DNA of 64,000 bases from Ramlibacter sp. (GCF_029866045.1 NZ_JARXAB010000027.1:1-64000); one strand, 5' to 3'. Numbered from the stretch's first letter, positions 1 to 64,000 are shown. The notes: generated from the sequence alone by a model not told the origin. Translations and numbers: made by a program.

Positions 1-22
1 CTGAAATAAGGAACACTGCTTT

Positions 23-1111
23 ATGCGTCGCGGACTCATTCATTGGTCTCTAGAGGAATTGCCCGCCGCCGCGCTCGAAGCGCGGGTGGCGCGTCTGCAA
101 GCAGGCATGCGTGCCGAAGGTTTGGGGGCGGTGCTGGTTTACTCCTCATTTGCGCAACCGGCGCCGCTGCAGTGGCTGTGTAACTACGTCCCGTACTGGA
201 GCGAGGCGCTCCTCGTGGTGTGGGCTGAGGGTGCCCCCACGATGCTCGTGGCAGGCACGCCGCGTACGCACAGCTGGATCCGCTCGGTGTCGCATATGGG
301 TGAACTGGTCGCCGCGCCCAAGCCCGGCGCGCAGGCGGCCGACCTGCTGACCAAGATGCTGCCGGCCGATGCGCGTGTCGGGGTGATCGCGCTCGATGCG
401 CTGCCCTGGACCGTGGCCGAGCCCCTTCTCAAGGGTGGTTGGGGCGCCCGTTTGATTGATGCCACCGCCTTGTATGTCGCTGCGCGGCACCCGGGTGACG
501 ACGCCGAACACGGCATGGCACGCACGGCGCTGGGCATCGCCGAACGCGCCATCGCTGGTGTGCCGGCGGCTGCGCGCAAGGTGTCCGAGGTGCTTGCGGC
601 GATCGATGGCGCGGCGCGTCTGGCCGGTGCCGAAGAGGTTTTGCTGCGCATGGCACCGGACCTGGCGCGAGACGCCACGCTGCTGCGCATGGAAGGCGAC
701 CCCGACCTGGGCGCCCGTTACGCGATCGAATGCTCTGTGGCGTACAAGGGCGTGTGGGTGCGCGTGGGGCGTAACGTCACGAACGCTGCGCCGCCGTCCT
801 CATGGGCGGCTGCCGATGCCTGGTTTGACCACGCCCTGCAGCAAATCGGTGGCCCCCAGGCGGTGGCCGACCTCGCTGCAACAGCGCCGGGCAAACTGAC
901 GGGCTGGACTCTGGAGGCTAGCATCGGCCCGGCGCCGCTGTCTGTGGTGGCAAGCCATGACCAGCCTGCTGCGCGCGCCCTGCCAAAGAGCAGCCTGGTG
1001 GTGTTCTCGATGCATCTGGTGCTGGAGGGCGGAGCCTGGCAGCGCAGCGCACCGCTACGACTGGGCGCCGGTGCACTTGCCCCCGCGACAGCGATTGCGG
1101 TGGCGGCCTGA
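23..1111 (+). CDS. Creatinase/prolidase N-terminal-like (M24-related) protein
   Basis: 362 aa ORF; N-terminus (RVARLQAGMRAEGLGAVLVYSS...NYVPYW) resembles creatinase_N domains; the C-terminal half lacks obvious M24 metal ligands. Confidence 0.6.
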   Translation: MRRGLIHWSLEELPAAALEARVARLQAGMRAEGLGAVLVYSSFAQPAPLQWLCNYVPYWSEALLVVWAEGAPTMLVAGTPRTHSWIRSVSHMGELVAAPKPGAQAADLLTKMLPADARVGVIALDALPWTVAEPLLKGGWGARLIDATALYVAARHPGDDAEHGMARTALGIAERAIAGVPAAARKVSEVLAAIDGAARLAGAEEVLLRMAPDLARDATLLRMEGDPDLGARYAIECSVAYKGVWVRVGRNVTNAAPPSSWAAADAWFDHALQQIGGPQAVADLAATAPGKLTGWTLEASIGPAPLSVVASHDQPAARALPKSSLVVFSMHLVLEGGAWQRSAPLRLGAGALAPATAIAVAA

Positions 1112-1117
1112 GCTACC

Positions 1118-2461
1118 ATGACAAATTCTCCGGTGGCCCCGGCCATCGACGCACTCGCGCAGTTCGCCGCCACCGCGTCGGCAGCCGATTGCATGTCCCA
1201 TCTGGCCCTGCACACAGCCGACGCCATGGTTGCCCTGCGGGCCGGCGCTGCTACGGCGGAAGGCCAAGCGCTGCTGCGTTTTGTCGCGGGTGCGGATGCC
1301 AGCCCGCTCGGCCGCGTGGTGGCCAACGCCTCGGTCATGCGCCTGACCGAAATCGATGACATCCATCGCGCGTCCTGCGTGACCGTGAGTGCATTGACGG
1401 TGCCTGTGGCGGTGGCGTTTGCCACCGACGACACGTCACCCGCCCAGTTCTTCGACGCGCTGCACGTTGGCCATGAACTCGCGCTGCGCCTCGCGCTGGC
1501 AGCGGGCGGCGCCCGCTTGTTGACCCGCGGCCAGTGGCCCAGCCTGATCGTCGCGCCGTTTGGCGCAGCCGCCACGGCCGGCCGCCTGCTGGGCCTCTCG
1601 CCCGCGCGCATCCGCCACGCCTTGGCCCTTGCCGTGTCCTCTGCGCCTCGCCAACCCGGGCGCTTCCAGGGCACGCGCTCAGGCCGCTGGTGGCTGGTTG
1701 GCGAGGCGGTGCGCAGCGGTTGCATGGCTGCCCTGGCGGCCGCCGATGGCATCGACGGTGACCCGGAAATGCTCAGCGCTGAGTGGTTGAAAAGTGTGGG
1801 CGGCGACCTGGCCGCACCTGACCAACTGACGCCCACCGGGCTGCTGACCCAGGGCCTCAGCATCAAGCCCCACGCATCGGCCAAGCAGGCGCTGGCAGCC
1901 ATCCACGGACTGCGTCAGTTGATTGCGCAGCATCAACTCGTGCCCGAACAGATCGATGCCATCGAGGTTCAGGTGCCACCGCCGTATGCCGCGATGCTCG
2001 ATCGCGATCCGCCACGCACCAACCGTCTGGCCACGCTGGTCAACGCGCCCTGGCAACTGGCGCTGGCGGCCTTGCACCCTGCGCTGCTCGACGACGTTGG
2101 CCGCGAGGTGTGGCCCGAAGATCCCCGCTTGCCGGCACTGGCTGCACGGATACGGGTGGTGGCCGACCCGACGCTCGACGCCCTGTACCCAGTCGCCTTT
2201 CCTGCACGCGTGATCGTGCGCGTCGGCGGCACCCACCACGAGATCCTAGTAACCGACAGCCCAGGGGACCCGGCGCTCGCCTACGACGCTGCCCAGTTAA
2301 TCGACAAGGCGCGCCGCATGCTTGGCACTGGGGCCGAACTCGACTCGGTGCGCTCTGTCCTGGGCCTGCCCGGGAACGCGTCTGCCATGGCCAGCTTGCG
2401 CGCCGTCTTCGGCTATGCTGCGAATGAGCACATTGACCGGGGTCTTTCCATTCATCCTTAG
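1118..2461 (+). CDS. MmgE/PrpD family protein
   Basis: 447 aa ORF with MmgE/PrpD-like features (HVGHELALRLALAAG, ARIRHALALAVSSAPRQPGRFQGT, KPHASAKQALAAIHGLRQL). Confidence 0.75.
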   Translation: MTNSPVAPAIDALAQFAATASAADCMSHLALHTADAMVALRAGAATAEGQALLRFVAGADASPLGRVVANASVMRLTEIDDIHRASCVTVSALTVPVAVAFATDDTSPAQFFDALHVGHELALRLALAAGGARLLTRGQWPSLIVAPFGAAATAGRLLGLSPARIRHALALAVSSAPRQPGRFQGTRSGRWWLVGEAVRSGCMAALAAADGIDGDPEMLSAEWLKSVGGDLAAPDQLTPTGLLTQGLSIKPHASAKQALAAIHGLRQLIAQHQLVPEQIDAIEVQVPPPYAAMLDRDPPRTNRLATLVNAPWQLALAALHPALLDDVGREVWPEDPRLPALAARIRVVADPTLDALYPVAFPARVIVRVGGTHHEILVTDSPGDPALAYDAAQLIDKARRMLGTGAELDSVRSVLGLPGNASAMASLRAVFGYAANEHIDRGLSIHP

Positions 2462-2490
2462 CCCTGTAGCAAATAAGAGAAGTCACAACC

Positions 2491-3489
2491 ATGCGCATCA
2501 TCGATTCCCACTTCCACTGGTGGCCACGCTCGGTGTTCGAGGAAGCCCTTCGCGCCGAGCGCACCAGCTACCCGCGTATTGAGCGCAATGCCAATGGCGG
2601 CTATGACCTGTGCCGCAACCCTGGCACCACCGGGCGCTCCCGTCAGAACGCTGAGTGGTTTGACCTCGATGAGCAGTTCGCCCACATGGCGACACTGGGA
2701 CACGATGTGGACGTGATCTGTTCCATCGGGCCGTTTTCGCTCTATTTTTCCGAGGTGCCCGTGGAAGAGGGCAGGGCGCTCGCGATGCGCTGGAACGAAG
2801 AGATGGCTGCCGCCCAGCGTCGTTACCCCGGTCGCCTGTGGGCCAGCGCCGCGCTCCCCCTGCAGGACACGCAGGTGGCGCTCGAGGTGCTCGAGCATGC
2901 AGTGGGCCTGGGCCTGATGGGCGTCAACATCCCCGGCAGCGTCGGCCCCCATGAGAACATCGATGCCCCGCGCCTGGAGCCGCTGTACGCCCGCATCGAG
3001 GCCCTGGGCCTGCCGATCTTCATGCACCCAACCGACGCCCAGTTCCCGGACATCCTGGAGGGCTATAACGGCGCGCTCTATTCAAGCGTGGGGCGCGTGG
3101 TCGATGTGACCGTGTCTGCCTACCGGCTGGTGCTGTCGGGGATCATGGAGCGCCATCCGGACCTCAAGGTGGTAATTTCCCATACCGGCGGCGCCTTGCC
3201 TTATCAGGCCGGCCGCATGGACAAGAACTCTGGCAGGGCCAACCTGCCCAAGTCGCCCACGACGTACCTCAAGCGCATGGTCACCGACACCGTGTCGCCG
3301 CACGCGATGGGTGTGCGGTTCGCGCTCGAGTTCTATGGCGTCGACCACGTCATGTACGGCACCGACTACCCGTGCTGGAGTCCTGCGGCCTGCCTCCAAG
3401 TGCTGGAGGAGGTCGGCATGTCGGCTGAGGACCGCCAGAAGGTGATGTACGACAACGCGCGCAGGTTTTTCAACCTCGACAAGTACTGA
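2491..3489 (+). CDS. Amidohydrolase family protein (ACMSD-like)
   Basis: MRIIDSHFHWWP N-terminal metal motif; HPDLKVVISHTGG; YGTDYPCW near C-terminus. Confidence 0.85.
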   Translation: MRIIDSHFHWWPRSVFEEALRAERTSYPRIERNANGGYDLCRNPGTTGRSRQNAEWFDLDEQFAHMATLGHDVDVICSIGPFSLYFSEVPVEEGRALAMRWNEEMAAAQRRYPGRLWASAALPLQDTQVALEVLEHAVGLGLMGVNIPGSVGPHENIDAPRLEPLYARIEALGLPIFMHPTDAQFPDILEGYNGALYSSVGRVVDVTVSAYRLVLSGIMERHPDLKVVISHTGGALPYQAGRMDKNSGRANLPKSPTTYLKRMVTDTVSPHAMGVRFALEFYGVDHVMYGTDYPCWSPAACLQVLEEVGMSAEDRQKVMYDNARRFFNLDKY

Positions 3490-4518
3490 TCACTCCGGCG
3501 TCACGCCCGCCTTCAGCAGCACTTTCGACAGTTGGGGCGTCTCGACCTTGATCTGATTCGTCAGTGCGGCCGGCGTGCTGGTCACGATCTCGACACCCAT
3601 CTGTGTGGCCCGCTCTTTCATCGCCGGCGACTTGAGCACGGCAACGAACTCGCGGTTCAGACGGTCGACCAGAGGCCGCGGCATGCCCGCCGGGCCAAAC
3701 AGCCCGAACCAGGGCAGCAGGTCCACACCGGGCACACCTGCCTCGGCGATCGTCGCCAGATCCGGACGCTCTTCGGAGCGTTTGACCCCGGCCGAGGCAA
3801 TCACACGGGCCTTGCCCTGCTTGACCTGCGCCATGCTGTTGTTGCCGTTGAAGAAGATGTCGACCTGCCCCGAAATCAGTGCGTTGGTCGCCTCGGGACC
3901 GCCCTTGAAGGGCACGTGCAGCATGTCCACACCAGCTTCGGACTTGAACATCTCGCCGAGCACATGCGCAGCGGTGACGGGACCAATCGAAGCAAAGGTC
4001 AGTTTACCCGGCTTTGATTTGGCCAGCGCGATCAGTTCTGCCGTGTTCTTGGCGGGCACCGAAGGATTGACATACAGGTACATCGGTGTCACGAACATCA
4101 TGGTGATCGGGGAGAAGTCCGCGATCGGGTCATAGGGCAGCTTCTTGCGCACGACCGCGTTCAGCACCAAGCCGCCCTGTGTGCCAAGGTACAGCGTGTA
4201 GCCGTCCGGCGCAGCCCGCGCCGCGAGTTCGGCGCCAATGACCTGGCTGGCGCCCGGCTTGTTATCGACCACGATCGGTTGACCCAACTGCACGGTCATC
4301 AGCTGCGCAACGGAGCGAACGAACAGGTCACCGATGCTGCCCGGCGTGAACCCGACGATGATCTTCAACGGGCGGCTGGGATAGGCGTCCGCTGCTGTTT
4401 GCGCCCCGGCGCTGGAAAGCATCCACGGTGCAGCCGAAGCACCCAGCAGGAGGGCGCGCCGACTCATCCGCTCGTTGGCGTGCTGAATGTGCGGACTCTG
4501 TTTGGTGGGTGCAGGCAT
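3490..4518 (-). CDS. Bug/TctC-type tripartite tricarboxylate transporter substrate-binding protein
   Basis: YPSRPLKIIVGFTPGSIGDLFVRSVAQ...VVDNKPGASQVIGAELAARAAPDGYTLYLGT; start chosen at ATG 4518 behind a GGAGAC ribosome-binding site. Confidence 0.9.
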   Translation of the reverse strand: MPAPTKQSPHIQHANERMSRRALLLGASAAPWMLSSAGAQTAADAYPSRPLKIIVGFTPGSIGDLFVRSVAQLMTVQLGQPIVVDNKPGASQVIGAELAARAAPDGYTLYLGTQGGLVLNAVVRKKLPYDPIADFSPITMMFVTPMYLYVNPSVPAKNTAELIALAKSKPGKLTFASIGPVTAAHVLGEMFKSEAGVDMLHVPFKGGPEATNALISGQVDIFFNGNNSMAQVKQGKARVIASAGVKRSEERPDLATIAEAGVPGVDLLPWFGLFGPAGMPRPLVDRLNREFVAVLKSPAMKERATQMGVEIVTSTPAALTNQIKVETPQLSKVLLKAGVTPE

Positions 4519-4751
4519 GGTGTCTCCTCGGTTTGTATAGGGCGGTATTTCACGGGTTGCCCTGGCGTTTGGCAATGGTGCAATGCCCTATGGCACGATA
4601 ACAATGTGGTTATGACTCCGGCCACTGCAGGCGTTTCGACAACAAAGACAGGTGTCACGGCGAATTGCAGGGATGGCGAAATGCCGCGGATCCCGGCGTG
4701 TTGGGCCCCTGAGTCAGGGCCCCCACCTGGCCTGCTACACTCGCAGGCTCC

Positions 4752-4842
4752 GGAGAGGTGGATGAGCGGTTTAAGTCGCACGCCTGGAAAGCGTGTGAGG
4801 GTTAATAGCCCTCCGCGGGTTCGAATCCCGCCCTCTCCGCCA
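4752..4842 (+). tRNA. tRNA-Ser (anticodon GGA)
   Basis: GGAGAGG...CCTCTCC acceptor stem, anticodon loop CTGGAAA, long variable arm, GGTTCGAATCC T-arm, encoded CCA. Confidence 0.95.
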
Positions 4843-4851
4843 GACCGCCAG

Positions 4852-4883
4852 AAAAAAAGCGCCCCAAAGGGCGCTTTTTTTGT
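4852..4883 (+). terminator. Rho-independent terminator downstream of tRNA-Ser
   Basis: aaaaaaAGCGCCC-CAAA-GGGCGCTttttttg. Confidence 0.85.
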
Positions 4884-4902
4884 CCCTTTCAGGGCAGCAC
4901 CT

Positions 4903-5922
4903 TCAGCTCGCTGTGATGCCGCGGGCCCTTACCACCTGCCGCCACTTGGTGATTTCGGCGGTGAGGAAGGCGCGCAGTTCCGCCGGAGTGCCCGTGGAGG
5001 GCTCCAGTCCCTCGGCCTTGAGCAACTTGAGTGCTTCCGGCGAGTTCATGGCGCGCCGGATCTCCGTGTTGAGGCGGTTCACGATAGGAGCCGGCGTGCC
5101 CGCTGGCGCCAAGAAGCAGGCCCAGCCGCTTGCATCAAAGCCGGGGAGCCCCGACTCGGCCATGGTGGGCACGTCGGGCATGACGCTGATGCGCTTGCGC
5201 GTCGACACCGCAAGGGCCCGCAATTTCCCGCTGGCGACCTGGGGCAGTGCCGTGGTCGACGAGGCAAAAGCGAACTGGATGTGGCCAGCGAGCAGGTCCG
5301 CCATCATGGGGCCGCCGCCCTTGTACGGAACGTGCACAAACTGCACATCCTCCATGCTGGCCGCCAACTCGGCCGCCAGGTGGCCCGCCGTGCCGCTGCC
5401 GGACGAGCCGTAGGCCAGCGTCGCTGGCTTGGCTCGGGCCTGCGCAATCAGTTCGCCAACGGTGCGAGCAGACATACTCGGGTGCACCACCAGAACGTTG
5501 CTCGCTTCCAGCGCCAAGGTGATCGGCTCGAAGTCCTTCAAGCTGTCGTAGGGCGTCGATTTGACAAGGATGGGCGCCATCGCGATGGGCGCGATCGCAC
5601 CCACCAGGAGGGTGTAGCCATCTGCCGGGGCGCGCGCCACAAACTCTGACGCAATCGCCCCGTTCGCGCCGGCCTTGTTGTCGACGACGACCGACTGGCC
5701 CAGGCTCTCCGCGAGCCGGGCTGCCACCAAGCGCCCGAGCAGATCTGCCGTCCCGCCGGGGCTGGAAGGAATCACCATGCGCAAGGGCCGTGACGGGTAC
5801 CCGGCTTGGGCCTGGGCCACGCCATGCAGGCCCAGGCCCACTGTGATGATCGCCTCGCGGCGGGAAATCATGGATCCCTGAGGACGGGTGGCAACGGCAG
5901 ATTTCTGATCGTGTGTCGGCAT
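4903..5922 (-). CDS. Bug/TctC-type substrate-binding protein
   Basis: YPSRPLRMVIPSSPGGTADLLGRLVAARLAESLGQSVVVDNKAGANGAIASEFVARAPADGYTLLVG. Confidence 0.9.
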   Translation of the reverse strand: MPTHDQKSAVATRPQGSMISRREAIITVGLGLHGVAQAQAGYPSRPLRMVIPSSPGGTADLLGRLVAARLAESLGQSVVVDNKAGANGAIASEFVARAPADGYTLLVGAIAPIAMAPILVKSTPYDSLKDFEPITLALEASNVLVVHPSMSARTVGELIAQARAKPATLAYGSSGSGTAGHLAAELAASMEDVQFVHVPYKGGGPMMADLLAGHIQFAFASSTTALPQVASGKLRALAVSTRKRISVMPDVPTMAESGLPGFDASGWACFLAPAGTPAPIVNRLNTEIRRAMNSPEALKLLKAEGLEPSTGTPAELRAFLTAEITKWRQVVRARGITAS

Positions 5923-5992
5923 GGTCGTTCCTTGGTGTTGGAAATGGGTGAGAAGGGCAGAGTTTTGAATGGGAAATAGCAGCGCCTGATCC

Positions 5993-7354
5993 TCAGGCGT
6001 GGACGCTGTTCGGGGTCAACAGACCATCAAGCTCTCGCACGTTGGCGACGTGCTCTAAGCCCAGGATCCGGTCAGCCAGTGTCTGTGCCCGCTGTGCGCC
6101 CAGGATAGGCTGCATGAGGTCCACCGCCTTGTGAGTGACCTCCGACGTGCTCATCGGGTTATCGGGCGTGCCGCGCACATGTTGCACACGCTGTGTCAGG
6201 ACGCGACCACCTCGCAGATGTACGTGGACGATGGCCTGCCGCGGGTGGCTTTCAAACTCAGCGTTGTCTTGCGGGTCGATGGAGATCCGGCGACGCAGAG
6301 AAATCACGGCTTCCTCGTTGAACCGCTGTAGGTCGTGGGTCGAGTGGAACGTCACGTCGCCATCGAGCAGCATGAGTGACAGCTGGTGCTGCAGGTTCAC
6401 GGCGGGCATGGCCCGGTTATCCACCACCGGAGCAGCCGCGCGCGGCAGCGCCACGACGATGCGTTCGACTTCACTCGCGGTAAAGCGGTACTCCTGCAGA
6501 AGCAGCTCCAGCGCGTCGAGTGCCGCCTGGATCGGCGAGCCCACGCACCATTTTTTGATCGCCGTGCGCATGACCTCGTAGCGCTCGCCGAGCAGCTCAA
6601 TGGCCAGCTCCGGCCGCGTCGTGGCCGGATGGGCGGCGAACAAACCCGGTTTTCCTTCGAGAGCGTCGGCGACACCGGTGAAGCCTTGGGAGGCCATGAT
6701 GGCAGCCAGGACGCCGTTGTGCGCCGGCATGCCGCCGAAGTCGAAGGCCTTCTCGATGTGGTCGGGGTCGCGCCGCCAACAGGTATTGCCTGACGCGAGC
6801 TGCACGGCATAGGCCAGCGCCCAGACGGCCTGGCGCGTATCAGGGCGCAACAGGGCAGTGGCGGCGGCGACCGCTCCGAAGACGCCCCCGATGGCATGGG
6901 AGCTGTGGTGGCGGTCGAAGATCTCGACACCGCCCAGCGCCTCGGCGATGCGCGGCCCCACGTCGTAACCCGCGACCACCGCACGCAGCAAGGCCTGCCC
7001 GTGGGCGTTTTCACGGGACGCCACCGCCAGAGCCGCCGGCACGATGGCACAACCCGGGTGCGTGAGGGAGGGCGCATGGGAGTCGTCGGTTTCGTCGGCG
7101 TGCGCCAGCATGCCGTTGGCAAGTGCCGCGTGCAGGACGCCAACGCGGGTGTTCGTACCAATGACCAGTGCGTCCGGGTTCCCTCCGAAAGACAAGGCCA
7201 AGGGAATTGCCTTCGCAGCGGCCTCCAGCTGCGTGCCGGAGACCATCGCAGCGACGGTGTCCAGAATGTGTAGCTTGGCCTTCTCCCTCACTTCCGGCGG
7301 CAGCTCGCGTTGCTGCGCCGTCGCCATGTGCTCGGCGATTCGCTGAGTCAGCAC
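5993..7354 (-). CDS. MmgE/PrpD family protein
   Basis: LTQRIAEHMATAQQRELPPEVREKAKLHILDTVAAMVSG...; the 595 aa ORF extends into the upstream SDR gene, so a GTG start at 7354 is preferred. Confidence 0.8.
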   Translation of the reverse strand: MLTQRIAEHMATAQQRELPPEVREKAKLHILDTVAAMVSGTQLEAAAKAIPLALSFGGNPDALVIGTNTRVGVLHAALANGMLAHADETDDSHAPSLTHPGCAIVPAALAVASRENAHGQALLRAVVAGYDVGPRIAEALGGVEIFDRHHSSHAIGGVFGAVAAATALLRPDTRQAVWALAYAVQLASGNTCWRRDPDHIEKAFDFGGMPAHNGVLAAIMASQGFTGVADALEGKPGLFAAHPATTRPELAIELLGERYEVMRTAIKKWCVGSPIQAALDALELLLQEYRFTASEVERIVVALPRAAAPVVDNRAMPAVNLQHQLSLMLLDGDVTFHSTHDLQRFNEEAVISLRRRISIDPQDNAEFESHPRQAIVHVHLRGGRVLTQRVQHVRGTPDNPMSTSEVTHKAVDLMQPILGAQRAQTLADRILGLEHVANVRELDGLLTPNSVHA

Positions 7355-8130
7355 AGGAAGATTCCGCCGTTGACGTGAACGGTCTGTCCGGTGACCCAGG
7401 AGAACTGATCGCTGCACAGAGCAGCAATGACGCCAGAGAGGTCCTGAGGGACGCCGGTGCGGCCCATGGGGATGGATTCGGGCGGGAAGTGGTTGCGGCG
7501 AAACCGGGTGGCATCGGCATCGTCGGCCGGATCCTCGATCAGGCCTGGCGCGACGCAGTTGACGGTAACCCGAGGCCCAAGCTCGAGCGCCAGTGCCTTG
7601 GTCAAACCGACCAGCCCCGCTTTCGCCGCCACGACGTGCACGCGGTCGCGGGCGCCCACGTGGGCGGTGACGCCGCCGATATTGATGATGCGACCGGCTG
7701 CGCTTTGAACCAGGTGCGGGTAGGCCGCGTGGGCGCAGAAAAAAGCGCCGTCCAGAATGACGCCCATGGCCTCTCGCCATTCCCGGGGGCCCAATTGGTC
7801 CAGCTTGACCGTACGTCGGACAGCTGCGTTATTGACCAGAATGTCGAGACCGCCGAACTCGGCGACGGCGAAGTCAACGAGCCGCTGCGCCTCCTCAGGT
7901 ATGGAGATGTCTGCCAGTTGCAGCATCGCGCGGCCTCCCGCAGCATGGATCAATTCGACGGTTTGCTCGCAATTGGCCCGATCGCTGCGTGCATGCACCA
8001 CCACCGCGGCGCCTCGGGACGCCAGTTCTAGCGCAATCGCCCGTCCAATTCGCCTGGCGCTACCGGTCACCAGCGCTACGCGCCCGATCAGATTCTTTTC
8101 ATGTGAGACGGTTGTCATCGGTTCCTTCAA
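7348..8130 (-). CDS. SDR family oxidoreductase
   Basis: GRVALVTGSARRIGRAIA; NNAA; AAKAGLVGLTKALALEL; VNGGIF C-terminus. Confidence 0.9.
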   Translation of the reverse strand: MKEPMTTVSHEKNLIGRVALVTGSARRIGRAIALELASRGAAVVVHARSDRANCEQTVELIHAAGGRAMLQLADISIPEEAQRLVDFAVAEFGGLDILVNNAAVRRTVKLDQLGPREWREAMGVILDGAFFCAHAAYPHLVQSAAGRIINIGGVTAHVGARDRVHVVAAKAGLVGLTKALALELGPRVTVNCVAPGLIEDPADDADATRFRRNHFPPESIPMGRTGVPQDLSGVIAALCSDQFSWVTGQTVHVNGGIFLC

Positions 8131-8361
8131 CGGGATGAGGTGGACTGAAGCGAGCCCTTAAATTCCGCTCACCGGATTCAGTTTCTGCTCTTTCGGAAAA
8201 AGTATAGCCCTCACAGGACCGGAATGCCCTGCAGCCAAGACCCGGCAGCTTTCCGTTGGGACACTTCGTGACCTCGCGCAAGCGCGTCTGCCTGCGCGCT
8301 GCTCAGAAAGGAGGAACTGGGGGTCTGGTGCTGGCGAGCACTGCACCCGCCATGCGATTCC

Positions 8362-10299
8362 TCAAAGCACAGCCTTTTCACTGGCCACCAACGCGGCAAG
8401 CCTTCTGACGATTTCCTCGACCGACTCGCTGCCTGCATTGGCTTCAAATTCGGCAGCATCTGGCACTTCGTACGGGCTGTTGACGCCGGTCAGGTTCGGG
8501 ATCTTGCCGGCCCTCGCCTGTTTGTAGAGCCCCTTCACATCGCGCTGCTCGCATACCTCCAGGGGCGTGCTGACATAGACCTCCAGAAAATGCGCGTCCC
8601 CGATGAGCTCTCTTGACATTTCTCGATCGCGTTTGAAGGGCGAAATGAACGCAGTGATCACAATAAGACCTGCATCCATCATGAGCTTGGCAACCTCAGC
8701 AACCCGCCTGATGTTTTCAACACGGTCTGCCTCTGTGAACCCCAAATCTTTGTTGAGCCCTTGGCGCACGTTGTCGCCGTCCAGAACGTAGGTCCTTTTG
8801 CCCTGGGTGTGGAATTCTTTTTCAAGGGCATTTGCAATGGTTGATTTGCCAGAGCCGGAGAGTCCTGTGAACCAGATGACCTTCGCTCTGTGACCATTGA
8901 GCCGTTCCCGATCGACCTGAGTGATGCTGAGTGCCTGCCGGTGCACATTCCGGGCGCGCCTCAAGCTGTGTCTGATCATGCCGGCGCCTACCGTCGCGTG
9001 AGAGAACCTGTCGACCAGAATGAAGCCACCCAGACAAACACTCTCGTCATAGGGTGCGCATGCCAGAGGCTTGCTCAGGGCCAGATTGGCGACAGAAATG
9101 TCGTTCAAGGCCAGCTGGCCACATGATTCATGCGCCTGCGTGTTCACATCGATACGGTATTTCAGCCTGGTGATGCTGGCGCTCGCCCACTGGCTGGCCA
9201 GTTTCAACTCATAGGTGCGCCCGACCAAGCCTGGTTCATCGTGCAGCCACACCAGCGTAGCCTCGAATTGGTCGGTCATCTCGACGGGCGCGTCTGCCAG
9301 GGCAATGACATCTCCCCGCGAGACGTCAACCTCCTTGTCCAATACCAGGGTCAAGGCCGCACCAGCCTCGGCAGTCTCCAATTGACCTTCGGCGGTCACG
9401 ATCTGCGCGAGTGTGGCGGTCTGCCCGGATGCCGTCACCCGAAGTGCGTCACCGACCGTCAAGCGTCCCGTTGCCAGGGTGCCGCTGAACCCGCGGAAAT
9501 TGGCATTCGGCCGGTTCACCCATTGGACGGGGAACACTGTGGCGTTCTGGCTTGGTTTTGCAACCGGCAAGGTCTCCAGGCAACCCATCAGGGTTGGGCC
9601 GTGATGCCAGGCGATGCGTGCCGATCGCTCAGTGATGTTGTCACCTTTGAGGGCAGACACCGGGACGGGTGTGATGCTCGCGAGCGCCAGCGACTTCGCG
9701 ACGTTGGTGAAATCGGCAACGATGGTGTCAAAAACCTTTTTGTCATAGCCCACCAAGTCCATTTTGTTCACGGCCAGAACGACATGGCGGATGCCCACCA
9801 AAGAGGCTAAAAAGGCATGCCTCCGGGTCTGCGTGACAACGCCCTGGCGGGCATCAACAAGCAGTACCGCCGCGTCGGCTGTTGAGGCCCCAGTGACCAT
9901 GTTGCGGGTGTACTGCTCATGGCCAGGCGTATCGGCCACGATGAACTTTCGTCGGGGCGTGGAGAAGAAACGGTATGCCACATCGATCGTGATGCCTTGC
10001 TCACGCTCCGCAGCCAATCCATCGACGAGCAGCGCAAAGTCGATGTCTCGCCCCTGTGTACCGTGCTGTCTGGAGTCAGCCTGCAAAGCCGCCAGTTGGT
10101 CATCAAAGACTTGTTGCGACTCCCAAAGCAATCTGCCAATGAGCGTGCTTTTTCCGTCGTCCACACTGCCGCAGGTAATGAATCGCAGCAATTGCTGCCG
10201 GGCTTGATGGTCCAGCCAATCCTGGATCGTTTCAAATCTTGGCGCGGAGTAAGTGGCGCTTCCCGCATCAGTCAAGGTTATTGGGGAGTGGCTGAGCAT
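8362..10299 (-). CDS. cysNC: Bifunctional sulfate adenylyltransferase subunit 1 / adenylylsulfate kinase
   Basis: N-terminal GTPase (CGSVDDGKSTLIGRLL, DTPGHEQYTRNM, NKMDLV) fused to a C-terminal APS kinase (WFTGLSGSGKSTIANALE, LDGDNVRQGLNKDLGF). Confidence 0.95.
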   Translation of the reverse strand: MLSHSPITLTDAGSATYSAPRFETIQDWLDHQARQQLLRFITCGSVDDGKSTLIGRLLWESQQVFDDQLAALQADSRQHGTQGRDIDFALLVDGLAAEREQGITIDVAYRFFSTPRRKFIVADTPGHEQYTRNMVTGASTADAAVLLVDARQGVVTQTRRHAFLASLVGIRHVVLAVNKMDLVGYDKKVFDTIVADFTNVAKSLALASITPVPVSALKGDNITERSARIAWHHGPTLMGCLETLPVAKPSQNATVFPVQWVNRPNANFRGFSGTLATGRLTVGDALRVTASGQTATLAQIVTAEGQLETAEAGAALTLVLDKEVDVSRGDVIALADAPVEMTDQFEATLVWLHDEPGLVGRTYELKLASQWASASITRLKYRIDVNTQAHESCGQLALNDISVANLALSKPLACAPYDESVCLGGFILVDRFSHATVGAGMIRHSLRRARNVHRQALSITQVDRERLNGHRAKVIWFTGLSGSGKSTIANALEKEFHTQGKRTYVLDGDNVRQGLNKDLGFTEADRVENIRRVAEVAKLMMDAGLIVITAFISPFKRDREMSRELIGDAHFLEVYVSTPLEVCEQRDVKGLYKQARAGKIPNLTGVNSPYEVPDAAEFEANAGSESVEEIVRRLAALVASEKAVL

Positions 10300-11294
10300 C
10301 AGAAGTAGCCCTCCTGCTTTTTCTTCTCCATGGAGCTTGCGCTGTCAGTGTCAATCTTGCGACCCTGGCGTTCGGACTGCCGGGCACGAATGGTTTCCAG
10401 CAAGATGTCCTCCAAAGTTTCGGCCTCCGACTCGACAGCGCCTGTCAACGGGTAGCAACCCAGCGTTCGGAAGCGGACTTTCTTGACCTGGATTTCTTCG
10501 CCGGGCAGGAGTCGACAGCGGTCGTCATCGACCATCATGATCATCTCTGGCCGCACCACCACCGGCCGAGGCTTGGCGAAGTACAACGGCACTACGGGGA
10601 TCGCCTCTTGATAGATGTATTGCCAGATGTCCAGTTCTGTCCAGTTGCTCAAGGGAAAGACCCTGATACTTTCTCCAGGGCTTGTTCGGGTGTTGTAGAG
10701 GTTCCATAGCTCTGGGCGCTGGTTCTTCGGGTCCCAGCGGTGAGAAGCGGTCCGGAAAGAAAACACCCGTTCCTTGGCTCTGGCTTTTTCCTCATCGCGG
10801 CGGGCACCACCAAAGACCAAGTCGAACTTGTGATGATCCAGCGCCTGCTTAAGCCCTTCCGTCTTGGTCACATCGGTGTGCAGCGCAGACCCGTGATCAA
10901 AGGGGTTGATGTTTTTCTCAATCGCTTCCGGATTGGTGTGAACGAGCAGATCCATCCCACATTCCCGAGCCATGAAATCCCGAAACGCATACATCTCCCG
11001 AAACTTCCATCGCGTATCAATGTGGAGCAGAGGAAACGGCGGCGGCGTTGGGTAAAAGGCTTTGCGTGCCAAGTGCAGCATGACACCGCTGTCCTTGCCA
11101 ATCGAGTACAGCATCACCGGATTTCGGGCCTCGGCCACCGCCTCGCGCAACACATGAATACTCTCGGCTTCGAGCAGTCGCAGGTGCGGGGAGGGCGTCA
11201 GATCAGGCTTGCGAATTCCGCTGCGGTACAACCCTTCGGTCGACCCTTCGAATGAGGCGGGTTGGCATGCGGGCAGAGAGTGTTGGCTGTTCAT
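10299..11294 (-). CDS. cysD: Sulfate adenylyltransferase subunit 2
   Basis: [43 protein letters not shown]; stop overlaps the cysNC start (ATGA). Confidence 0.95.
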
Positions 11295-11409
11295 TGCGGT
11301 CGGATTTGCTCGAAGGTGGCACGCGTGCGCGCGAAGAGGTAAACATGGCTATATCGGGTGAGAAATCCGACCGCTCCGAGACCAGCCAAACAAAGGACAA
11401 AGACCGCCC

Positions 11410-12609
11410 TCAGGGAAGCCTGGACCAGTCCCGATAAAGGTTGCCCAGGTCATTGGCCGGCGCGTCGTTTGAAAACGCTACCAGGATTCGCTTGTTTCTT
11501 TTGTTCCAGGCCACGATCTGGCCACCGACCCCGTGGGCATAGAAGGAATTCGGAACGAGCTTGTGTTCAACCCAAGTGAAGAAACCGAAATGGCTGAACA
11601 AGTTGAACGGCCCGTTGGGCCCGCGCGTGGCGATCTGTGGCTTGGCCGCCTCCCGCAAAAATTTTCCCAGACAGGTCTCTTCGTCGTAGGACTCGCGGAC
11701 CCACACTGCAAAACGCGCCCAGTCGTTCAAAGTCATCTGGAGCGCACCGGATGCAAATGCGAAGTTACGTCGATCGGTCCGCAAAATGGCTGGGCCTGCG
11801 ATCGAAGCCGCCTTGAGGACAGATTGATCCACCCAGTCCGAGAAGTGCATACCAGCGACCTTCGACACCATTAGGGCGACCATTTCCGGATCTGAATTTC
11901 GGTAGGCAAACACAGATCCCGGCTGACGTGGCCGGCCTGAGAGATCCTTTTCGGCCGTGTGGACCTTTGGCGTGAGCATCAGATCCTTGATCGTCATCCG
12001 ACCAGACCAGATTTCTCGAAACTGATCGGGTGTCGCCACATTGGAGTCTCGCAAGCCGACCCAGGTTCCCGAGCCCATGGTCAGCAGGTCCTTCAAGGAA
12101 GCACCGCCCATATCAGTGCCTGAAAACTCGGGCAATACCTCGCTAACCTTTGATTCCATCGTGATCAGATTTCGACAAACAGCCTGTCCAGCAGCGATGG
12201 CTGTGACGGTCTTGCCGATGCTCAGGCCATAAAACAGCGCGTCCTGAGGGATACCGTCCTTCCAACTCGCATGAATGACCTTGTCGCCATGAATGAGCGC
12301 CAGCCCCCTGATGCTTGAGGCGCTAAATACGCGCTTGGCTGCGTCAACGACGGACTGCTCCTGCGGGTCTGGTGCTCGAGCATTGAGGGCACGGGGGGTT
12401 CCGTTAACGCCCACTTGGTAATCCCAGGGTCGCCCCTTGTTGATCAAGAGAGCGTCACAGGCACCGCTGCTGCCCTCGCATGGGTTTTGGGCCGCCACAG
12501 TGCTTGCCAGGAGGATGGCCCCAAAAAACAGTAACGACCGGATCAGGCCGGCGGCTACCGACTGCATGCGCCTTGTTTGATTGAAGGGTGTTGACATCAG
12601 AAAGCTCAT
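11410..12609 (-). CDS. Serine hydrolase (beta-lactamase/class C-like)
   Basis: FYGLSIGKTVTAIAAGQAV (SxxK), VFAYRNSDPEM (YxN), YAHGVGGQIVAW (HGxGG-like). Confidence 0.8.
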   Translation of the reverse strand: MSFLMSTPFNQTRRMQSVAAGLIRSLLFFGAILLASTVAAQNPCEGSSGACDALLINKGRPWDYQVGVNGTPRALNARAPDPQEQSVVDAAKRVFSASSIRGLALIHGDKVIHASWKDGIPQDALFYGLSIGKTVTAIAAGQAVCRNLITMESKVSEVLPEFSGTDMGGASLKDLLTMGSGTWVGLRDSNVATPDQFREIWSGRMTIKDLMLTPKVHTAEKDLSGRPRQPGSVFAYRNSDPEMVALMVSKVAGMHFSDWVDQSVLKAASIAGPAILRTDRRNFAFASGALQMTLNDWARFAVWVRESYDEETCLGKFLREAAKPQIATRGPNGPFNLFSHFGFFTWVEHKLVPNSFYAHGVGGQIVAWNKRNKRILVAFSNDAPANDLGNLYRDWSRLP

Positions 12610-13323
12610 TGGGTGAAGGACTAGATGAGCTCACTTTAGCCTGTTTGGATTACCTGGAAACCCATAAACGACCCATAGAGAAACCACTCGCGAACGCGCA
12701 ATAGAGAAAGCAAATCACTGGGTAGCGCCGGGGCCAGAGCCGAAGGCGCTGTCGCTGATGCGTTGATGCGTGGCGAGTTCTCAATCCACTTTGCGATGGC
12801 CTCACGATGGCCGGATGCAGGAGACAGCTGGCTGCCGATAAAGATCAACCTCATCGCAATTCATTTCTTTGTATTAATTTATCCTTTGAACAGATTGATA
12901 AGAACTCAATCAGCTTCTCGGCGATGGAGGAAACGGCAGTCTACTGGATCAATCAGTGAGCCATTGCTAGTTGAAACCACTAGTTGTTTTTGAAAACGTA
13001 TCCAATTTCGGATTTGTATCGGCCCCTTCTGATCCACTCTCTTCACCCCACCGGGTCAGGTTTCAGGACCCACTTTTTTTCTCGGGGGCTGGCGCATGCG
13101 CACTGCGCGGTTTATCCACTCGTGCCTCGGCCCCCACAGGGGTCCGACGCACGAGGCCCGAGGCAAGCTACGGGAAATTAGTTCAAAAGAGTCCATGGGC
13201 GTGCGAATGCATCGAACGACCCCTGAACTTCGCAAATCAGGTCAACCGGCTGCGTCGGAAATCCGTTTGAGTACCATCAGGCTTGGTCTCTCATCTTTCA
13301 ATCATCACTACAAGGGAAACACC

Positions 13324-13647
13324 ATGAACGGTTCATCTAGCACCTCCAACCGCCGCACCTTCATCCTTCACTCCATCGCCGCCACCGGCCTCGTCGCCGC
13401 CGCTGGCGCCGCACAGGCCCAGCCCATGGCCTCCGAGAAGGACCCGGCCGCCGCCGGACTGGGCTACAAGGAAGACGCGACCAAGGTCGACAAGGCCAAG
13501 TTCCCCAAGTACGCCCCAGGCCAGAACTGTGCCAACTGCGCTCTGTATCAGGCCAAGGCCGGCGCTCCCGCCGGTGGCTGCCCACTGTTCGCCGGCAAGC
13601 AGGTTTCTGCCAAAGCCTGGTGCAACTCCTGGGTCAAGAAGGGCTGA
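13324..13647 (+). CDS. High-potential iron-sulfur protein (HiPIP)
   Basis: NRRTFILHSIAATGLVAAAGAAQAQ Tat-like signal; NCANCALYQAKAGAPAGGCPLFAGKQVSAKAWCNSW four-Cys pattern. Confidence 0.9.
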   Translation: MNGSSSTSNRRTFILHSIAATGLVAAAGAAQAQPMASEKDPAAAGLGYKEDATKVDKAKFPKYAPGQNCANCALYQAKAGAPAGGCPLFAGKQVSAKAWCNSWVKKG

Positions 13648-13668
13648 TCCACTTTTCGATGTAAGCCC

Positions 13669-13700
13669 AAGGGCTGGCCAGGGTGACCTGGCCAGCCCTT
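13669..13700 (+). terminator. Long perfect hairpin downstream of HiPIP
   Basis: AAGGGCTGGCCAGG-GTGA-CCTGGCCAGCCCTT, 14-bp perfect stem just after the stop; T-tract is weak. Confidence 0.65.
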
Positions 13701-13794
13701 CTTCATTGGGGCGTGGCTCGGCTTGGGCCGCTGTCCGACATGCCTTTGGTGGGCGTATTCCTATCGTCGGGCCTTCCGACTTCAGGAGCGCCCC

Positions 13795-15228
13795 ATGCAG
13801 ATTCCCGCCGACCCCCATGCCCCACTTGACCACTCCCCACTGGCCCATTCTCCAGGGCTGGCAAGGCGCCAGTTCAATGCCTTCGGGCTTGCCGCCCTTT
13901 CCGGGCTCGGAACCGGCCTAGCAGGCTGTGGGGGCGGCACGCCGGGCCAGGCAAACCTCGCAGGAGCGGGCGAGGGCGGCCAGGCGCAGGAAGAGGCACA
14001 CCCCCGGGCTTTGAGCACGGTCGGTGCCGGCATGCAGGGCCTGACCGAGTGGACGGTGGCGAGCCCGGAAGGCCAAGTCCTGGCCCTCAAGTCCCTGAAC
14101 CGCCTTGCCAATGGCGAGGTCGCACTGACCTGGACCGAGTCGCCGCTACCAGGCGCCGAGGGGCCCCGCAGGCTGCGGCTGCAGCGCTTGTCCTGCCAAG
14201 GAGGCTGTGCAATTTCTGAGCGGCTTCTGGTCGAGGGCCTCGTGGATCCCGGCGCAGCGCTGACCGTCTTGCCCGACGGCAGCACCCTGGTTGCCTGGCG
14301 CGACACCCTCGAGCGGGTGCCGAACCATGCGCTGTCGGTGCAATGTCGGCTCTTTCTGCAACGCTTCACGTCCGCCGGCACACCGGCAAGCCCGCCGGAG
14401 TTGGTCGATGCCTTCCTCTTCAGCAACCGCCTCGAGGGAGGCGGTCGAGCGATGGGGCCGCCTGCCATCGGTCATTGGGAGGACGGCAGCTTCGTCGTCA
14501 CCTGGGCCGACCTGCGGACGTTCGGTAGCTTCCCAGGCCTGGGCACCTCGGTCCGGGCCCGCCGCTACCACACCAACGGCTGGCCGGTGGCACCGGCCCA
14601 GACCGTGGCCACCAGCAACCGGGAGGAGACCTACAGCCTCGACCTGCCGCCTGCCAGCGGCGGGTATGTCATCAGCCATGTCCAGGAGCCGCGAGCGCCA
14701 TTTCATCAGGCCATCTTGCCCCTGGATTTCTGGAACCCCCTCCCGGCCCCACGCTTCACAGGCCTGCTGCCTGGCTCTTTCTACCTTTCGATGGGCATTT
14801 ACGGTAGCTTGCTCTTTGCCGGGCGCGCCGATGCGGCCACGGGCCGGCCGGTCTACACCCGCGACCGCTTCGATTACAGCGGCCACCCGGTGGGCTCGCC
14901 TGCGCCGCTGGCCAGCCTGCCGATGGGAGGGGTAGCCCTCAAGAATGTGGAGTTCCTTGCCCTGCGCGCATCTGCCCATGCAGGACAGCGCCAAGCCCAG
15001 CGGATGGACAAATACGGCCGGATGATCGGCACCCCGTTCGACCTGCCACAGGGAATGACCTTGCTGCTGGGCGACGGTTCACTGCTGGTGGCTTGGACCA
15101 TTGCCGGCTCCACCAGTTCTGCCAGTCCTGCAAGCTCGACAAGCCCCGCAACCGGGCCCACAGGCAGCCGCTTGATGCTCCAGCGCTTCGTTCCCAATGC
15201 GCTCTCGCCAGGTTTGGCCAGCGTTTGA
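13795..15228 (+). CDS. Hypothetical protein with Tat/lipoprotein-like signal
   Basis: ATG 13795 after CAGGAG; ARRQFNAFGLAALSGLGTGLAGCGGG (RR motif plus lipobox). Confidence 0.6.
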   Translation: MQIPADPHAPLDHSPLAHSPGLARRQFNAFGLAALSGLGTGLAGCGGGTPGQANLAGAGEGGQAQEEAHPRALSTVGAGMQGLTEWTVASPEGQVLALKSLNRLANGEVALTWTESPLPGAEGPRRLRLQRLSCQGGCAISERLLVEGLVDPGAALTVLPDGSTLVAWRDTLERVPNHALSVQCRLFLQRFTSAGTPASPPELVDAFLFSNRLEGGGRAMGPPAIGHWEDGSFVVTWADLRTFGSFPGLGTSVRARRYHTNGWPVAPAQTVATSNREETYSLDLPPASGGYVISHVQEPRAPFHQAILPLDFWNPLPAPRFTGLLPGSFYLSMGIYGSLLFAGRADAATGRPVYTRDRFDYSGHPVGSPAPLASLPMGGVALKNVEFLALRASAHAGQRQAQRMDKYGRMIGTPFDLPQGMTLLLGDGSLLVAWTIAGSTSSASPASSTSPATGPTGSRLMLQRFVPNALSPGLASV

Positions 15229-15355
15229 GTCCCCGCACAAGCAGGGCCGCCTGACCCGATGATCTGAGCCTGCCTGGTCGGACTGTCACAGGTTTTGCAT
15301 ACACTTCGGGCCTGACTCAATTAATGCGCCCGCCCGGGCGCCTCTGGCTGCGCCC

Positions 15356-17620
15356 ATGAAATTTCGCTTTCCCATCGTCATCATCGACGAAGACTACCGC
15401 TCGGAAAACACCTCCGGCCTGGGCATTCGCGCCTTGGCGCAAGCGATCGAGGCCGAGGGCTTTGAGGTGCTGGGTGTGACCAGCTACGGTGATCTGTCGC
15501 AGTTCGCGCAGCAGCAAAGCCGGGCCAGCGCTTTCATTCTGTCGATTGACGACGAGGAGTTCACCCCCGGGCCGGATCTCGATCCGGCGGTGGTGAGCCT
15601 GCGCAACTTCATCGACGAAGTGCGGCGCAAGAATGCCGAAGTGCCGCTGTACGTGTACGGCGAAACCAAGACCAGCCGGCACCTGCCCAATGACGTGCTG
15701 CGCGAGTTGCACGGCTTCATTCACATGTTCGAGGACACGCCGGAGTTCGTGGCCCGCCACATCATTCGCGAGGCCAAGAGCTACCTAGAGAGCGTGCAGC
15801 CGCCTTTCTTCAAGGCCCTGCTTGATTACGCCGAAGACGGCTCCTACTCCTGGCACTGCCCGGGGCACTCTGGCGGGGTGGCCTTTCTCAAGAGCCCCAT
15901 CGGCCAGATGTTCCACCAGTTCTTCGGCGAGAACATGCTGCGCGCCGACGTCTGCAATGCGGTGGACGAGTTGGGCCAACTGCTTGACCACACCGGCCCG
16001 GTGGCCGCCAGCGAGCGCAACGCGGCGCGCATCTTCAACGCCGACCATTGCTTCTTCGTCACCAATGGCACCTCCACCTCCAACAAGATGGTGTGGCACC
16101 ACACGGTAGCGCCGGGTGACGTGGTGGTGGTAGACCGCAACTGCCACAAGTCCATCTTGCATTCGATCATCATGACCGGGGCGATCCCTGTGTTCATGAA
16201 GCCCACGCGCAACCACTTTGGCATCATCGGTCCGATCCCGCAGAGCGAATTCACGCCCGAGGCGATCAAGGCCAAGATCCGCGCCAACCCGTTGCTGGCG
16301 GGGGTGGATGCAGATAAGGTCAAGCCCCGTGTGATGACGCTCACCCAGTCGACCTACGACGGCGTTCTGTACAACACCGAGACCATCAAGAGCATGCTCG
16401 ATGGTTACGTCGACACCCTGCACTTCGACGAGGCCTGGCTGCCGCACGCAGCCTTCCATCCGTTCTACGGCTCTTACCATGCCATGGGCAAACACCGCAC
16501 GCGGCCCAAGGAGGCGCTGACCTTTGCCACCCAATCGACCCACAAGTTGCTGGCGGGCATCAGCCAGGCCAGCCACGTTCTGGTGCAGGACTCGCAGAAC
16601 CGCAAGCTGGACAGGCACCTGTTCAACGAGGCCTACCTGATGCACACCTCGACCAGTCCGCAGTATGCGATCATCGCCAGCTGCGACGTGGCCGCAGCGA
16701 TGATGGAGCCACCCGGCGGCACTGCCTTGGTTGAAGAAAGCATCCTTGAGGCCCTCGATTTCCGCCGCGCCATGCGCAAGGTAGACGAGGAGTACGGCAA
16801 GGACTGGTGGTTCAAGGTCTGGGGTCCGGACAAGCTGGCCGAGGACGGCATCGGCCGCGCCGACAACTGGATCATCAAGGGCGAATCGCGGGCTGCCAAA
16901 TGGCACGGCTTCGGCAACCTGGCCGAAGGCTTCAACATGCTGGACCCGATCAAGTCCACCATCGTCACGCCTGGCATGGACCTCAATGGCAAGTTTGCCA
17001 AGACCGGCATTCCGGCGTCCATCGTGACCCGGTTTCTCGCCGAGCACGGCATCATCGTGGAGAAGACCGGCCTCTACAGCTTCTTCATCATGTTCACCAT
17101 CGGCATCACCAAGGGCCGCTGGAACACCCTGCTCACGGCGCTACAGCAGTTCAAGGACGACTACGCGCGCAACCAGCCGATGTGGCGCATCCTGCCCGAG
17201 TTCTGCCAGCAGCACCCACGCTATGAGCGCATGGGCCTGGCCGACCTGTGCCAGCACCTTCACGAGCTCTACGCCAAGCATGACATCGCTCGCCTGACCA
17301 CCGACATGTATCTGTCGGACCTCACGCCGGCGATGAAGCCCAGCGATGCCTTCGCTCATATCGCGCACCGCAAGACCGAGCGGGTGCCGATCGATGACCT
17401 CGAAGGTCGCATCACCACCAGCCTGATCACCCCTTACCCGCCGGGCATTCCGCTCTTGGTGCCGGGTGAAGTGTTCAACAAGAAAATTGTTGACTACCTC
17501 AAGTTCTCACGCGAATTCAACGCCCAGTGCCCGGGCTTTGAAACCGACATTCACGGCCTGGTCGAGGAGACCAACGCCGAAGGCAAGCCAGCCTACTTCG
17601 CCGACTGCGTCGCAAAGTAA
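15356..17620 (+). CDS. Orn/Lys/Arg decarboxylase (fold type III PLP enzyme)
   Basis: 754 aa; CPGHSGGVAFLKSPIGQMFHQFFGENMLRADV; FATQSTHKLLAGISQASHV (PLP Lys motif). Confidence 0.92.
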   Translation: MKFRFPIVIIDEDYRSENTSGLGIRALAQAIEAEGFEVLGVTSYGDLSQFAQQQSRASAFILSIDDEEFTPGPDLDPAVVSLRNFIDEVRRKNAEVPLYVYGETKTSRHLPNDVLRELHGFIHMFEDTPEFVARHIIREAKSYLESVQPPFFKALLDYAEDGSYSWHCPGHSGGVAFLKSPIGQMFHQFFGENMLRADVCNAVDELGQLLDHTGPVAASERNAARIFNADHCFFVTNGTSTSNKMVWHHTVAPGDVVVVDRNCHKSILHSIIMTGAIPVFMKPTRNHFGIIGPIPQSEFTPEAIKAKIRANPLLAGVDADKVKPRVMTLTQSTYDGVLYNTETIKSMLDGYVDTLHFDEAWLPHAAFHPFYGSYHAMGKHRTRPKEALTFATQSTHKLLAGISQASHVLVQDSQNRKLDRHLFNEAYLMHTSTSPQYAIIASCDVAAAMMEPPGGTALVEESILEALDFRRAMRKVDEEYGKDWWFKVWGPDKLAEDGIGRADNWIIKGESRAAKWHGFGNLAEGFNMLDPIKSTIVTPGMDLNGKFAKTGIPASIVTRFLAEHGIIVEKTGLYSFFIMFTIGITKGRWNTLLTALQQFKDDYARNQPMWRILPEFCQQHPRYERMGLADLCQHLHELYAKHDIARLTTDMYLSDLTPAMKPSDAFAHIAHRKTERVPIDDLEGRITTSLITPYPPGIPLLVPGEVFNKKIVDYLKFSREFNAQCPGFETDIHGLVEETNAEGKPAYFADCVAK

Positions 17621-17665
17621 CGAAAAAACGCTGCGGGGGTTTTATTCCGCGTGGACCAAATGAAG

Positions 17666-17688
17666 AAGGCCGGGGAGACCCCGGCCTT
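17666..17688. terminator. Bidirectional terminator between decarboxylase and fabI
   Basis: AAGGCCGGGG-AGA-CCCCGGCCTT perfect 10-bp stem between convergent genes. Confidence 0.75.
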
Positions 17689-17746
17689 CGTCTTTGGGTG
17701 TCCCGTCGTCGGGTTGCTTCGAAGGGGCGGTGGCGAATAGCCGCGC

Positions 17747-18541
17747 TTAGGCGCCGGCCGACTCGGCGATGCCGCCGACGACCTGGCTGAAGCCCCCATC
17801 GACATAGGTGATCTCAGCGCTGACGCCAGCCGCGAGGTCGGACAGCAGGAAGGCAGCCACATTGCCCACGTCGTCGATGGTCACATTGCGTCGGATCGGG
17901 GAGGTTTCGGCAACCACGCTCAGAATCTTGCCGAAGCCCTTGATACCGCTGGCTGCCAGCGTCTTGATCGGGCCGGCGCTGATGCCGTTGACCCGCATGC
18001 CCTTGGGTCCCAGGGACTCGGCCAGGTAGCGCACCGAGGCCTCGAGCGAGGCCTTGGCCAGGCCCATGGTGTTGTAGTTGGGAACGGTGCGGATGGCGCC
18101 CAGGTAGGTGAGGGTGAGCAGCGCCGACTTGTCGTTCAGGTGGGGCAGGGCGGCCTTGGCCATCGCCGGAAAGCTGTAGGCGCTGATGTCGTGGGCGATC
18201 TTGAAGCCCTCGCGTGAGAGGCCGTCCAAAAAGTCGCCGGCGATGGCCTCGCGCGGGGCGTAGCCGATAGCATGTACAAAACCGTCGAATTTCGGCCAGT
18301 GGGCCGTGAGATCGGTGAACAGCCTCTCGATCTGGGCGTCGTCCCCCACATCACAGTCGAACACCAGCTTGGAGCCAAAGTCGGCGGCGAATTCGGTGAT
18401 TCGGTCCTTGAAGCGCTCGCCCACGTAGCTGAAAGCCAGCTCGGCACCCTGGGCGTGGCAGGCCCGGGCAATGCCGTAGGCGATGGATCGGTTGGACAGA
18501 ACGCCCGTGATCAGCAGTTTCTTTCCTGTGAGGAAGCCCAT
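17747..18541 (-). CDS. fabI: Enoyl-[acyl-carrier-protein] reductase (NADH)
   Basis: [40 protein letters not shown]-x6-K motif in [19 protein letters not shown]. Confidence 0.95.
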
Positions 18542-18579
18542 GTTCTGTTCCGGTTGAAAAAAGTCGGCAGAATTGTCGC

Positions 18580-20424
18580 ATGCGAGCCTGGTACGTCCCG
18601 CCCACAGTGTCCCGACTTCTGACGGGTGTGCTCGTCGTCTGCCTCGTGTACTTGGGGGCATGGTCTGGCAACGCTCTGGCCGCCCATGCCTACGGCCAGT
18701 TCGGCGACATCAAATACCCGGCCGATTTCAGCCACTTCAGCTACGTCAACCCTCAAGCTCCCAAGGGTGGAGAGATCCGCCTGGTGCCGCCCACCCGGCC
18801 GACCAACTTCGACAAGTTCAATCCCTTCACCTTGAAGGGCACCGCTCCCTTCGGCATGGGTGACCTGATTTTCGAGACCCTCCTCATCGGGAACTCCGAC
18901 GAGCCCACCACCGGCTACGGCCTGCTGGCCGAGGATGTGAACGTGGCCGCCGACCGGCGCTCGGTCACTTTCCGGCTAAACCCGGCCGCACGCTTTCACG
19001 ACGGCAAGGCGGTCTTGGCGGCTGACGTGGTGCACACCTTCAAGACCCTCACCAGCAAGCTGGCGGCGCCTCAATTCCGGTCGATTTACGCCGAGGTGAA
19101 GGAGGCTGTGCTGGTGGACGAACGCACGGTGCGTTTTGACTTCGCCAGCCCCAACCCGGAATTGCCGCTGGTCGTGGGCAGCATGCCAGTGTTCAGCCGC
19201 GACTGGGGCGGGGGCAAGCCCTTCGACCAAATCGTGACCGAGCTGCCCATCGCCTCCGGTCCCTACCGCCTGGCCAGCCCCCGGATGGGGCGCGACGTGA
19301 CTTACGTGCGCGACCCCCAGTATTGGGGCCGCGACCTGGCAGTGCGTCGCGGTCTGTACAACTTTGACCGGGTCACTTACCGCATTTACCTGGACGAAAC
19401 CTCCCGCTTCGAGGGATTGAAGGCTGGCGAGTTCGACTTCATGCGGGAGTTCATCTCCCGCAACTGGGCACGGCAGTACACCGGCCGGGCCTTCGAGTCC
19501 GGCGAGCTGACCAAGCGCGCTTTCGAGAATCGCAACCCGGGTGACTTCCAGGGATATGTGTTCAACCTGCGTAAGCCCAAGCTGCAAGACCGGCGGGTGC
19601 GCGAGGCAATCGCCCTGGCCTTCGACTTCGAGTGGATGAACCGGCAGCTTTTTTATGGCCTGTATAAGCGGGCAGACAGCTACTTTCCGAACAGCGAGTT
19701 CAAAGCCGAAGGCCTGCCGGAGGGCGAGGAGCTGGCCCTGCTCGAGCCCTTGCGCGCCCAGCTTGCACCTGAGGTGTTAGGGCCTCTGCCCAAGGTCGCC
19801 TCCACTGCGCCACCGGCGAGCCTGCGGGACAACCTGCGCCGCGCCCAGACCTTGCTCGGCGAGGCCGGCTGGACCTACCGGGACGGTGCGTTGCGCAATG
19901 CCAAGGGCGAGGCCCTCACCCTCGAGTTTCTCTCTGATCAGCCCTCGCTGGTGCGGGTGGTGACGCCCTTCCAGAAGGCCCTGGAAAAACTCGGCATCCG
20001 GCTCACTTTCCGCTCGGTGGACTTCTCCCTCGCCAAGCAGAAGATGGACGCCTTCGACTTTGAGCTGACCTCGCTGCGCATTCCCGGCAGCAACTCGCCG
20101 GGCACGGAACTGGTTGAGCGCTGGGGGTCTGAGGCTGCGCGCACGCCAGGCTCGTCCAATATCTGGGGCATCGCCGACCCGGCAGTGGACGCCCTGATCC
20201 GCCAAGCCACCGCCGCCACCACCCGGGCGCAGCTGCGCACCACCTTGCGGGCGCTCGACCGGGTGCTGATGCACGGTCAATACTCGGTACCGCACTACTA
20301 CGGCAGCACCTTCCTCATCGGCTATCGGCCTGGCCGCTTTCAGCTGCCGCAGGGGGTGCCACCCTTTTACGACGCGCACCAGTGGGCAGTAGCCACCTGG
20401 TGGGCCGCGCCGGGCAATCGCTGA
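18580..20424 (+). CDS. yejA: ABC transporter substrate-binding protein (family 5, YejA-like)
   Basis: Signal peptide; [34 protein letters not shown]; followed by yejBEF. Confidence 0.88.
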
Positions 20425-20432
20425 ATTTCGCC

Positions 20433-21467
20433 ATGGCCAGTTACATCTTCAAACGTCTGCTGCTGATGATTCCCACCCTACTGGGGGTGCTGCTGCTGAC
20501 CTTCATCGTGATCCAGTTCGTCCCCGGCGGGCCCGTTGAGCAAATGGTGGCCCAGCTGCAGGGGCGTGATGCAGGCGGGGAGGGCGCAGCCTCGTCGGGC
20601 GCGGGTTATCGCGGGCGGCAGGGCGTCGACGAGAAACGCATTGCCGAAATCCGCGCGCTCTACGGCTTTGACAAGCCGGCGCACGAGCGCTTTATCCAAA
20701 TGCTGGGTCAGTTCGCGCGCTTCGACCTGGGCAAGAGTTTTTACCAACACAAGGATGTGTGGACCTTGGTCAAGGAGAAACTGCCGGTCTCGGTCAGCCT
20801 AGGCCTGTGGACCTTTTTCCTTTCCTACCTGGTGGCCGTGCCCCTGGGCGTGGCCAAGGCGGTGCGGGCCGGCTCGCGCTTCGACCTGGTCACCACACTG
20901 ATGGTGCTGGTGGGGTATGCCATCCCGGGCTTTGTGCTGGGCGTGGCCCTCCTGGTGGTGTTTGGCGGGCAGCTGCAGTGGTTCCCGCTGCGGGGCCTCA
21001 CCTCGTCAAACTGGGAACAGCTCTCGCTTTTGGGGAAGGTGGTCGACTACCTGTGGCACATCGCGCTGCCAGTGACCGCCATGGTCTTTGGCAGCTTCGC
21101 GGTGACTGCCATGCTGACCAAGAATGCCTTTTTGGAGGAGATCCGCAAGCAGTACGTGCTGACCGCCCGCGCCAAGGGCCTCGACGAGCGCCGTGTGCTC
21201 TGGAAGCACGTGATGCGCAACGCACTCATTCCCATCGTCACCGGCTTTCCTGCCGCCTTCATCGGCGCCTTCTTCACCGGTTCGCTGCTGATCGAAACCC
21301 TGTTCTCGCTCGACGGCTTGGGCCTTCTGAGCTACGAGAGCGTGATCCGGCGCGACTATCCGGTGGTACTGGGTACCCTGTACCTGTTCACGCTGATCGG
21401 CCTGGTGACCAAGCTGATCAGCGACCTTTGCTACGTGTGGGTGGATCCGCGTGTCAAATTTGACTGA
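20433..21467 (+). CDS. yejB: Microcin C/peptide ABC transporter permease YejB
   Basis: MASYIFKRLLLMIPTLLGVLLLTFIVIQFVPGGPVEQMVAQLQG. Confidence 0.93.
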   Translation: MASYIFKRLLLMIPTLLGVLLLTFIVIQFVPGGPVEQMVAQLQGRDAGGEGAASSGAGYRGRQGVDEKRIAEIRALYGFDKPAHERFIQMLGQFARFDLGKSFYQHKDVWTLVKEKLPVSVSLGLWTFFLSYLVAVPLGVAKAVRAGSRFDLVTTLMVLVGYAIPGFVLGVALLVVFGGQLQWFPLRGLTSSNWEQLSLLGKVVDYLWHIALPVTAMVFGSFAVTAMLTKNAFLEEIRKQYVLTARAKGLDERRVLWKHVMRNALIPIVTGFPAAFIGAFFTGSLLIETLFSLDGLGLLSYESVIRRDYPVVLGTLYLFTLIGLVTKLISDLCYVWVDPRVKFD

Positions 21468-22521
21468 GCCCATCTCCGCTGCCGCCTTGCCCCCCGTGCC
21501 GTTGAGCCCGGGGAGACGGGCATGGCAACGCTTCAGGCGAAATCGCCTGGGCTTTTTCAGCCTGCTGATTTTCAGCGTGATGGTGGTGGGCTGCCTGTTT
21601 GCCGAAGTGCTCTCCAACGACAAGCCACTGGTGGTGCACTACCAAGGCCAGTGGTACTTCCCGCTGGTGCAGGACTACCCGGAGTCCACCTTCGGCGGCG
21701 ACTTTCCCACCCCGGCCGACTACCTCGACCCGTTCATCCGCGACCGCATCACCGGCGGTGACAACTGGGCGATCTATCCGCCCAACCCCTACGGACCCAA
21801 GACACTCAACTACTTCGCCGACCTCCCTAACCCAGCCCGGCCCACCGCGGCGAATGTGTTCGGCACCGACGACCGCGGCCGGGACCTTCTGGCGCAGCTC
21901 ATTTATGGCTTTCGGGTGAGTGTGCTGTTTGGCCTGGCGCTCACCGCCATCGGCGTGTTGCTGGGGGTGCTCACTGGCGCCATCCAGGGATTTTTCGGCG
22001 GCAAGACGGATCTGGCCTTTCAGCGCTTCATCGAGATCTGGGGCTCGATGCCCGAGCTTTATTTGCTGATCATCTTCAGCGCGGTATTTGCGCCCAGCGT
22101 GGCCTTGCTGCTGGTGCTGCTCTCGCTCTTTGGCTGGATGGGGCTGTCCGACTATGTGCGGGCCGAGTTTCTCCGCAACCGGCAGATGGACTATGTACGC
22201 GCCGCGAGGGCGCTGGGCGTGAGCAATCTGCGCATCATGGTTCGGCACATCCTGCCCAACTCGATGACGCCAGTGGTGACCTTCCTGCCGTTTCGCATGA
22301 GTGCCGCCATCCTGGCCCTGACCTCGCTCGATTTTCTGGGTCTCGGGGTGCCGCCCGGCACGCCTTCGCTGGGTGAGCTCTTGAGTCAGGGCAAGGCCAA
22401 CATCGATGCCTGGTGGATCTCGCTGTCCACCTTCGCGGTGCTGGTGATGACGCTGCTCCTTCTGACCTTCATGGGCGATGCGCTGCGCGACGCGCTCGAC
22501 CCGCGAAAGGACCCGTCATGA
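21451..22521 (+). CDS. yejE: ABC transporter permease YejE
   Basis: RRAWQRFRRNRLGFFSLLIFSVMVVGCLFAEVLSNDKPLVVHYQGQWYFP. Confidence 0.93.
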   Translation: MSNLTEPISAAALPPVPLSPGRRAWQRFRRNRLGFFSLLIFSVMVVGCLFAEVLSNDKPLVVHYQGQWYFPLVQDYPESTFGGDFPTPADYLDPFIRDRITGGDNWAIYPPNPYGPKTLNYFADLPNPARPTAANVFGTDDRGRDLLAQLIYGFRVSVLFGLALTAIGVLLGVLTGAIQGFFGGKTDLAFQRFIEIWGSMPELYLLIIFSAVFAPSVALLLVLLSLFGWMGLSDYVRAEFLRNRQMDYVRAARALGVSNLRIMVRHILPNSMTPVVTFLPFRMSAAILALTSLDFLGLGVPPGTPSLGELLSQGKANIDAWWISLSTFAVLVMTLLLLTFMGDALRDALDPRKDPS

Positions 22522-24188
22522 GCCCGCCGCGCGCCGAAACCCGCATGGCGTCCGCCCCAGGCGAGTGGGTCGCTGGCGAGGAGCCGCTTCTGCAGGTGCG
22601 CGGCCTGACGGTGGCCTTCGGCGGCAAGTCGGTGGTGCAGGGGATCGACTTCACCATCGCCGCTGGCGAGAAGTTGGCCCTGGTGGGCGAATCAGGCTCT
22701 GGAAAGACGGTGAGCGCCCTGGCCCTGCTGCGACTCGCGCAGGGCGCCCAGCTTGGCGGTCAGGCCTGGCTGGCTGGACGCGGGCCGGGCGCAGCCCCCT
22801 GCGACCTGCTCCAGTGCACCGAGCACGACATGCTGGGCCTGCGCGGTGGTGACATCGCGATGATCTTCCAGGAGCCGATGACCGCGCTCAACCCGCTGTT
22901 TTCCATTGGCGACCAGGTGGCCGAAGTGCTCGAGCTCAAGCAGGGTCTGTCACGCCGGCAGGCCTGGAGCGATGCGGTGGCCATGCTCGCAGCCACCGGC
23001 ATCCCTGATCCCGCACAGCGCGCCCAATCCTTCCCACACCAACTCTCCGGCGGGCAGCGCCAGCGGGCCATGATCGCCATGGCCCTCGCCTGCCGCCCAC
23101 GCCTGCTGCTGGCGGACGAACCGACCACCGCCTTGGATGTCTCCTTGCGCGGGCAGATTCTGGACCTGCTATCCGACCTGCAGCGTCAAACCGGCATGGC
23201 GGTGCTGCTCATCACCCACGACTTGAACCTGGTGCGCCGCTTTGCCGACCGGGTGGCGGTGATGGAGCAAGGGCATCTAGTGGAGCAAGGTCCGGTCGGC
23301 GATATGCTGGCCTGGCCCCAGCACCCCTACACCCAGCGGCTGGTGGCCAGCCGTCCGAGCCGCGAGCTCGACGAGACCCCGCTGCCGGCGGGAGCACCCT
23401 CGCTGGTAAAGGGGCAAGACTTGTCCGTCGCCTATCCGGTACGCCTGCCCGGCCTGCGCGGCTGGTTTCGCAAAGGCGAGTTCGTGGCGGTGACGGGGGC
23501 CTCCTTTCGGGTCATGCCCGGACGGACCTTGGGCCTGGTGGGCGAGTCGGGCTCGGGCAAGTCCACCCTGGCCCTGGCGGCCTTGGGCCTGCAGCCTTAC
23601 CGGGGTGAGCTGCACCTGGGGGAGGCCCATTGGGGGCGGGGCCGCGCTTCTGACCTGGCCCTGCGCCGGCGGGTGCAGGTGGTGTTTCAGGACCCGTTCT
23701 CTTCGCTGTCACCGCGGATGACGGTGGAGGAGATCGTGGGCGAGGGCCTGCGGGTGCATGAGCCCGCTCTGGACGCCGAAGGCCGCCGTACCCGGGTGCG
23801 CGATGCGCTGGCCGAGGTGGGTCTGGACGAGGCCCGCTTTCCGGGCCTGCTCGGTCGCTACCCGCATGAGTTTTCAGGCGGCCAACGGCAACGCCTGGCG
23901 ATTGCCCGCGCGCTCATCGTGCAGCCGGAGCTGCTGGTGCTCGATGAGCCGACCAGCGCGCTGGACGTCACCATCCAGCAGCAGGTGCTGGCGCTGCTGC
24001 AGCGCCTTCAACGCGAAAAAGGCCTCGCCTACCTGCTGATCACCCACGATGTGGAGGTGGTCCGCGCCATGGCGCATGAGGTGCTCGTGATGAAAGACGG
24101 CCACATCGTCGAGAGCGGCCCGGTGGGCGAGGTGCTGGGCGCACCGCGGGAGGCGTACACCCGCGCGCTGGTGGCGGCGGCCAGCTGA
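22518..24188 (+). CDS. yejF: ABC transporter ATP-binding protein with two ATPase domains, YejF
   Basis: Two Walker A motifs (GESGSGKTVSAL, GESGSGKSTLAL) and two LSGGQRQR/FSGGQRQR signatures; ATGA overlap with yejE. Confidence 0.93.
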   Translation: MSPPRAETRMASAPGEWVAGEEPLLQVRGLTVAFGGKSVVQGIDFTIAAGEKLALVGESGSGKTVSALALLRLAQGAQLGGQAWLAGRGPGAAPCDLLQCTEHDMLGLRGGDIAMIFQEPMTALNPLFSIGDQVAEVLELKQGLSRRQAWSDAVAMLAATGIPDPAQRAQSFPHQLSGGQRQRAMIAMALACRPRLLLADEPTTALDVSLRGQILDLLSDLQRQTGMAVLLITHDLNLVRRFADRVAVMEQGHLVEQGPVGDMLAWPQHPYTQRLVASRPSRELDETPLPAGAPSLVKGQDLSVAYPVRLPGLRGWFRKGEFVAVTGASFRVMPGRTLGLVGESGSGKSTLALAALGLQPYRGELHLGEAHWGRGRASDLALRRRVQVVFQDPFSSLSPRMTVEEIVGEGLRVHEPALDAEGRRTRVRDALAEVGLDEARFPGLLGRYPHEFSGGQRQRLAIARALIVQPELLVLDEPTSALDVTIQQQVLALLQRLQREKGLAYLLITHDVEVVRAMAHEVLVMKDGHIVESGPVGEVLGAPREAYTRALVAAAS

Positions 24189-24237
24189 AAAACGGGCGAG
24201 CGATTCATCCGCGTGAATGCACGCCTCGCTCCAGTCC

Positions 24238-25365
24238 TTAGTCAACCTTGAGCAGGGTGTAATCGAAGCGAACATCCGCGGGATCGACGGTGGCCCGGCC
24301 GGTGGGGCTGATACGGGCTTCGACCTGCCAGTGAACAAAGCTTTGCTCGGTATCCAGGAAGACCGGGTCATACCCTCCCGAGGGGTCGGTGACTGCGACG
24401 GACGTGAAGCCCTTGCCCTCGCGCATGCAATTGAGGTCAATGCGGTCGTCTTCTCCCTCTGCGCCGAGCAGAACTAGAACGCCCACGCGTTCCCCGCCCA
24501 CGGGCGACACGCGCGACCCGTTGCTGAAGGACCGGGACAAGGTGGAGTCGCCCCCGATCACCGTTTCCGCGTAGGCCAGTTCGGTTTGGGCCATGAGACT
24601 GCAAAGCCGCAGCAGACGTGCTGGAGAGGTCCCCAGGGCCTGGGCGAGCTGGGCCACCGGGGCCGCGTTTTGGCCGCGCCGCAGGTCAAACGTCCGCGCT
24701 TCGCCCGTCGCCTGCTCAATCAGCCGGGCGTGGCCGTCAGAGGCCACGCGCAATTTGTGCATCACACCGGTGGGGGACTGGAAGCTGATATCCCATGCGC
24801 GATGCCAGTCCTTCATGGCTTGGACGGGCAAGTCGGCGGTGGAGGCGGGCTGGCTGACCATCGCAACATTGCATTGGGACAGGGTGAGGTTGAGCCCTCG
24901 CTCCATGGCTGCGCCGATGTTCGCGCGGTCCCGGGCCAAGGCCTGCTCCCCCATCAAGCGGGCTTCATGACGCTGGGGAGCCGTCACCTGCCGCGTGGCA
25001 AATGTGGCGAATTCGATGGCGCTCGACGCCGTAGAGTTTGACGCCGTGGCTCGCGAGGGGGATGGGCTGGCAGGGGTGGACCTGGCTGGAGAGAGGGTCT
25101 GAAGGAGGCGGCTCCAATGACTCGAGGAGGAGGGGGATCGACTGGCGGACGGCTCGGCGGTGGCTGCGGGGGCGGTCTGGACCTGGCGAGTGCCCAAGCG
25201 GCTAAATTTCGCGGACATCCACGCTTTTGCGCTGGCGAAGATGCCCAGGCTGTGCCGGCTGGGGGCTGTGGGTGGCGGGGGAGAGGAGGCTTTGTCTGCC
25301 TGTGGGGTGGCCTCGTGCCAACGGACGGGGGTTTTGTTGCGGCTGTGGGATGTCTTGGGTTGCAT
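24238..25365 (-). CDS. Hypothetical protein with Ser/Pro/Thr/Ala-rich N-terminus
   Basis: ATG at 25365 behind AAGGAG; low-complexity N-terminal third then a globular-looking C-terminus. Confidence 0.6.
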   Translation of the reverse strand: MQPKTSHSRNKTPVRWHEATPQADKASSPPPPTAPSRHSLGIFASAKAWMSAKFSRLGTRQVQTAPAATAEPSASRSPSSSSHWSRLLQTLSPARSTPASPSPSRATASNSTASSAIEFATFATRQVTAPQRHEARLMGEQALARDRANIGAAMERGLNLTLSQCNVAMVSQPASTADLPVQAMKDWHRAWDISFQSPTGVMHKLRVASDGHARLIEQATGEARTFDLRRGQNAAPVAQLAQALGTSPARLLRLCSLMAQTELAYAETVIGGDSTLSRSFSNGSRVSPVGGERVGVLVLLGAEGEDDRIDLNCMREGKGFTSVAVTDPSGGYDPVFLDTEQSFVHWQVEARISPTGRATVDPADVRFDYTLLKVD

Positions 25366-25574
25366 GTGAGCTCCTTGGAAAACGTGGCCAGTTCGTGGCT
25401 GCCGGTACGGGGCGGTTCCAGGACCGCTGGGGCGAAAAAATGCATACAAAGGAATTGCCCGAGACACCCTGCGCCACCCGAGCCAGCGGACGCGGCCCAG
25501 CCCTCACACGGCTTGACATCGCGGGTTGCGATGGGAAAACAGGCCAAAACGCATTACAATGCGGCTCTTCGACC

Positions 25575-25608
25575 AAAACGGGCGGGTACCAACCGCCCGT
25601 TTTTTTTG
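25575..25608 (+). terminator. Terminator-like hairpin in the rimP-nusA-infB leader
   Basis: aaaaCGGGCGG-gtaccaa-CCGCCCGtttttttt, ~50 nt upstream of rimP and just after a TACAAT (25555-25560). Confidence 0.7.
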
Positions 25609-25656
25609 GCCGATCGCTTTTGAACCGACAGACAACAGACACACTCGATCCAACGG

Positions 25657-26229
25657 ATGGCCCTACAGGACCTCGCCCTTTCTACCGTGACCGGTCTCGG
25701 TTACGAACTCGTGGAGCTTGAGCGCTCTGCAGGGGGCCTGCTTCGCGTGACCATCGACCTGCCCTGGACACCGGGCAGTGAGGCCCTGGTGACGGTGGAA
25801 GATTGTGAGAAGGTCAACCGCCAGCTGCAGTTCGCGCTGGAAGTCGAAGGCATTGAATACAAGCGCCTGGAGATTTCGTCTCCAGGTATTGACCGGCCCC
25901 TGCGTAGCGAACGCGAGTTCGAGCGCTTCGCAGGCGAGCTGGTAGACATCACCCTCAAGGCGCCTTTGGGCGCTGCGGCCGCCGGCTCCTCGGTGTCTGC
26001 CAACCGCAAGAAGTTTCGCGGCACGCTCGAGCGTGCAGAGGCTGGCGGCTGGCAAATCACCTGGAGCGACGAGCCGCCGCCCAAGCCGGGTCAGAAGGTG
26101 AGCAAAAAGAAGGCGCCGGTGCCGCTTCAGGTCTTGGGGTTCCAGCTCGACGAGCTGCGAGAGGCCCGCCTGGCGCCGGTGGTCGATTTCAAAGGGCGTG
26201 CGCCCAAGTCAGTTGCAGGAGAGTCGTGA
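25657..26229 (+). CDS. rimP: Ribosome maturation factor RimP
   Basis: [47 protein letters not shown]; upstream of nusA. Confidence 0.95.
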
Positions 26230-26231
26230 AC

Positions 26232-27722
26232 ATGAACCGCGAAATGTTGATGCTGGTCGATGCCATCTCGCGCGAGAAGAACGTCGAGCGTGACGTCGTC
26301 TTCGGCGCTGTCGAACTGGCACTGGCCCAGGCCACCAAAAAGCTGTACCAGGGTGAAGTAGATATCCGTGTGTCGATGGACCGCGACAGCGGCGACTACG
26401 AAACTTTCCGCCGCTGGCTGGTGGTGCCCGACGATCAGGGCCTGCAAAATCCCGACGCCGAAGAGTTGCTGATGGATGCCAGCGACCGTGTGGCCGATGT
26501 CGAGGTGGGTGACTTCATCGAAGAGCCGATCGAATCGCTGCCCATCGGCCGCATCGGCGCCATGGCCGCCAAGCAGGTCATCTTGCAGAAGATCCGCGAC
26601 GCCGAGCGCGAAATGCTGCTGAACGACTTCATGTCGCGTGGCGAGAAGATTTTTGTCGGTACCGTCAAGCGCCTCGACAAGGGCGACATCATCGTCGAGA
26701 GCGGCCGCGTCGAAGGCCGGCTGCGCCGCTCCGAGATGATCGCCAAGGAAAACCTGCGCAGCGGCGACCGGGTCCGCGCCATGATCATGGAGGTGGACCT
26801 CACCCTTCGCGGCGCGCCCATCATCCTTTCGCGCTCCGCCCCCGAGTTCATGATCGAGTTGTTCCGCCAGGAAGTGCCCGAAATCGAGCAGGGCCTGCTC
26901 GAGATCAAGAGCTGCGCCCGTGATTCCGGCAGCCGCGCCAAGATCGCGGTACTGTCCCACGACAAGCGAGTCGACCCGATCGGCACCTGCGTGGGCGTGC
27001 GTGGCTCGCGCGTCAACGCGGTGACCAACGAGCTCGCCGGTGAGCGGGTCGACATCGTGCTGTGGTCCGAAGACCCGGCCCAATTTGTGATCGGCGCCCT
27101 GGCGCCGGCCAACGTAAGCTCCATCGTGGTGGACGAAGAAAAGCATGCGATGGACGTGGTGGTTGACGAGGAAAACCTCGCCATCGCCATCGGTCGCGGC
27201 GGTCAGAACGTGCGCCTGGCGTCCGAGCTAACCGGCTGGAAGATCAACATCATGGACGCCAATGAGTCGGCGCAAAAGCAGGCGGAAGAAACCACCACCC
27301 TGCGCGCCCTCTTCATGGAAAAGCTCGACGTCGACGAGGAAATCTCCGACATCCTGATTTCCGAAGGCTTCACCAGCCTGGAAGAAGTAGCCTACGTGCC
27401 CATTCAGGAAATGCTCGAGATCGAATCCTTCGACGAAGACACCGTCAATGAGCTGCGCGCCCGCGCCAAAGACGCCTTGCTCACGATGGAGATCGCCCGC
27501 GAGGAGAGCGTCGAGGAAGTGTCGCAAGACCTGCGCACCCTCGAAGGTCTGAGCCCGGAGCTCATCGCACAGCTCGCCGATGGCGGTGTGCACACCCGAG
27601 ACGAGCTGGCCGATTTGGCTGTCGACGAACTCACCGAAATCACCGGCCAGTCCACTGAGGACGCCACGGCCCTGATCATGAAGGCCCGCGAACACTGGTT
27701 CACCAGTGCGGCCTCGCAATGA
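26232..27722 (+). CDS. nusA: Transcription termination/antitermination factor NusA
   Basis: [39 protein letters not shown] and C-terminal repeats. Confidence 0.97.
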
Positions 27723-27745
27723 CATGATGGGAGGCCACAAAACAT

Positions 27746-30583
27746 ATGTCCAGTACGACCGTCGCCGAGCTCGCCAGTGAGCTCAAGAAAACTTCAGACC
27801 AGCTGCTCGAGCAGCTGCGTAGCGCGGGGGTGGCCAAGGCCGCACCCAGCGACACGGTTTCCGAGACCGACAAGCAGAAGCTCCTAGGCTATCTGCAGGC
27901 GGCCCACGGAACCGCGTCGCCCGAGCGTAAGAAGATCACGCTCACCAAGAAGTCCACCTCCGAGATCAAGCAGGCCGACGCCACCGGGCGGGCTCGCACC
28001 ATCCAGGTCGAAGTCCGCAAGAAGCGGACCTTCATCAAGCGCGATGAAACCGAGGGTGTCGCCGAGCCTCAGGCTACCGCCCCAGCCGCTTCCATCCTGG
28101 ATCAGAGCGAGCTGGCTCGCCGCGAGGAAGAGGCCCGCCGCCAAGCCGAGCTGATTCGACGGCAAGAGGAAGACCTCGCCGAGAAGCGTCGTCAACGCGA
28201 GGAGGCCGAGCAGCGTGAGCGCGACGCTGAGGTCCGTGCCGCCGCCTACCAGGCTGCCGAGCAAGCCAAGAAGTCCGAGGTCAGCGCGCTCAAGGAAGAG
28301 GCCGCTGCTGAGGCCGCCGCCAGTGCCGAGGCTCGCGCAGCTGCCCAAGCCGAGGCTCGCGCCAAAGCCGACGCCGAGTCCAAGGCGCGCTCTGACGAGG
28401 ACGCTGCACGCGCCCGCGACCTGGACGAACGTCGACGCAAAGCCCTGGCGGAAGCCGAGGCCATCCGCGCCATGATGGCCACGCCCAAAAAGGTACTGGT
28501 GGCCAAAAAGCCCGAGGAGCCCAAGCCAGCGGAAGCAGCGAAGGTTGCCAAGGGCACGCTGCACAAACCCGCTGTCGGGACCGGCACCGGTCGGCCCGCT
28601 CCCGCCAGCCCGGCTCCCGCTGGCGCAGGCAAGGAACTCAAGTCTGCCAAGCTGTCCTCCAGCTGGGCGGGTGATCCGGCCAAGAAGAAAGCCATCCCGA
28701 CCCGGGGCGACGCCTCCGGCGGCGTCGGCCGCAACAACTGGCGCGGAGGCCCGCGCGGTGGTGGCGGTCGCCGCGGTGGTCGTGGCGACTCCCGCGAGGA
28801 GATGCAGGCCCAGCCGACCGAGCTGCGCGTGCTGGAAGTGCACGTGCCGGAAACCATCACCGTGGCCGAATTGGCGCACAAGATGGCGGTCAAGGCCTCC
28901 GAGGTCATCAAGGTGCTGATGAAGATGGGCCAGATGGTCACCATCAACCAGCCGCTAGACCAGGACACGGCCATGATCGTGGTCGAGGAAATGGGCCATA
29001 CCGCGGTGGTCGCTGCGCTCGATGATCCGGAAGCCTTCACCGACGAGGACGTGGGCGCCGTTGAAGGTCCCGCCATGCCGCGCGCCCCTGTGGTGACCGT
29101 CATGGGCCACGTCGACCACGGCAAGACCTCGCTGCTGGACTTCATCCGCCGCTCCAAGGTGGCTGCGGGCGAAGCCGGTGGCATCACCCAGCACATTGGC
29201 GCTTATCACGTCGAGACGCCGCGCGGCATGGTGTCCTTCCTGGATACCCCTGGCCACGAAGCCTTTACCGCCATGCGTGCTCGCGGCGCCAAAGCCACGG
29301 ACATCGTCATCTTGGTGGTGGCAGCCGACGACGGCGTCATGCCCCAGACCAAAGAGGCGATCAAGCACGCCAAGGCGGCGGGCGTGCCTATCGTCGTGGC
29401 GGTCAACAAGATCGACAAGCCCGAAGCCAACCCAGACCGCGTCAAGCAGGAACTGGTGGTCGAGGAAGTCGTCCCCGAAGAATATGGCGGTGAATCGCCC
29501 TTCGTGAATGTGTCCGCGCGTACCGGCGAGGGGGTGGACGCCCTGCTCGAGCAAGTGCTGCTCCAGGCCGAGGTGCTGGAGTTGAAGGCGCCGGTCGAAG
29601 CGGCCGCCAAGGGTCTCGTCATCGAAGCCCAACTCGACAAGGGACGTGGTCCGGTGGCCACCGTGCTGGTCCAGTCGGGCACCCTCAAGACGGGCGATGT
29701 GGTCCTCGCTGGCCAAACCTTTGGCCGCGTGCGCGCCATGCTGGACGAAGACGGTAAGAGCATCAAGTCGGCCGGTCCTTCCATTCCGGTGGAAATCCAG
29801 GGCTTGACCGAGGTGCCCCAGGCGGGTGACGAGTTCATGGTGCTCGGTGACGAGCGGCGTGCCCGCGAAATCGCCACCTACCGCGCTGGCAAGTTCCGCA
29901 ACACCAAGCTGGCCAAGTTGCAAGCGGCCAAGCTGGAAAACATGTTTGCCGACATTGGCGCCGGCGAGGTCAAGACGCTGCCGATCATCATCAAGGCCGA
30001 CGTGCAAGGCTCGCAGGAGGCCCTGGCCACCTCGCTGCTCAAGCTCTCGACCGATGAGGTCAAGGTGCAAATGGTCTACACCGGTGTCGGTGGAATCAGC
30101 GAGTCCGACGTCAACCTGGCCATTGCTTCCAAGGCAGTGATCATCGGCTTCAATGTGCGCGCTGATTCTGGCGCCCGGAAGCTGGCCGAGGGCAACGGCG
30201 TGGATCTGCGCTACTACAGCATCATCTACGACGCGGTCGACGAGTTGAAGGTCGCCATGTCCGGCATGCTGGCCCCCGAGCAACGTGAAGAAGCGCTGGG
30301 TACCGCCGAGATCCGCACCGTGTTCGTGGCTTCCAAGATCGGTACCGTGGCGGGCTCCTACATCACCTCCGGCCAGGTCACCCGTGGTTGCAAGTTCCGC
30401 CTGCTGCGGGACAACGTGGTGGTCTACAGCGGCGACATTGAGTCGGTTCGCCGGCTCAAGGACGACGTGCGCGAAGTCAAGGACGGCTTCGAGTGCGGTA
30501 TCAAGCTGCGCAACTACAACGACATCAAAGAAGGCGATCAACTCGAGTTCTACGAGGTCAAGGAGATCGCGCGGACGCTGTAA
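27746..30583 (+). CDS. infB: Translation initiation factor IF-2
   Basis: [40 protein letters not shown]; charged Ala/Glu/Lys-rich N-terminus. Confidence 0.98.
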
Positions 30584-30611
30584 GGCGCGCGCTGTCCCCC
30601 CGTTCCGCGCG

Positions 30612-30983
30612 ATGCCCAAAAGAGCAGCTCCGAACCGTAACTTCAAGGTAGCGGACCAGATCCAGCGCGATCTGGCGGACCTGATCGCCCGCGAATTGAA
30701 GGACCCGCGCGTGGGCATGGTCACCATCCAGGGCATCGAGCTCACGCCAGACTACGCCCACGCCAAGGTTTTCTTCAGCGTGCTCAATGGCGATGTCGAG
30801 GAAACGGCGCAGGGTCTCAACCAGGCCGCCGGCTTTTTGCGCAGTGGGCTGTTCAAGCGCCTGCATATCCATACGGTGCCGACGCTGCACTTCGTCTATG
30901 ACCGCACGCCCGAGCGCGCGGCCGACATGAACGCGCTGATCGCCCGAGCGGTGGCCTCCCGTTCCAAGGACACCGAGACCTGA
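30612..30983 (+). CDS. rbfA: 30S ribosome-binding factor A
   Basis: [49 protein letters not shown]. Confidence 0.95.
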
Positions 30984-30985
30984 GC

Positions 30986-31972
30986 ATGAACGCACCACGA
31001 GCACGGGTCGTGAGGCGCCCCGTGCATGGGGTGCTGGTACTCGACAAATCACGCGGTATTTCCAGCAATAACGCACTGCAAAAGGCCAAATGGCTGCTGC
31101 GGGCGGAAAAAGCCGGCCATACCGGCACGCTGGATCCGCTGGCCACTGGGGCCTTGCCCCTGTGTTTCGGCGCGGCCACCAAATTCAGCGGGCTCCAATT
31201 GGAGGCCGACAAAACCTACGAGGCGGTTGCGGTGCTGGGCGTTCGAACCGCCAGCGGTGACGCCGAGGGCGACGTGATCGAGTCGCTGGATCCACGGGCC
31301 GTCTCCCTACCCACCCCGGCGGAGCTGGCGGTGGTTCAGGCGCAATTTACCGGCCCCATCCGTCAGATGCCGCCGATGCACAGCGCCCTCAAGAAGAACG
31401 GCAAGCCGCTGTACGAATACGCCAGGGCAGGGGAGGAGGTCGAGCGCGAGCCGCGTGAGGTCACCATCCACGCCCTGACCATCACCCCGCATGCGCCCGC
31501 GGCCACCGGGCACCCGACCTTGCACATTCGGGCCACGGTGAGCAAAGGGACCTACATCCGCACCCTCGGCGAGGACATTGGCGCCGCCCTCGGTTGGGGC
31601 GCGCACCTGTCTGCATTGCGCCGAACCGACACCGGCGGCTTGTCGGTGCAGGACTCGATCACGCTCGAAGCCCTGGAGGCCCTGCCCGAGGGCGAGCGCC
31701 TCGCGCAACTGCTGCCGCCCGAGGCCCTGTTGGCCGGACATACCCGCGTCACGCTCGGCACAGATGATGCGGGTCGTTTTCTTTCCGGCCTGCGCCGGCG
31801 CGGTGCGTGGCCAGATGCCAGTGCCGTGGCGGTGTTCGGCGACGCGCCGCCGGCCCTCCTGGGCACGGCGCATGTCAAAGCCAGTGAATTGATCCCGGGG
31901 CGTCTGCTGAGCCCCATCGAAATACAGCAAATCCTGGAATCCAGAGCATCCCAAGAGGTAACCATCCCATGA
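30986..31972 (+). CDS. truB: tRNA pseudouridine(55) synthase TruB
   Basis: HGVLVLDKSRGISSNNALQKAK...HTGTLDPLATGALPLCFGAATKF. Confidence 0.96.
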   Translation: MNAPRARVVRRPVHGVLVLDKSRGISSNNALQKAKWLLRAEKAGHTGTLDPLATGALPLCFGAATKFSGLQLEADKTYEAVAVLGVRTASGDAEGDVIESLDPRAVSLPTPAELAVVQAQFTGPIRQMPPMHSALKKNGKPLYEYARAGEEVEREPREVTIHALTITPHAPAATGHPTLHIRATVSKGTYIRTLGEDIGAALGWGAHLSALRRTDTGGLSVQDSITLEALEALPEGERLAQLLPPEALLAGHTRVTLGTDDAGRFLSGLRRRGAWPDASAVAVFGDAPPALLGTAHVKASELIPGRLLSPIEIQQILESRASQEVTIP

Positions 31973-33798
31973 GCACTCCCATTCGCAACATCGCCATCAT
32001 CGCCCACGTGGACCATGGCAAGACCACCATGGTCGACCAACTGCTGCGGCAGTCGGGCACCTTTGCCGACCACGAGAAGGTGGTCGACACGGTGATGGAC
32101 AACAACGCCATCGAGCGCGAGCGCGGCATCACCATCCTGGCCAAAAACTGCGCGGTGAGCTGGCAGGGCACCCACATCAACATCGTCGATACCCCCGGCC
32201 ACGCGGACTTCGGCGGCGAGGTCGAGCGGGCCCTGTCCATGGTCGACGGCGTGGTGTTGCTGATCGACGCCCAAGAGGGCCCCATGCCCCAGACCCGATT
32301 CGTGACCAAAAAGGCGCTGGCCCTGGGCCTGCGCCCCATTCTGGTGGTGAACAAGGTCGACAAGCCCGGCGCCAACCCCGACAAGGTGATCAACGCCGCT
32401 TTTGACCTGTTCGACAAGCTCGGCGCCACCGACGAACAGCTTGATTTCCCGGTGGTCTATGCCTCGGGCATCAATGGCTGGTCCTCGATGACCGAAGGGG
32501 CGCCCGGCGAGCAGTGGGGTCCCGACATGTCGGCCCTGTTCGACACCATCCTCAAGCACGTTCCCGCCAACTCGGGTGATGCCTCGGCGCCGCTGCAATT
32601 GCAGATCTCTGCGCTCGACTTTTCCACCTTCGTGGGCCGCATCGGTGTGGGCCGCATCAGCCAGGGCACGATCAAGCCCTCGATGGACGTTCTGGTCATG
32701 GAAGGCCCGGACGGCAAGGCGGTCAAGGGCCGCATTAACCAGGTGTTGACCTTCCAGGGCCTGGATCGCGTGCAGGTGACCGAGGCTGGTCCCGGCCACA
32801 TTGTCCTGATCAACGGCATCGACGAAGTAGGCATCGGCGTCACCATCACGGAGCCCGCCAACCCGGCGCCGCTGCCGATGCTCAAGGTCGACGAGCCCAC
32901 CCTGACCATGAACTTCTGCGTCAACACCAGTCCGCTGGCCGGCCGTGAAGGCAAGTACGTCACCAGCCGCCAACTCTGGGACCGCCTGCAAAAGGAACTC
33001 CAGCACAACGTGGCGCTGCGCGTGTCTGAGACCAAGGAGGAGGGCGTGTTCGAAGTGATGGGCCGAGGCGAACTACACCTGACCATCTTGCTGGAAAACA
33101 TGCGCCGTGAAGGCTATGAGATGGCCGTGTCCAAGCCGCGCGTGGTCTTTCGCATGGTCGACGGCGAGCGTCACGAGCCGATCGAGCTGGTGACAGCCGA
33201 CATTGAAGAACAACATCAGGGCGGCGTCATGCAGGCCTTGGGCGAGCGCAAGGGCGAGCTGGTGAACATGGAGCCCGATGGGCGTGGCCGCGTGCGCCTC
33301 GAGTACCGCATTCCGGCGCGTGGCCTCATTGGCTTCTCGAACGAGTTCTTGAACCTGACCCGTGGCTCTGGCCTCATCTCCAACATCTTTGACGGCTACG
33401 AGCCGCACAAGGGCGACATCGGCGGCCGTAAGAACGGCGTGCTGATCTCCATGGACGACGGCGAAATCTTCACCTACGCCCTGGGCAAGCTCGATGATCG
33501 CGGTCGCATGTTCGTCCGGGCCAACGACCCGGTGTACGAGGGCATGATCGTCGGCATCCACAGCCGCGACAACGACTTGGTGGTCAACGCCACTCGCACC
33601 AAGCAGCTGACCAACTTCCGCGTTTCCGGCAAGGAAGACGCGATCAAGATCACACCCCCGATCGAGCTGACCCTGGAGTACGGCGTCGAGTTCATCGAGG
33701 ACGACGAGCTGGTCGAAATCACGCCCAAGAGCGTGCGCCTGCGCAAGCGTTACCTCAAGGAACACGACCGCAAGCGCGCGTCCCGCGAAGCCGCGTAA
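31969..33798 (+). CDS. typA: Translational GTPase TypA/BipA
   Basis: RNIAIIAHVDHGKTTMVDQLLRQSGTF; ATGA overlap with truB. Confidence 0.97.
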   Translation: MSTPIRNIAIIAHVDHGKTTMVDQLLRQSGTFADHEKVVDTVMDNNAIERERGITILAKNCAVSWQGTHINIVDTPGHADFGGEVERALSMVDGVVLLIDAQEGPMPQTRFVTKKALALGLRPILVVNKVDKPGANPDKVINAAFDLFDKLGATDEQLDFPVVYASGINGWSSMTEGAPGEQWGPDMSALFDTILKHVPANSGDASAPLQLQISALDFSTFVGRIGVGRISQGTIKPSMDVLVMEGPDGKAVKGRINQVLTFQGLDRVQVTEAGPGHIVLINGIDEVGIGVTITEPANPAPLPMLKVDEPTLTMNFCVNTSPLAGREGKYVTSRQLWDRLQKELQHNVALRVSETKEEGVFEVMGRGELHLTILLENMRREGYEMAVSKPRVVFRMVDGERHEPIELVTADIEEQHQGGVMQALGERKGELVNMEPDGRGRVRLEYRIPARGLIGFSNEFLNLTRGSGLISNIFDGYEPHKGDIGGRKNGVLISMDDGEIFTYALGKLDDRGRMFVRANDPVYEGMIVGIHSRDNDLVVNATRTKQLTNFRVSGKEDAIKITPPIELTLEYGVEFIEDDELVEITPKSVRLRKRYLKEHDRKRASREAA

Positions 33799-33818
33799 TC
33801 CAGTAGCGGGGCGCCTTG

Positions 33819-34700
33819 ATGCGGCTCACCCATGGACGTGCCGTGCTGGCGATGGTGGGGGTGACCCTGCTGTGGTCCACCGCCGGCGTCGTCACCCGTC
33901 ACCTCGAGCAGGCGGCCCGCTTCGAGGTGACCTTCTGGCGTAGCTTCTTCACCCTGGTATCGCTGGCAGTGATCTTGCCCCTGCTGCGGGGCCCTGGCGT
34001 TTTTGCGCGCCTGCGGCATGCGCCAAAAGCCCTGTGGGTCTCGGGCCTGTGCTGGAGCGTGATGTTCACCGCCTTCATGTTGGCGATGACCTTGACCACG
34101 GTGGCCCATGTGCTGGTGACCATGTCCATCGGCCCGCTGCTCACGGCGCTGGGCGCGCGAATCTTTCTGCGCCATCGCATTGCGCTGCGAACCTGGGTTG
34201 CCATTGCGGTGGCCGGAGGCGCCATTGCCTGGATCTACGGCAGCCAGATCGGACAGGTTGGCCCGGCGGGGTGGCTGGGGATCGCGGTCGCCTTTGCGGT
34301 GCCCGTCGCAGGCGCTACCAACTGGACGCTGAACCAGCGCGCCCAAGCCCGCGGTGAGCAGGTCGACCTGGTACCGGCGGTGGCCGTGGGCGCCCTGGTG
34401 TCCTGCCTGGCGATGCTGCCGTTGGCGCTGCCTTTTCAGGCAACGGCCCATGACCTGAGCCTGCTGGCATTTTTGGGCTTGTTCCAACTGGCCATTCCTT
34501 GCGTGGGCGCCGTGCTGTGTGCCCGTGTCCTGAGCGCGCCAGAGTTGTCACTGCTGGCATTGCTCGAGGTGGTGTTTGGCATCTTGCTGGCGTGGGTGGG
34601 TGCGGGGGAAGTGCCCGAGGCCCGTGTGCTGGTGGGCGGGTTGCTGGTGCTGGCGGCCTTGCTAGGCAATGAGATTCTTGGATGGAGACAAGCGCGATGA
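33819..34700 (+). CDS. EamA/DMT-superfamily transporter
   Basis: Ten-TM-like hydrophobic protein with LLWSTAGVVTRHL and ALLEVVFGILLAWVGAGEVP. Confidence 0.88.
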   Translation: MRLTHGRAVLAMVGVTLLWSTAGVVTRHLEQAARFEVTFWRSFFTLVSLAVILPLLRGPGVFARLRHAPKALWVSGLCWSVMFTAFMLAMTLTTVAHVLVTMSIGPLLTALGARIFLRHRIALRTWVAIAVAGGAIAWIYGSQIGQVGPAGWLGIAVAFAVPVAGATNWTLNQRAQARGEQVDLVPAVAVGALVSCLAMLPLALPFQATAHDLSLLAFLGLFQLAIPCVGAVLCARVLSAPELSLLALLEVVFGILLAWVGAGEVPEARVLVGGLLVLAALLGNEILGWRQAR

Positions 34701-35863
34701 GCCCCTCTCACCCCGACATACTGACCGAGCGGCGCGGCCGCTTTGGCCTCATCACCCTCAACCGGCCGAAGGCGCTCAATGCCCTGTCTCTGGCGATGGT
34801 GCGCGCCCTGACCGCGACGCTTCGTGACTGGGCCGACGACGACCAGATCAACGCCGTGGCCCTGCGCGGCATGGGCCGGGAAGGGCCGTTTGGCGCCTTC
34901 TGCGCGGGCGGCGACATCCGTTTTTTCCACCGGGCCGCACTGGCTGGCGACCCGCGGCTGGAGGATTTTTTCACCGAGGAATACGCCCTCAACCACTTGG
35001 TACACCGCTATCCCAAGCCCTATGTGGTGTTGATGGACGGCATCGTGATGGGCGGCGGCATGGGCATCGCCGGCCACGGCGCGGCGCAGTCGCTGCGGGT
35101 GGCGACCGAGCGCACGAAGATGGCCATGCCCGAAACCCACATCGGGCTCTTTCCCGATGTGGGCGGTGGTTGGTTCCTGGCGCGTTGCCCCGGCCATGTC
35201 GGCGAGTACCTCGCGCTCACCGGGCAGGTGATCGGGGGAGCGGACGCCCGTGACGCGGGCCTGGCCGATACGGTGGTGGCCAGTACCGAGTTGCCAGCGC
35301 TGTGGGAGCGAATGGCCGATGGTGACACCGCTGCCTTGCACACACTGCCCGCAACGACCGCTGCTGCCGACACTTCGGTAGCGTCGGTAGCGTCTGCTGG
35401 GTCCGCTGCGGCCTTAGCGGCGGGAACGGTACTCCCCGCCGCGCGGGCTTCGATCGACCGCGTCTTCGGTTTGCCGACGGTGCCGGAGATAGCCCAGGCC
35501 CTGGCCTCCGAGGCCGCGGCGGGCGACGCCTGGGCCGCACAAACCCTGGCCGCGCTGCGCCAGCGCTCGCCGATGATGCTGCACGTGGTGCTGGCCCAGA
35601 TCCGGCGCGCCCGCAGCATGAGCCTGACGCAAGACCTGCGCATGGAACGCGACATGGTGCGCCATTGCTTCCATACCGAACACCTGGCCCGCAGCGGCGC
35701 CGCGAGCGAAACAGTGGAGGGGATTCGTGCTCTGGCGGTCGACAAGGACCACAGCCCCAAGTGGAACCCTGCGCGCATCGAAGATGTCACACCCGAGATG
35801 GTCGAGCCGTTCTTCGAGAGTCCCTGGCCGGCCTGGGCGCATCCGCTGCGGGACCTCGCCTGA
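34697..35863 (+). CDS. Enoyl-CoA hydratase/isomerase family (3-hydroxyisobutyryl-CoA hydrolase-like)
   Basis: ITLNRPKALNALSLAMVRAL; FCAGGDIR; MGGGMGIAGHGAAQSLRVATERTKMAMPETHIGLFPDVGG. Confidence 0.88.
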   Translation: MSPSHPDILTERRGRFGLITLNRPKALNALSLAMVRALTATLRDWADDDQINAVALRGMGREGPFGAFCAGGDIRFFHRAALAGDPRLEDFFTEEYALNHLVHRYPKPYVVLMDGIVMGGGMGIAGHGAAQSLRVATERTKMAMPETHIGLFPDVGGGWFLARCPGHVGEYLALTGQVIGGADARDAGLADTVVASTELPALWERMADGDTAALHTLPATTAAADTSVASVASAGSAAALAAGTVLPAARASIDRVFGLPTVPEIAQALASEAAAGDAWAAQTLAALRQRSPMMLHVVLAQIRRARSMSLTQDLRMERDMVRHCFHTEHLARSGAASETVEGIRALAVDKDHSPKWNPARIEDVTPEMVEPFFESPWPAWAHPLRDLA

Positions 35864-35886
35864 TCGAGGCCGCCTGAAAAAGGCCC

Positions 35887-36360
35887 TCAGCGATTGCGCT
35901 GCTTCATCGCCCGCTCGACCTCGCGCTTGCCCTCACGATCGGCGATCGTGGCGCGCTTGTCGTGCTCACCCTTGCCTTTGGCCAACGCAATCTCGCACTT
36001 GGCGCGGCCTGCCTTCCAGTGCAGGTTGAGCGGCACCAGGGTGTAGCCTTTTTGCTCGACCTTGCCGATCAGACGGCGGATTTCATCCTTGTGCAGCAAG
36101 AGCTTCTTGGTGCGCACCGAGTCTGGCGTCACATGGGTCGACGCGGTCTTGAGTGGGTTGATCTGGCAACCGATCAGGAACAGCTCGCCCTGCTTGATGA
36201 CCACGTAGCCGTCGGTCAACTGCACCTTGCCCTCACGCAAGGCCTTCACCTCCCACCCCTGCAGCACCATGCCGGCCTCGTACCTCTCTTCGAAGAAGTA
36301 GTTGAAGGCCGCTTTCTTGTTGTCGGCAATGCGCGCGGGGGCTTCGGGCTTCTTGGACAT
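35887..36360 (-). CDS. smpB: SsrA-binding protein
   Basis: [38 protein letters not shown]...; start MSKKPEA at 36360. Confidence 0.96.
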
Positions 36361-36491
36361 GGGATGGAGGGAGGGGCCGGTCCGGCTCAATACAATCGAT
36401 GCCTGACCCGCGCAATGGCGGGAGTTGCCGGAGACGGCTCGCGGGCCGCCCGGGACCCTGCAAGGGCGCGCGGCAGGCCCCACGATTGTCC

Positions 36492-36935
36492 ATGAAAACC
36501 GTCCACAAATCCGTCCTGATCTGGTACAGCGCCGAGGAGATGTTCGCGCTGGTTCGGGACGTGGCCGTGTATCCGCAGTTTCTGCCCTGGTGTGACACCA
36601 CCCGCGTGTTGGAGGAGGATGAGGCTGGCATGCAGGCACAGGTGGGCATTGCCTTCGCCGGCATCCGGCAGACCTTCACCACCCGCAACAGCCATGTGCC
36701 TGGACGCCAGATTGACCTGGCCTTGGTGGACGGACCGTTCTCGCATCTGGCGGGCCACTGGCGCTTCACTCCCGTGGGCGCAGCCGGTGAGCGCGCCTGC
36801 AAGGTAGAGCTCTCGCTGGACTACGCCTTTCGCAGCGCCACACTGGCGGGCCTGGTGGGGCCGGTGTTCGACAAGATTGCCGGCAGCCTGGTCGATGCCT
36901 TCGTGAAGCGGGCGGAGCAGGTCTATGGGGGCTGA
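36492..36935 (+). CDS. ratA: RatA-like ubiquinone-binding (START/CoQ) protein
   Basis: [43 protein letters not shown]; divergent from smpB. Confidence 0.92.
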
Positions 36936-36940
36936 GTTCC

Positions 36941-37003
36941 GAGTCGCAGTAGCCGCAGAAGGCGCACATAGCGCAGATGGCGCAGATGGCGCGGTAGACG
37001 CCG
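36941..37003 (+). repeat. Degenerate 9-bp tandem repeat (7 units, consensus ~ atggcgcag)
   Basis: gagtcgcag tagccgcag aaggcgcac atagcgcag atggcgcag atggcgcgg tagacgccg. Confidence 0.8.
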
Positions 37004-37010
37004 CTTGCTT

Positions 37011-37364
37011 ATGCGAGTGACCGTGGTCTACAGCCCAGCGCCGCGGCTGACACGGGAGTGGTCGCTGGAGTTGGCCGACAGTGCCACGCTGGCCATGGCG
37101 CTGCTGGCGTCTGGCCTGCACGCCGAGTTCCCGGACGCGGACGATGCACTGGTGAAGGGCGAGTTGACGGTGGCGGTGTGGGGGAGGGCCCAGGCGCCTG
37201 GCCACCCACTGCGTGACCAGGACCGGGTCGAGGTGCTGCGCGCCTTGCGTGTGGACCCGAAGGTGGCACGGCGCGAGCGCTTCACACAGCAGGGTTCCCG
37301 TGCGGCTGGCCTCTTTGCCAGGCGCCGCAAGGGAGACGGAAAAAACGGAGACGGAAAAGTCTGA
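37011..37364 (+). CDS. rnfH: RnfH family protein
   Basis: MRVTVVYSPAPRLTREWSLELADSATLAMAL...LRDQDRVEVLRALRVDPKVARRERF. Confidence 0.85.
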   Translation: MRVTVVYSPAPRLTREWSLELADSATLAMALLASGLHAEFPDADDALVKGELTVAVWGRAQAPGHPLRDQDRVEVLRALRVDPKVARRERFTQQGSRAAGLFARRRKGDGKNGDGKV

Positions 37365-37390
37365 AGGGGTTGCGGCCTGCACCTGCCTGC

Positions 37391-39595
<2,205 letters not shown>

Positions 39596-39610
39596 TTCCG
39601 GGATGTTGTA

Positions 39611-39629
39611 AAGTAAGGAATCCTTACTT
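39611..39629 (+). promoter_or_regulatory. Palindromic candidate operator of AbrB/PIN module
   Basis: AAGTAAGGA-A-TCCTTACTT, 9-bp perfect arms, 12 nt before the antitoxin ATG. Confidence 0.6.
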
Positions 39630-39641
39630 AAGGGAGATCCC

Positions 39642-39863
39642 ATGCTGGCCAAGATGACCTCCAAGAACCAGATCACCCTGCCCAAGGCGGTCGTGTCAAG
39701 CGTGGCTGCGGCCGAGTACTTCGACATCGAAGTTGTCGAGGGGCGTATCGTGCTGACGCCTGTACGGATCAGTAAGGCCGATGCCCTGCGCAACAAACTG
39801 GCGGAATTGAATCTCACCGAGCAAGACATCCAAGACGCCGTCCAGTGGGCCCGTCGTGACTGA
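39642..39863 (+). CDS. AbrB/MazE-like antitoxin
   Basis: MLAKMTSKNQITLPKAVVSSVAAAEYFDIEVVEGRIVLTPV swapped-hairpin motif. Confidence 0.85.
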   Translation: MLAKMTSKNQITLPKAVVSSVAAAEYFDIEVVEGRIVLTPVRISKADALRNKLAELNLTEQDIQDAVQWARRD

Positions 39864-40308
39864 CTCTGGGCTGCGGCGCGTTGTCCTCGATACCAACGTC
39901 GTCGTTTCGGCCTTGCTGTTCAGGCAGGGCGAGGCGAGTCAGATCCGGCGCTTTTGGCAAGAGCGTTTGGTGCAGCCCCTGGTGTCTGCGCAAACCACGA
40001 TGGAGCTGGTGCGGGTGCTGGCCTACCCGAAATTCCGCTTGTCTCAAGAAGACCGGGAGGATTTGCTCTCGGAGTACCTTCCCTACGCCCGCGTGGTGAA
40101 GCCCGAGGAGCGTCTCAGTCAGATCCAGCGTGTTCCCCGCTGCCGCGACCCGTTTCATGACATGTTTCTTGAATTGGCGCAGGCAGGGGAAGCGGTCGAT
40201 CTGGTGACAGGGGACCGAGACCTGCTGGAACTGAACGACCCTGCCTTGCGCCGCATGTGCTTTTTGATCATTACTCCCGCCCAGGCGCTCAAGGCTTGGG
40301 GCCACTGA
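39856..40308 (+). CDS. PIN-domain toxin (putative toxin-antitoxin RNase)
   Basis: [24 protein letters not shown]...[33 protein letters not shown] start overlaps antitoxin end. Confidence 0.87.
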
Positions 40309-40309
40309 T

Positions 40310-41959
40310 ATGCAACACGACAAGATCCTCATCCTCGACTTCGGCAGCCAGGTCACCCAGCTGATCGCTCGCCGCGTGCGCGAGGCCCATGTTTATTCTG
40401 AAGTACACCCCTGTGACGTGAGCGACGAGTGGGTGCGCCAGTACGCCGCCGACGGCAAGTTGAAGGGCGTCATCCTCTCCGGCAGCCATGCCAGCGTGTA
40501 CGAAGAGACCACCGACAAGGCACCGCAGGCGGTGTTTGAGCTGGGTGTGCCGGTGCTGGGCATCTGCTACGGCATGCAGACCATGGCCCACCAACTCGGT
40601 GGCAAAGTCGAAAGCGGCCAAACGCGCGAATTCGGCTTTGCCGCGGTGCGCGCCCATGGCCACACGAAGCTGCTGGAGAACATTGCCGACTTCACGACGC
40701 CCGAGGGGCACGGCATGCTCAATGTGTGGATGTCACACGGCGACAAGGTCACCGCGCTGCCGCCGGGCTTCAAGACCATGGCCTCCACCCCCAGCTGCCC
40801 CATCGCCGGCATGGCCGACGAGGCCCGGCGTTTTTACGCGGTGCAGTTTCACCCCGAGGTCACGCACACGGTGCAGGGCCACGCCATTCTCGAGCGATTC
40901 GTACTGAACATCTGCCAGGCCAGCCCCGACTGGGTGATGACGGGTCATGTTGAAGAGGCGGTGCGCAAGATCCGTGAGCAGGTGGGCGATGAAGAAGTGA
41001 TTTTGGGTCTGTCTGGCGGCGTCGACTCCTCGGTGGCGGCGGCCCTGATTCACCGCGCCATCGGCGACCAACTCACCTGCGTGTTCGTCGACCATGGCCT
41101 CTTGCGCCTGAACGAGGGCGACCTGGTGATGGACATGTTTGCCGGCAAGCTGCACGCCAAGGTGATTCGCGTCGACGCCAGCGACCTGTTTCTGGGCAAT
41201 CTGGCCGGCGTGAGCGAGCCGGAGCAAAAGCGCAAGATCATCGGTGGTTTGTTTGTCGACGTGTTCAAGGCGGAGGCGGCCAAGCTCAAGGCGGGCTCGG
41301 GCGGCAAGGCATCGGAAGTTGACGGCCAACCGGCCGTCAAAGGGGCGACGTTCCTGGCCCAGGGCACCATCTACCCGGACGTGATCGAAAGTGGCGGTGC
41401 CAAGAGCAAGAAGGCCGTCACCATCAAGAGCCACCACAACGTAGGCGGCCTGCCTGAGCAACTGGGGCTCAAGCTCCTGGAGCCGCTGCGAGACCTGTTC
41501 AAAGACGAAGTGCGCGAGCTCGGCGTGGCTTTGGGCCTGCCGCCTGAGATGGTGTATCGCCACCCTTTCCCGGGCCCTGGCCTGGGCGTGCGCATTCTGG
41601 GCGAGGTCAAGAAGGAATACGCCGACCTGCTGCGGCGGGCCGACGCCATCTTCATCGAAGAGCTCCGCAACCATGTCGACGCCGCGACCGGCAAGAGCTG
41701 GTACGACCTCACCAGCCAGGCCTTCACCGTTTTCCTGCCCGTGAAAAGCGTGGGCGTGATGGGCGACGGCCGCACCTACGACTACGTGGTGGCCCTGCGC
41801 GCAGTGCAAACTAGCGACTTCATGACCGCCGACTGGGCGGAACTGCCCTATGCGCTATTGAAGAAAGTGTCGGGGCGGATCATCAACGAAGTGCGGGGCA
41901 TCAACCGCGTGACCTATGACGTGAGCTCTAAGCCGCCGGCGACGATTGAGTGGGAGTAG
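40310..41959 (+). CDS. guaA: GMP synthase (glutamine-hydrolysing)
   Basis: [66 protein letters not shown]. Confidence 0.98.
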
Positions 41960-41966
41960 AGCCCCG

Positions 41967-42785
41967 ATGAGCCAAGCCCATCGCCTCAACCTCCAGCCGC
42001 TCAGGGCCAGCCTTGGGCTGATCGTTTTGCTCGCCGTGCTCTGGATGGCTTCTAGTAAGTCCGTCGCACAACAGGCGTTCGACGTGTCGAAAGCCTGGGA
42101 CTATGCAGAGGTCTACCTTCCCGGCAATCTCATGATGCGGCGACCGGATTCCGTGACGTCAGACAAAGCTTTCCCGGCGGTGGTATTCCTGCATGGTTGC
42201 GGCGGCATCACGGACCACGAGCGCAGATGGGCCCAGCACCTCAAGTCGGAAGGCTTTGTGGCCGTGTTTCCGGACTCGCTGAGGATTCCAGGCCGGAGGC
42301 GCAATTGCACGCAAGATCCATCGTTTGATGGTGAGTTTTCCAATGTCCTGATGTCGCAGCTCAGGCCCGCTGAATTCGCCCACACGATGAGCAAATTGAG
42401 AAATTCATCTTGGGTGGATCAGAAGAACATTTTCCTGATGGGGCATAGCGAGGGCGCGATGGCCGCCTACCTGATTCGCGATGATTCGCTTCAGGGCGTG
42501 GTCATTTCCGGGTTCCCGTGTAGCGAGGGGGGCGCGCTTCGCGGCCCACTTCGGGCGCCCCTCGACACCGCCACCTTGGTGGTCAACTGGGAGCTCGACA
42601 CATCTTTTGCCCGCCCTGATCGCCCCAACCTGCAATGCGCAGACAGACCGTTTTGGCGTCTTCGCACGAGCGCTGCGCAGGTGCTGCTGCCGGGCCAAGG
42701 GCACCCTACCGGGTTTTCACCGCTGGCCCGCGATGCGGTCACGCAGTTTCTTCGGCAGTCGATGAACAGAGACAAACCGAATTAA
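41967..42785 (+). CDS. Dienelactone hydrolase/alpha-beta hydrolase-like secreted protein
   Basis: AVVFLHGCGGITDHERRWAQHLKSEGFVAVFPDS; GHSEGAMAAYL nucleophile elbow; GQGHPTGF His region. Confidence 0.75.
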   Translation: MSQAHRLNLQPLRASLGLIVLLAVLWMASSKSVAQQAFDVSKAWDYAEVYLPGNLMMRRPDSVTSDKAFPAVVFLHGCGGITDHERRWAQHLKSEGFVAVFPDSLRIPGRRRNCTQDPSFDGEFSNVLMSQLRPAEFAHTMSKLRNSSWVDQKNIFLMGHSEGAMAAYLIRDDSLQGVVISGFPCSEGGALRGPLRAPLDTATLVVNWELDTSFARPDRPNLQCADRPFWRLRTSAAQVLLPGQGHPTGFSPLARDAVTQFLRQSMNRDKPN

Positions 42786-42837
42786 ATTCAACGGCAACGA
42801 CAGGTAGCGACAACGCCGCCATGAACTGAGAGTAGAA

Positions 42838-43638
42838 ATGCCTGATAACCAAAGAACAAATCACGCGCGCGCCATCAGCCATGGGGCGCTCCTCGCCCTG
42901 GCCGCCATGTGCACAGGCCAAGCCCGCGCCGAGGACCCTTGGGCAGGCCCCTACGCTGGCGTGACGGCAGTGGCTTCTCGCAGCGTCATCAGCGGGGCCA
43001 CCACGAGAGCAGACGGCACGGCGGGGAATAATTCACGGGGCGAGTCGGCACAAAACCTGCGCGATGACGCCAGCGGCTTGGGTGTCCACATGGGTATTCG
43101 CAAGCGCCTCGAATCTGGCCTGATCGTAGGTCTTGAGGCCGATCTTGCAAGGCTTGGCCACCAGGCCCGCAACGGCAACTACATTGATTCCGGCGTCTTT
43201 CTGGGCCAGCCCAGTGCGACGCTTCAATACGACGCACCCTGGCTGGCCACGACGCGGCTGCTTGCCGGATGGCCGTTGGGTGACGTATTGATCTATGGCA
43301 CGGGTGGTCTGGCGTTTTCGTCCGAGAAGGTTGCGCGCACCCAGTACCAGGCCAATGCGCTGACAAGCCTCACGGAGTTCAGGTTCAGCGAAACCGACCG
43401 CCAGAACCGCATTGGCCACGCCCTGGGCGCGGGCGTGCAGTGGCGGCTTGGACGGCTGTGGTCATTGCGCGCGGAATACCTACACACGCGATTTCGCGAT
43501 GAGACGTTTCGCTTCGCGGATGCCCGGGGCGGCGCTCAGGGCAGCTACACCGACGTTCAGGGCCGCCTGGTAGAAAACGGCTTGCATATGAACACGGTGC
43601 GCGTCGGCGTGACCTACGCCTTCGGCCAGGGCCGCTGA
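42838..43638 (+). CDS. Outer-membrane beta-barrel protein (Omp25/OmpW-like)
   Basis: Signal-like N-terminus; WAGPYAGV start; LRAEYLHTRF; MNTVRVGVTYAFGQGR C-terminal strand. Confidence 0.75.
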   Translation: MPDNQRTNHARAISHGALLALAAMCTGQARAEDPWAGPYAGVTAVASRSVISGATTRADGTAGNNSRGESAQNLRDDASGLGVHMGIRKRLESGLIVGLEADLARLGHQARNGNYIDSGVFLGQPSATLQYDAPWLATTRLLAGWPLGDVLIYGTGGLAFSSEKVARTQYQANALTSLTEFRFSETDRQNRIGHALGAGVQWRLGRLWSLRAEYLHTRFRDETFRFADARGGAQGSYTDVQGRLVENGLHMNTVRVGVTYAFGQGR

Positions 43639-43841
43639 GCAGCCGAGCTACAGTCCGCTCAACACTTGGGTGGCCCCTTGGCTCACGGGCATCCGGGTGC
43701 CCTACGGCGAATACGGTGACGCCATCGTGCGGGCCCTCCATGCAGACGGGCCGGTGGAGATATTGCTCCCATACCAGTGGGACGGCGCTTAGGCAGGTGT
43801 TTAAGAGGCCTGATCAGGCTCCGCTCTGCCCTTCTTCGAGC

Positions 43842-44663
43842 TTAGTTCTTGCCCTTGTTGACCAGGTTTTTGCCTCGTCCGACCTTGAAGGTTTTAGAGA
43901 CAAGGTTTCTCAAGGCATTGTCTGCAACGCCCACGGCTCTTTTTATTTTTTCGTCCGGCCTGCCTGTGAATGAGGTCACGTGGAAATATTCAGTTGAATC
44001 AGGGGAGTCCACTGAAAAATAGTAGTTGGACACGCAGCACCGCGGCCTGTCCACTTCAACTTGACTCACCGAGTGCCAACTTGTTTTGTTGGTCTCCATG
44101 ACCAGCAGTCGGTTGGTATGTGCCGTGAGAGTTTTTTGCTTTTCCCGCTCTTCGTCCCAGAGTTCAAAGTTGCCGCCGTTTTCAATCTTCCAGTCTGGCG
44201 AAACATAATATAAAAGATTGAGTCGGCGGTATCTCTCCCTATCGCCATCGTGGCTGTTGTCGATGTGCGGATTCAGGAAGTCTCCGGGGAACATCATGGA
44301 GAGCCCACCCGCATAAAGCTTCGGATCCGGCTCGATTCGCTCAAACCCGACGGTCTTGGATATCAAATCTACTACGCGGGCATCCTGGAATGCGTATGTG
44401 ATGTCGGCCAGTATTTTGTCGTATGCGCCCAAATCGGCAGATGTTCTCTTCTTTTCGCGAAATGACTCACGATTGAAAAAGCCGTTTCCGTCTTTGGGAA
44501 AAGCCTCATAAATGGATTGACAAATCGCTGGGTCAAGCAATTCGTCAATCACAAAATGGCGTGTCTTTGTCCCGACCGGATTCGCCCATTGCGTCTGTAT
44601 CGAAGCCGCTGAGGCTTGGATTTTCTCCAGAAGCAATACGGTAAGTTTTTCTTGGTTTGTCAT
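43842..44663 (-). CDS. 2OG-Fe(II) oxygenase (prolyl-4-hydroxylase-like)
   Basis: LNPHIDNSHDGDRERYRRLNLLYYVSPDW...GGNFELWD...TSWHSVSQVEVDRPRCCVSNYYFS (HxD...H...R). Confidence 0.8.
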   Translation of the reverse strand: MTNQEKLTVLLLEKIQASAASIQTQWANPVGTKTRHFVIDELLDPAICQSIYEAFPKDGNGFFNRESFREKKRTSADLGAYDKILADITYAFQDARVVDLISKTVGFERIEPDPKLYAGGLSMMFPGDFLNPHIDNSHDGDRERYRRLNLLYYVSPDWKIENGGNFELWDEEREKQKTLTAHTNRLLVMETNKTSWHSVSQVEVDRPRCCVSNYYFSVDSPDSTEYFHVTSFTGRPDEKIKRAVGVADNALRNLVSKTFKVGRGKNLVNKGKN

Positions 44664-45170
44664 TGTTGCAAATGAAAATAACTCTGCTCGAAAAAAACTG
44701 CTGGCCGACACCCTCGGGAAGAGTACCGCTGCGGTGCAGCCAACGCTTTGCGTGGCAGCACCGCCCGGGGCCCCAGCGCCAGGGCTCGGGCACTGGGACG
44801 CTCTGGTCAGTTTCCGCCATTGTGCCGACGGTTTGGTCGTCCATAGCGACCGCACAGCCCAGGCCCCAGAATCGAGGAATCGTGCCGAACCCAAACAATC
44901 GCGCAGAGCCGTTTCTGGCGCCGCCGTCGCCGACCTTGACGCCCAGGTCTGAGGCGTTGCGCGGCGGGTCCCTCCAGCGCCGCGCCGAGGGGCTCTGCGG
45001 TGCTTCGATGATGCGGGCGATCGTGTGGCGCATGCAACATTGCGGCGCTCAAGACTCGCGCCAGCAAGCGCAGCCAAGGTCATGGGCCAGTGATCCGCTG
45101 GACTTCAGCCAATGCCTCGCCGGGTTGGCCTGAGGACGGCTCGGTGGCCATTTCGCGAAAGACTTCAACC

Positions 45171-46121
45171 ATGTCCATCCTTGCACTGGCAAGCGGCCTG
45201 TTCTTGTTGGCCCTGCTTGCATTGGGGATCTGGCTGTGGACGCCCGATCGCGACCGGGCGCAGTTGGAAGCCACTTACCTGAGTACGCCAGGCGACATGC
45301 GCCAAGTGGGCCCGTGGCGGCTTCACCTGCGGGACACCGGGCCCCGCGATGCGCAGGCCGTTTTATTCATCCACGGCTTTGGCTCAAGCCTTCACACCTG
45401 GGAGGCGTGGGCCTTGGCGCTGGAGTCAATGCACCGCATCGTGCGGTTTGACTTGCCCGGCAACGGCCTGAGCGATCCGGACCCGACCGCCGACTACAGC
45501 GATGAACGCAGCCACCAACTGATCGTGGCGGTGATGGACAGCCTGGGCTTGGCCAAGGCCGGCATCGCCGGCCACTCGATCGGGGGCCGACTGGCATGGA
45601 CTTTTGCGGCCCGCCATCCGCAACGCGCCGAACGCCTGGTGCTGGTCGCCCCGGATGGTTTCGCGAGCCCCGGTTTCGCGTACGGGCGCGCGGCCGAAGT
45701 CCCCGCATCGATGGCACTCATGCGCTACGCGCTGCCAAAGCCTCTCCTCAAGATGAGTCTGGCCCCGGCCTACGCTGACCTGAGCGTGATGACCCCTGCG
45801 CTCATGACGCGTTACCACGAGATGATGCTGGCGCCGGGCGCACGGCAGGCCATGCTCGCTCGCATGCGCCAGACGGTGCTGACGGACCCCGTTCCGCAGT
45901 TGCGGGCCATCGTGGTTCCGACGCTTCTGATTTGGGGAGAGCAGGACGCGATGATTCCGTTCGCCAATTCCAGCGACTATCTGCGGACGCTCCCGAACGC
46001 TCGCCTGGCCGCCATCCCTGGCGTGGGTCACCTCCCGCAGGAAGAGCGTGCAGCGGAAGGGCTACAGGCCCTCAGCGGCTTTTTGCAGGCCACGCAGGCT
46101 GGTCTAAAAACGGCGCCTTGA
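45171..46121 (+). CDS. Alpha/beta hydrolase with N-terminal TM helix
   Basis: AVLFIHGFGSSLHTWEAWALAL; AGHSIGGRLAWTFAARHP; GVGHLPQEER. Confidence 0.85.
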   Translation: MSILALASGLFLLALLALGIWLWTPDRDRAQLEATYLSTPGDMRQVGPWRLHLRDTGPRDAQAVLFIHGFGSSLHTWEAWALALESMHRIVRFDLPGNGLSDPDPTADYSDERSHQLIVAVMDSLGLAKAGIAGHSIGGRLAWTFAARHPQRAERLVLVAPDGFASPGFAYGRAAEVPASMALMRYALPKPLLKMSLAPAYADLSVMTPALMTRYHEMMLAPGARQAMLARMRQTVLTDPVPQLRAIVVPTLLIWGEQDAMIPFANSSDYLRTLPNARLAAIPGVGHLPQEERAAEGLQALSGFLQATQAGLKTAP

Positions 46122-46208
46122 GCGACTACAAGAGAGGGCGCATCGGCCGCCATCGACATGCCCGACAAGCTGCGCGAAGCGGACGTCGCGCACTTGGCCT
46201 AGGCTTCC

Positions 46209-47195
46209 TCACTCCGCCGTGATGCCCGCTTTGCGAACGACCTCGCCGAGCCGCTTCGAATCCTTGGCCATCAGGTCGCCGAGTTCCTTGGGCGAACTGC
46301 TTAGCGGATCGAGGCCTTGCTCGACGAGCTTCTTTTGCATCGCCGGGTTGGCCAGGGTGGTGCGGATAGCTTCGTTGAGCTTGTCGATGATCGGCTTGGG
46401 CGTACGGGCCGGCACGAAGACCGAGTACCAGAAGTTGGCCTCATAGTCCTTGATGCCGGCTTCCTCCATGGTGGGCACCTCGGGTGCCGCCGGTGACCTT
46501 GACTTGGATGTGACCGCCAGCGCCCTCAGCTTGCCGGCCTTCACTTGCGACAGGAGGGGCGGCAGCGGGTTGAACGTCATTTGGACTTGCCCGGCGATGA
46601 CGTCGGTCATGGCCGGGCCTGCGCCCTTGTACGGCACATGGGTGATGTCCGTCCCGGTCATCATCTTGAACGTCTCGGTGGCAATGTGGTTGGGCGCACC
46701 AGGGCCGACAGATGCGTAATTGAGTTTGCGCGGATTGCGCCGCGCGTAGTCGACCAGCTCGCCGACCGTGCGTACTGGCAGGTCGATGTTGACGACCAGC
46801 ATCTGCGGAGCCATTGCCAGCAAGGAGACCGGCTCGAAGTCGGCTGTGGCGTCGTACGGAAGCGTCTTTCGCAGCAAGGGGTTGATGACCATGCCTGCCG
46901 TGGTTCCGAACAGCAGGGTGTAGCCATCGGGTGCAGACTTTGCAACGTGCTCGGTACCGATCACCCCGCCGGCCCCCCCGCGGTTGTCCACAATGACGGG
47001 TTGCTTGAGCAAGCGCGCGAGTTCATTGCCGACCTCTCGGGCCACGAAGTCGGTGCCTCCCCCCGGGGGATAGGTGACCACGAAACGTATGGGGCGCGAC
47101 GGATACCCCGCAGCGGAATCAGCAGGGCGGGGCGCTGGCTGGGCAATCACGGCAGATGCCGCGCACGCCAGCATGAAGGCGGCCAATCGTTTCAT
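46209..47195 (-). CDS. Bug/TctC-type substrate-binding protein
   Basis: YPSRPIRFVVTYPPGGGTDFVAREVGNELARLLKQPVIVDNRGGAGGVIGTEHVAKSAPDGYTLLFG. Confidence 0.92.
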   Translation of the reverse strand: MKRLAAFMLACAASAVIAQPAPRPADSAAGYPSRPIRFVVTYPPGGGTDFVAREVGNELARLLKQPVIVDNRGGAGGVIGTEHVAKSAPDGYTLLFGTTAGMVINPLLRKTLPYDATADFEPVSLLAMAPQMLVVNIDLPVRTVGELVDYARRNPRKLNYASVGPGAPNHIATETFKMMTGTDITHVPYKGAGPAMTDVIAGQVQMTFNPLPPLLSQVKAGKLRALAVTSKSRSPAAPEVPTMEEAGIKDYEANFWYSVFVPARTPKPIIDKLNEAIRTTLANPAMQKKLVEQGLDPLSSSPKELGDLMAKDSKRLGEVVRKAGITAE

Positions 47196-47449
47196 GAGAT
47201 CGTTCTCCTCGTTTTTTATGGGCGGCGATGCCAAGCTTCAAAGCGTCGCCGAAGTCTCCGGAAAGTGCTGCAAGGGGAGTCGCGGCAAATCAGCATATCA
47301 CTATCAAAATGCCTAATTGTTCGCCTTGCTGGCGCGCCCGACGCCAGACCGGACTCACACCCAGCGACGAGTACATCAGCGAATCTTGTTTGAAAAGGTG
47401 CTCAGACTTATGCTTGATCAATCAAAATCACAACAGACGTCCTGAGACC

Positions 47450-48310
47450 ATGAACGCTTCAACCCCTGCGCTGCCGCCTCGTGTCAGCCGACGTCTTGTC
47501 GATACCCGATTCGGGCAGATTCATTGCCGAATCGCAGGCCCTGCACAGGACGCGAATGCACCCGCGCTGATTCTTTTCCATATCAACCAACAGTCGTCTG
47601 CACTGGGGATCGAGCTTCTGGAAGCACTGGCCGGCGACGTCCACGCGGTAGCGATGGACTACCCCGGGTGCGGGATGTCCGACCACATTCCCTTCCAACC
47701 GAGCATCGCCGATTACGCCGACTGCGGCGCCGAGGTGATGCAGGCGCTGGGGTTTGCTCGCTATGTGGCGATGGGCGAGGCTACAGGCGCCGCCGTCGCG
47801 GCCGAGATGAGCGCGCGGCACCGTGCCGCAGTCCAAGCCGCCGTACTCGTGAACTGCCCGATCTACAAGGACAACCAACAGGCGCATGAAGTGCACCGCC
47901 CGCTGAAGGACACGCTGCGGCCTGCAGATGCGTCCGGCTTTCCGACCACGCGTACGCTGGAGTTCATGCGCGAGAAGGACCCGACGCACGCGCCCATGCA
48001 TCCCGACCAGTCATGGATGGACCGCATCAACGTGGCACAGCTCGAAACAGGTCGGGACCGCTGGCAGGCCCTGGACGCCCTCAATGCCTACGACATCAAA
48101 GCGGGCCTGGAGGCCATCCCATGCCCCACGCTACTGCTGATGGGAGAGCATTTCCACTACACCGCGCTGCTGGAGCAGTACACCTCGCGGTTGCAGCATC
48201 TGGCACAGGCCCACGTGATCCAGAACGCACGCTTTTGCATGGTCTGGGAGAAAGCGGGGGAACTCGCGGGCCATGTCAGGCCCTTCCTGACCCAACACAG
48301 GCCGACCTGA
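47450..48310 (+). CDS. Alpha/beta hydrolase
   Basis: GQIHCRIAGPAQDANAPALILFHINQQSS; VAMDYPGCGMSDH; AMGEATGAAVAAEMSARH. Confidence 0.8.
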   Translation: MNASTPALPPRVSRRLVDTRFGQIHCRIAGPAQDANAPALILFHINQQSSALGIELLEALAGDVHAVAMDYPGCGMSDHIPFQPSIADYADCGAEVMQALGFARYVAMGEATGAAVAAEMSARHRAAVQAAVLVNCPIYKDNQQAHEVHRPLKDTLRPADASGFPTTRTLEFMREKDPTHAPMHPDQSWMDRINVAQLETGRDRWQALDALNAYDIKAGLEAIPCPTLLLMGEHFHYTALLEQYTSRLQHLAQAHVIQNARFCMVWEKAGELAGHVRPFLTQHRPT

Positions 48311-48495
48311 AACTTCTCCGCCAAACACAGTGATGCCATCGAATTTTGGCGATACGAACGGGCAGGGGATTCGCTGAAGGGTCGGACGTGACCAACAAGC
48401 CACCCGCTTTCAGCGCCTTGAAGGCGCCAACTTGCCAAGGTCCCAAAAATTGGGATGGGCCCACCCGCCAAAACGCCTGCAGGATGACCGCAGGG

Positions 48496-48576
48496 CTCAT
48501 TGCAGCGCCAGCCAGATCGCGTTGCGACGCATGAACCACGGCGTCATCGGGCCGTTGTAGCGCGCCAGCACCGGCT
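48496..48576 (-). pseudogene. 3'-end remnant of a SOUL heme-binding protein gene
   Basis: Encodes ...KPVLARYNGPMTPWFMRRNAIWLALQ*, matching the C-terminus EPVLARYNGPMTPWFMRRNEIWLSLR* of the intact gene at 49672-50277; 71/81 nt identical by hand alignment to 49671-49751. Confidence 0.8.
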
Positions 48577-49100
48577 TCATCGAGCCGGCCATGCTGCTAT
48601 CAGCGCCAAGGGCGCTGGTGGTCAGAGCAGTGTCAATGCCTATGCAACGGTTTTCGAGGGGCTGATGTCCCACACGGGCAACCCGCTGGCCGATGGCCAG
48701 TTGATGCATTCGGCTAGGCTACTAGTCCGCCATCTTGCCGCCCCCCCTCCACCCACGACGACCCGGAGGTGCGGGGCGAGCTCGTGCTGGCCACCATTCT
48801 GTGCAGGCAGGGTGGTGACTACACCGGTGCTGGCGTCACCACGGCGATCGGCCACGCTGCCGGCAATCGCCCGCCACGCCATGGGGGACTGGTTCTTGCG
48901 TGGCAATCCGAGACGTTTCGACAATGCTGCCGAGATTGAGCAGCTGCTTGAGTTGGCTTGGTGATCTCACAAGGGGACTGAGACCACAGGCAGTGGTTGG
49001 AGTGCTGCGCTTGGTCCCCGCACACTGAGCCCTGGGTCTTCAGTTTCAGAGCCGCTTCATTTGCATTGCCTTAGAGCACCCCGCGATCTACAATACTGCA

Positions 49101-49112
49101 AATCGTACGATT
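49101..49112 (+). promoter_or_regulatory. Palindromic candidate operator of Phd/RelE module
   Basis: AATCGTACGATT perfect 12-bp palindrome immediately upstream of the antitoxin RBS, near TACAAT (49089-49094). Confidence 0.55.
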
Positions 49113-49121
49113 AGGAGTGTG

Positions 49122-49391
49122 ATGATGCAGCCGATTTCAGCCAATGACCTCAAGACCAAGGGCGTCGGAGCGATTGATCAAGCCTTGCTGTCCGATCCCG
49201 AGGCCAGCGTCACCGTGCGTGGCGAAGTCAAGTATGTGGTCATGAGCAAGGACCACTATGACTACCTTCGTGAGTGCGAATTGGAGGCTGCACTGGCTGA
49301 GTCGAAGGCAGACCTAGATGCGGGGAGATTCGTCAAGGAGACGGTGGCCCAGCATATGCGGCGTATTGCGAAGATCAACAAGGCTGCCTGA
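49122..49391 (+). CDS. Phd/YefM-family antitoxin
   Basis: QPISANDLKTKGVGAIDQALLSDPEASVTVRGEVKYVVMSKDHYDYLRE. Confidence 0.85.
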   Translation: MMQPISANDLKTKGVGAIDQALLSDPEASVTVRGEVKYVVMSKDHYDYLRECELEAALAESKADLDAGRFVKETVAQHMRRIAKINKAA

Positions 49392-49669
49392 TGGCTTGGC
49401 AGCTCGTTTTCACCGAGCAGTACACCCGGCGCGCCGCCCGTTTTCTGAAGCGCCACCCTGAGGCGGTAGCCGTCTACACCAAGGCGCTGAGCCTTCTAGA
49501 GGCCAATCCGCATCACCCCTCGCTGCGATTGCACGCACTAAAGGGCAAGCTCTCAGGTCTGCACAGTGTTTCCATCACGATGGCCTACCGCATCACGCTG
49601 GAATTGATCGTGACGGAGAAGGGCATCATCTTGATCCATGTCGGCGACCATGACGATGTGTATCGCTGA
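49391..49669 (+). CDS. RelE/ParE-superfamily toxin
   Basis: MAWQLVFTEQYTRRAARFLKRHPEAVAVYTKAL...YRITLELIVTEKGIILIHVGDHDDVYR; overlaps the antitoxin stop. Confidence 0.87.
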   Translation: MAWQLVFTEQYTRRAARFLKRHPEAVAVYTKALSLLEANPHHPSLRLHALKGKLSGLHSVSITMAYRITLELIVTEKGIILIHVGDHDDVYR

Positions 49670-49671
49670 TC

Positions 49672-50277
49672 TCACCGCAGCGACAGCCAGATTTCATTGC
49701 GCCGCATAAACCACGGTGTCATGGGGCCGTTGTAGCGCGCCAGCACCGGCTCGCCTTGCGTGGCGAGCCCGGCAGAGGCCAGCGACGCTTTCAACTTGGC
49801 CAAGTGCTCGTCGTAGTTGGCCTGCGACCATGTGCCCGAGTAGCGAATGGCAGCCAGCTGGCTGGCCGGCACCAGGCGCAATTTCACCCGCGGGTCCAGC
49901 GGCTCAGGGGCGGACTCCAGCGTCACGTTGGCGGGCAAGACGAACTGCACCTGCATACCGCCGGGCACTGCAGCCTGCGTCACCGGTGCCGTCATCTCCA
50001 GCTTCACGGGCGCGGCCGATTGCGTGACAGGGGCGGTCATCGCAAACTTCTTCTCGCCCTTGTTCTTGCCGAATATGTAGCCGGCCAGAATCGGGAAAGC
50101 CCGGTTCCCGGCCTCTTCGGCCTTGGCGTCGAGCACCACCTCGGCAACGACGTAGGGTGCGTACTGGCGCAACTCCACGTTGTCGATTTTCCTGATGACC
50201 TCGTACTTGGGTTCTTCGATGGCGTGACTGAGCAAGGGCATGGCGACGAGTGTGAAGAGAAGCAGAAGACGATGCAT
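49672..50277 (-). CDS. SOUL family heme-binding protein
   Basis: Signal peptide; EEPKYEVIRKIDNVELRQYAPYVVAEVVL...KKFAMTAPVTQ...LARYNGPMTPWFMRRNEIWLSLR. Confidence 0.93.
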   Translation of the reverse strand: MHRLLLLFTLVAMPLLSHAIEEPKYEVIRKIDNVELRQYAPYVVAEVVLDAKAEEAGNRAFPILAGYIFGKNKGEKKFAMTAPVTQSAAPVKLEMTAPVTQAAVPGGMQVQFVLPANVTLESAPEPLDPRVKLRLVPASQLAAIRYSGTWSQANYDEHLAKLKASLASAGLATQGEPVLARYNGPMTPWFMRRNEIWLSLR

Positions 50278-50626
50278 GGGCAGGGTCCTGGTTGAAGTGC
50301 GGTGGCGGGTCAGCACACGGCGGTGGGTGCATGACAAGTTGCCCTGCATACTGCCGAGCCTACGCCTCGTTTGAACTCGGTGCGAATCGTACAGGTCGTA
50401 CGCTGCCCTGGGGGCGGGGCATTGGACTGAACGAGTCTGCACCGAAATGGCCACCTCGTTGAGAGGGGAACTCATGGTCATAATTACCTTTTGCTAAAAG
50501 ATGGCGCCGCGCGCATGAAAGGCGCAGCTGCTTGCCATCGATGCCAGCTTCACCACCAGGGGGCCGCTCGCGAAGTGAACTGAATTTCAGCGCGAGGCCC
50601 ATCGACTTGAACCCCAGGAGTTGCGA

Positions 50627-50788
50627 ATGAACGATGACCCACGCTGCTGCGGCACCGGCACCTGCATCATTGACCCCGAAGGCCGTTGCTGGTGTGGCCA
50701 GCAATGGGACGGCGAAAAAATGTGCCACCCCGCCCCGAGCAGCCCCGCAGCCCCCGGCACGCCGGAGAGCGGTGCCGCAGACGAATGA
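50627..50788 (+). CDS. Small Cys-rich protein (53 aa)
   Basis: MNDDPRCCGTGTCIIDPEGRCWCGQQWDGEKMCHPAPSSPAAPGTPESGAADE*; preceded by CCAGGAG; not in the ORF track because of length. Confidence 0.65.
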   Translation: MNDDPRCCGTGTCIIDPEGRCWCGQQWDGEKMCHPAPSSPAAPGTPESGAADE

Positions 50789-51228
50789 AGGCTGATCCGG
50801 CAGCCCCTTCGCTCTGGGCCCGCAGACTGGGCTTTGGCGGGCTGATTCCGTTTGTTGGCCTGGCTGCAACGCTTTGGCTGGCGCCGCCGGGCACCTGGCC
50901 GCTGGCCGGGCCAGCCCTTGTGGGCTACGGCGCCACCATCTGCAGCTTTCTGGGGGCCATCCACTGGGGCCTGGTGATGCGAGATGCGCAACCCGCGCCA
51001 GTTGCTTCATTGAGTTGGGGTGTTCTGCCCAGCCTCGTGAGCTGGGTGGCATTGCTGCTGGCCCCTGCGCTGGGGCTGGTGTTGATCGCGGCCTTGCTCT
51101 GGGCCTGCTATGCGGTCGACCGAGTTCGGTACGCGCGCCTTCAGCTGCAGGCCTGGCTGCCCCTGCGACTGCAGCTGACGCTGGTGGCCAGTGTCAGTTG
51201 TCTGGCCGGGGCGGCGGCGCTGGCCTGA
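50785..51228 (+). CDS. DUF3429-like membrane protein
   Basis: RRLGFGGLIPFVGLAATLWLAPPG...YGATICSFLGAIHWGLVMRD; ATGA overlap with the upstream small ORF. Confidence 0.8.
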   Translation: MKADPAAPSLWARRLGFGGLIPFVGLAATLWLAPPGTWPLAGPALVGYGATICSFLGAIHWGLVMRDAQPAPVASLSWGVLPSLVSWVALLLAPALGLVLIAALLWACYAVDRVRYARLQLQAWLPLRLQLTLVASVSCLAGAAALA

Positions 51229-51296
51229 GCGGGGGTCATGCGGACCCCACGGGCGGGAGATGCCTAAACCGCCTTGGGGTTGATGGATTCAGGTGG

Positions 51297-51336
51297 CAGT
51301 CCCAAGACAGCTTGGCCATCGCGGCGTCGAAACGCC
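51297..51336 (-). pseudogene. Short 3'-region remnant of a dienelactone hydrolase gene
   Basis: Encodes RFDAAMAKLSWD, compared with RFDAPAAKLSWD in the intact gene; 30/40 nt identical by hand to 51901-51940. Confidence 0.45.
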
Positions 51337-51404
51337 AAGCCGGTTCGAGCCCGTGAGGCCAAACGTCAGCTCTGCCCCATCTTCAGGGCTGGCGGGTCGA
51401 TAAG

Positions 51405-51785
51405 GTGCGTGTCTTCCACAACAGCGCCTACGACATGATGGACAAGCTGCCGCCCACTTCGCCTCTCTTCACCAGGCAAACCCGATTCATCCTGATCTGC
51501 CTCCTGGGCAGCCTTCACTGGCTTGTGCATGCCTTCGCTGTGATCGCGCAGAAGCTCTGGCCCTTGAGCGATGCTGGATGGCTGTGGCTATCAGCCCTGG
51601 GTTTTATTCCTGCTTGGCTGCTTGCCGTTTCCGGCACGTTATGTGTCTACCGGGCAGACCGCACGGCCCCTTTGGAGCAGCGGACAGACACCCGGGCATT
51701 CATCATCGCAGCCGTGGGTATTGCGTCTGCTATGCCTTGGGTCCTGCCTTGGCTGCCCCTTTTCTTCCGGGATTTTGTCGACTAG
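51405..51785 (+). CDS. Hypothetical membrane protein
   Basis: 126 aa with three hydrophobic segments. Confidence 0.5.
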   Translation: MRVFHNSAYDMMDKLPPTSPLFTRQTRFILICLLGSLHWLVHAFAVIAQKLWPLSDAGWLWLSALGFIPAWLLAVSGTLCVYRADRTAPLEQRTDTRAFIIAAVGIASAMPWVLPWLPLFFRDFVD

Positions 51786-51866
51786 TCTGGTGACTAGGTC
51801 TGCGGCAACCGGATCGGGTCGGACGATGAAAACGCAGGCCGCTCCATCGCCCTTCGCCCATTCACC

Positions 51867-52760
51867 TCAACCCAGGTTGGCCTTGAAAAAGGCCAGGGTC
51901 CGGTCCCACGACAGCTTGGCCGCCGGTGCATCAAAACGCGGGGTGGTGTCGTTGTTGAAGCCGTGCTGGGTGTTCGCGTACTGGTGGGTGGTGACCCGCA
52001 CGCCTGCCGCCTTCAGCGCCGCTTCATAAGCCGGCCAGGGGGCGTTGATGCGGTCGTCGATGCCCGCCAGATGCACCAGCAGGGGCGTCTTCACCTTGGC
52101 GGCCTCTGATACGGCTGGCACATTGCCGTAAAACGGCACACCGGCGGTGAGGTCTGGCAGGCGGGTGGCCAGGTTATGGACCATGCCACCGCCCCAGCAA
52201 AAACCGACCGCCCCCATCTTGCCAGTGCCGTCTGCGCGTGCTTTGAGCCAAGCAGCGCTGGCCACGAAGTCCTGCAGGGTCTTGGGCTGCTCCAGGCGGC
52301 CGAAGGCCTCGCGGGCCTTGTCTTCGTCACCGGGGTAGCCGCCCAGCGGGGTGAGGGCATCAGGGGCGAAGGCCATGAAGCCGTCCAGCGCCAAGCGGCG
52401 GGTGATGTCTTCTATGTGGGGGTTGAGACCGCGGTTCTCGTGAATCACCAAAATTGCCGGCAACTTGGCCGTGCCGGCCGACGCGGGCCGCGCGAGGTAG
52501 CCCTTGATGCTTCCAGAGCCTTGCGGGGAGGGCACAGAAACCGTCTCGGTCTTGACCCGCGCGTCATCGGGCTTGATCTGCTGGCCGGCGGCAAAGTTGG
52601 GGCTGAGAGCGGCCAGAAGGCCGGCTGCGGTGACGCCCGCCTTGGCGTAGCGCTGGGCCTGGTCGAGGAAGCCGCGGCGGGACAAGGTGCCATGCACATA
52701 AGCGTCAAAGAGAACCAAAAGTTCCTGGTCAAAATCCTGGGCGGTCAGTCGCTGCGGCAT
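51867..52760 (-). CDS. Dienelactone hydrolase family protein
   Basis: AILVIHENRGLNPHIEDITRRLALDGFMAFAPDALTPLGG; GAVGFCWGGGMVHNLA. Confidence 0.93.
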   Translation of the reverse strand: MPQRLTAQDFDQELLVLFDAYVHGTLSRRGFLDQAQRYAKAGVTAAGLLAALSPNFAAGQQIKPDDARVKTETVSVPSPQGSGSIKGYLARPASAGTAKLPAILVIHENRGLNPHIEDITRRLALDGFMAFAPDALTPLGGYPGDEDKAREAFGRLEQPKTLQDFVASAAWLKARADGTGKMGAVGFCWGGGMVHNLATRLPDLTAGVPFYGNVPAVSEAAKVKTPLLVHLAGIDDRINAPWPAYEAALKAAGVRVTTHQYANTQHGFNNDTTPRFDAPAAKLSWDRTLAFFKANLG

Positions 52761-52994
52761 GGCGTCTCCTTGGGTTAGGCCGGCTCAAAAAGGCCAGCCT
52801 ACACCAAGACGAACAAACTGGCAGGGCGTGCAGGATTGCCTGCAGCGGCCCGCAGGACACCGCGCAGCATCGATCGAACCCACTGGAGCAATACGCCTGA
52901 CTCAAATGCACCCGGGCAAAGTGCACCTGCGTCTGCCGACACGATCAAGCCCGACCCGAGCGTGCGCATCGCGCCCGATACCCAGGGGCCCCCC

Positions 52995-53774
52995 TTAGAC
53001 CAGCCCCCAGTAGGACCCGCCGTCGAGTTGCAGGTTTTGCCCGGTCATGAAGCCGGCGTTGGCGCTGCACAGATAGGCGCAGGCCTGGCCAAACTCCTCC
53101 GGCCGGCCCAGGCGCCGGGCCGGTAGCGTGTCGGCAATCTTCTGGCGCGCTTCCTCACGCCCGATCCCCAGCTCTCGCATCATGCGCTGGGCCATGAACT
53201 CTTGCCGCGGCGTGTCAAAGCGCTCGGGCAACAGGTTGTTCAGGGTCACGTTGTCGACGATGGCTTCGCGCGCCAAGGCCCGGGTGAGAGCGGTGAGGCC
53301 CGCGCGGGCAGCTGTCGACAGGCCCATGGCGGCATGCGGCGTCTTGACCATCGCCGAGGTGATGTTCACCACCCGGCCGAACCTGCGCTCGCGCATGCCA
53401 GGCAGCACCGCTCGCAGGATCAGGGCCGCTGCGAGGAGGTTGCTCTCTAGTGCACCCATCCAGGCGGCATGGTCCCAATCGGCCAATTGCCCAGGCGGTG
53501 GGCCGGCGTTGTTGTTCACGAGAATGTCTGGCGCCGGGCATGCGGCGAGCAGCGCGGCTCGGCCCGCCTCGGTGTTGATGTCGGCTGGGACTCCGGTGAC
53601 CCTTGCACCAGTTGCTTCTCGCAGGGTCCGCACGGCGGCCTGTAATTTGCCCTCATCACGGCCGTTGATGAAGATCTCGCAGCCCTCCTCGGCCAGGGCC
53701 AAGGCGCAGGCGTAACCCAGGCCCTGGGAGGAGGCGCAAATGAGGGCCTTGCGCCCCTTGATGCCGAGGTCCAT
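52995..53774 (-). CDS. SDR family oxidoreductase
   Basis: MDLGIKGRKALICASSQGLGYACALALAEEGCEIFINGR; NNNAGPPPG; FMTGQNLQLDGGSYWGLV. Confidence 0.93.
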   Translation of the reverse strand: MDLGIKGRKALICASSQGLGYACALALAEEGCEIFINGRDEGKLQAAVRTLREATGARVTGVPADINTEAGRAALLAACPAPDILVNNNAGPPPGQLADWDHAAWMGALESNLLAAALILRAVLPGMRERRFGRVVNITSAMVKTPHAAMGLSTAARAGLTALTRALAREAIVDNVTLNNLLPERFDTPRQEFMAQRMMRELGIGREEARQKIADTLPARRLGRPEEFGQACAYLCSANAGFMTGQNLQLDGGSYWGLV

Positions 53775-53790
53775 GCTGTTTCCTGTTTGC

Positions 53791-55158
53791 TTAAAGGGTG
53801 GGCTCAGTCGTCTGCGAGACGGCCAGATCGGCAAAGCAACGCCCCTCGGCCGCCAGCTTCTCCAAGAGGGGCGCTGGCTGCCACCACGCGCCGTGCTCGG
53901 CGTGCAAGCGACGGATATCGGCGAGAACTTGCGCCAGGCCGATTCGGTCGGCCAAGTACATCGGCCCTCCCTGGTGGGCAGGAAAGCCGTAGCCGGTGAG
54001 GTAGGTGATGTCGATGTCACCAGGGCGCAGGGCGATGCCTTGCTCGAGCAATCGCGCCCCCTCGTTGACCATCCCGTACAGGCAGCGCTTGAGGATTTCG
54101 GTTTCGTCCATCGGCCGGCGGGTGATGCCCATGCGCGCAGACTCCTCCACGATGAAGCGCTCAATTTCCGGGTCACGCCGAGGGGTGCGGTCGCCCGACT
54201 CGTAGCGGTACCAACCCCGTCCGCTTTTTTGGCCGAAGCGGCCCATGTCGCACAGTTTGAGGATCAGGTCGTTCCAGCGCCGGTCCTTGGCACGGGTGGC
54301 CATCTGGGCCTTGCGGGTCTGCCAACCCACGTCATTGCCGGCCATGTCGTGCACCGCAAAGATGCCCATGGCGTAGCCAAAGCGGGTGAGGGCGGCGTCC
54401 ACTTCGTGTGGCAGGGCGCCGTCTTCCACCAAGAAGTGCGCCTCGCGGTTGTATTGCCGGAAAAGGGCGTTGCCGATGAAGCCCGGGTAGATGCGGGCCA
54501 GCACCGAGGTCTTGCCCATTCGCCGGCCCAGGTCCATCAGGGTGGCAATGACGTCAGGCGCAGTTTTCGCGGCCCTCACCACCTCGAGCAGCTTCATCAC
54601 GTGCGCGGGGCTGAAAAAATGCGCGCCCACGACGTCCTGGGGCCGCTTCGTGACCGCAGCGATCTGGTCGATGTCCAGCCCCGAGGTGTTGGTCGCCAAG
54701 ATGGCGCCGGGGCGGGCGAGGGTGTCAAGCTGCCGGAAGATGTCTTGCTTGAGGCCCAGGTCTTCGAAGACGGCTTCGATCACCAGGTCGGCAGGGGCCA
54801 CGGCGGCCATCTCCAGCGAACCGGTGATGAGGGCCAGGCGCTCGGTCATGGTGGCCGCGTCCAACTTGCCGCGCTTCACACTGGTGGCGTAGTTGTCCCG
54901 GATCTTGGCCAGGCCCTTGTCCAGTCCCTGTGCGCTGGCGTCGATCAGCGTGACCGGAACGCCGATATTGGCCAGGGCCATGGCGATGCCCCCGCCCATG
55001 GTGCCAGCGCCGATGACAGCCACCTGGCGCAGGGGCCGAAGCGCTGTTTCCGCAGGGATGTCCGGGACGCGGGTGGCTGCGGCGGCGCAGCGCTTGGCAT
55101 GGGCGGCGGCGCGGGCGCGATCTTCGTCGCTGACCTGGAAGAAGTTGAAGTCGCTCAT
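53791..55158 (-). CDS. 3-hydroxyacyl-CoA dehydrogenase family protein
   Basis: RQVAVIGAGTMGGGIAMALANIGVPVTLIDAS; GAHFFSPAHVMKLLEVV; GFIGNALFRQYNREAHFLVEDGA. Confidence 0.93.
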   Translation of the reverse strand: MSDFNFFQVSDEDRARAAAHAKRCAAAATRVPDIPAETALRPLRQVAVIGAGTMGGGIAMALANIGVPVTLIDASAQGLDKGLAKIRDNYATSVKRGKLDAATMTERLALITGSLEMAAVAPADLVIEAVFEDLGLKQDIFRQLDTLARPGAILATNTSGLDIDQIAAVTKRPQDVVGAHFFSPAHVMKLLEVVRAAKTAPDVIATLMDLGRRMGKTSVLARIYPGFIGNALFRQYNREAHFLVEDGALPHEVDAALTRFGYAMGIFAVHDMAGNDVGWQTRKAQMATRAKDRRWNDLILKLCDMGRFGQKSGRGWYRYESGDRTPRRDPEIERFIVEESARMGITRRPMDETEILKRCLYGMVNEGARLLEQGIALRPGDIDITYLTGYGFPAHQGGPMYLADRIGLAQVLADIRRLHAEHGAWWQPAPLLEKLAAEGRCFADLAVSQTTEPTL

Positions 55159-55166
55159 GCTGCGGT

Positions 55167-55958
55167 TCAACCCTGGTTTTCCTGCAGCCGTTTGGCCTTG
55201 CCGTCGACGAATTCACGCAGGCGGGCTTCGGCTTCGGGCGGACGAGCACGGTTGGAATTGAGCTGTTCGACAAACAGGCCATCGTCGTGCGACATGTCCT
55301 GGATGCGCGGGAGGACGTTGATGATCATCCAATTGGTCTCGACACTGTTCTTGGCGATACGCTGAGCCAGCTCGGTGGCCTTGGCCAGGGCCTGGCCGGC
55401 GGGCACCACGTAGCGCACGACATGTTCTTGCAGGCCCTCGGCCGGGGTGAGCAGTCGGCCGGTGAGCATCATGTCCATCATCACGGTGGTTCCCACCACG
55501 CGCTGGATGCGGACTGTGCCGCCGCCACCAACGAAGATGCCGCGTTGGCCCTCAGGCAGGCCGAACAGCGCTGTTTCGTCGCAGACCCTCACATGCGCAG
55601 CCGTGGCCAATTCGAGGCCACCGCCCACCACCGCGCCGTGCAGCGCGGCGACGAAGGGAATCGGACCGCGGGCGATCAGGTCAAACACCTCATGCCAGTT
55701 GTGGCGACGACGCTTGCGCGGGGGCTTGATCTGACCCGTGGCGCGGGCGAGGGCCTCCGCCAGGTCGAGCCCAGAGCAAAAATTGGTGCCGTGCCCATGC
55801 AGCACCGCCACGTCGGCCTCATCATGGGCCCGCAGCACCGCCGCGCGCAGGGCGTCGACGAGCGGATCGTTGATGGCGTTGCGCTTGTCAGGGCGGTTCA
55901 GGCCAATGAAGGCGACATTGCCTTCAAGGGCGTAGGTAATCAGATTGTCTTCGCGCAT
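55167..55958 (-). CDS. Enoyl-CoA hydratase/isomerase (crotonase)
   Basis: VAFIGLNRPDKRNAINDPLVDAL; NFCSGLDL; ALHGAVVGGGLELATAAHVRV. Confidence 0.92.
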   Translation of the reverse strand: MREDNLITYALEGNVAFIGLNRPDKRNAINDPLVDALRAAVLRAHDEADVAVLHGHGTNFCSGLDLAEALARATGQIKPPRKRRRHNWHEVFDLIARGPIPFVAALHGAVVGGGLELATAAHVRVCDETALFGLPEGQRGIFVGGGGTVRIQRVVGTTVMMDMMLTGRLLTPAEGLQEHVVRYVVPAGQALAKATELAQRIAKNSVETNWMIINVLPRIQDMSHDDGLFVEQLNSNRARPPEAEARLREFVDGKAKRLQENQG

Positions 55959-55978
55959 GGGTGGGGGGGTTGGGGAAA

Positions 55979-57259
55979 TCAAAGATCGAGCTTGTCCATC
56001 GGCTCGATGGCCACGCCGGTGGCCGCTTGGTGGGCTTGCTGCACCCATTCGGGCTGCCCGGCGTGGAAGATGAAATGCCGCAGGAGCCGGGCCCATTTGG
56101 GGTGCCGCCGGTAGTCGACCAAGGGTAGACCCTTCATGAAAAAGTCGCGCGAGTCGGAGGGCAGGAAGACCCGCTGGTTGGCGTCGGGGTTGCGTAGGAC
56201 CCCCTTGGGGTCACGACCGGCCTGCACCGCCTCGATGTCCTCAAACAACTGCCTGCGCAGCATCGCAATGCCACGGTCGCTGGCACCCAGGTTTTCGCGC
56301 GTGCGGTCGGCAATACGGCCCTGACCGACCCAGGCGACGATGTCTTGGTTGAGGATATGGCTGGTGATCCATCGGCCATCTTCGCCGCGAATCGGGGCGT
56401 GCCAGGTTGGAATGCTCGTCTGCGCAAAGGGCTCAGCCTCGCGCGGCACGCGCAGGAAGGACCAAGTCACGCTCAAGGTGTTCTCGTCGTCCACAGGGAC
56501 GCGCCACTCGAAATGGTCGCCCAGAAAGAAGCCGTTGGGCCAGAGGCAGACCCGGCCGATGGTCCACAGCGGGTTGTTCTCGCCGCTGTCCTCGGTGATG
56601 CGCTTGTAAATGAAGCCGTGCTCGAACTCTTCGAAGGCCAGCTGGAGGTGGGTCGGCGCATAGCTGCCCATGTGCCCGCGCAGGCGCCGGCTCCAGTTGG
56701 CGTGCATCCACTCGAAGTGAACCGGGTCGATCGAATTCTCCTGCGCCTGCAGCCAGTTGCAGGGCACCTCCGCGAACACCGACTGAACGAAGCCGTTCTC
56801 CCAGTGAAAGGGCTCCCAGTCGGGTAGCTCCGGTGCGGGCTGCGGCCCGAGGTAGGCCCAGAGCAGACCCGCCATGGGGCGTACCGGGTAGGCCTTGAGA
56901 CGGGTGCGCTGGCGGAGTTTGCCTGCCGGGTCGACCTGGTCTTCATAAGGCTGGGCGATGCACCCACCTTGGTGGTCATATTGCCAGCCGTGGTAATTGC
57001 AGCGAAGTCCGCGCTCCTCCACGAAACCGTAGGAGAGGTCGGCACGCCGGTGGGCGCAGAAGCGATCCACCAGGCCGTAGTGGCCACCCAGATCGCGGTA
57101 AAGCACCAGGTCTTCGCCGAGCAGGCGCACCGGCTTGACCGGATTGCGCGCGAGTTCGTCGATGCCGGCGATCGGGTGCCAGTGCCGCCGCAGCACCTCG
57201 CCCATCGGCGTACCCGGACCGACCCGGGTCAGGGCCTCGTTCTTTTCAGGGGTGAGCAC
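55979..57259 (-). CDS. Rieske 2Fe-2S aromatic ring-hydroxylating oxygenase, alpha subunit
   Basis: CAHRRADLSYGFVEERGLRCNYHGW Rieske motif; DPVHFEWMH mononuclear-iron motif. Confidence 0.92.
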   Translation of the reverse strand: MLTPEKNEALTRVGPGTPMGEVLRRHWHPIAGIDELARNPVKPVRLLGEDLVLYRDLGGHYGLVDRFCAHRRADLSYGFVEERGLRCNYHGWQYDHQGGCIAQPYEDQVDPAGKLRQRTRLKAYPVRPMAGLLWAYLGPQPAPELPDWEPFHWENGFVQSVFAEVPCNWLQAQENSIDPVHFEWMHANWSRRLRGHMGSYAPTHLQLAFEEFEHGFIYKRITEDSGENNPLWTIGRVCLWPNGFFLGDHFEWRVPVDDENTLSVTWSFLRVPREAEPFAQTSIPTWHAPIRGEDGRWITSHILNQDIVAWVGQGRIADRTRENLGASDRGIAMLRRQLFEDIEAVQAGRDPKGVLRNPDANQRVFLPSDSRDFFMKGLPLVDYRRHPKWARLLRHFIFHAGQPEWVQQAHQAATGVAIEPMDKLDL

Positions 57260-57293
57260 GGGTGGGCCGTCTGTGGTCTCAAAAGTGACGAGC

Positions 57294-58280
57294 TTATTCG
57301 CCCTTGAAGCCGGAGGCCTTGATGATCGGGTCCCAGTGGGCGAGCTCGGCGCGTTGCATCACGTCAAGCTCCGCGGCATTGCGGAACAGGGGCTGGGCCC
57401 ACAGGCGTTCGGTCATGACCTGCTTGACATCCGCCATCTGCAAGATGTCGCGGATCGCGTTTTGCATGCGGGTGACGTCGCCAGCGGGCGTGCCCGCCTT
57501 GGCCCACATGCCGGTCCAGCCCTCACCGGAGGTGACGTTGATACCCTGTTCGGCGAATGTCGGGATGTCGGGCATGAGTGGCGAGCGCTCCTTGGTGAAC
57601 ACGCCAATTACCTTGATCTTGCCGGCCCGGTGGTGGGTCATCATGCCGTCCAGCAGGCTGATGGCCGAGGGCAGGTGGCCGCCGACCAGATCGGTCACCA
57701 TCGGGGGCGAGCCCTTGTACGGAGCCAGTTGCAGGTCCACGCCGATGGTCTTGGCCAGTTGCACGCCCAGGAAGTGGTTCTGACCGCCAGCGCCCGGGGT
57801 GCCAAAGCTGGCCTTGCTCGGGTTCTTGCGGCACCACTCGACAAATTCACGGGCGTTGCTGGCGCCGGTGTTCAGGGCCACGCCCATGCCCAGGGGGTAG
57901 GAGGCGAAGCTGGCGACGGGTGCGAAGTCCTTGGTGATGTTCCATTTGAGCTGGTCGCGAAACACCAGCATCTGGAAGGTGGGAGTGGCATTGGGTGCCA
58001 CCATGAAGGACAGGCCGTCGGCTGGCGCCGCCAGGAGTGCATCAGCCGCAATGCGCCCGCCCACGCCAACCGGGTTGGTCACGATCACCGGCTGGCCCAG
58101 GATGGCCGGCAGGCGGTCGGTGATCAAGCGCGCGATCGCGTCAGTGGCACCGCCGGTGGGAAATCCCACCAGCACCTTGATCGGGGGCTTTTGCGCGCGG
58201 GCGATGCGAGGCAAGCCCATGGCCAGGGCTGCGCCCGTGGCACCGGCGCTGGCGAGAAGGTTGCGACGATTGAGGGTCAT
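57294..58280 (-). CDS. Bug/TctC-type substrate-binding protein
   Basis: PIKVLVGFPTGGATDAIARLITDRLPAILGQPVIVTNPVGVGGRIAADALLAAPADGLSFMV. Confidence 0.9.
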   Translation of the reverse strand: MTLNRRNLLASAGATGAALAMGLPRIARAQKPPIKVLVGFPTGGATDAIARLITDRLPAILGQPVIVTNPVGVGGRIAADALLAAPADGLSFMVAPNATPTFQMLVFRDQLKWNITKDFAPVASFASYPLGMGVALNTGASNAREFVEWCRKNPSKASFGTPGAGGQNHFLGVQLAKTIGVDLQLAPYKGSPPMVTDLVGGHLPSAISLLDGMMTHHRAGKIKVIGVFTKERSPLMPDIPTFAEQGINVTSGEGWTGMWAKAGTPAGDVTRMQNAIRDILQMADVKQVMTERLWAQPLFRNAAELDVMQRAELAHWDPIIKASGFKGE

Positions 58281-58357
58281 GTCTGTCTCCTGTGTCTTTC
58301 GTCCAAGGGGGGCCGCCTCTGCGCGCGGCTTGTCTCAGGGGTTGGGGGGCGGGGGCG

Positions 58358-59626
58358 TCAGGACGTGGCGGCGCGCGCTGGTGCGACAGCCGGTGCATCG
58401 GCCAGGGTGCGCCAATCGGTGCCGGCGGGCATCACGCCACCGACCGAGCGGATGGTTCGATAGTTGAGGTCGGGATGGTGGGCCAAGGTGGGCGCCTTGC
58501 CCTCCATGTGCTCGCGGGCCGCACGCATCAGGAGCTGGCGCACCCGGATCACCGCACCGTCCGCAGAGCAGAGTTGCTCAGTGGTGCGGTCGTAGATCGG
58601 GCCCTGGCTGATGAACATGGCGAAGTCCTCGGTACCCAGGTGCTGCGGAAAGCCCGTCTGGTGGCCACGCTTCATCAGGTCGCGGTTCTGGCCCCAGTTG
58701 TCCTTGGCCTCGCCCGGCGGCAGTGGCGGGAAATTCCACACGTCGGGCGTGGCCGACATCACGGTCATGCCCAGGGGGCGATGGGTGTTGTACTGCACGA
58801 ACCAGCCGCGGTGGGTCAGGTCGTCGATCGGCACCGAGAAGAACACCGTGGTGGGGCTGGTGGCGTCGGGCGGGCAGATGATGCCGTACCAAGGCATCAC
58901 AAAGTTATTGATGCGGGCGTAGACCTTGTCGTCGGGCAGCTGGCGCAAGGCGGCGTAGCGGTAGCCATAGGGCTGGTCCTCGAATTCCATCTTGGGCGCC
59001 AGGGCCTTGGTCATGAGCAGGCGCTCGTTGCCGCCTCCCGCAGTGATCTGGGTGGTGGATTCGTGCAGCACGCCCACGTGGGAGGAGTCCATCGAGGCCT
59101 CCACCGCCTGCACCCAGTTGGTGGGCACCTCGGCGCTGGTGACAGAGCGCTGGCTCGCCGGCAGGTCCATGAAGGGCAGGTCGGGGAAGGGAGGCGGGGT
59201 CTCGCCTTTACCCAGCCAGACCCAGACGATGCCGCCGCGGTCCGCCACGCTGTAGCGGTTGACGCGCACATGCTTGCAAAAGGCGTCTTGGTCGCCGGTG
59301 TGGTTGGGGGCCTCGATCAACTCGCCCCGGGCGTTGAACTTCCATCCGTGGTAGATGCAGCGGATGCCGTTGTGCTCGTTTCGACCCAGGGCCAGCGAGG
59401 CCTTGCGGTGGGCGCACTGCTCGTCGAGCACGGCAGCGGTGCCGTCGGTCGTACGAAAGGCGATGTAGTTGGTGCCAAGCAGGCGGATCCGCACCGGCGC
59501 GCCGTCGGCTTCGAGCTTGATACTGGGTACGGCAGGCAGCCAGTAATGCTGGCGGATCATCTCGCCCATGGGCGCGCCATTTTCGACGCGTGTCAGCAGC
59601 TCGTTTTCTTCCTTCGTCAAGGGCAT
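58358..59626 (-). CDS. Rieske 2Fe-2S oxygenase alpha subunit (phthalate 4,5-dioxygenase-like)
   Basis: CAHRKASLALGRNEHNGIRCIYHGWKFNARGE; DSSHVGVLH iron motif. Confidence 0.92.
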   Translation of the reverse strand: MPLTKEENELLTRVENGAPMGEMIRQHYWLPAVPSIKLEADGAPVRIRLLGTNYIAFRTTDGTAAVLDEQCAHRKASLALGRNEHNGIRCIYHGWKFNARGELIEAPNHTGDQDAFCKHVRVNRYSVADRGGIVWVWLGKGETPPPFPDLPFMDLPASQRSVTSAEVPTNWVQAVEASMDSSHVGVLHESTTQITAGGGNERLLMTKALAPKMEFEDQPYGYRYAALRQLPDDKVYARINNFVMPWYGIICPPDATSPTTVFFSVPIDDLTHRGWFVQYNTHRPLGMTVMSATPDVWNFPPLPPGEAKDNWGQNRDLMKRGHQTGFPQHLGTEDFAMFISQGPIYDRTTEQLCSADGAVIRVRQLLMRAAREHMEGKAPTLAHHPDLNYRTIRSVGGVMPAGTDWRTLADAPAVAPARAATS

Positions 59627-59639
59627 GGCGCGCTCCCGT

Positions 59640-60638
59640 TCAACCCGCGTAGTTCTTGAAGGCGCGGGTGTAGAGCCGCTGGCAGTTGCACTCGAAGATG
59701 TCGCGCTTTTGCGCCTCGGTCAACCAGTCGATGCTCTCGATCACCGGCTTCATGTCGTCGTAGTCGCGGCCGCTGATCGGGTCGCGGGCGCTACCCGTGC
59801 CAGGTTTTTCGGTTCCGAACAGCACGTTGTCGGTGCCAGCCACCTTGCACAGGAGCTCGATCGCCTCCTTGCTGTAGTTGCAAGTGTCGAAGTAGAGCTT
59901 GCGCAGCTGTTCGTCAAAGGTCTCCTTGTCACCCTTGCGCACGGTCCAGGAGCGAAAGCGTCCCATCTGGTAGGGAATCGCGCCGCCCGCATGGGCGACG
60001 ACGATCTTGAGGTCGGGGAAGGTGTCAAAGGTCTTGGCGCCCAGCAGCGAGATGACCGCGATGCTCTCTTCGTTGATGAACTTGAGCGTGTAGGACTCGC
60101 GGGCGCTGCAGCTGCCGGCCGAATGAATGAGGCCTGGCACGTCCAGTTCGGTCATCGCCTGGTACAGGGGATGCCAGAAGGGGTCGCCCAGACCGGGCGG
60201 GTCGCCCTGGCCTTCGGTCGGGTCCGGGTTGATCAGGCAGCCCACAAACCCCAGTTGCTCGACGCAGCGACGCAACTCGGGAATGGCACGCTCCTCCAGC
60301 GCCTCGTCCATGTACTGGGGCAGGCCGGCGACGCCGCGGAAGCGGTCGGGGAACATCTCGACAAACCGGGCGATCAGGTCATTGCAGTGCCGGGACCAGA
60401 GCTCGGTCACCTTGCCGGGCTTGACCGAATGCATCTGCAGGTAAGGACGCGGGGAGATGAATTGAATGTCGGTGCCGACCTCGTCCATGCTCTTGACCAG
60501 CTCCTCGGCCACCTTGCGCACCGCGGCCTCGGGGATCTTGGGCAGGGTGTGCGGGTTGGCGCGTCCGCCGACCAGTTCCGCCATGAAGCGGAAGCTCTCG
60601 GGCGGCATGACGATGTGGGCGTGGGAGTCGATGATCAT
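59640..60638 (-). CDS. Amidohydrolase family protein (ACMSD/decarboxylase-like)
   Basis: MIIDSHAHIVMPPE; FPDLKIVVAHAGGAIPYQMGR; FGTEKPGT. Confidence 0.88.
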   Translation of the reverse strand: MIIDSHAHIVMPPESFRFMAELVGGRANPHTLPKIPEAAVRKVAEELVKSMDEVGTDIQFISPRPYLQMHSVKPGKVTELWSRHCNDLIARFVEMFPDRFRGVAGLPQYMDEALEERAIPELRRCVEQLGFVGCLINPDPTEGQGDPPGLGDPFWHPLYQAMTELDVPGLIHSAGSCSARESYTLKFINEESIAVISLLGAKTFDTFPDLKIVVAHAGGAIPYQMGRFRSWTVRKGDKETFDEQLRKLYFDTCNYSKEAIELLCKVAGTDNVLFGTEKPGTGSARDPISGRDYDDMKPVIESIDWLTEAQKRDIFECNCQRLYTRAFKNYAG

Positions 60639-60711
60639 GAACCGTTGTCTCTCTTGTTGGGTCGTGGGGCGGTCGAATGTAAAAGGGGGGCGAGCGGGAA
60701 AGCCGATGGGC

Positions 60712-61104
60712 TCAGCCCTGCACGTAGGCCAAAGCTTCAATCTGCAGCCACATGCCGTGCTGCAAGGCCTGCACGGTGATGTGGCGGGCGGGGCGATCGG
60801 CCGGGTCCGGGAACAGGGCCAGCCAGTGTGGGTTGACGGCCTCGCGCACCGACTCGTCGCCAATGGTCACGGCCAGCTTGACGACGTCGGCCAAGCTGGC
60901 GCCGCCGCCGGCGAGCACGGCCTGCAAATTGATGAAGGCGTTCGCGGCTTGGCTGGCCGCATCAGCCGGCAAGGCTCCGGTGACGGGGTCCTTGCCGTTG
61001 ACGGCAGAGGTGGCGAGCAGTGGGCCAACGCGGGCAGCCGCGGGAATGGGCGCTTTGTGCGAGCCGCCGGCGACATGGATGGAGCGGGGAGGGCGTGTGG
61101 TCAT
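60712..61104 (-). CDS. RidA family (YjgF/YER057c/UK114) protein
   Basis: NAFINLQAVLAGGGASLADVVKLAVTIGDESVREAVNPHWLALFPDPADRPARHITVQALQHGMWLQIEALAYV; conserved Arg and Glu retained. Confidence 0.88.
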   Translation of the reverse strand: MTTRPPRSIHVAGGSHKAPIPAAARVGPLLATSAVNGKDPVTGALPADAASQAANAFINLQAVLAGGGASLADVVKLAVTIGDESVREAVNPHWLALFPDPADRPARHITVQALQHGMWLQIEALAYVQG

Positions 61105-61116
61105 GGGGTCAGGCCA

Positions 61117-61875
61117 TCAGGGCAGGGGCCGGCTGTCGGGCTCGGCCTCGAACAAATGCATGGGGATGCTGGCCAGAAACTCAGAAAAGCCGGTGGAGCC
61201 CGAGGGCACATGCAGCAGCATTTCCCGCGCAGCGGCGGCCTCGTCGCCGTCCTGAATGGCACGGGCGACCTTACGGTGGTCCTGCAGCGACTGATTGATC
61301 TGGGCCTTGGTGACAAAGTCACGCAGGCGATAGCGGTGGATCTGCCGGCGCGCGTTGCGAATCAGGTCGGCGAGGTAGGGGTTTCGGCAGCCGCGGTAGA
61401 TGACGTCATGGAAGCGGGCGTTGGCCTGGGCGTATTCCTCGGTGCCGCCTTCCACGGCGGCGTCCTGGCAGCCTTGCAGCGCCTCGTCGATGGCGCGGCG
61501 CAGGTCGTCGTCGACCCGGCGCGCGGCCATCTTGGCGCAGGTGGCTTCTAGCTCACCAATGCCTTCCATGATGGCGCGCAGCTGGCTGATGGACAGGCGG
61601 GAGACGGTCACACCCTGGCGCGGCGCAATGCGCACCAGGTTGCGAGCGGCCAGCTGTTGCAGCGCCTCGCGCACCGGGGTACGTGAGACCTGGAAGCGGA
61701 CAGCGAGCTGCCGCTCGTCGAGCGGGCAGCCCGGCGGCAGCTTGCCCGCCTCGATCTCCTCCTGGAGGGCGGCCCGGATTTCGTTGGCGCGGCCGCCGCG
61801 CGGGCGACCGTCCTCGATGCCGAGGAGCGCCTCGGCATCGGTTTCGGGCGCGGAAAGGGTGGCGGTGGATTCCAT
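61117..61875 (-). CDS. GntR family transcriptional regulator (FadR/FCD-like)
   Basis: GKLPPGCPLDERQLAVRFQVSRTPVREALQQLAARNLVRIAPRQGVTVSRLS plus helical FCD-like C-terminus. Confidence 0.92.
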   Translation of the reverse strand: MESTATLSAPETDAEALLGIEDGRPRGGRANEIRAALQEEIEAGKLPPGCPLDERQLAVRFQVSRTPVREALQQLAARNLVRIAPRQGVTVSRLSISQLRAIMEGIGELEATCAKMAARRVDDDLRRAIDEALQGCQDAAVEGGTEEYAQANARFHDVIYRGCRNPYLADLIRNARRQIHRYRLRDFVTKAQINQSLQDHRKVARAIQDGDEAAAAREMLLHVPSGSTGFSEFLASIPMHLFEAEPDSRPLP

Positions 61876-61902
61876 CGCGGCAAATATACATTGAGTTACC
61901 TG

Positions 61903-62039
61903 TGGTATGCAATCTTAATTTCCGGAGCCGCCACCGATTCGCGTAAACCCTTATTTCACAGGCATTAACGCTCAGGGATAACCCGACAAAGCGCCAAATA
62001 GTGAGATCTGGTGTTTTATTTAGCCCCTTTTGTATGCCA
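61903..62039. promoter_or_regulatory. Paired candidate GntR operators
   Basis: TGGTATGCAA (61903-61912) and TTGTATGCCA (62030-62039; reverse complement TGGCATACAA), inverted copies of TGGYATRCAA in the divergent intergenic region. Confidence 0.5.
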
Positions 62040-62087
62040 GAATTGCCGGAAACAAAAACGAACGTCCGACGCGAAAGGTAGTCCTGC

Positions 62088-64000
62088 ATGTCCGCTTCCG
62101 CCCCGGCCCTCCAGCGACCGCCTCTGCCCCTCGGCCGCATCCTGCGGCCTCATTCCGTCGCCATCGTGGGCGCGTCTGCCGACCCGCGCGCCTTTGGCGG
62201 CTTCGTGCAGGGCAACCTCGAACGCTTTGGCTACGACGGTGCCTTGCACCTGGTCAGCCGCAGCAGCACCGAGATCAATGGCCGTCCGTGCGTGAAGACG
62301 GTGGACGAACTGCCCCAGGACCTGGACCTGGCCGTGCTGGCCATTCCCGAAGCGGGCGTGATCGACGCGCTGCGATCGCTGGCCGCCCGGCGCTGCCACT
62401 CGGCCTTGCTGTTTGCCTCGGGGTATGCCGAGGCGGGTGAGGCGGGCCAAGCCCGCCAGCGTGAACTGGCCGAGGTGGCCGCCGCCTGCGGCATTCACCT
62501 CATCGGCCCGAACTGCATGGGCTTCACCCATCTCGCCGCCGGCATTCCCCTGACCTTCGAACCACTGGCCGCGCGCCCACGCGAGCAGCGGCCGGGCGTG
62601 GGCATCGTGGCCCAGAGCGGCTTCATGGCCGCCAACCTGCGCGACTCGCTGGTGTCGCGCGGGGTGCCGGTGGCCGTGGTCTTTTCGACCGGCAACGAGG
62701 TGGATATTTGCGTCGAGGACGTGATGGCCGCCTACCTGGACGACCCGCAAATTCGTGTGCTGACCGTCTACGCGGAGCAGATTCGCCACCCGGCGCTGTT
62801 TCAGCAACTGGCCGCACGCGCCCGCGCCGCCGGCAAGCCGGTGGTGCTGCTCATGCCCGGGCGCAGCGCCCGCGCCCGTGAGGCCGCGCAGTCTCACACC
62901 GGCGCCCTGGCCGGCGACCATGCCACCGCCGCCACGCTGCTGCGACGCGAAGCGGTGGTGCTGGTCGAATCGCTCGACGAGCTGCTGGACACCACCGCCG
63001 TCTTGCTGCGCTTTCCGCAGCCGCCAGCGGGCGGTACCGCCTTCATGACGGGCTCGGGTGCGATGAAGAACCTCGCGCTCGATTTCGCCGACGACCTGGG
63101 CCTGGACCTGCCGGCGCTAGGCACCGCGGTCACCGCCAAGCTTCGCGCGCTGCTGCCCGATTACGCGGTGGCGGAAAACCCGCTGGACTACACCACCATC
63201 AGCGTGCGCAACCCCGGCATCGTGGGCGAATTGATGCTCACCATGCTCGAGGACCCGGGTATTGGCAGCCTGGTGCTGGCCATTCCGGTCGGCCCCGTCG
63301 TGGCGCAGAAGGACAAGGCCGAACACATCGTGCCGGCCTTCGCCCATGCCAACAAGCCGGCGGTGCTGGTGCTGACTGGGGACGGCAGCCCCATCGAGCC
63401 CTTTTTCACCGAGGCGATCGAAGCCAGTGGCGTACCCTTGTTCCGCTCCGCTGACCGGGCGCTGCGCGCGCTTCAGCGCGTGGCGGCCTACGGCGAAGCG
63501 CTGGCCCGCGCTGGACGCGCCCGACCGGTGGCCCGGGAGGCACTTGCGCTGCCGGGGCCTGTGCCCGCCAACGGCATCTTCGCCGAGTACCAGGGCAAGG
63601 ACTGGCTGCGTCAGGCCGGCCTGGCCGCGCCGCCGGGGCGGCTGGCCCAGAGCGCCGACGAGGCGGTGGAGGTGGCCCGCGAGATTGGCTTTCCCGTGGT
63701 GCTCAAGGCTCAGGCCAGCGAGCTGCCGCACAAGAGTGATGTGGGGGGTGTGCTGGTCGGCCTGGCCGACGAAGCCGCGCTTCGCGCCGGCTGGGAGCAG
63801 CTGCACGCCAGCGTCGCCCACCACCGCCCGGGGCTGGCGCTGGACGGCGCCCTGGTTGAGGCCATGGGGGCACGCGGACTCGAACTGGTGGTCGGCGCCA
63901 AGCGAGATGCCGACTGGGGCCCAGTGGTGCTGGTTGGCCTGGGCGGCATCTGGATCGAGGCCTTGCACGACGTGCGCCTCATTCCGGTGGACATGGCCGA
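62088..64000 (+). CDS. Acetate-CoA ligase (ADP-forming)-like / acyl-CoA synthetase, truncated by window end
   Basis: Open reading frame without stop to window end: MSASAPALQRPPLPLGRILRPHSVAIVGASADPRAFGGFV...GIVAQSGFMAANL...REAAQSHTGALAGDH...VVLKAQASELPHKSDVGGVLVGL (CoA-binding plus ATP-grasp). Confidence 0.9.
   Translation, partial: MSASAPALQRPPLPLGRILRPHSVAIVGASADPRAFGGFVQGNLERFGYDGALHLVSRSSTEINGRPCVKTVDELPQDLDLAVLAIPEAGVIDALRSLAARRCHSALLFASGYAEAGEAGQARQRELAEVAAACGIHLIGPNCMGFTHLAAGIPLTFEPLAARPREQRPGVGIVAQSGFMAANLRDSLVSRGVPVAVVFSTGNEVDICVEDVMAAYLDDPQIRVLTVYAEQIRHPALFQQLAARARAAGKPVVLLMPGRSARAREAAQSHTGALAGDHATAATLLRREAVVLVESLDELLDTTAVLLRFPQPPAGGTAFMTGSGAMKNLALDFADDLGLDLPALGTAVTAKLRALLPDYAVAENPLDYTTISVRNPGIVGELMLTMLEDPGIGSLVLAIPVGPVVAQKDKAEHIVPAFAHANKPAVLVLTGDGSPIEPFFTEAIEASGVPLFRSADRALRALQRVAAYGEALARAGRARPVAREALALPGPVPANGIFAEYQGKDWLRQAGLAAPPGRLAQSADEAVEVAREIGFPVVLKAQASELPHKSDVGGVLVGLADEAALRAGWEQLHASVAHHRPGLALDGALVEAMGARGLELVVGAKRDADWGPVVLVGLGGIWIEALHDVRLIPVDMA

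What the first reader, a model, noticed from the sequence alone, without database searches (positions are those of the whole stretch)
52995..64000. Candidate uncharacterised aromatic (possibly N-containing) catabolic cluster with two Rieske oxygenases, ACMSD-like amidohydrolase and RidA
Sequence: nine tightly packed minus-strand genes (GntR, RidA, amidohydrolase, Rieske alpha, Bug, Rieske alpha, crotonase, 3-hydroxyacyl-CoA dehydrogenase, SDR) with a divergent ADP-forming acyl-CoA synthetase. Knowledge: phthalate-dioxygenase-type Rieske alpha subunits act on aromatic acids; ACMSD-family amidohydrolases decarboxylate or hydrolyse ring-cleavage products; RidA proteins hydrolyse imines/enamines, and 2-aminomuconate deaminases belong to that family. 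Inference: uptake by Bug, ring hydroxylation, decarboxylation or deamination, then CoA activation and beta-oxidation-like steps. I do not recognise this gene combination as a described pathway.
Basis: partly seen in the sequence, partly recalled or inferred. Interest (0 to 1): 0.72.

Follow-up and report, generated by a model that had tools for sequence, protein, structure and literature searches.

The report
LigY-type aromatic-acid breakdown gene cluster
This is a large, conserved and probably co-regulated set of bacterial genes that looks built to break down a side-chain-bearing aromatic compound, probably lignin-derived, by a variant of the LigZ/LigY ring-opening route that includes an unusual RidA protein and three aldolase-like proteins; its substrate is unknown.

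Summary
The genes are real and in the order described.

The "ACMSD-like" amidohydrolase is LigY-like, a C-C hydrolase of ring-cleavage products, by sequence, tree, model and active-site residues. A core module (LigY-like hydrolase, LigZ-like dioxygenase, RraA1-3, RidA, an oxygenase) recurs in 32 other clusters that lack the CoA genes. The whole cluster is conserved at 44 loci, mostly Burkholderiales, with a matched GntR operator palindrome in 40 of 41 divergent promoters.

Best reading: oxygenation or O-demethylation to a 3-substituted 4,5-dihydroxybenzoate, LigZ-type cleavage, LigY-type hydrolysis to an acid plus a carboxy-hydroxypentadienoate, then RraA (and RidA?) to pyruvate; the CoA genes beta-oxidise a side chain. 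Substrate and reaction order are inferred. A nitrogen substrate is not supported. The module's RidA keeps Arg105 but has Gln for Glu120, unlike all eight described Rid subfamilies, so it may do something other than imine hydrolysis. New variant of a known kind.

The parts
52995..53774 (-). SDR oxidoreductase, 259 aa (accessory: found at 17 of 44 orthologous loci)
53791..55158 (-). 3-hydroxyacyl-CoA dehydrogenase, 455 aa
   Evidence: PF02737 and PF00725; conserved at 42/44 loci
55167..55958 (-). crotonase / enoyl-CoA hydratase, 263 aa (PRK08150 subfamily, above cut-off)
   Evidence: 359.9 bits, cut-off 232; 42/44 loci
55979..57259 (-). Rieske oxygenase alpha subunit B, 426 aa (phthalate dioxygenase-like; optional)
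   Evidence: 24/44 loci; relatives next to the LigZ/LigY-type pair in many small clusters
57294..58280 (-). Bug/TctC periplasmic solute-binding protein, 328 aa
   Evidence: PF03401
58358..59626 (-). Rieske oxygenase alpha subunit A, 422 aa (LigXa/phthalate dioxygenase-like; core)
   Evidence: PF00355 + PF19301 LigXa_C; PDB 7fjl, 7fhr, 9ina; 44/44 loci
59640..60638 (-). LigY-like amidohydrolase (predicted C-C hydrolase of the ring-cleavage product), 332 aa
60712..61104 (-). RidA-fold protein, 130 aa, with Arg105-His106 and Gln at position 120 (Glu in the described Rid subfamilies)
   Evidence: PMC4433059
61117..61875 (-). GntR/FCD regulator, 252 aa
   Evidence: PF00392 + PF07729; 42/44 loci
61903..61912 (.). 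predicted GntR operator (TKGYATRCMA palindrome), regulator side
   Evidence: one of only two matches in the 64-kb window; motif in 40/41 orthologous divergent promoters
62030..62039 (.). predicted GntR operator (TKGYATRCMA palindrome), acyl-CoA synthetase side
62088..64000 (+). ADP-forming acyl-CoA synthetase, 716 aa, cut by the window (ends at contig position 64238); first gene of the plus arm, which continues past the window: ACADs, Bug, GMC, ALDH, thiolase, OB-fold protein, CaiB, LigZ-type dioxygenase, RraA1-3, to contig position about 76779

Best explanation
A divergent, GntR-controlled catabolic cluster for an aromatic compound that carries, or is first converted to carry, a ring carboxylate, an ortho-dihydroxy pair and a further substituent R: a 3-R-4,5-dihydroxybenzoate. 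Inferred steps: Bug-dependent uptake; oxidation of a terminal alcohol (GMC oxidoreductase, aldehyde dehydrogenase); CoA activation (ADP-forming synthetase) and beta-oxidation of a C3-type side chain down to the ring carboxylate (two ACADs, crotonase, HCDH, thiolase/OB, CaiB CoA transfer); Rieske O-demethylation or hydroxylation to the catechol; LigZ-type extradiol cleavage; LigY-type hydrolysis of the cleavage product to R-COOH plus 4-carboxy-2-hydroxypenta-2,4-dienoate (CHPD); and conversion of CHPD by the RraA proteins, perhaps helped by RidA, through 4-hydroxy-4-methyl-2-oxoglutarate to pyruvate. Shown by sequence: the gene set, its conservation, the LigY and LigZ kinship with retained LigY active-site residues, and the shared operator. 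Inferred: every reaction, the substrate, and the order of side-chain and ring steps. My confidence in the LigZ/LigY-type core is about 0.65; that the side chain is oxidised before ring cleavage, about 0.4.
For: LigY is the nearest solved protein by sequence and by predicted fold (TM 0.89). All nine LigY positions checked are kept; LigJ differs at two of them. In the tree the protein sits on the LigY side of the LigJ branch. A LigZ/LigB-family dioxygenase lies in the plus arm; it is 39% identical to the LigZ-type protein beside this genome's LigY orthologue, and a relative's model matches LigAB/DesB. The core module recurs without the CoA genes: dioxygenase 28/32, RraA1 26, RraA2 26, RraA3 22, RidA 25, Rieske 27 of 32 loci, with P450s or flavin enzymes in place of Rieske on some plasmids. 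RraA1-3 form three clades across modules with aldolase-type R-D motifs (essential Arg in PMC5065237). One operator motif in 40/41 divergent promoters ties both arms. Three further plus arms end in dioxygenase-RraA1-2-3.
Against: No enzyme has been assayed and R is unknown. The hydrolase is only about 43% identical to LigY and forms its own subclade. True LigY/LigZ neighbourhoods seen here (L088, L104) have no RidA. RraA2-like proteins occur in 14 of 300 order genomes, of which only 2 hold the hydrolase at the threshold used, so RraA2 is not exclusive to the module. The thiolase/OB pair occurs in many other contexts and does not show where beta-oxidation acts. The window's own cluster has no Rieske reductase; the nearest in the genome is 53% identical and sits beside another Rieske gene.
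Confidence: 0.6

Rival explanations
1. R is an alkyl or alicyclic chain: the LigY-like hydrolase releases R-COOH, and the CoA synthetase, ACADs, crotonase, HCDH and thiolase then beta-oxidise that acid (analogous to the hydrolase and CoA-ligase steps of 9,10-seco-steroid or p-cumate degradation).
For: The CoA genes are specific to this big cluster and nearly absent from the 32 small clusters with the same core, as expected if they serve a particular R. The OB-fold protein next to a thiolase recalls steroid and ibuprofen CoA pathways (my knowledge).
Against: GMC and aldehyde dehydrogenase fit a terminal alcohol on the starting compound at least as well; no gene for the remaining steps of a ring-fused acid was seen; the thiolase/OB pair is widespread in unrelated contexts.
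Confidence: 0.25
2. A syringyl-type monomer pathway: R is methoxy or hydroxy. Syringate-like acids are demethylated to 3-O-methylgallate or gallate; the dioxygenase acts like DesZ; the hydrolase removes a methyl ester or hydrates 4-oxalomesaconate; an RraA protein is the CHA aldolase.
For: RraA3 passes the curated CHA-aldolase cut-off (192.8 against 179 bits). LigJ is the second-nearest relative of the hydrolase. Rieske O-demethylases are common and small clusters carry only oxygenase, dioxygenase, hydrolase and RraA.
Against: The hydrolase keeps the LigY Tyr190 and Arg187 that LigJ lacks, and this genome has a separate LigJ with a LigK-like aldolase on C73. It does not explain three RraA clades or RidA.
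Confidence: 0.2
3. Two independently useful operons that happen to be adjacent: a ring-cleavage operon and a general CoA/beta-oxidation operon for different substrates.
For: The core module exists without the CoA genes in 32 loci; the thiolase/OB pair exists elsewhere.
Against: The dioxygenase and RraA genes lie at the end of the CoA arm while the hydrolase and RidA lie in the other arm, so the core itself is split across both; the arrangement is conserved at 44 loci with shared operators.
Confidence: 0.1
4. One reading: degradation of an amino- or nitro-aromatic, with RidA as a 2-aminomuconate-type deaminase and the amidohydrolase as an ACMSD-type decarboxylase.
For: RidA keeps Arg105, the residue essential for imine hydrolysis (PMC4433059); 2-aminomuconate deaminase AmnE belongs to the Rid family (PMC6742747); class III dioxygenases include 2-aminophenol dioxygenases (fold hits).
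Against: The amidohydrolase is LigY-like. No other nitrogen-handling gene is present. The RidA has Gln for Glu120 and a new invariant His106.
Confidence: 0.05

Closest known systems
5,5'-dehydrodivanillate (DDVA) pathway of Sphingobium sp. SYK-6: LigXacd, LigZ, LigY, LigW
   Same: LigXa-like Rieske oxygenase, LigZ-type class III dioxygenase and LigY-type hydrolase in one cluster; a ring carboxylate is implied.
   Different: Hydrolase about 43% identical to LigY; RidA, three RraA, CoA/beta-oxidation genes and Bug transport are added; separate LigXc/LigXd components not seen, and no LigW-type decarboxylase in the cluster.
Protocatechuate 4,5-cleavage / gallate pathway (LigAB or DesB, LigJ, LigK)
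   Same: Class III dioxygenase, amidohydrolase-superfamily enzyme, RraA-fold aldolase.
   Different: The hydrolase is not LigJ (lacks its pattern; a separate LigJ/LigK pair exists in the genome); no LigC or LigI in the cluster; three RraA proteins rather than one.
Phthalate dioxygenase-type Rieske systems (PDB 7fjl, 7fhr)
   Same: Both Rieske subunits are nearest to these among solved structures; relatives of the cluster carry a one-component reductase gene with a 2Fe-2S motif.
   Different: The two window proteins are 28% identical to each other and not close to the solved enzymes; the reductase gene is absent from the window.
RidA/Rid family imine deaminases
   Same: Fold, size, Arg105.
   Different: Tyr17 to Ile, Ser106 to His (invariant), Glu120 to Gln (nearly invariant) in about 80 module copies.

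Membership tests
LigY (meta-cleavage compound C-C hydrolase) | closest by sequence to LigY rather than LigJ or ACMSD | tested here: met
   270 / 223 / 72 bits
LigY (meta-cleavage compound C-C hydrolase) | metal and catalytic residues H6, H8, R72, H179, Y190, H223, R234, E282 (roles recalled from the LigY structure paper, which is not in the library) | tested here: met
   all aligned residues identical; LigJ lacks Y190
LigY (meta-cleavage compound C-C hydrolase) | orthologue of SYK-6 LigY | tested here: not met
   43% identity and a separate subclade; this genome has a closer one on C61 (66%)
LigY (meta-cleavage compound C-C hydrolase) | hydrolyses a C-C bond of a ring-cleavage product | not testable with these tools
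   needs enzyme assay
ACMSD | nearest relative is ACMSD | tested here: not met
LigJ (4-oxalomesaconate hydratase) | groups with LigJ in a tree | tested here: not met
   LigJ and this genome's own LigJ form a separate branch, 100/99
Class III (LigB/LigZ-type) extradiol dioxygenase | LigB domain, LigAB-like fold, conserved active-site His12 | tested here: met
   PF02900; a relative's model best hit LigAB; His12 invariant in that family. The LigAB second-His position seems to read Gln here and in the LigZ-type protein of C61
DDVA pathway | LigXa + separate LigXc ferredoxin + LigXd reductase | tested here: not met
   no reductase or separate ferredoxin in the window cluster; relatives have one ~323-aa reductase with a C-terminal 2Fe-2S motif
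DDVA pathway | 5-carboxyvanillate decarboxylase LigW in the cluster | tested here: not met
   not among the genes of window 52995-64000 or L009; not searched genome-wide
RidA-type imine deaminase | Arg105 | tested here: met
   invariant in module copies
RidA-type imine deaminase | Glu120, kept in all eight described subfamilies (PMC4433059) | tested here: not met
   Gln in 80 of 80 aligned module copies; replacement of this Glu by Ala had little effect in Salmonella RidA (PMC4433059), so activity is not excluded
RidA-type imine deaminase | imine hydrolysis | not testable with these tools
   needs enzyme assay
HMG/CHA aldolase (RraA fold) | catalytic Arg-Asp pair in G/D-X20-R-D motif (motif form recalled; Arg123/Asp124 roles in PMC5065237) | tested here: met
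   RraA1 G-X20-RD-X2-E, RraA2 D-X20-RD, RraA3 E-X20-RD (conservative change)
Phthalate dioxygenase/LigXa-type Rieske alpha subunit | Rieske CxH-X17-CxxH and D-x2-H-x4-H iron site | tested here: met
Phthalate dioxygenase/LigXa-type Rieske alpha subunit | placement in a tree of characterised Rieske oxygenases | not tested
   no named reference set beyond solved structures was available

The most novel reading that the evidence does not exclude
The module's RidA-fold protein is not an imine deaminase but an enol/keto tautomerase or isomerase (Arg105 clamps a carboxylate; invariant His106 takes over acid-base work from the lost Glu120), and together with three specialised RraA proteins it forms a dedicated route for 4-carboxy-2-hydroxypenta-2,4-dienoate, whose catabolic genes I did not find named in the papers read. 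This would be a non-nitrogen function for the Rid fold.
Probability: 0.25. Interest if true: 0.75.

Novelty: new variant of a known kind. Interest (0 to 1): 0.55.

Why it matters
LigZ/LigY-type ring opening is known from few organisms, mainly for the lignin 5-5 dimer DDVA. A 44-locus cluster and 32 simpler clusters sharing the same core suggest that this chemistry is used on several substrates across Alpha-, Beta- and Gammaproteobacteria and Actinomycetota. The module gives concrete candidate genes (RraA1-3, RidA) for what happens to CHPD after LigY, a step for which the papers read here name no genes, and a RidA clade with a changed active site to test. If the substrate is lignin-derived, the genes would be useful parts for lignin conversion.

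Tried and rejected
ACMSD assignment: rejected on sequence, tree and fold. LigJ/gallate-type hydratase: demoted because of the LigY residues and the separate LigJ/LigK pair in the genome. Using the thiolase/OB pair to identify the substrate: relatives occur in many unrelated contexts, uninformative. RraA2 as an exclusive marker of the module: rejected; 14 of 300 order genomes have a close relative but only 3 have the hydrolase, 2 of them shared. Sigma-70 and terminator scans found nothing above chance. Literature searches for the gene combination returned no matching operon; the LigY structure paper is not held. No tree of the Rieske subunits against characterised oxygenases could be built: beyond solved structures no named reference sequences were on hand.
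Full report
Observation. The ten genes are present, intact and in the reported order. The window is G000:C127:1-64000 of a draft genome of 3.85 Mb; the contig is 80994 bases long. Its nearest relatives are MAGs named Comamonadaceae and Ramlibacter, and Ramlibacter aurantiacus appears to be one of the same-genus genomes. The gene set is patchy: 8 of 119 relatives searched, the own genome included, hold the hydrolase at E <= 1e-100, all within the genus, so it is accessory.

The cluster is larger than the window shows. Past position 64000 the plus arm continues (contig coordinates): acyl-CoA synthetase to 64238, two acyl-CoA dehydrogenases, Bug, GMC oxidoreductase (67657-69270), aldehyde dehydrogenase (69326-70810), thiolase (about 70842-72059), OB-fold protein (to 72456), CaiB-family CoA-transferase (72453-73700), class III extradiol dioxygenase (73716-74717) and three RraA-fold proteins (74767-76779).

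Identity of the amidohydrolase. PDB search gives LigY 270 bits, LigJ 223, gamma-resorcylate decarboxylase 77, ACMSD 72. Aligned to LigY it keeps H6, H8, R72, H179, R187, Y190, H223, R234 and E282, as do nearly all relatives examined; the two LigJ references and this genome's own LigJ differ at 187 and 190. Residue roles are from my knowledge of the LigY work; that paper is not held. A tree places it with relatives in a clade (99/96) next to a clade holding LigY (97/92), apart from LigJ (100/99); the far outgroup is a long branch, so the exact root is uncertain. The AlphaFold model (mean pLDDT 81.6) matches LigY best (TM 0.89), LigJ next (E-values about two orders weaker, TM 0.85-0.90), ACMSD at 0.73.

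Core module. Of 76 loci fetched by the hydrolase, 44 carry the big cluster and 32 carry only a small one. In the small ones a LigZ/LigB-type dioxygenase is found at 28, RraA1 at 26, RraA2 at 26, RraA3 at 22, RidA at 25 and a Rieske protein at 27, while the CoA synthetase is at 0, GntR at 1, thiolase at 1, crotonase and HCDH at 2. In most big loci the fetched flank stops before the dioxygenase; it is visible in 4 of them, and in the three plus arms fetched further (L107-L109) the dioxygenase and RraA1-3 are all present. By comparison the genome has only 7 RidA-family and 5 RraA-family genes in 3.85 Mb, 3 of the RraA genes being in this cluster. Plasmid copies pair the module with P450s (Bradyrhizobium), a flavin-dependent oxidoreductase (Rhodococcus koreensis) or, in Polymorphobacter, a LigY-type and LigZ-type pair followed by RraA1-3 with no RidA. 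pNL1 has hydrolase-RidA-RraA-RraA next to a Rieske pair. So the oxygenase varies and the cleavage/hydrolysis/aldolase part stays.

RraA and RidA. Three RraA types form three single clades over module copies from several classes, each with the Arg-Asp pair essential for aldolase activity in the HMG/CHA aldolase (PMC5065237). RraA2-like proteins also exist without the hydrolase, so the trio is not exclusive. The module RidA keeps Arg105, has His at 106 in all 81 aligned copies, Gln at 120 in 80 of 80, and Ile at 17 (wider set). According to PMC4433059 all eight Rid subfamilies keep the glutamate and Rid3 has the Ile; the same paper notes that replacing the glutamate by alanine had little effect in Salmonella RidA. 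Changed specificity is therefore a hypothesis, not a result.

Rieske proteins and electron supply. Both have intact iron sites and are nearest to phthalate dioxygenase-type structures; they are only 28% identical to each other. Rieske A is at 44/44 big loci, Rieske B at 24/44, and a ~323-aa reductase with a C-terminal 2Fe-2S motif at 37/44. The window and its close relatives L010, L011 and L016 lack the reductase; the nearest in the genome is 53% identical and lies beside another Rieske gene on C104.

Regulation. The 10-base palindrome TKGYATRCMA occurs exactly twice in the 64-kb window, both in the GntR/synthetase divergent promoter (two or more matches arose in 25 of 100 shuffles, so the count alone is weak). 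It occurs in 40 of 41 orthologous promoters, 116 both-strand matches (58 places) against 0.44 expected in shuffled promoters. The motif was read off these promoters and they are related by descent, so this shows conservation rather than independent tests. It supports one regulator for both arms.

Mechanism. Known for DDVA in SYK-6: Rieske O-demethylation (LigXacd), LigZ cleavage, LigY hydrolysis to 5-carboxyvanillate and CHPD (PMC6874591; PMC8019502). By analogy the core here opens a 3-substituted 4,5-dihydroxybenzoate and releases R-COOH plus CHPD; hydration of CHPD would give 4-hydroxy-4-methyl-2-oxoglutarate, the substrate of HMG aldolase, hence pyruvate (chemistry: my inference). PMC6874591 states that SYK-6 seemed to use CHPD and names no genes for it in the passages read. 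The CoA arm either makes the ring carboxylate from a longer side chain (preferred, about 0.4) or degrades R-COOH (0.25). GMC and aldehyde dehydrogenase, seen in this cluster and four others, suggest a terminal alcohol in part of the family. A lignin-derived substrate is plausible but unproven.

Verdict. A real, conserved, probably co-regulated catabolic cluster; a new variant of the LigZ/LigY kind with an unassigned substrate. The nitrogen-aromatic and ACMSD readings are not supported. Main limits: no biochemical data, substrate unknown, Rieske phylogeny not done, literature restricted to open-access PMC.

Noticed in passing
L104 (own contig C61), 2948-5024: A separate LigZ-type (347 aa) and LigY-type (66% to SYK-6 LigY) pair with Bug, a PobA-type flavin hydroxylase, a 542-aa flavin monooxygenase and a LysR regulator: a second pathway of the same kind in this genome.
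   Followed up: partly
window 55959-55978 versus L013 14728-15699: The Rieske reductase gene present at 37 of 44 relatives is missing between Rieske B and crotonase in the window and in L010, L011 and L016.
   Followed up: yes
L089 (plasmid pNL1) 8001-10833: Hydrolase, RidA and two RraA-type genes (one annotated 'diguanylate cyclase') sit beside a Rieske alpha/beta pair on the well-known aromatic plasmid pNL1.
   Followed up: no
L067 (Burkholderia sp. H160): The module lies beside BphC-type dioxygenase, HsaA-like acyl-CoA dehydrogenase-fold and alpha/beta hydrolase genes, suggesting a substrate with a second ring.
   Followed up: no
L037 (Acidocella aquatica): An alphaproteobacterium carries the big cluster inside the Burkholderiales group, pointing to horizontal transfer; GntR and RidA were not detected there.
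   Followed up: no
L123-L125 (order genomes): Related RidA proteins in genomes without the hydrolase at the threshold used: two keep Glu at position 120, one has Gln.
   Followed up: partly
L009 13717-14718 and L104 2948-3991: The LigZ-type dioxygenases read GDDQ/GNDQ where LigAB seems to have its second iron-ligand His; the metal ligands of this family deserve checking.
   Followed up: no
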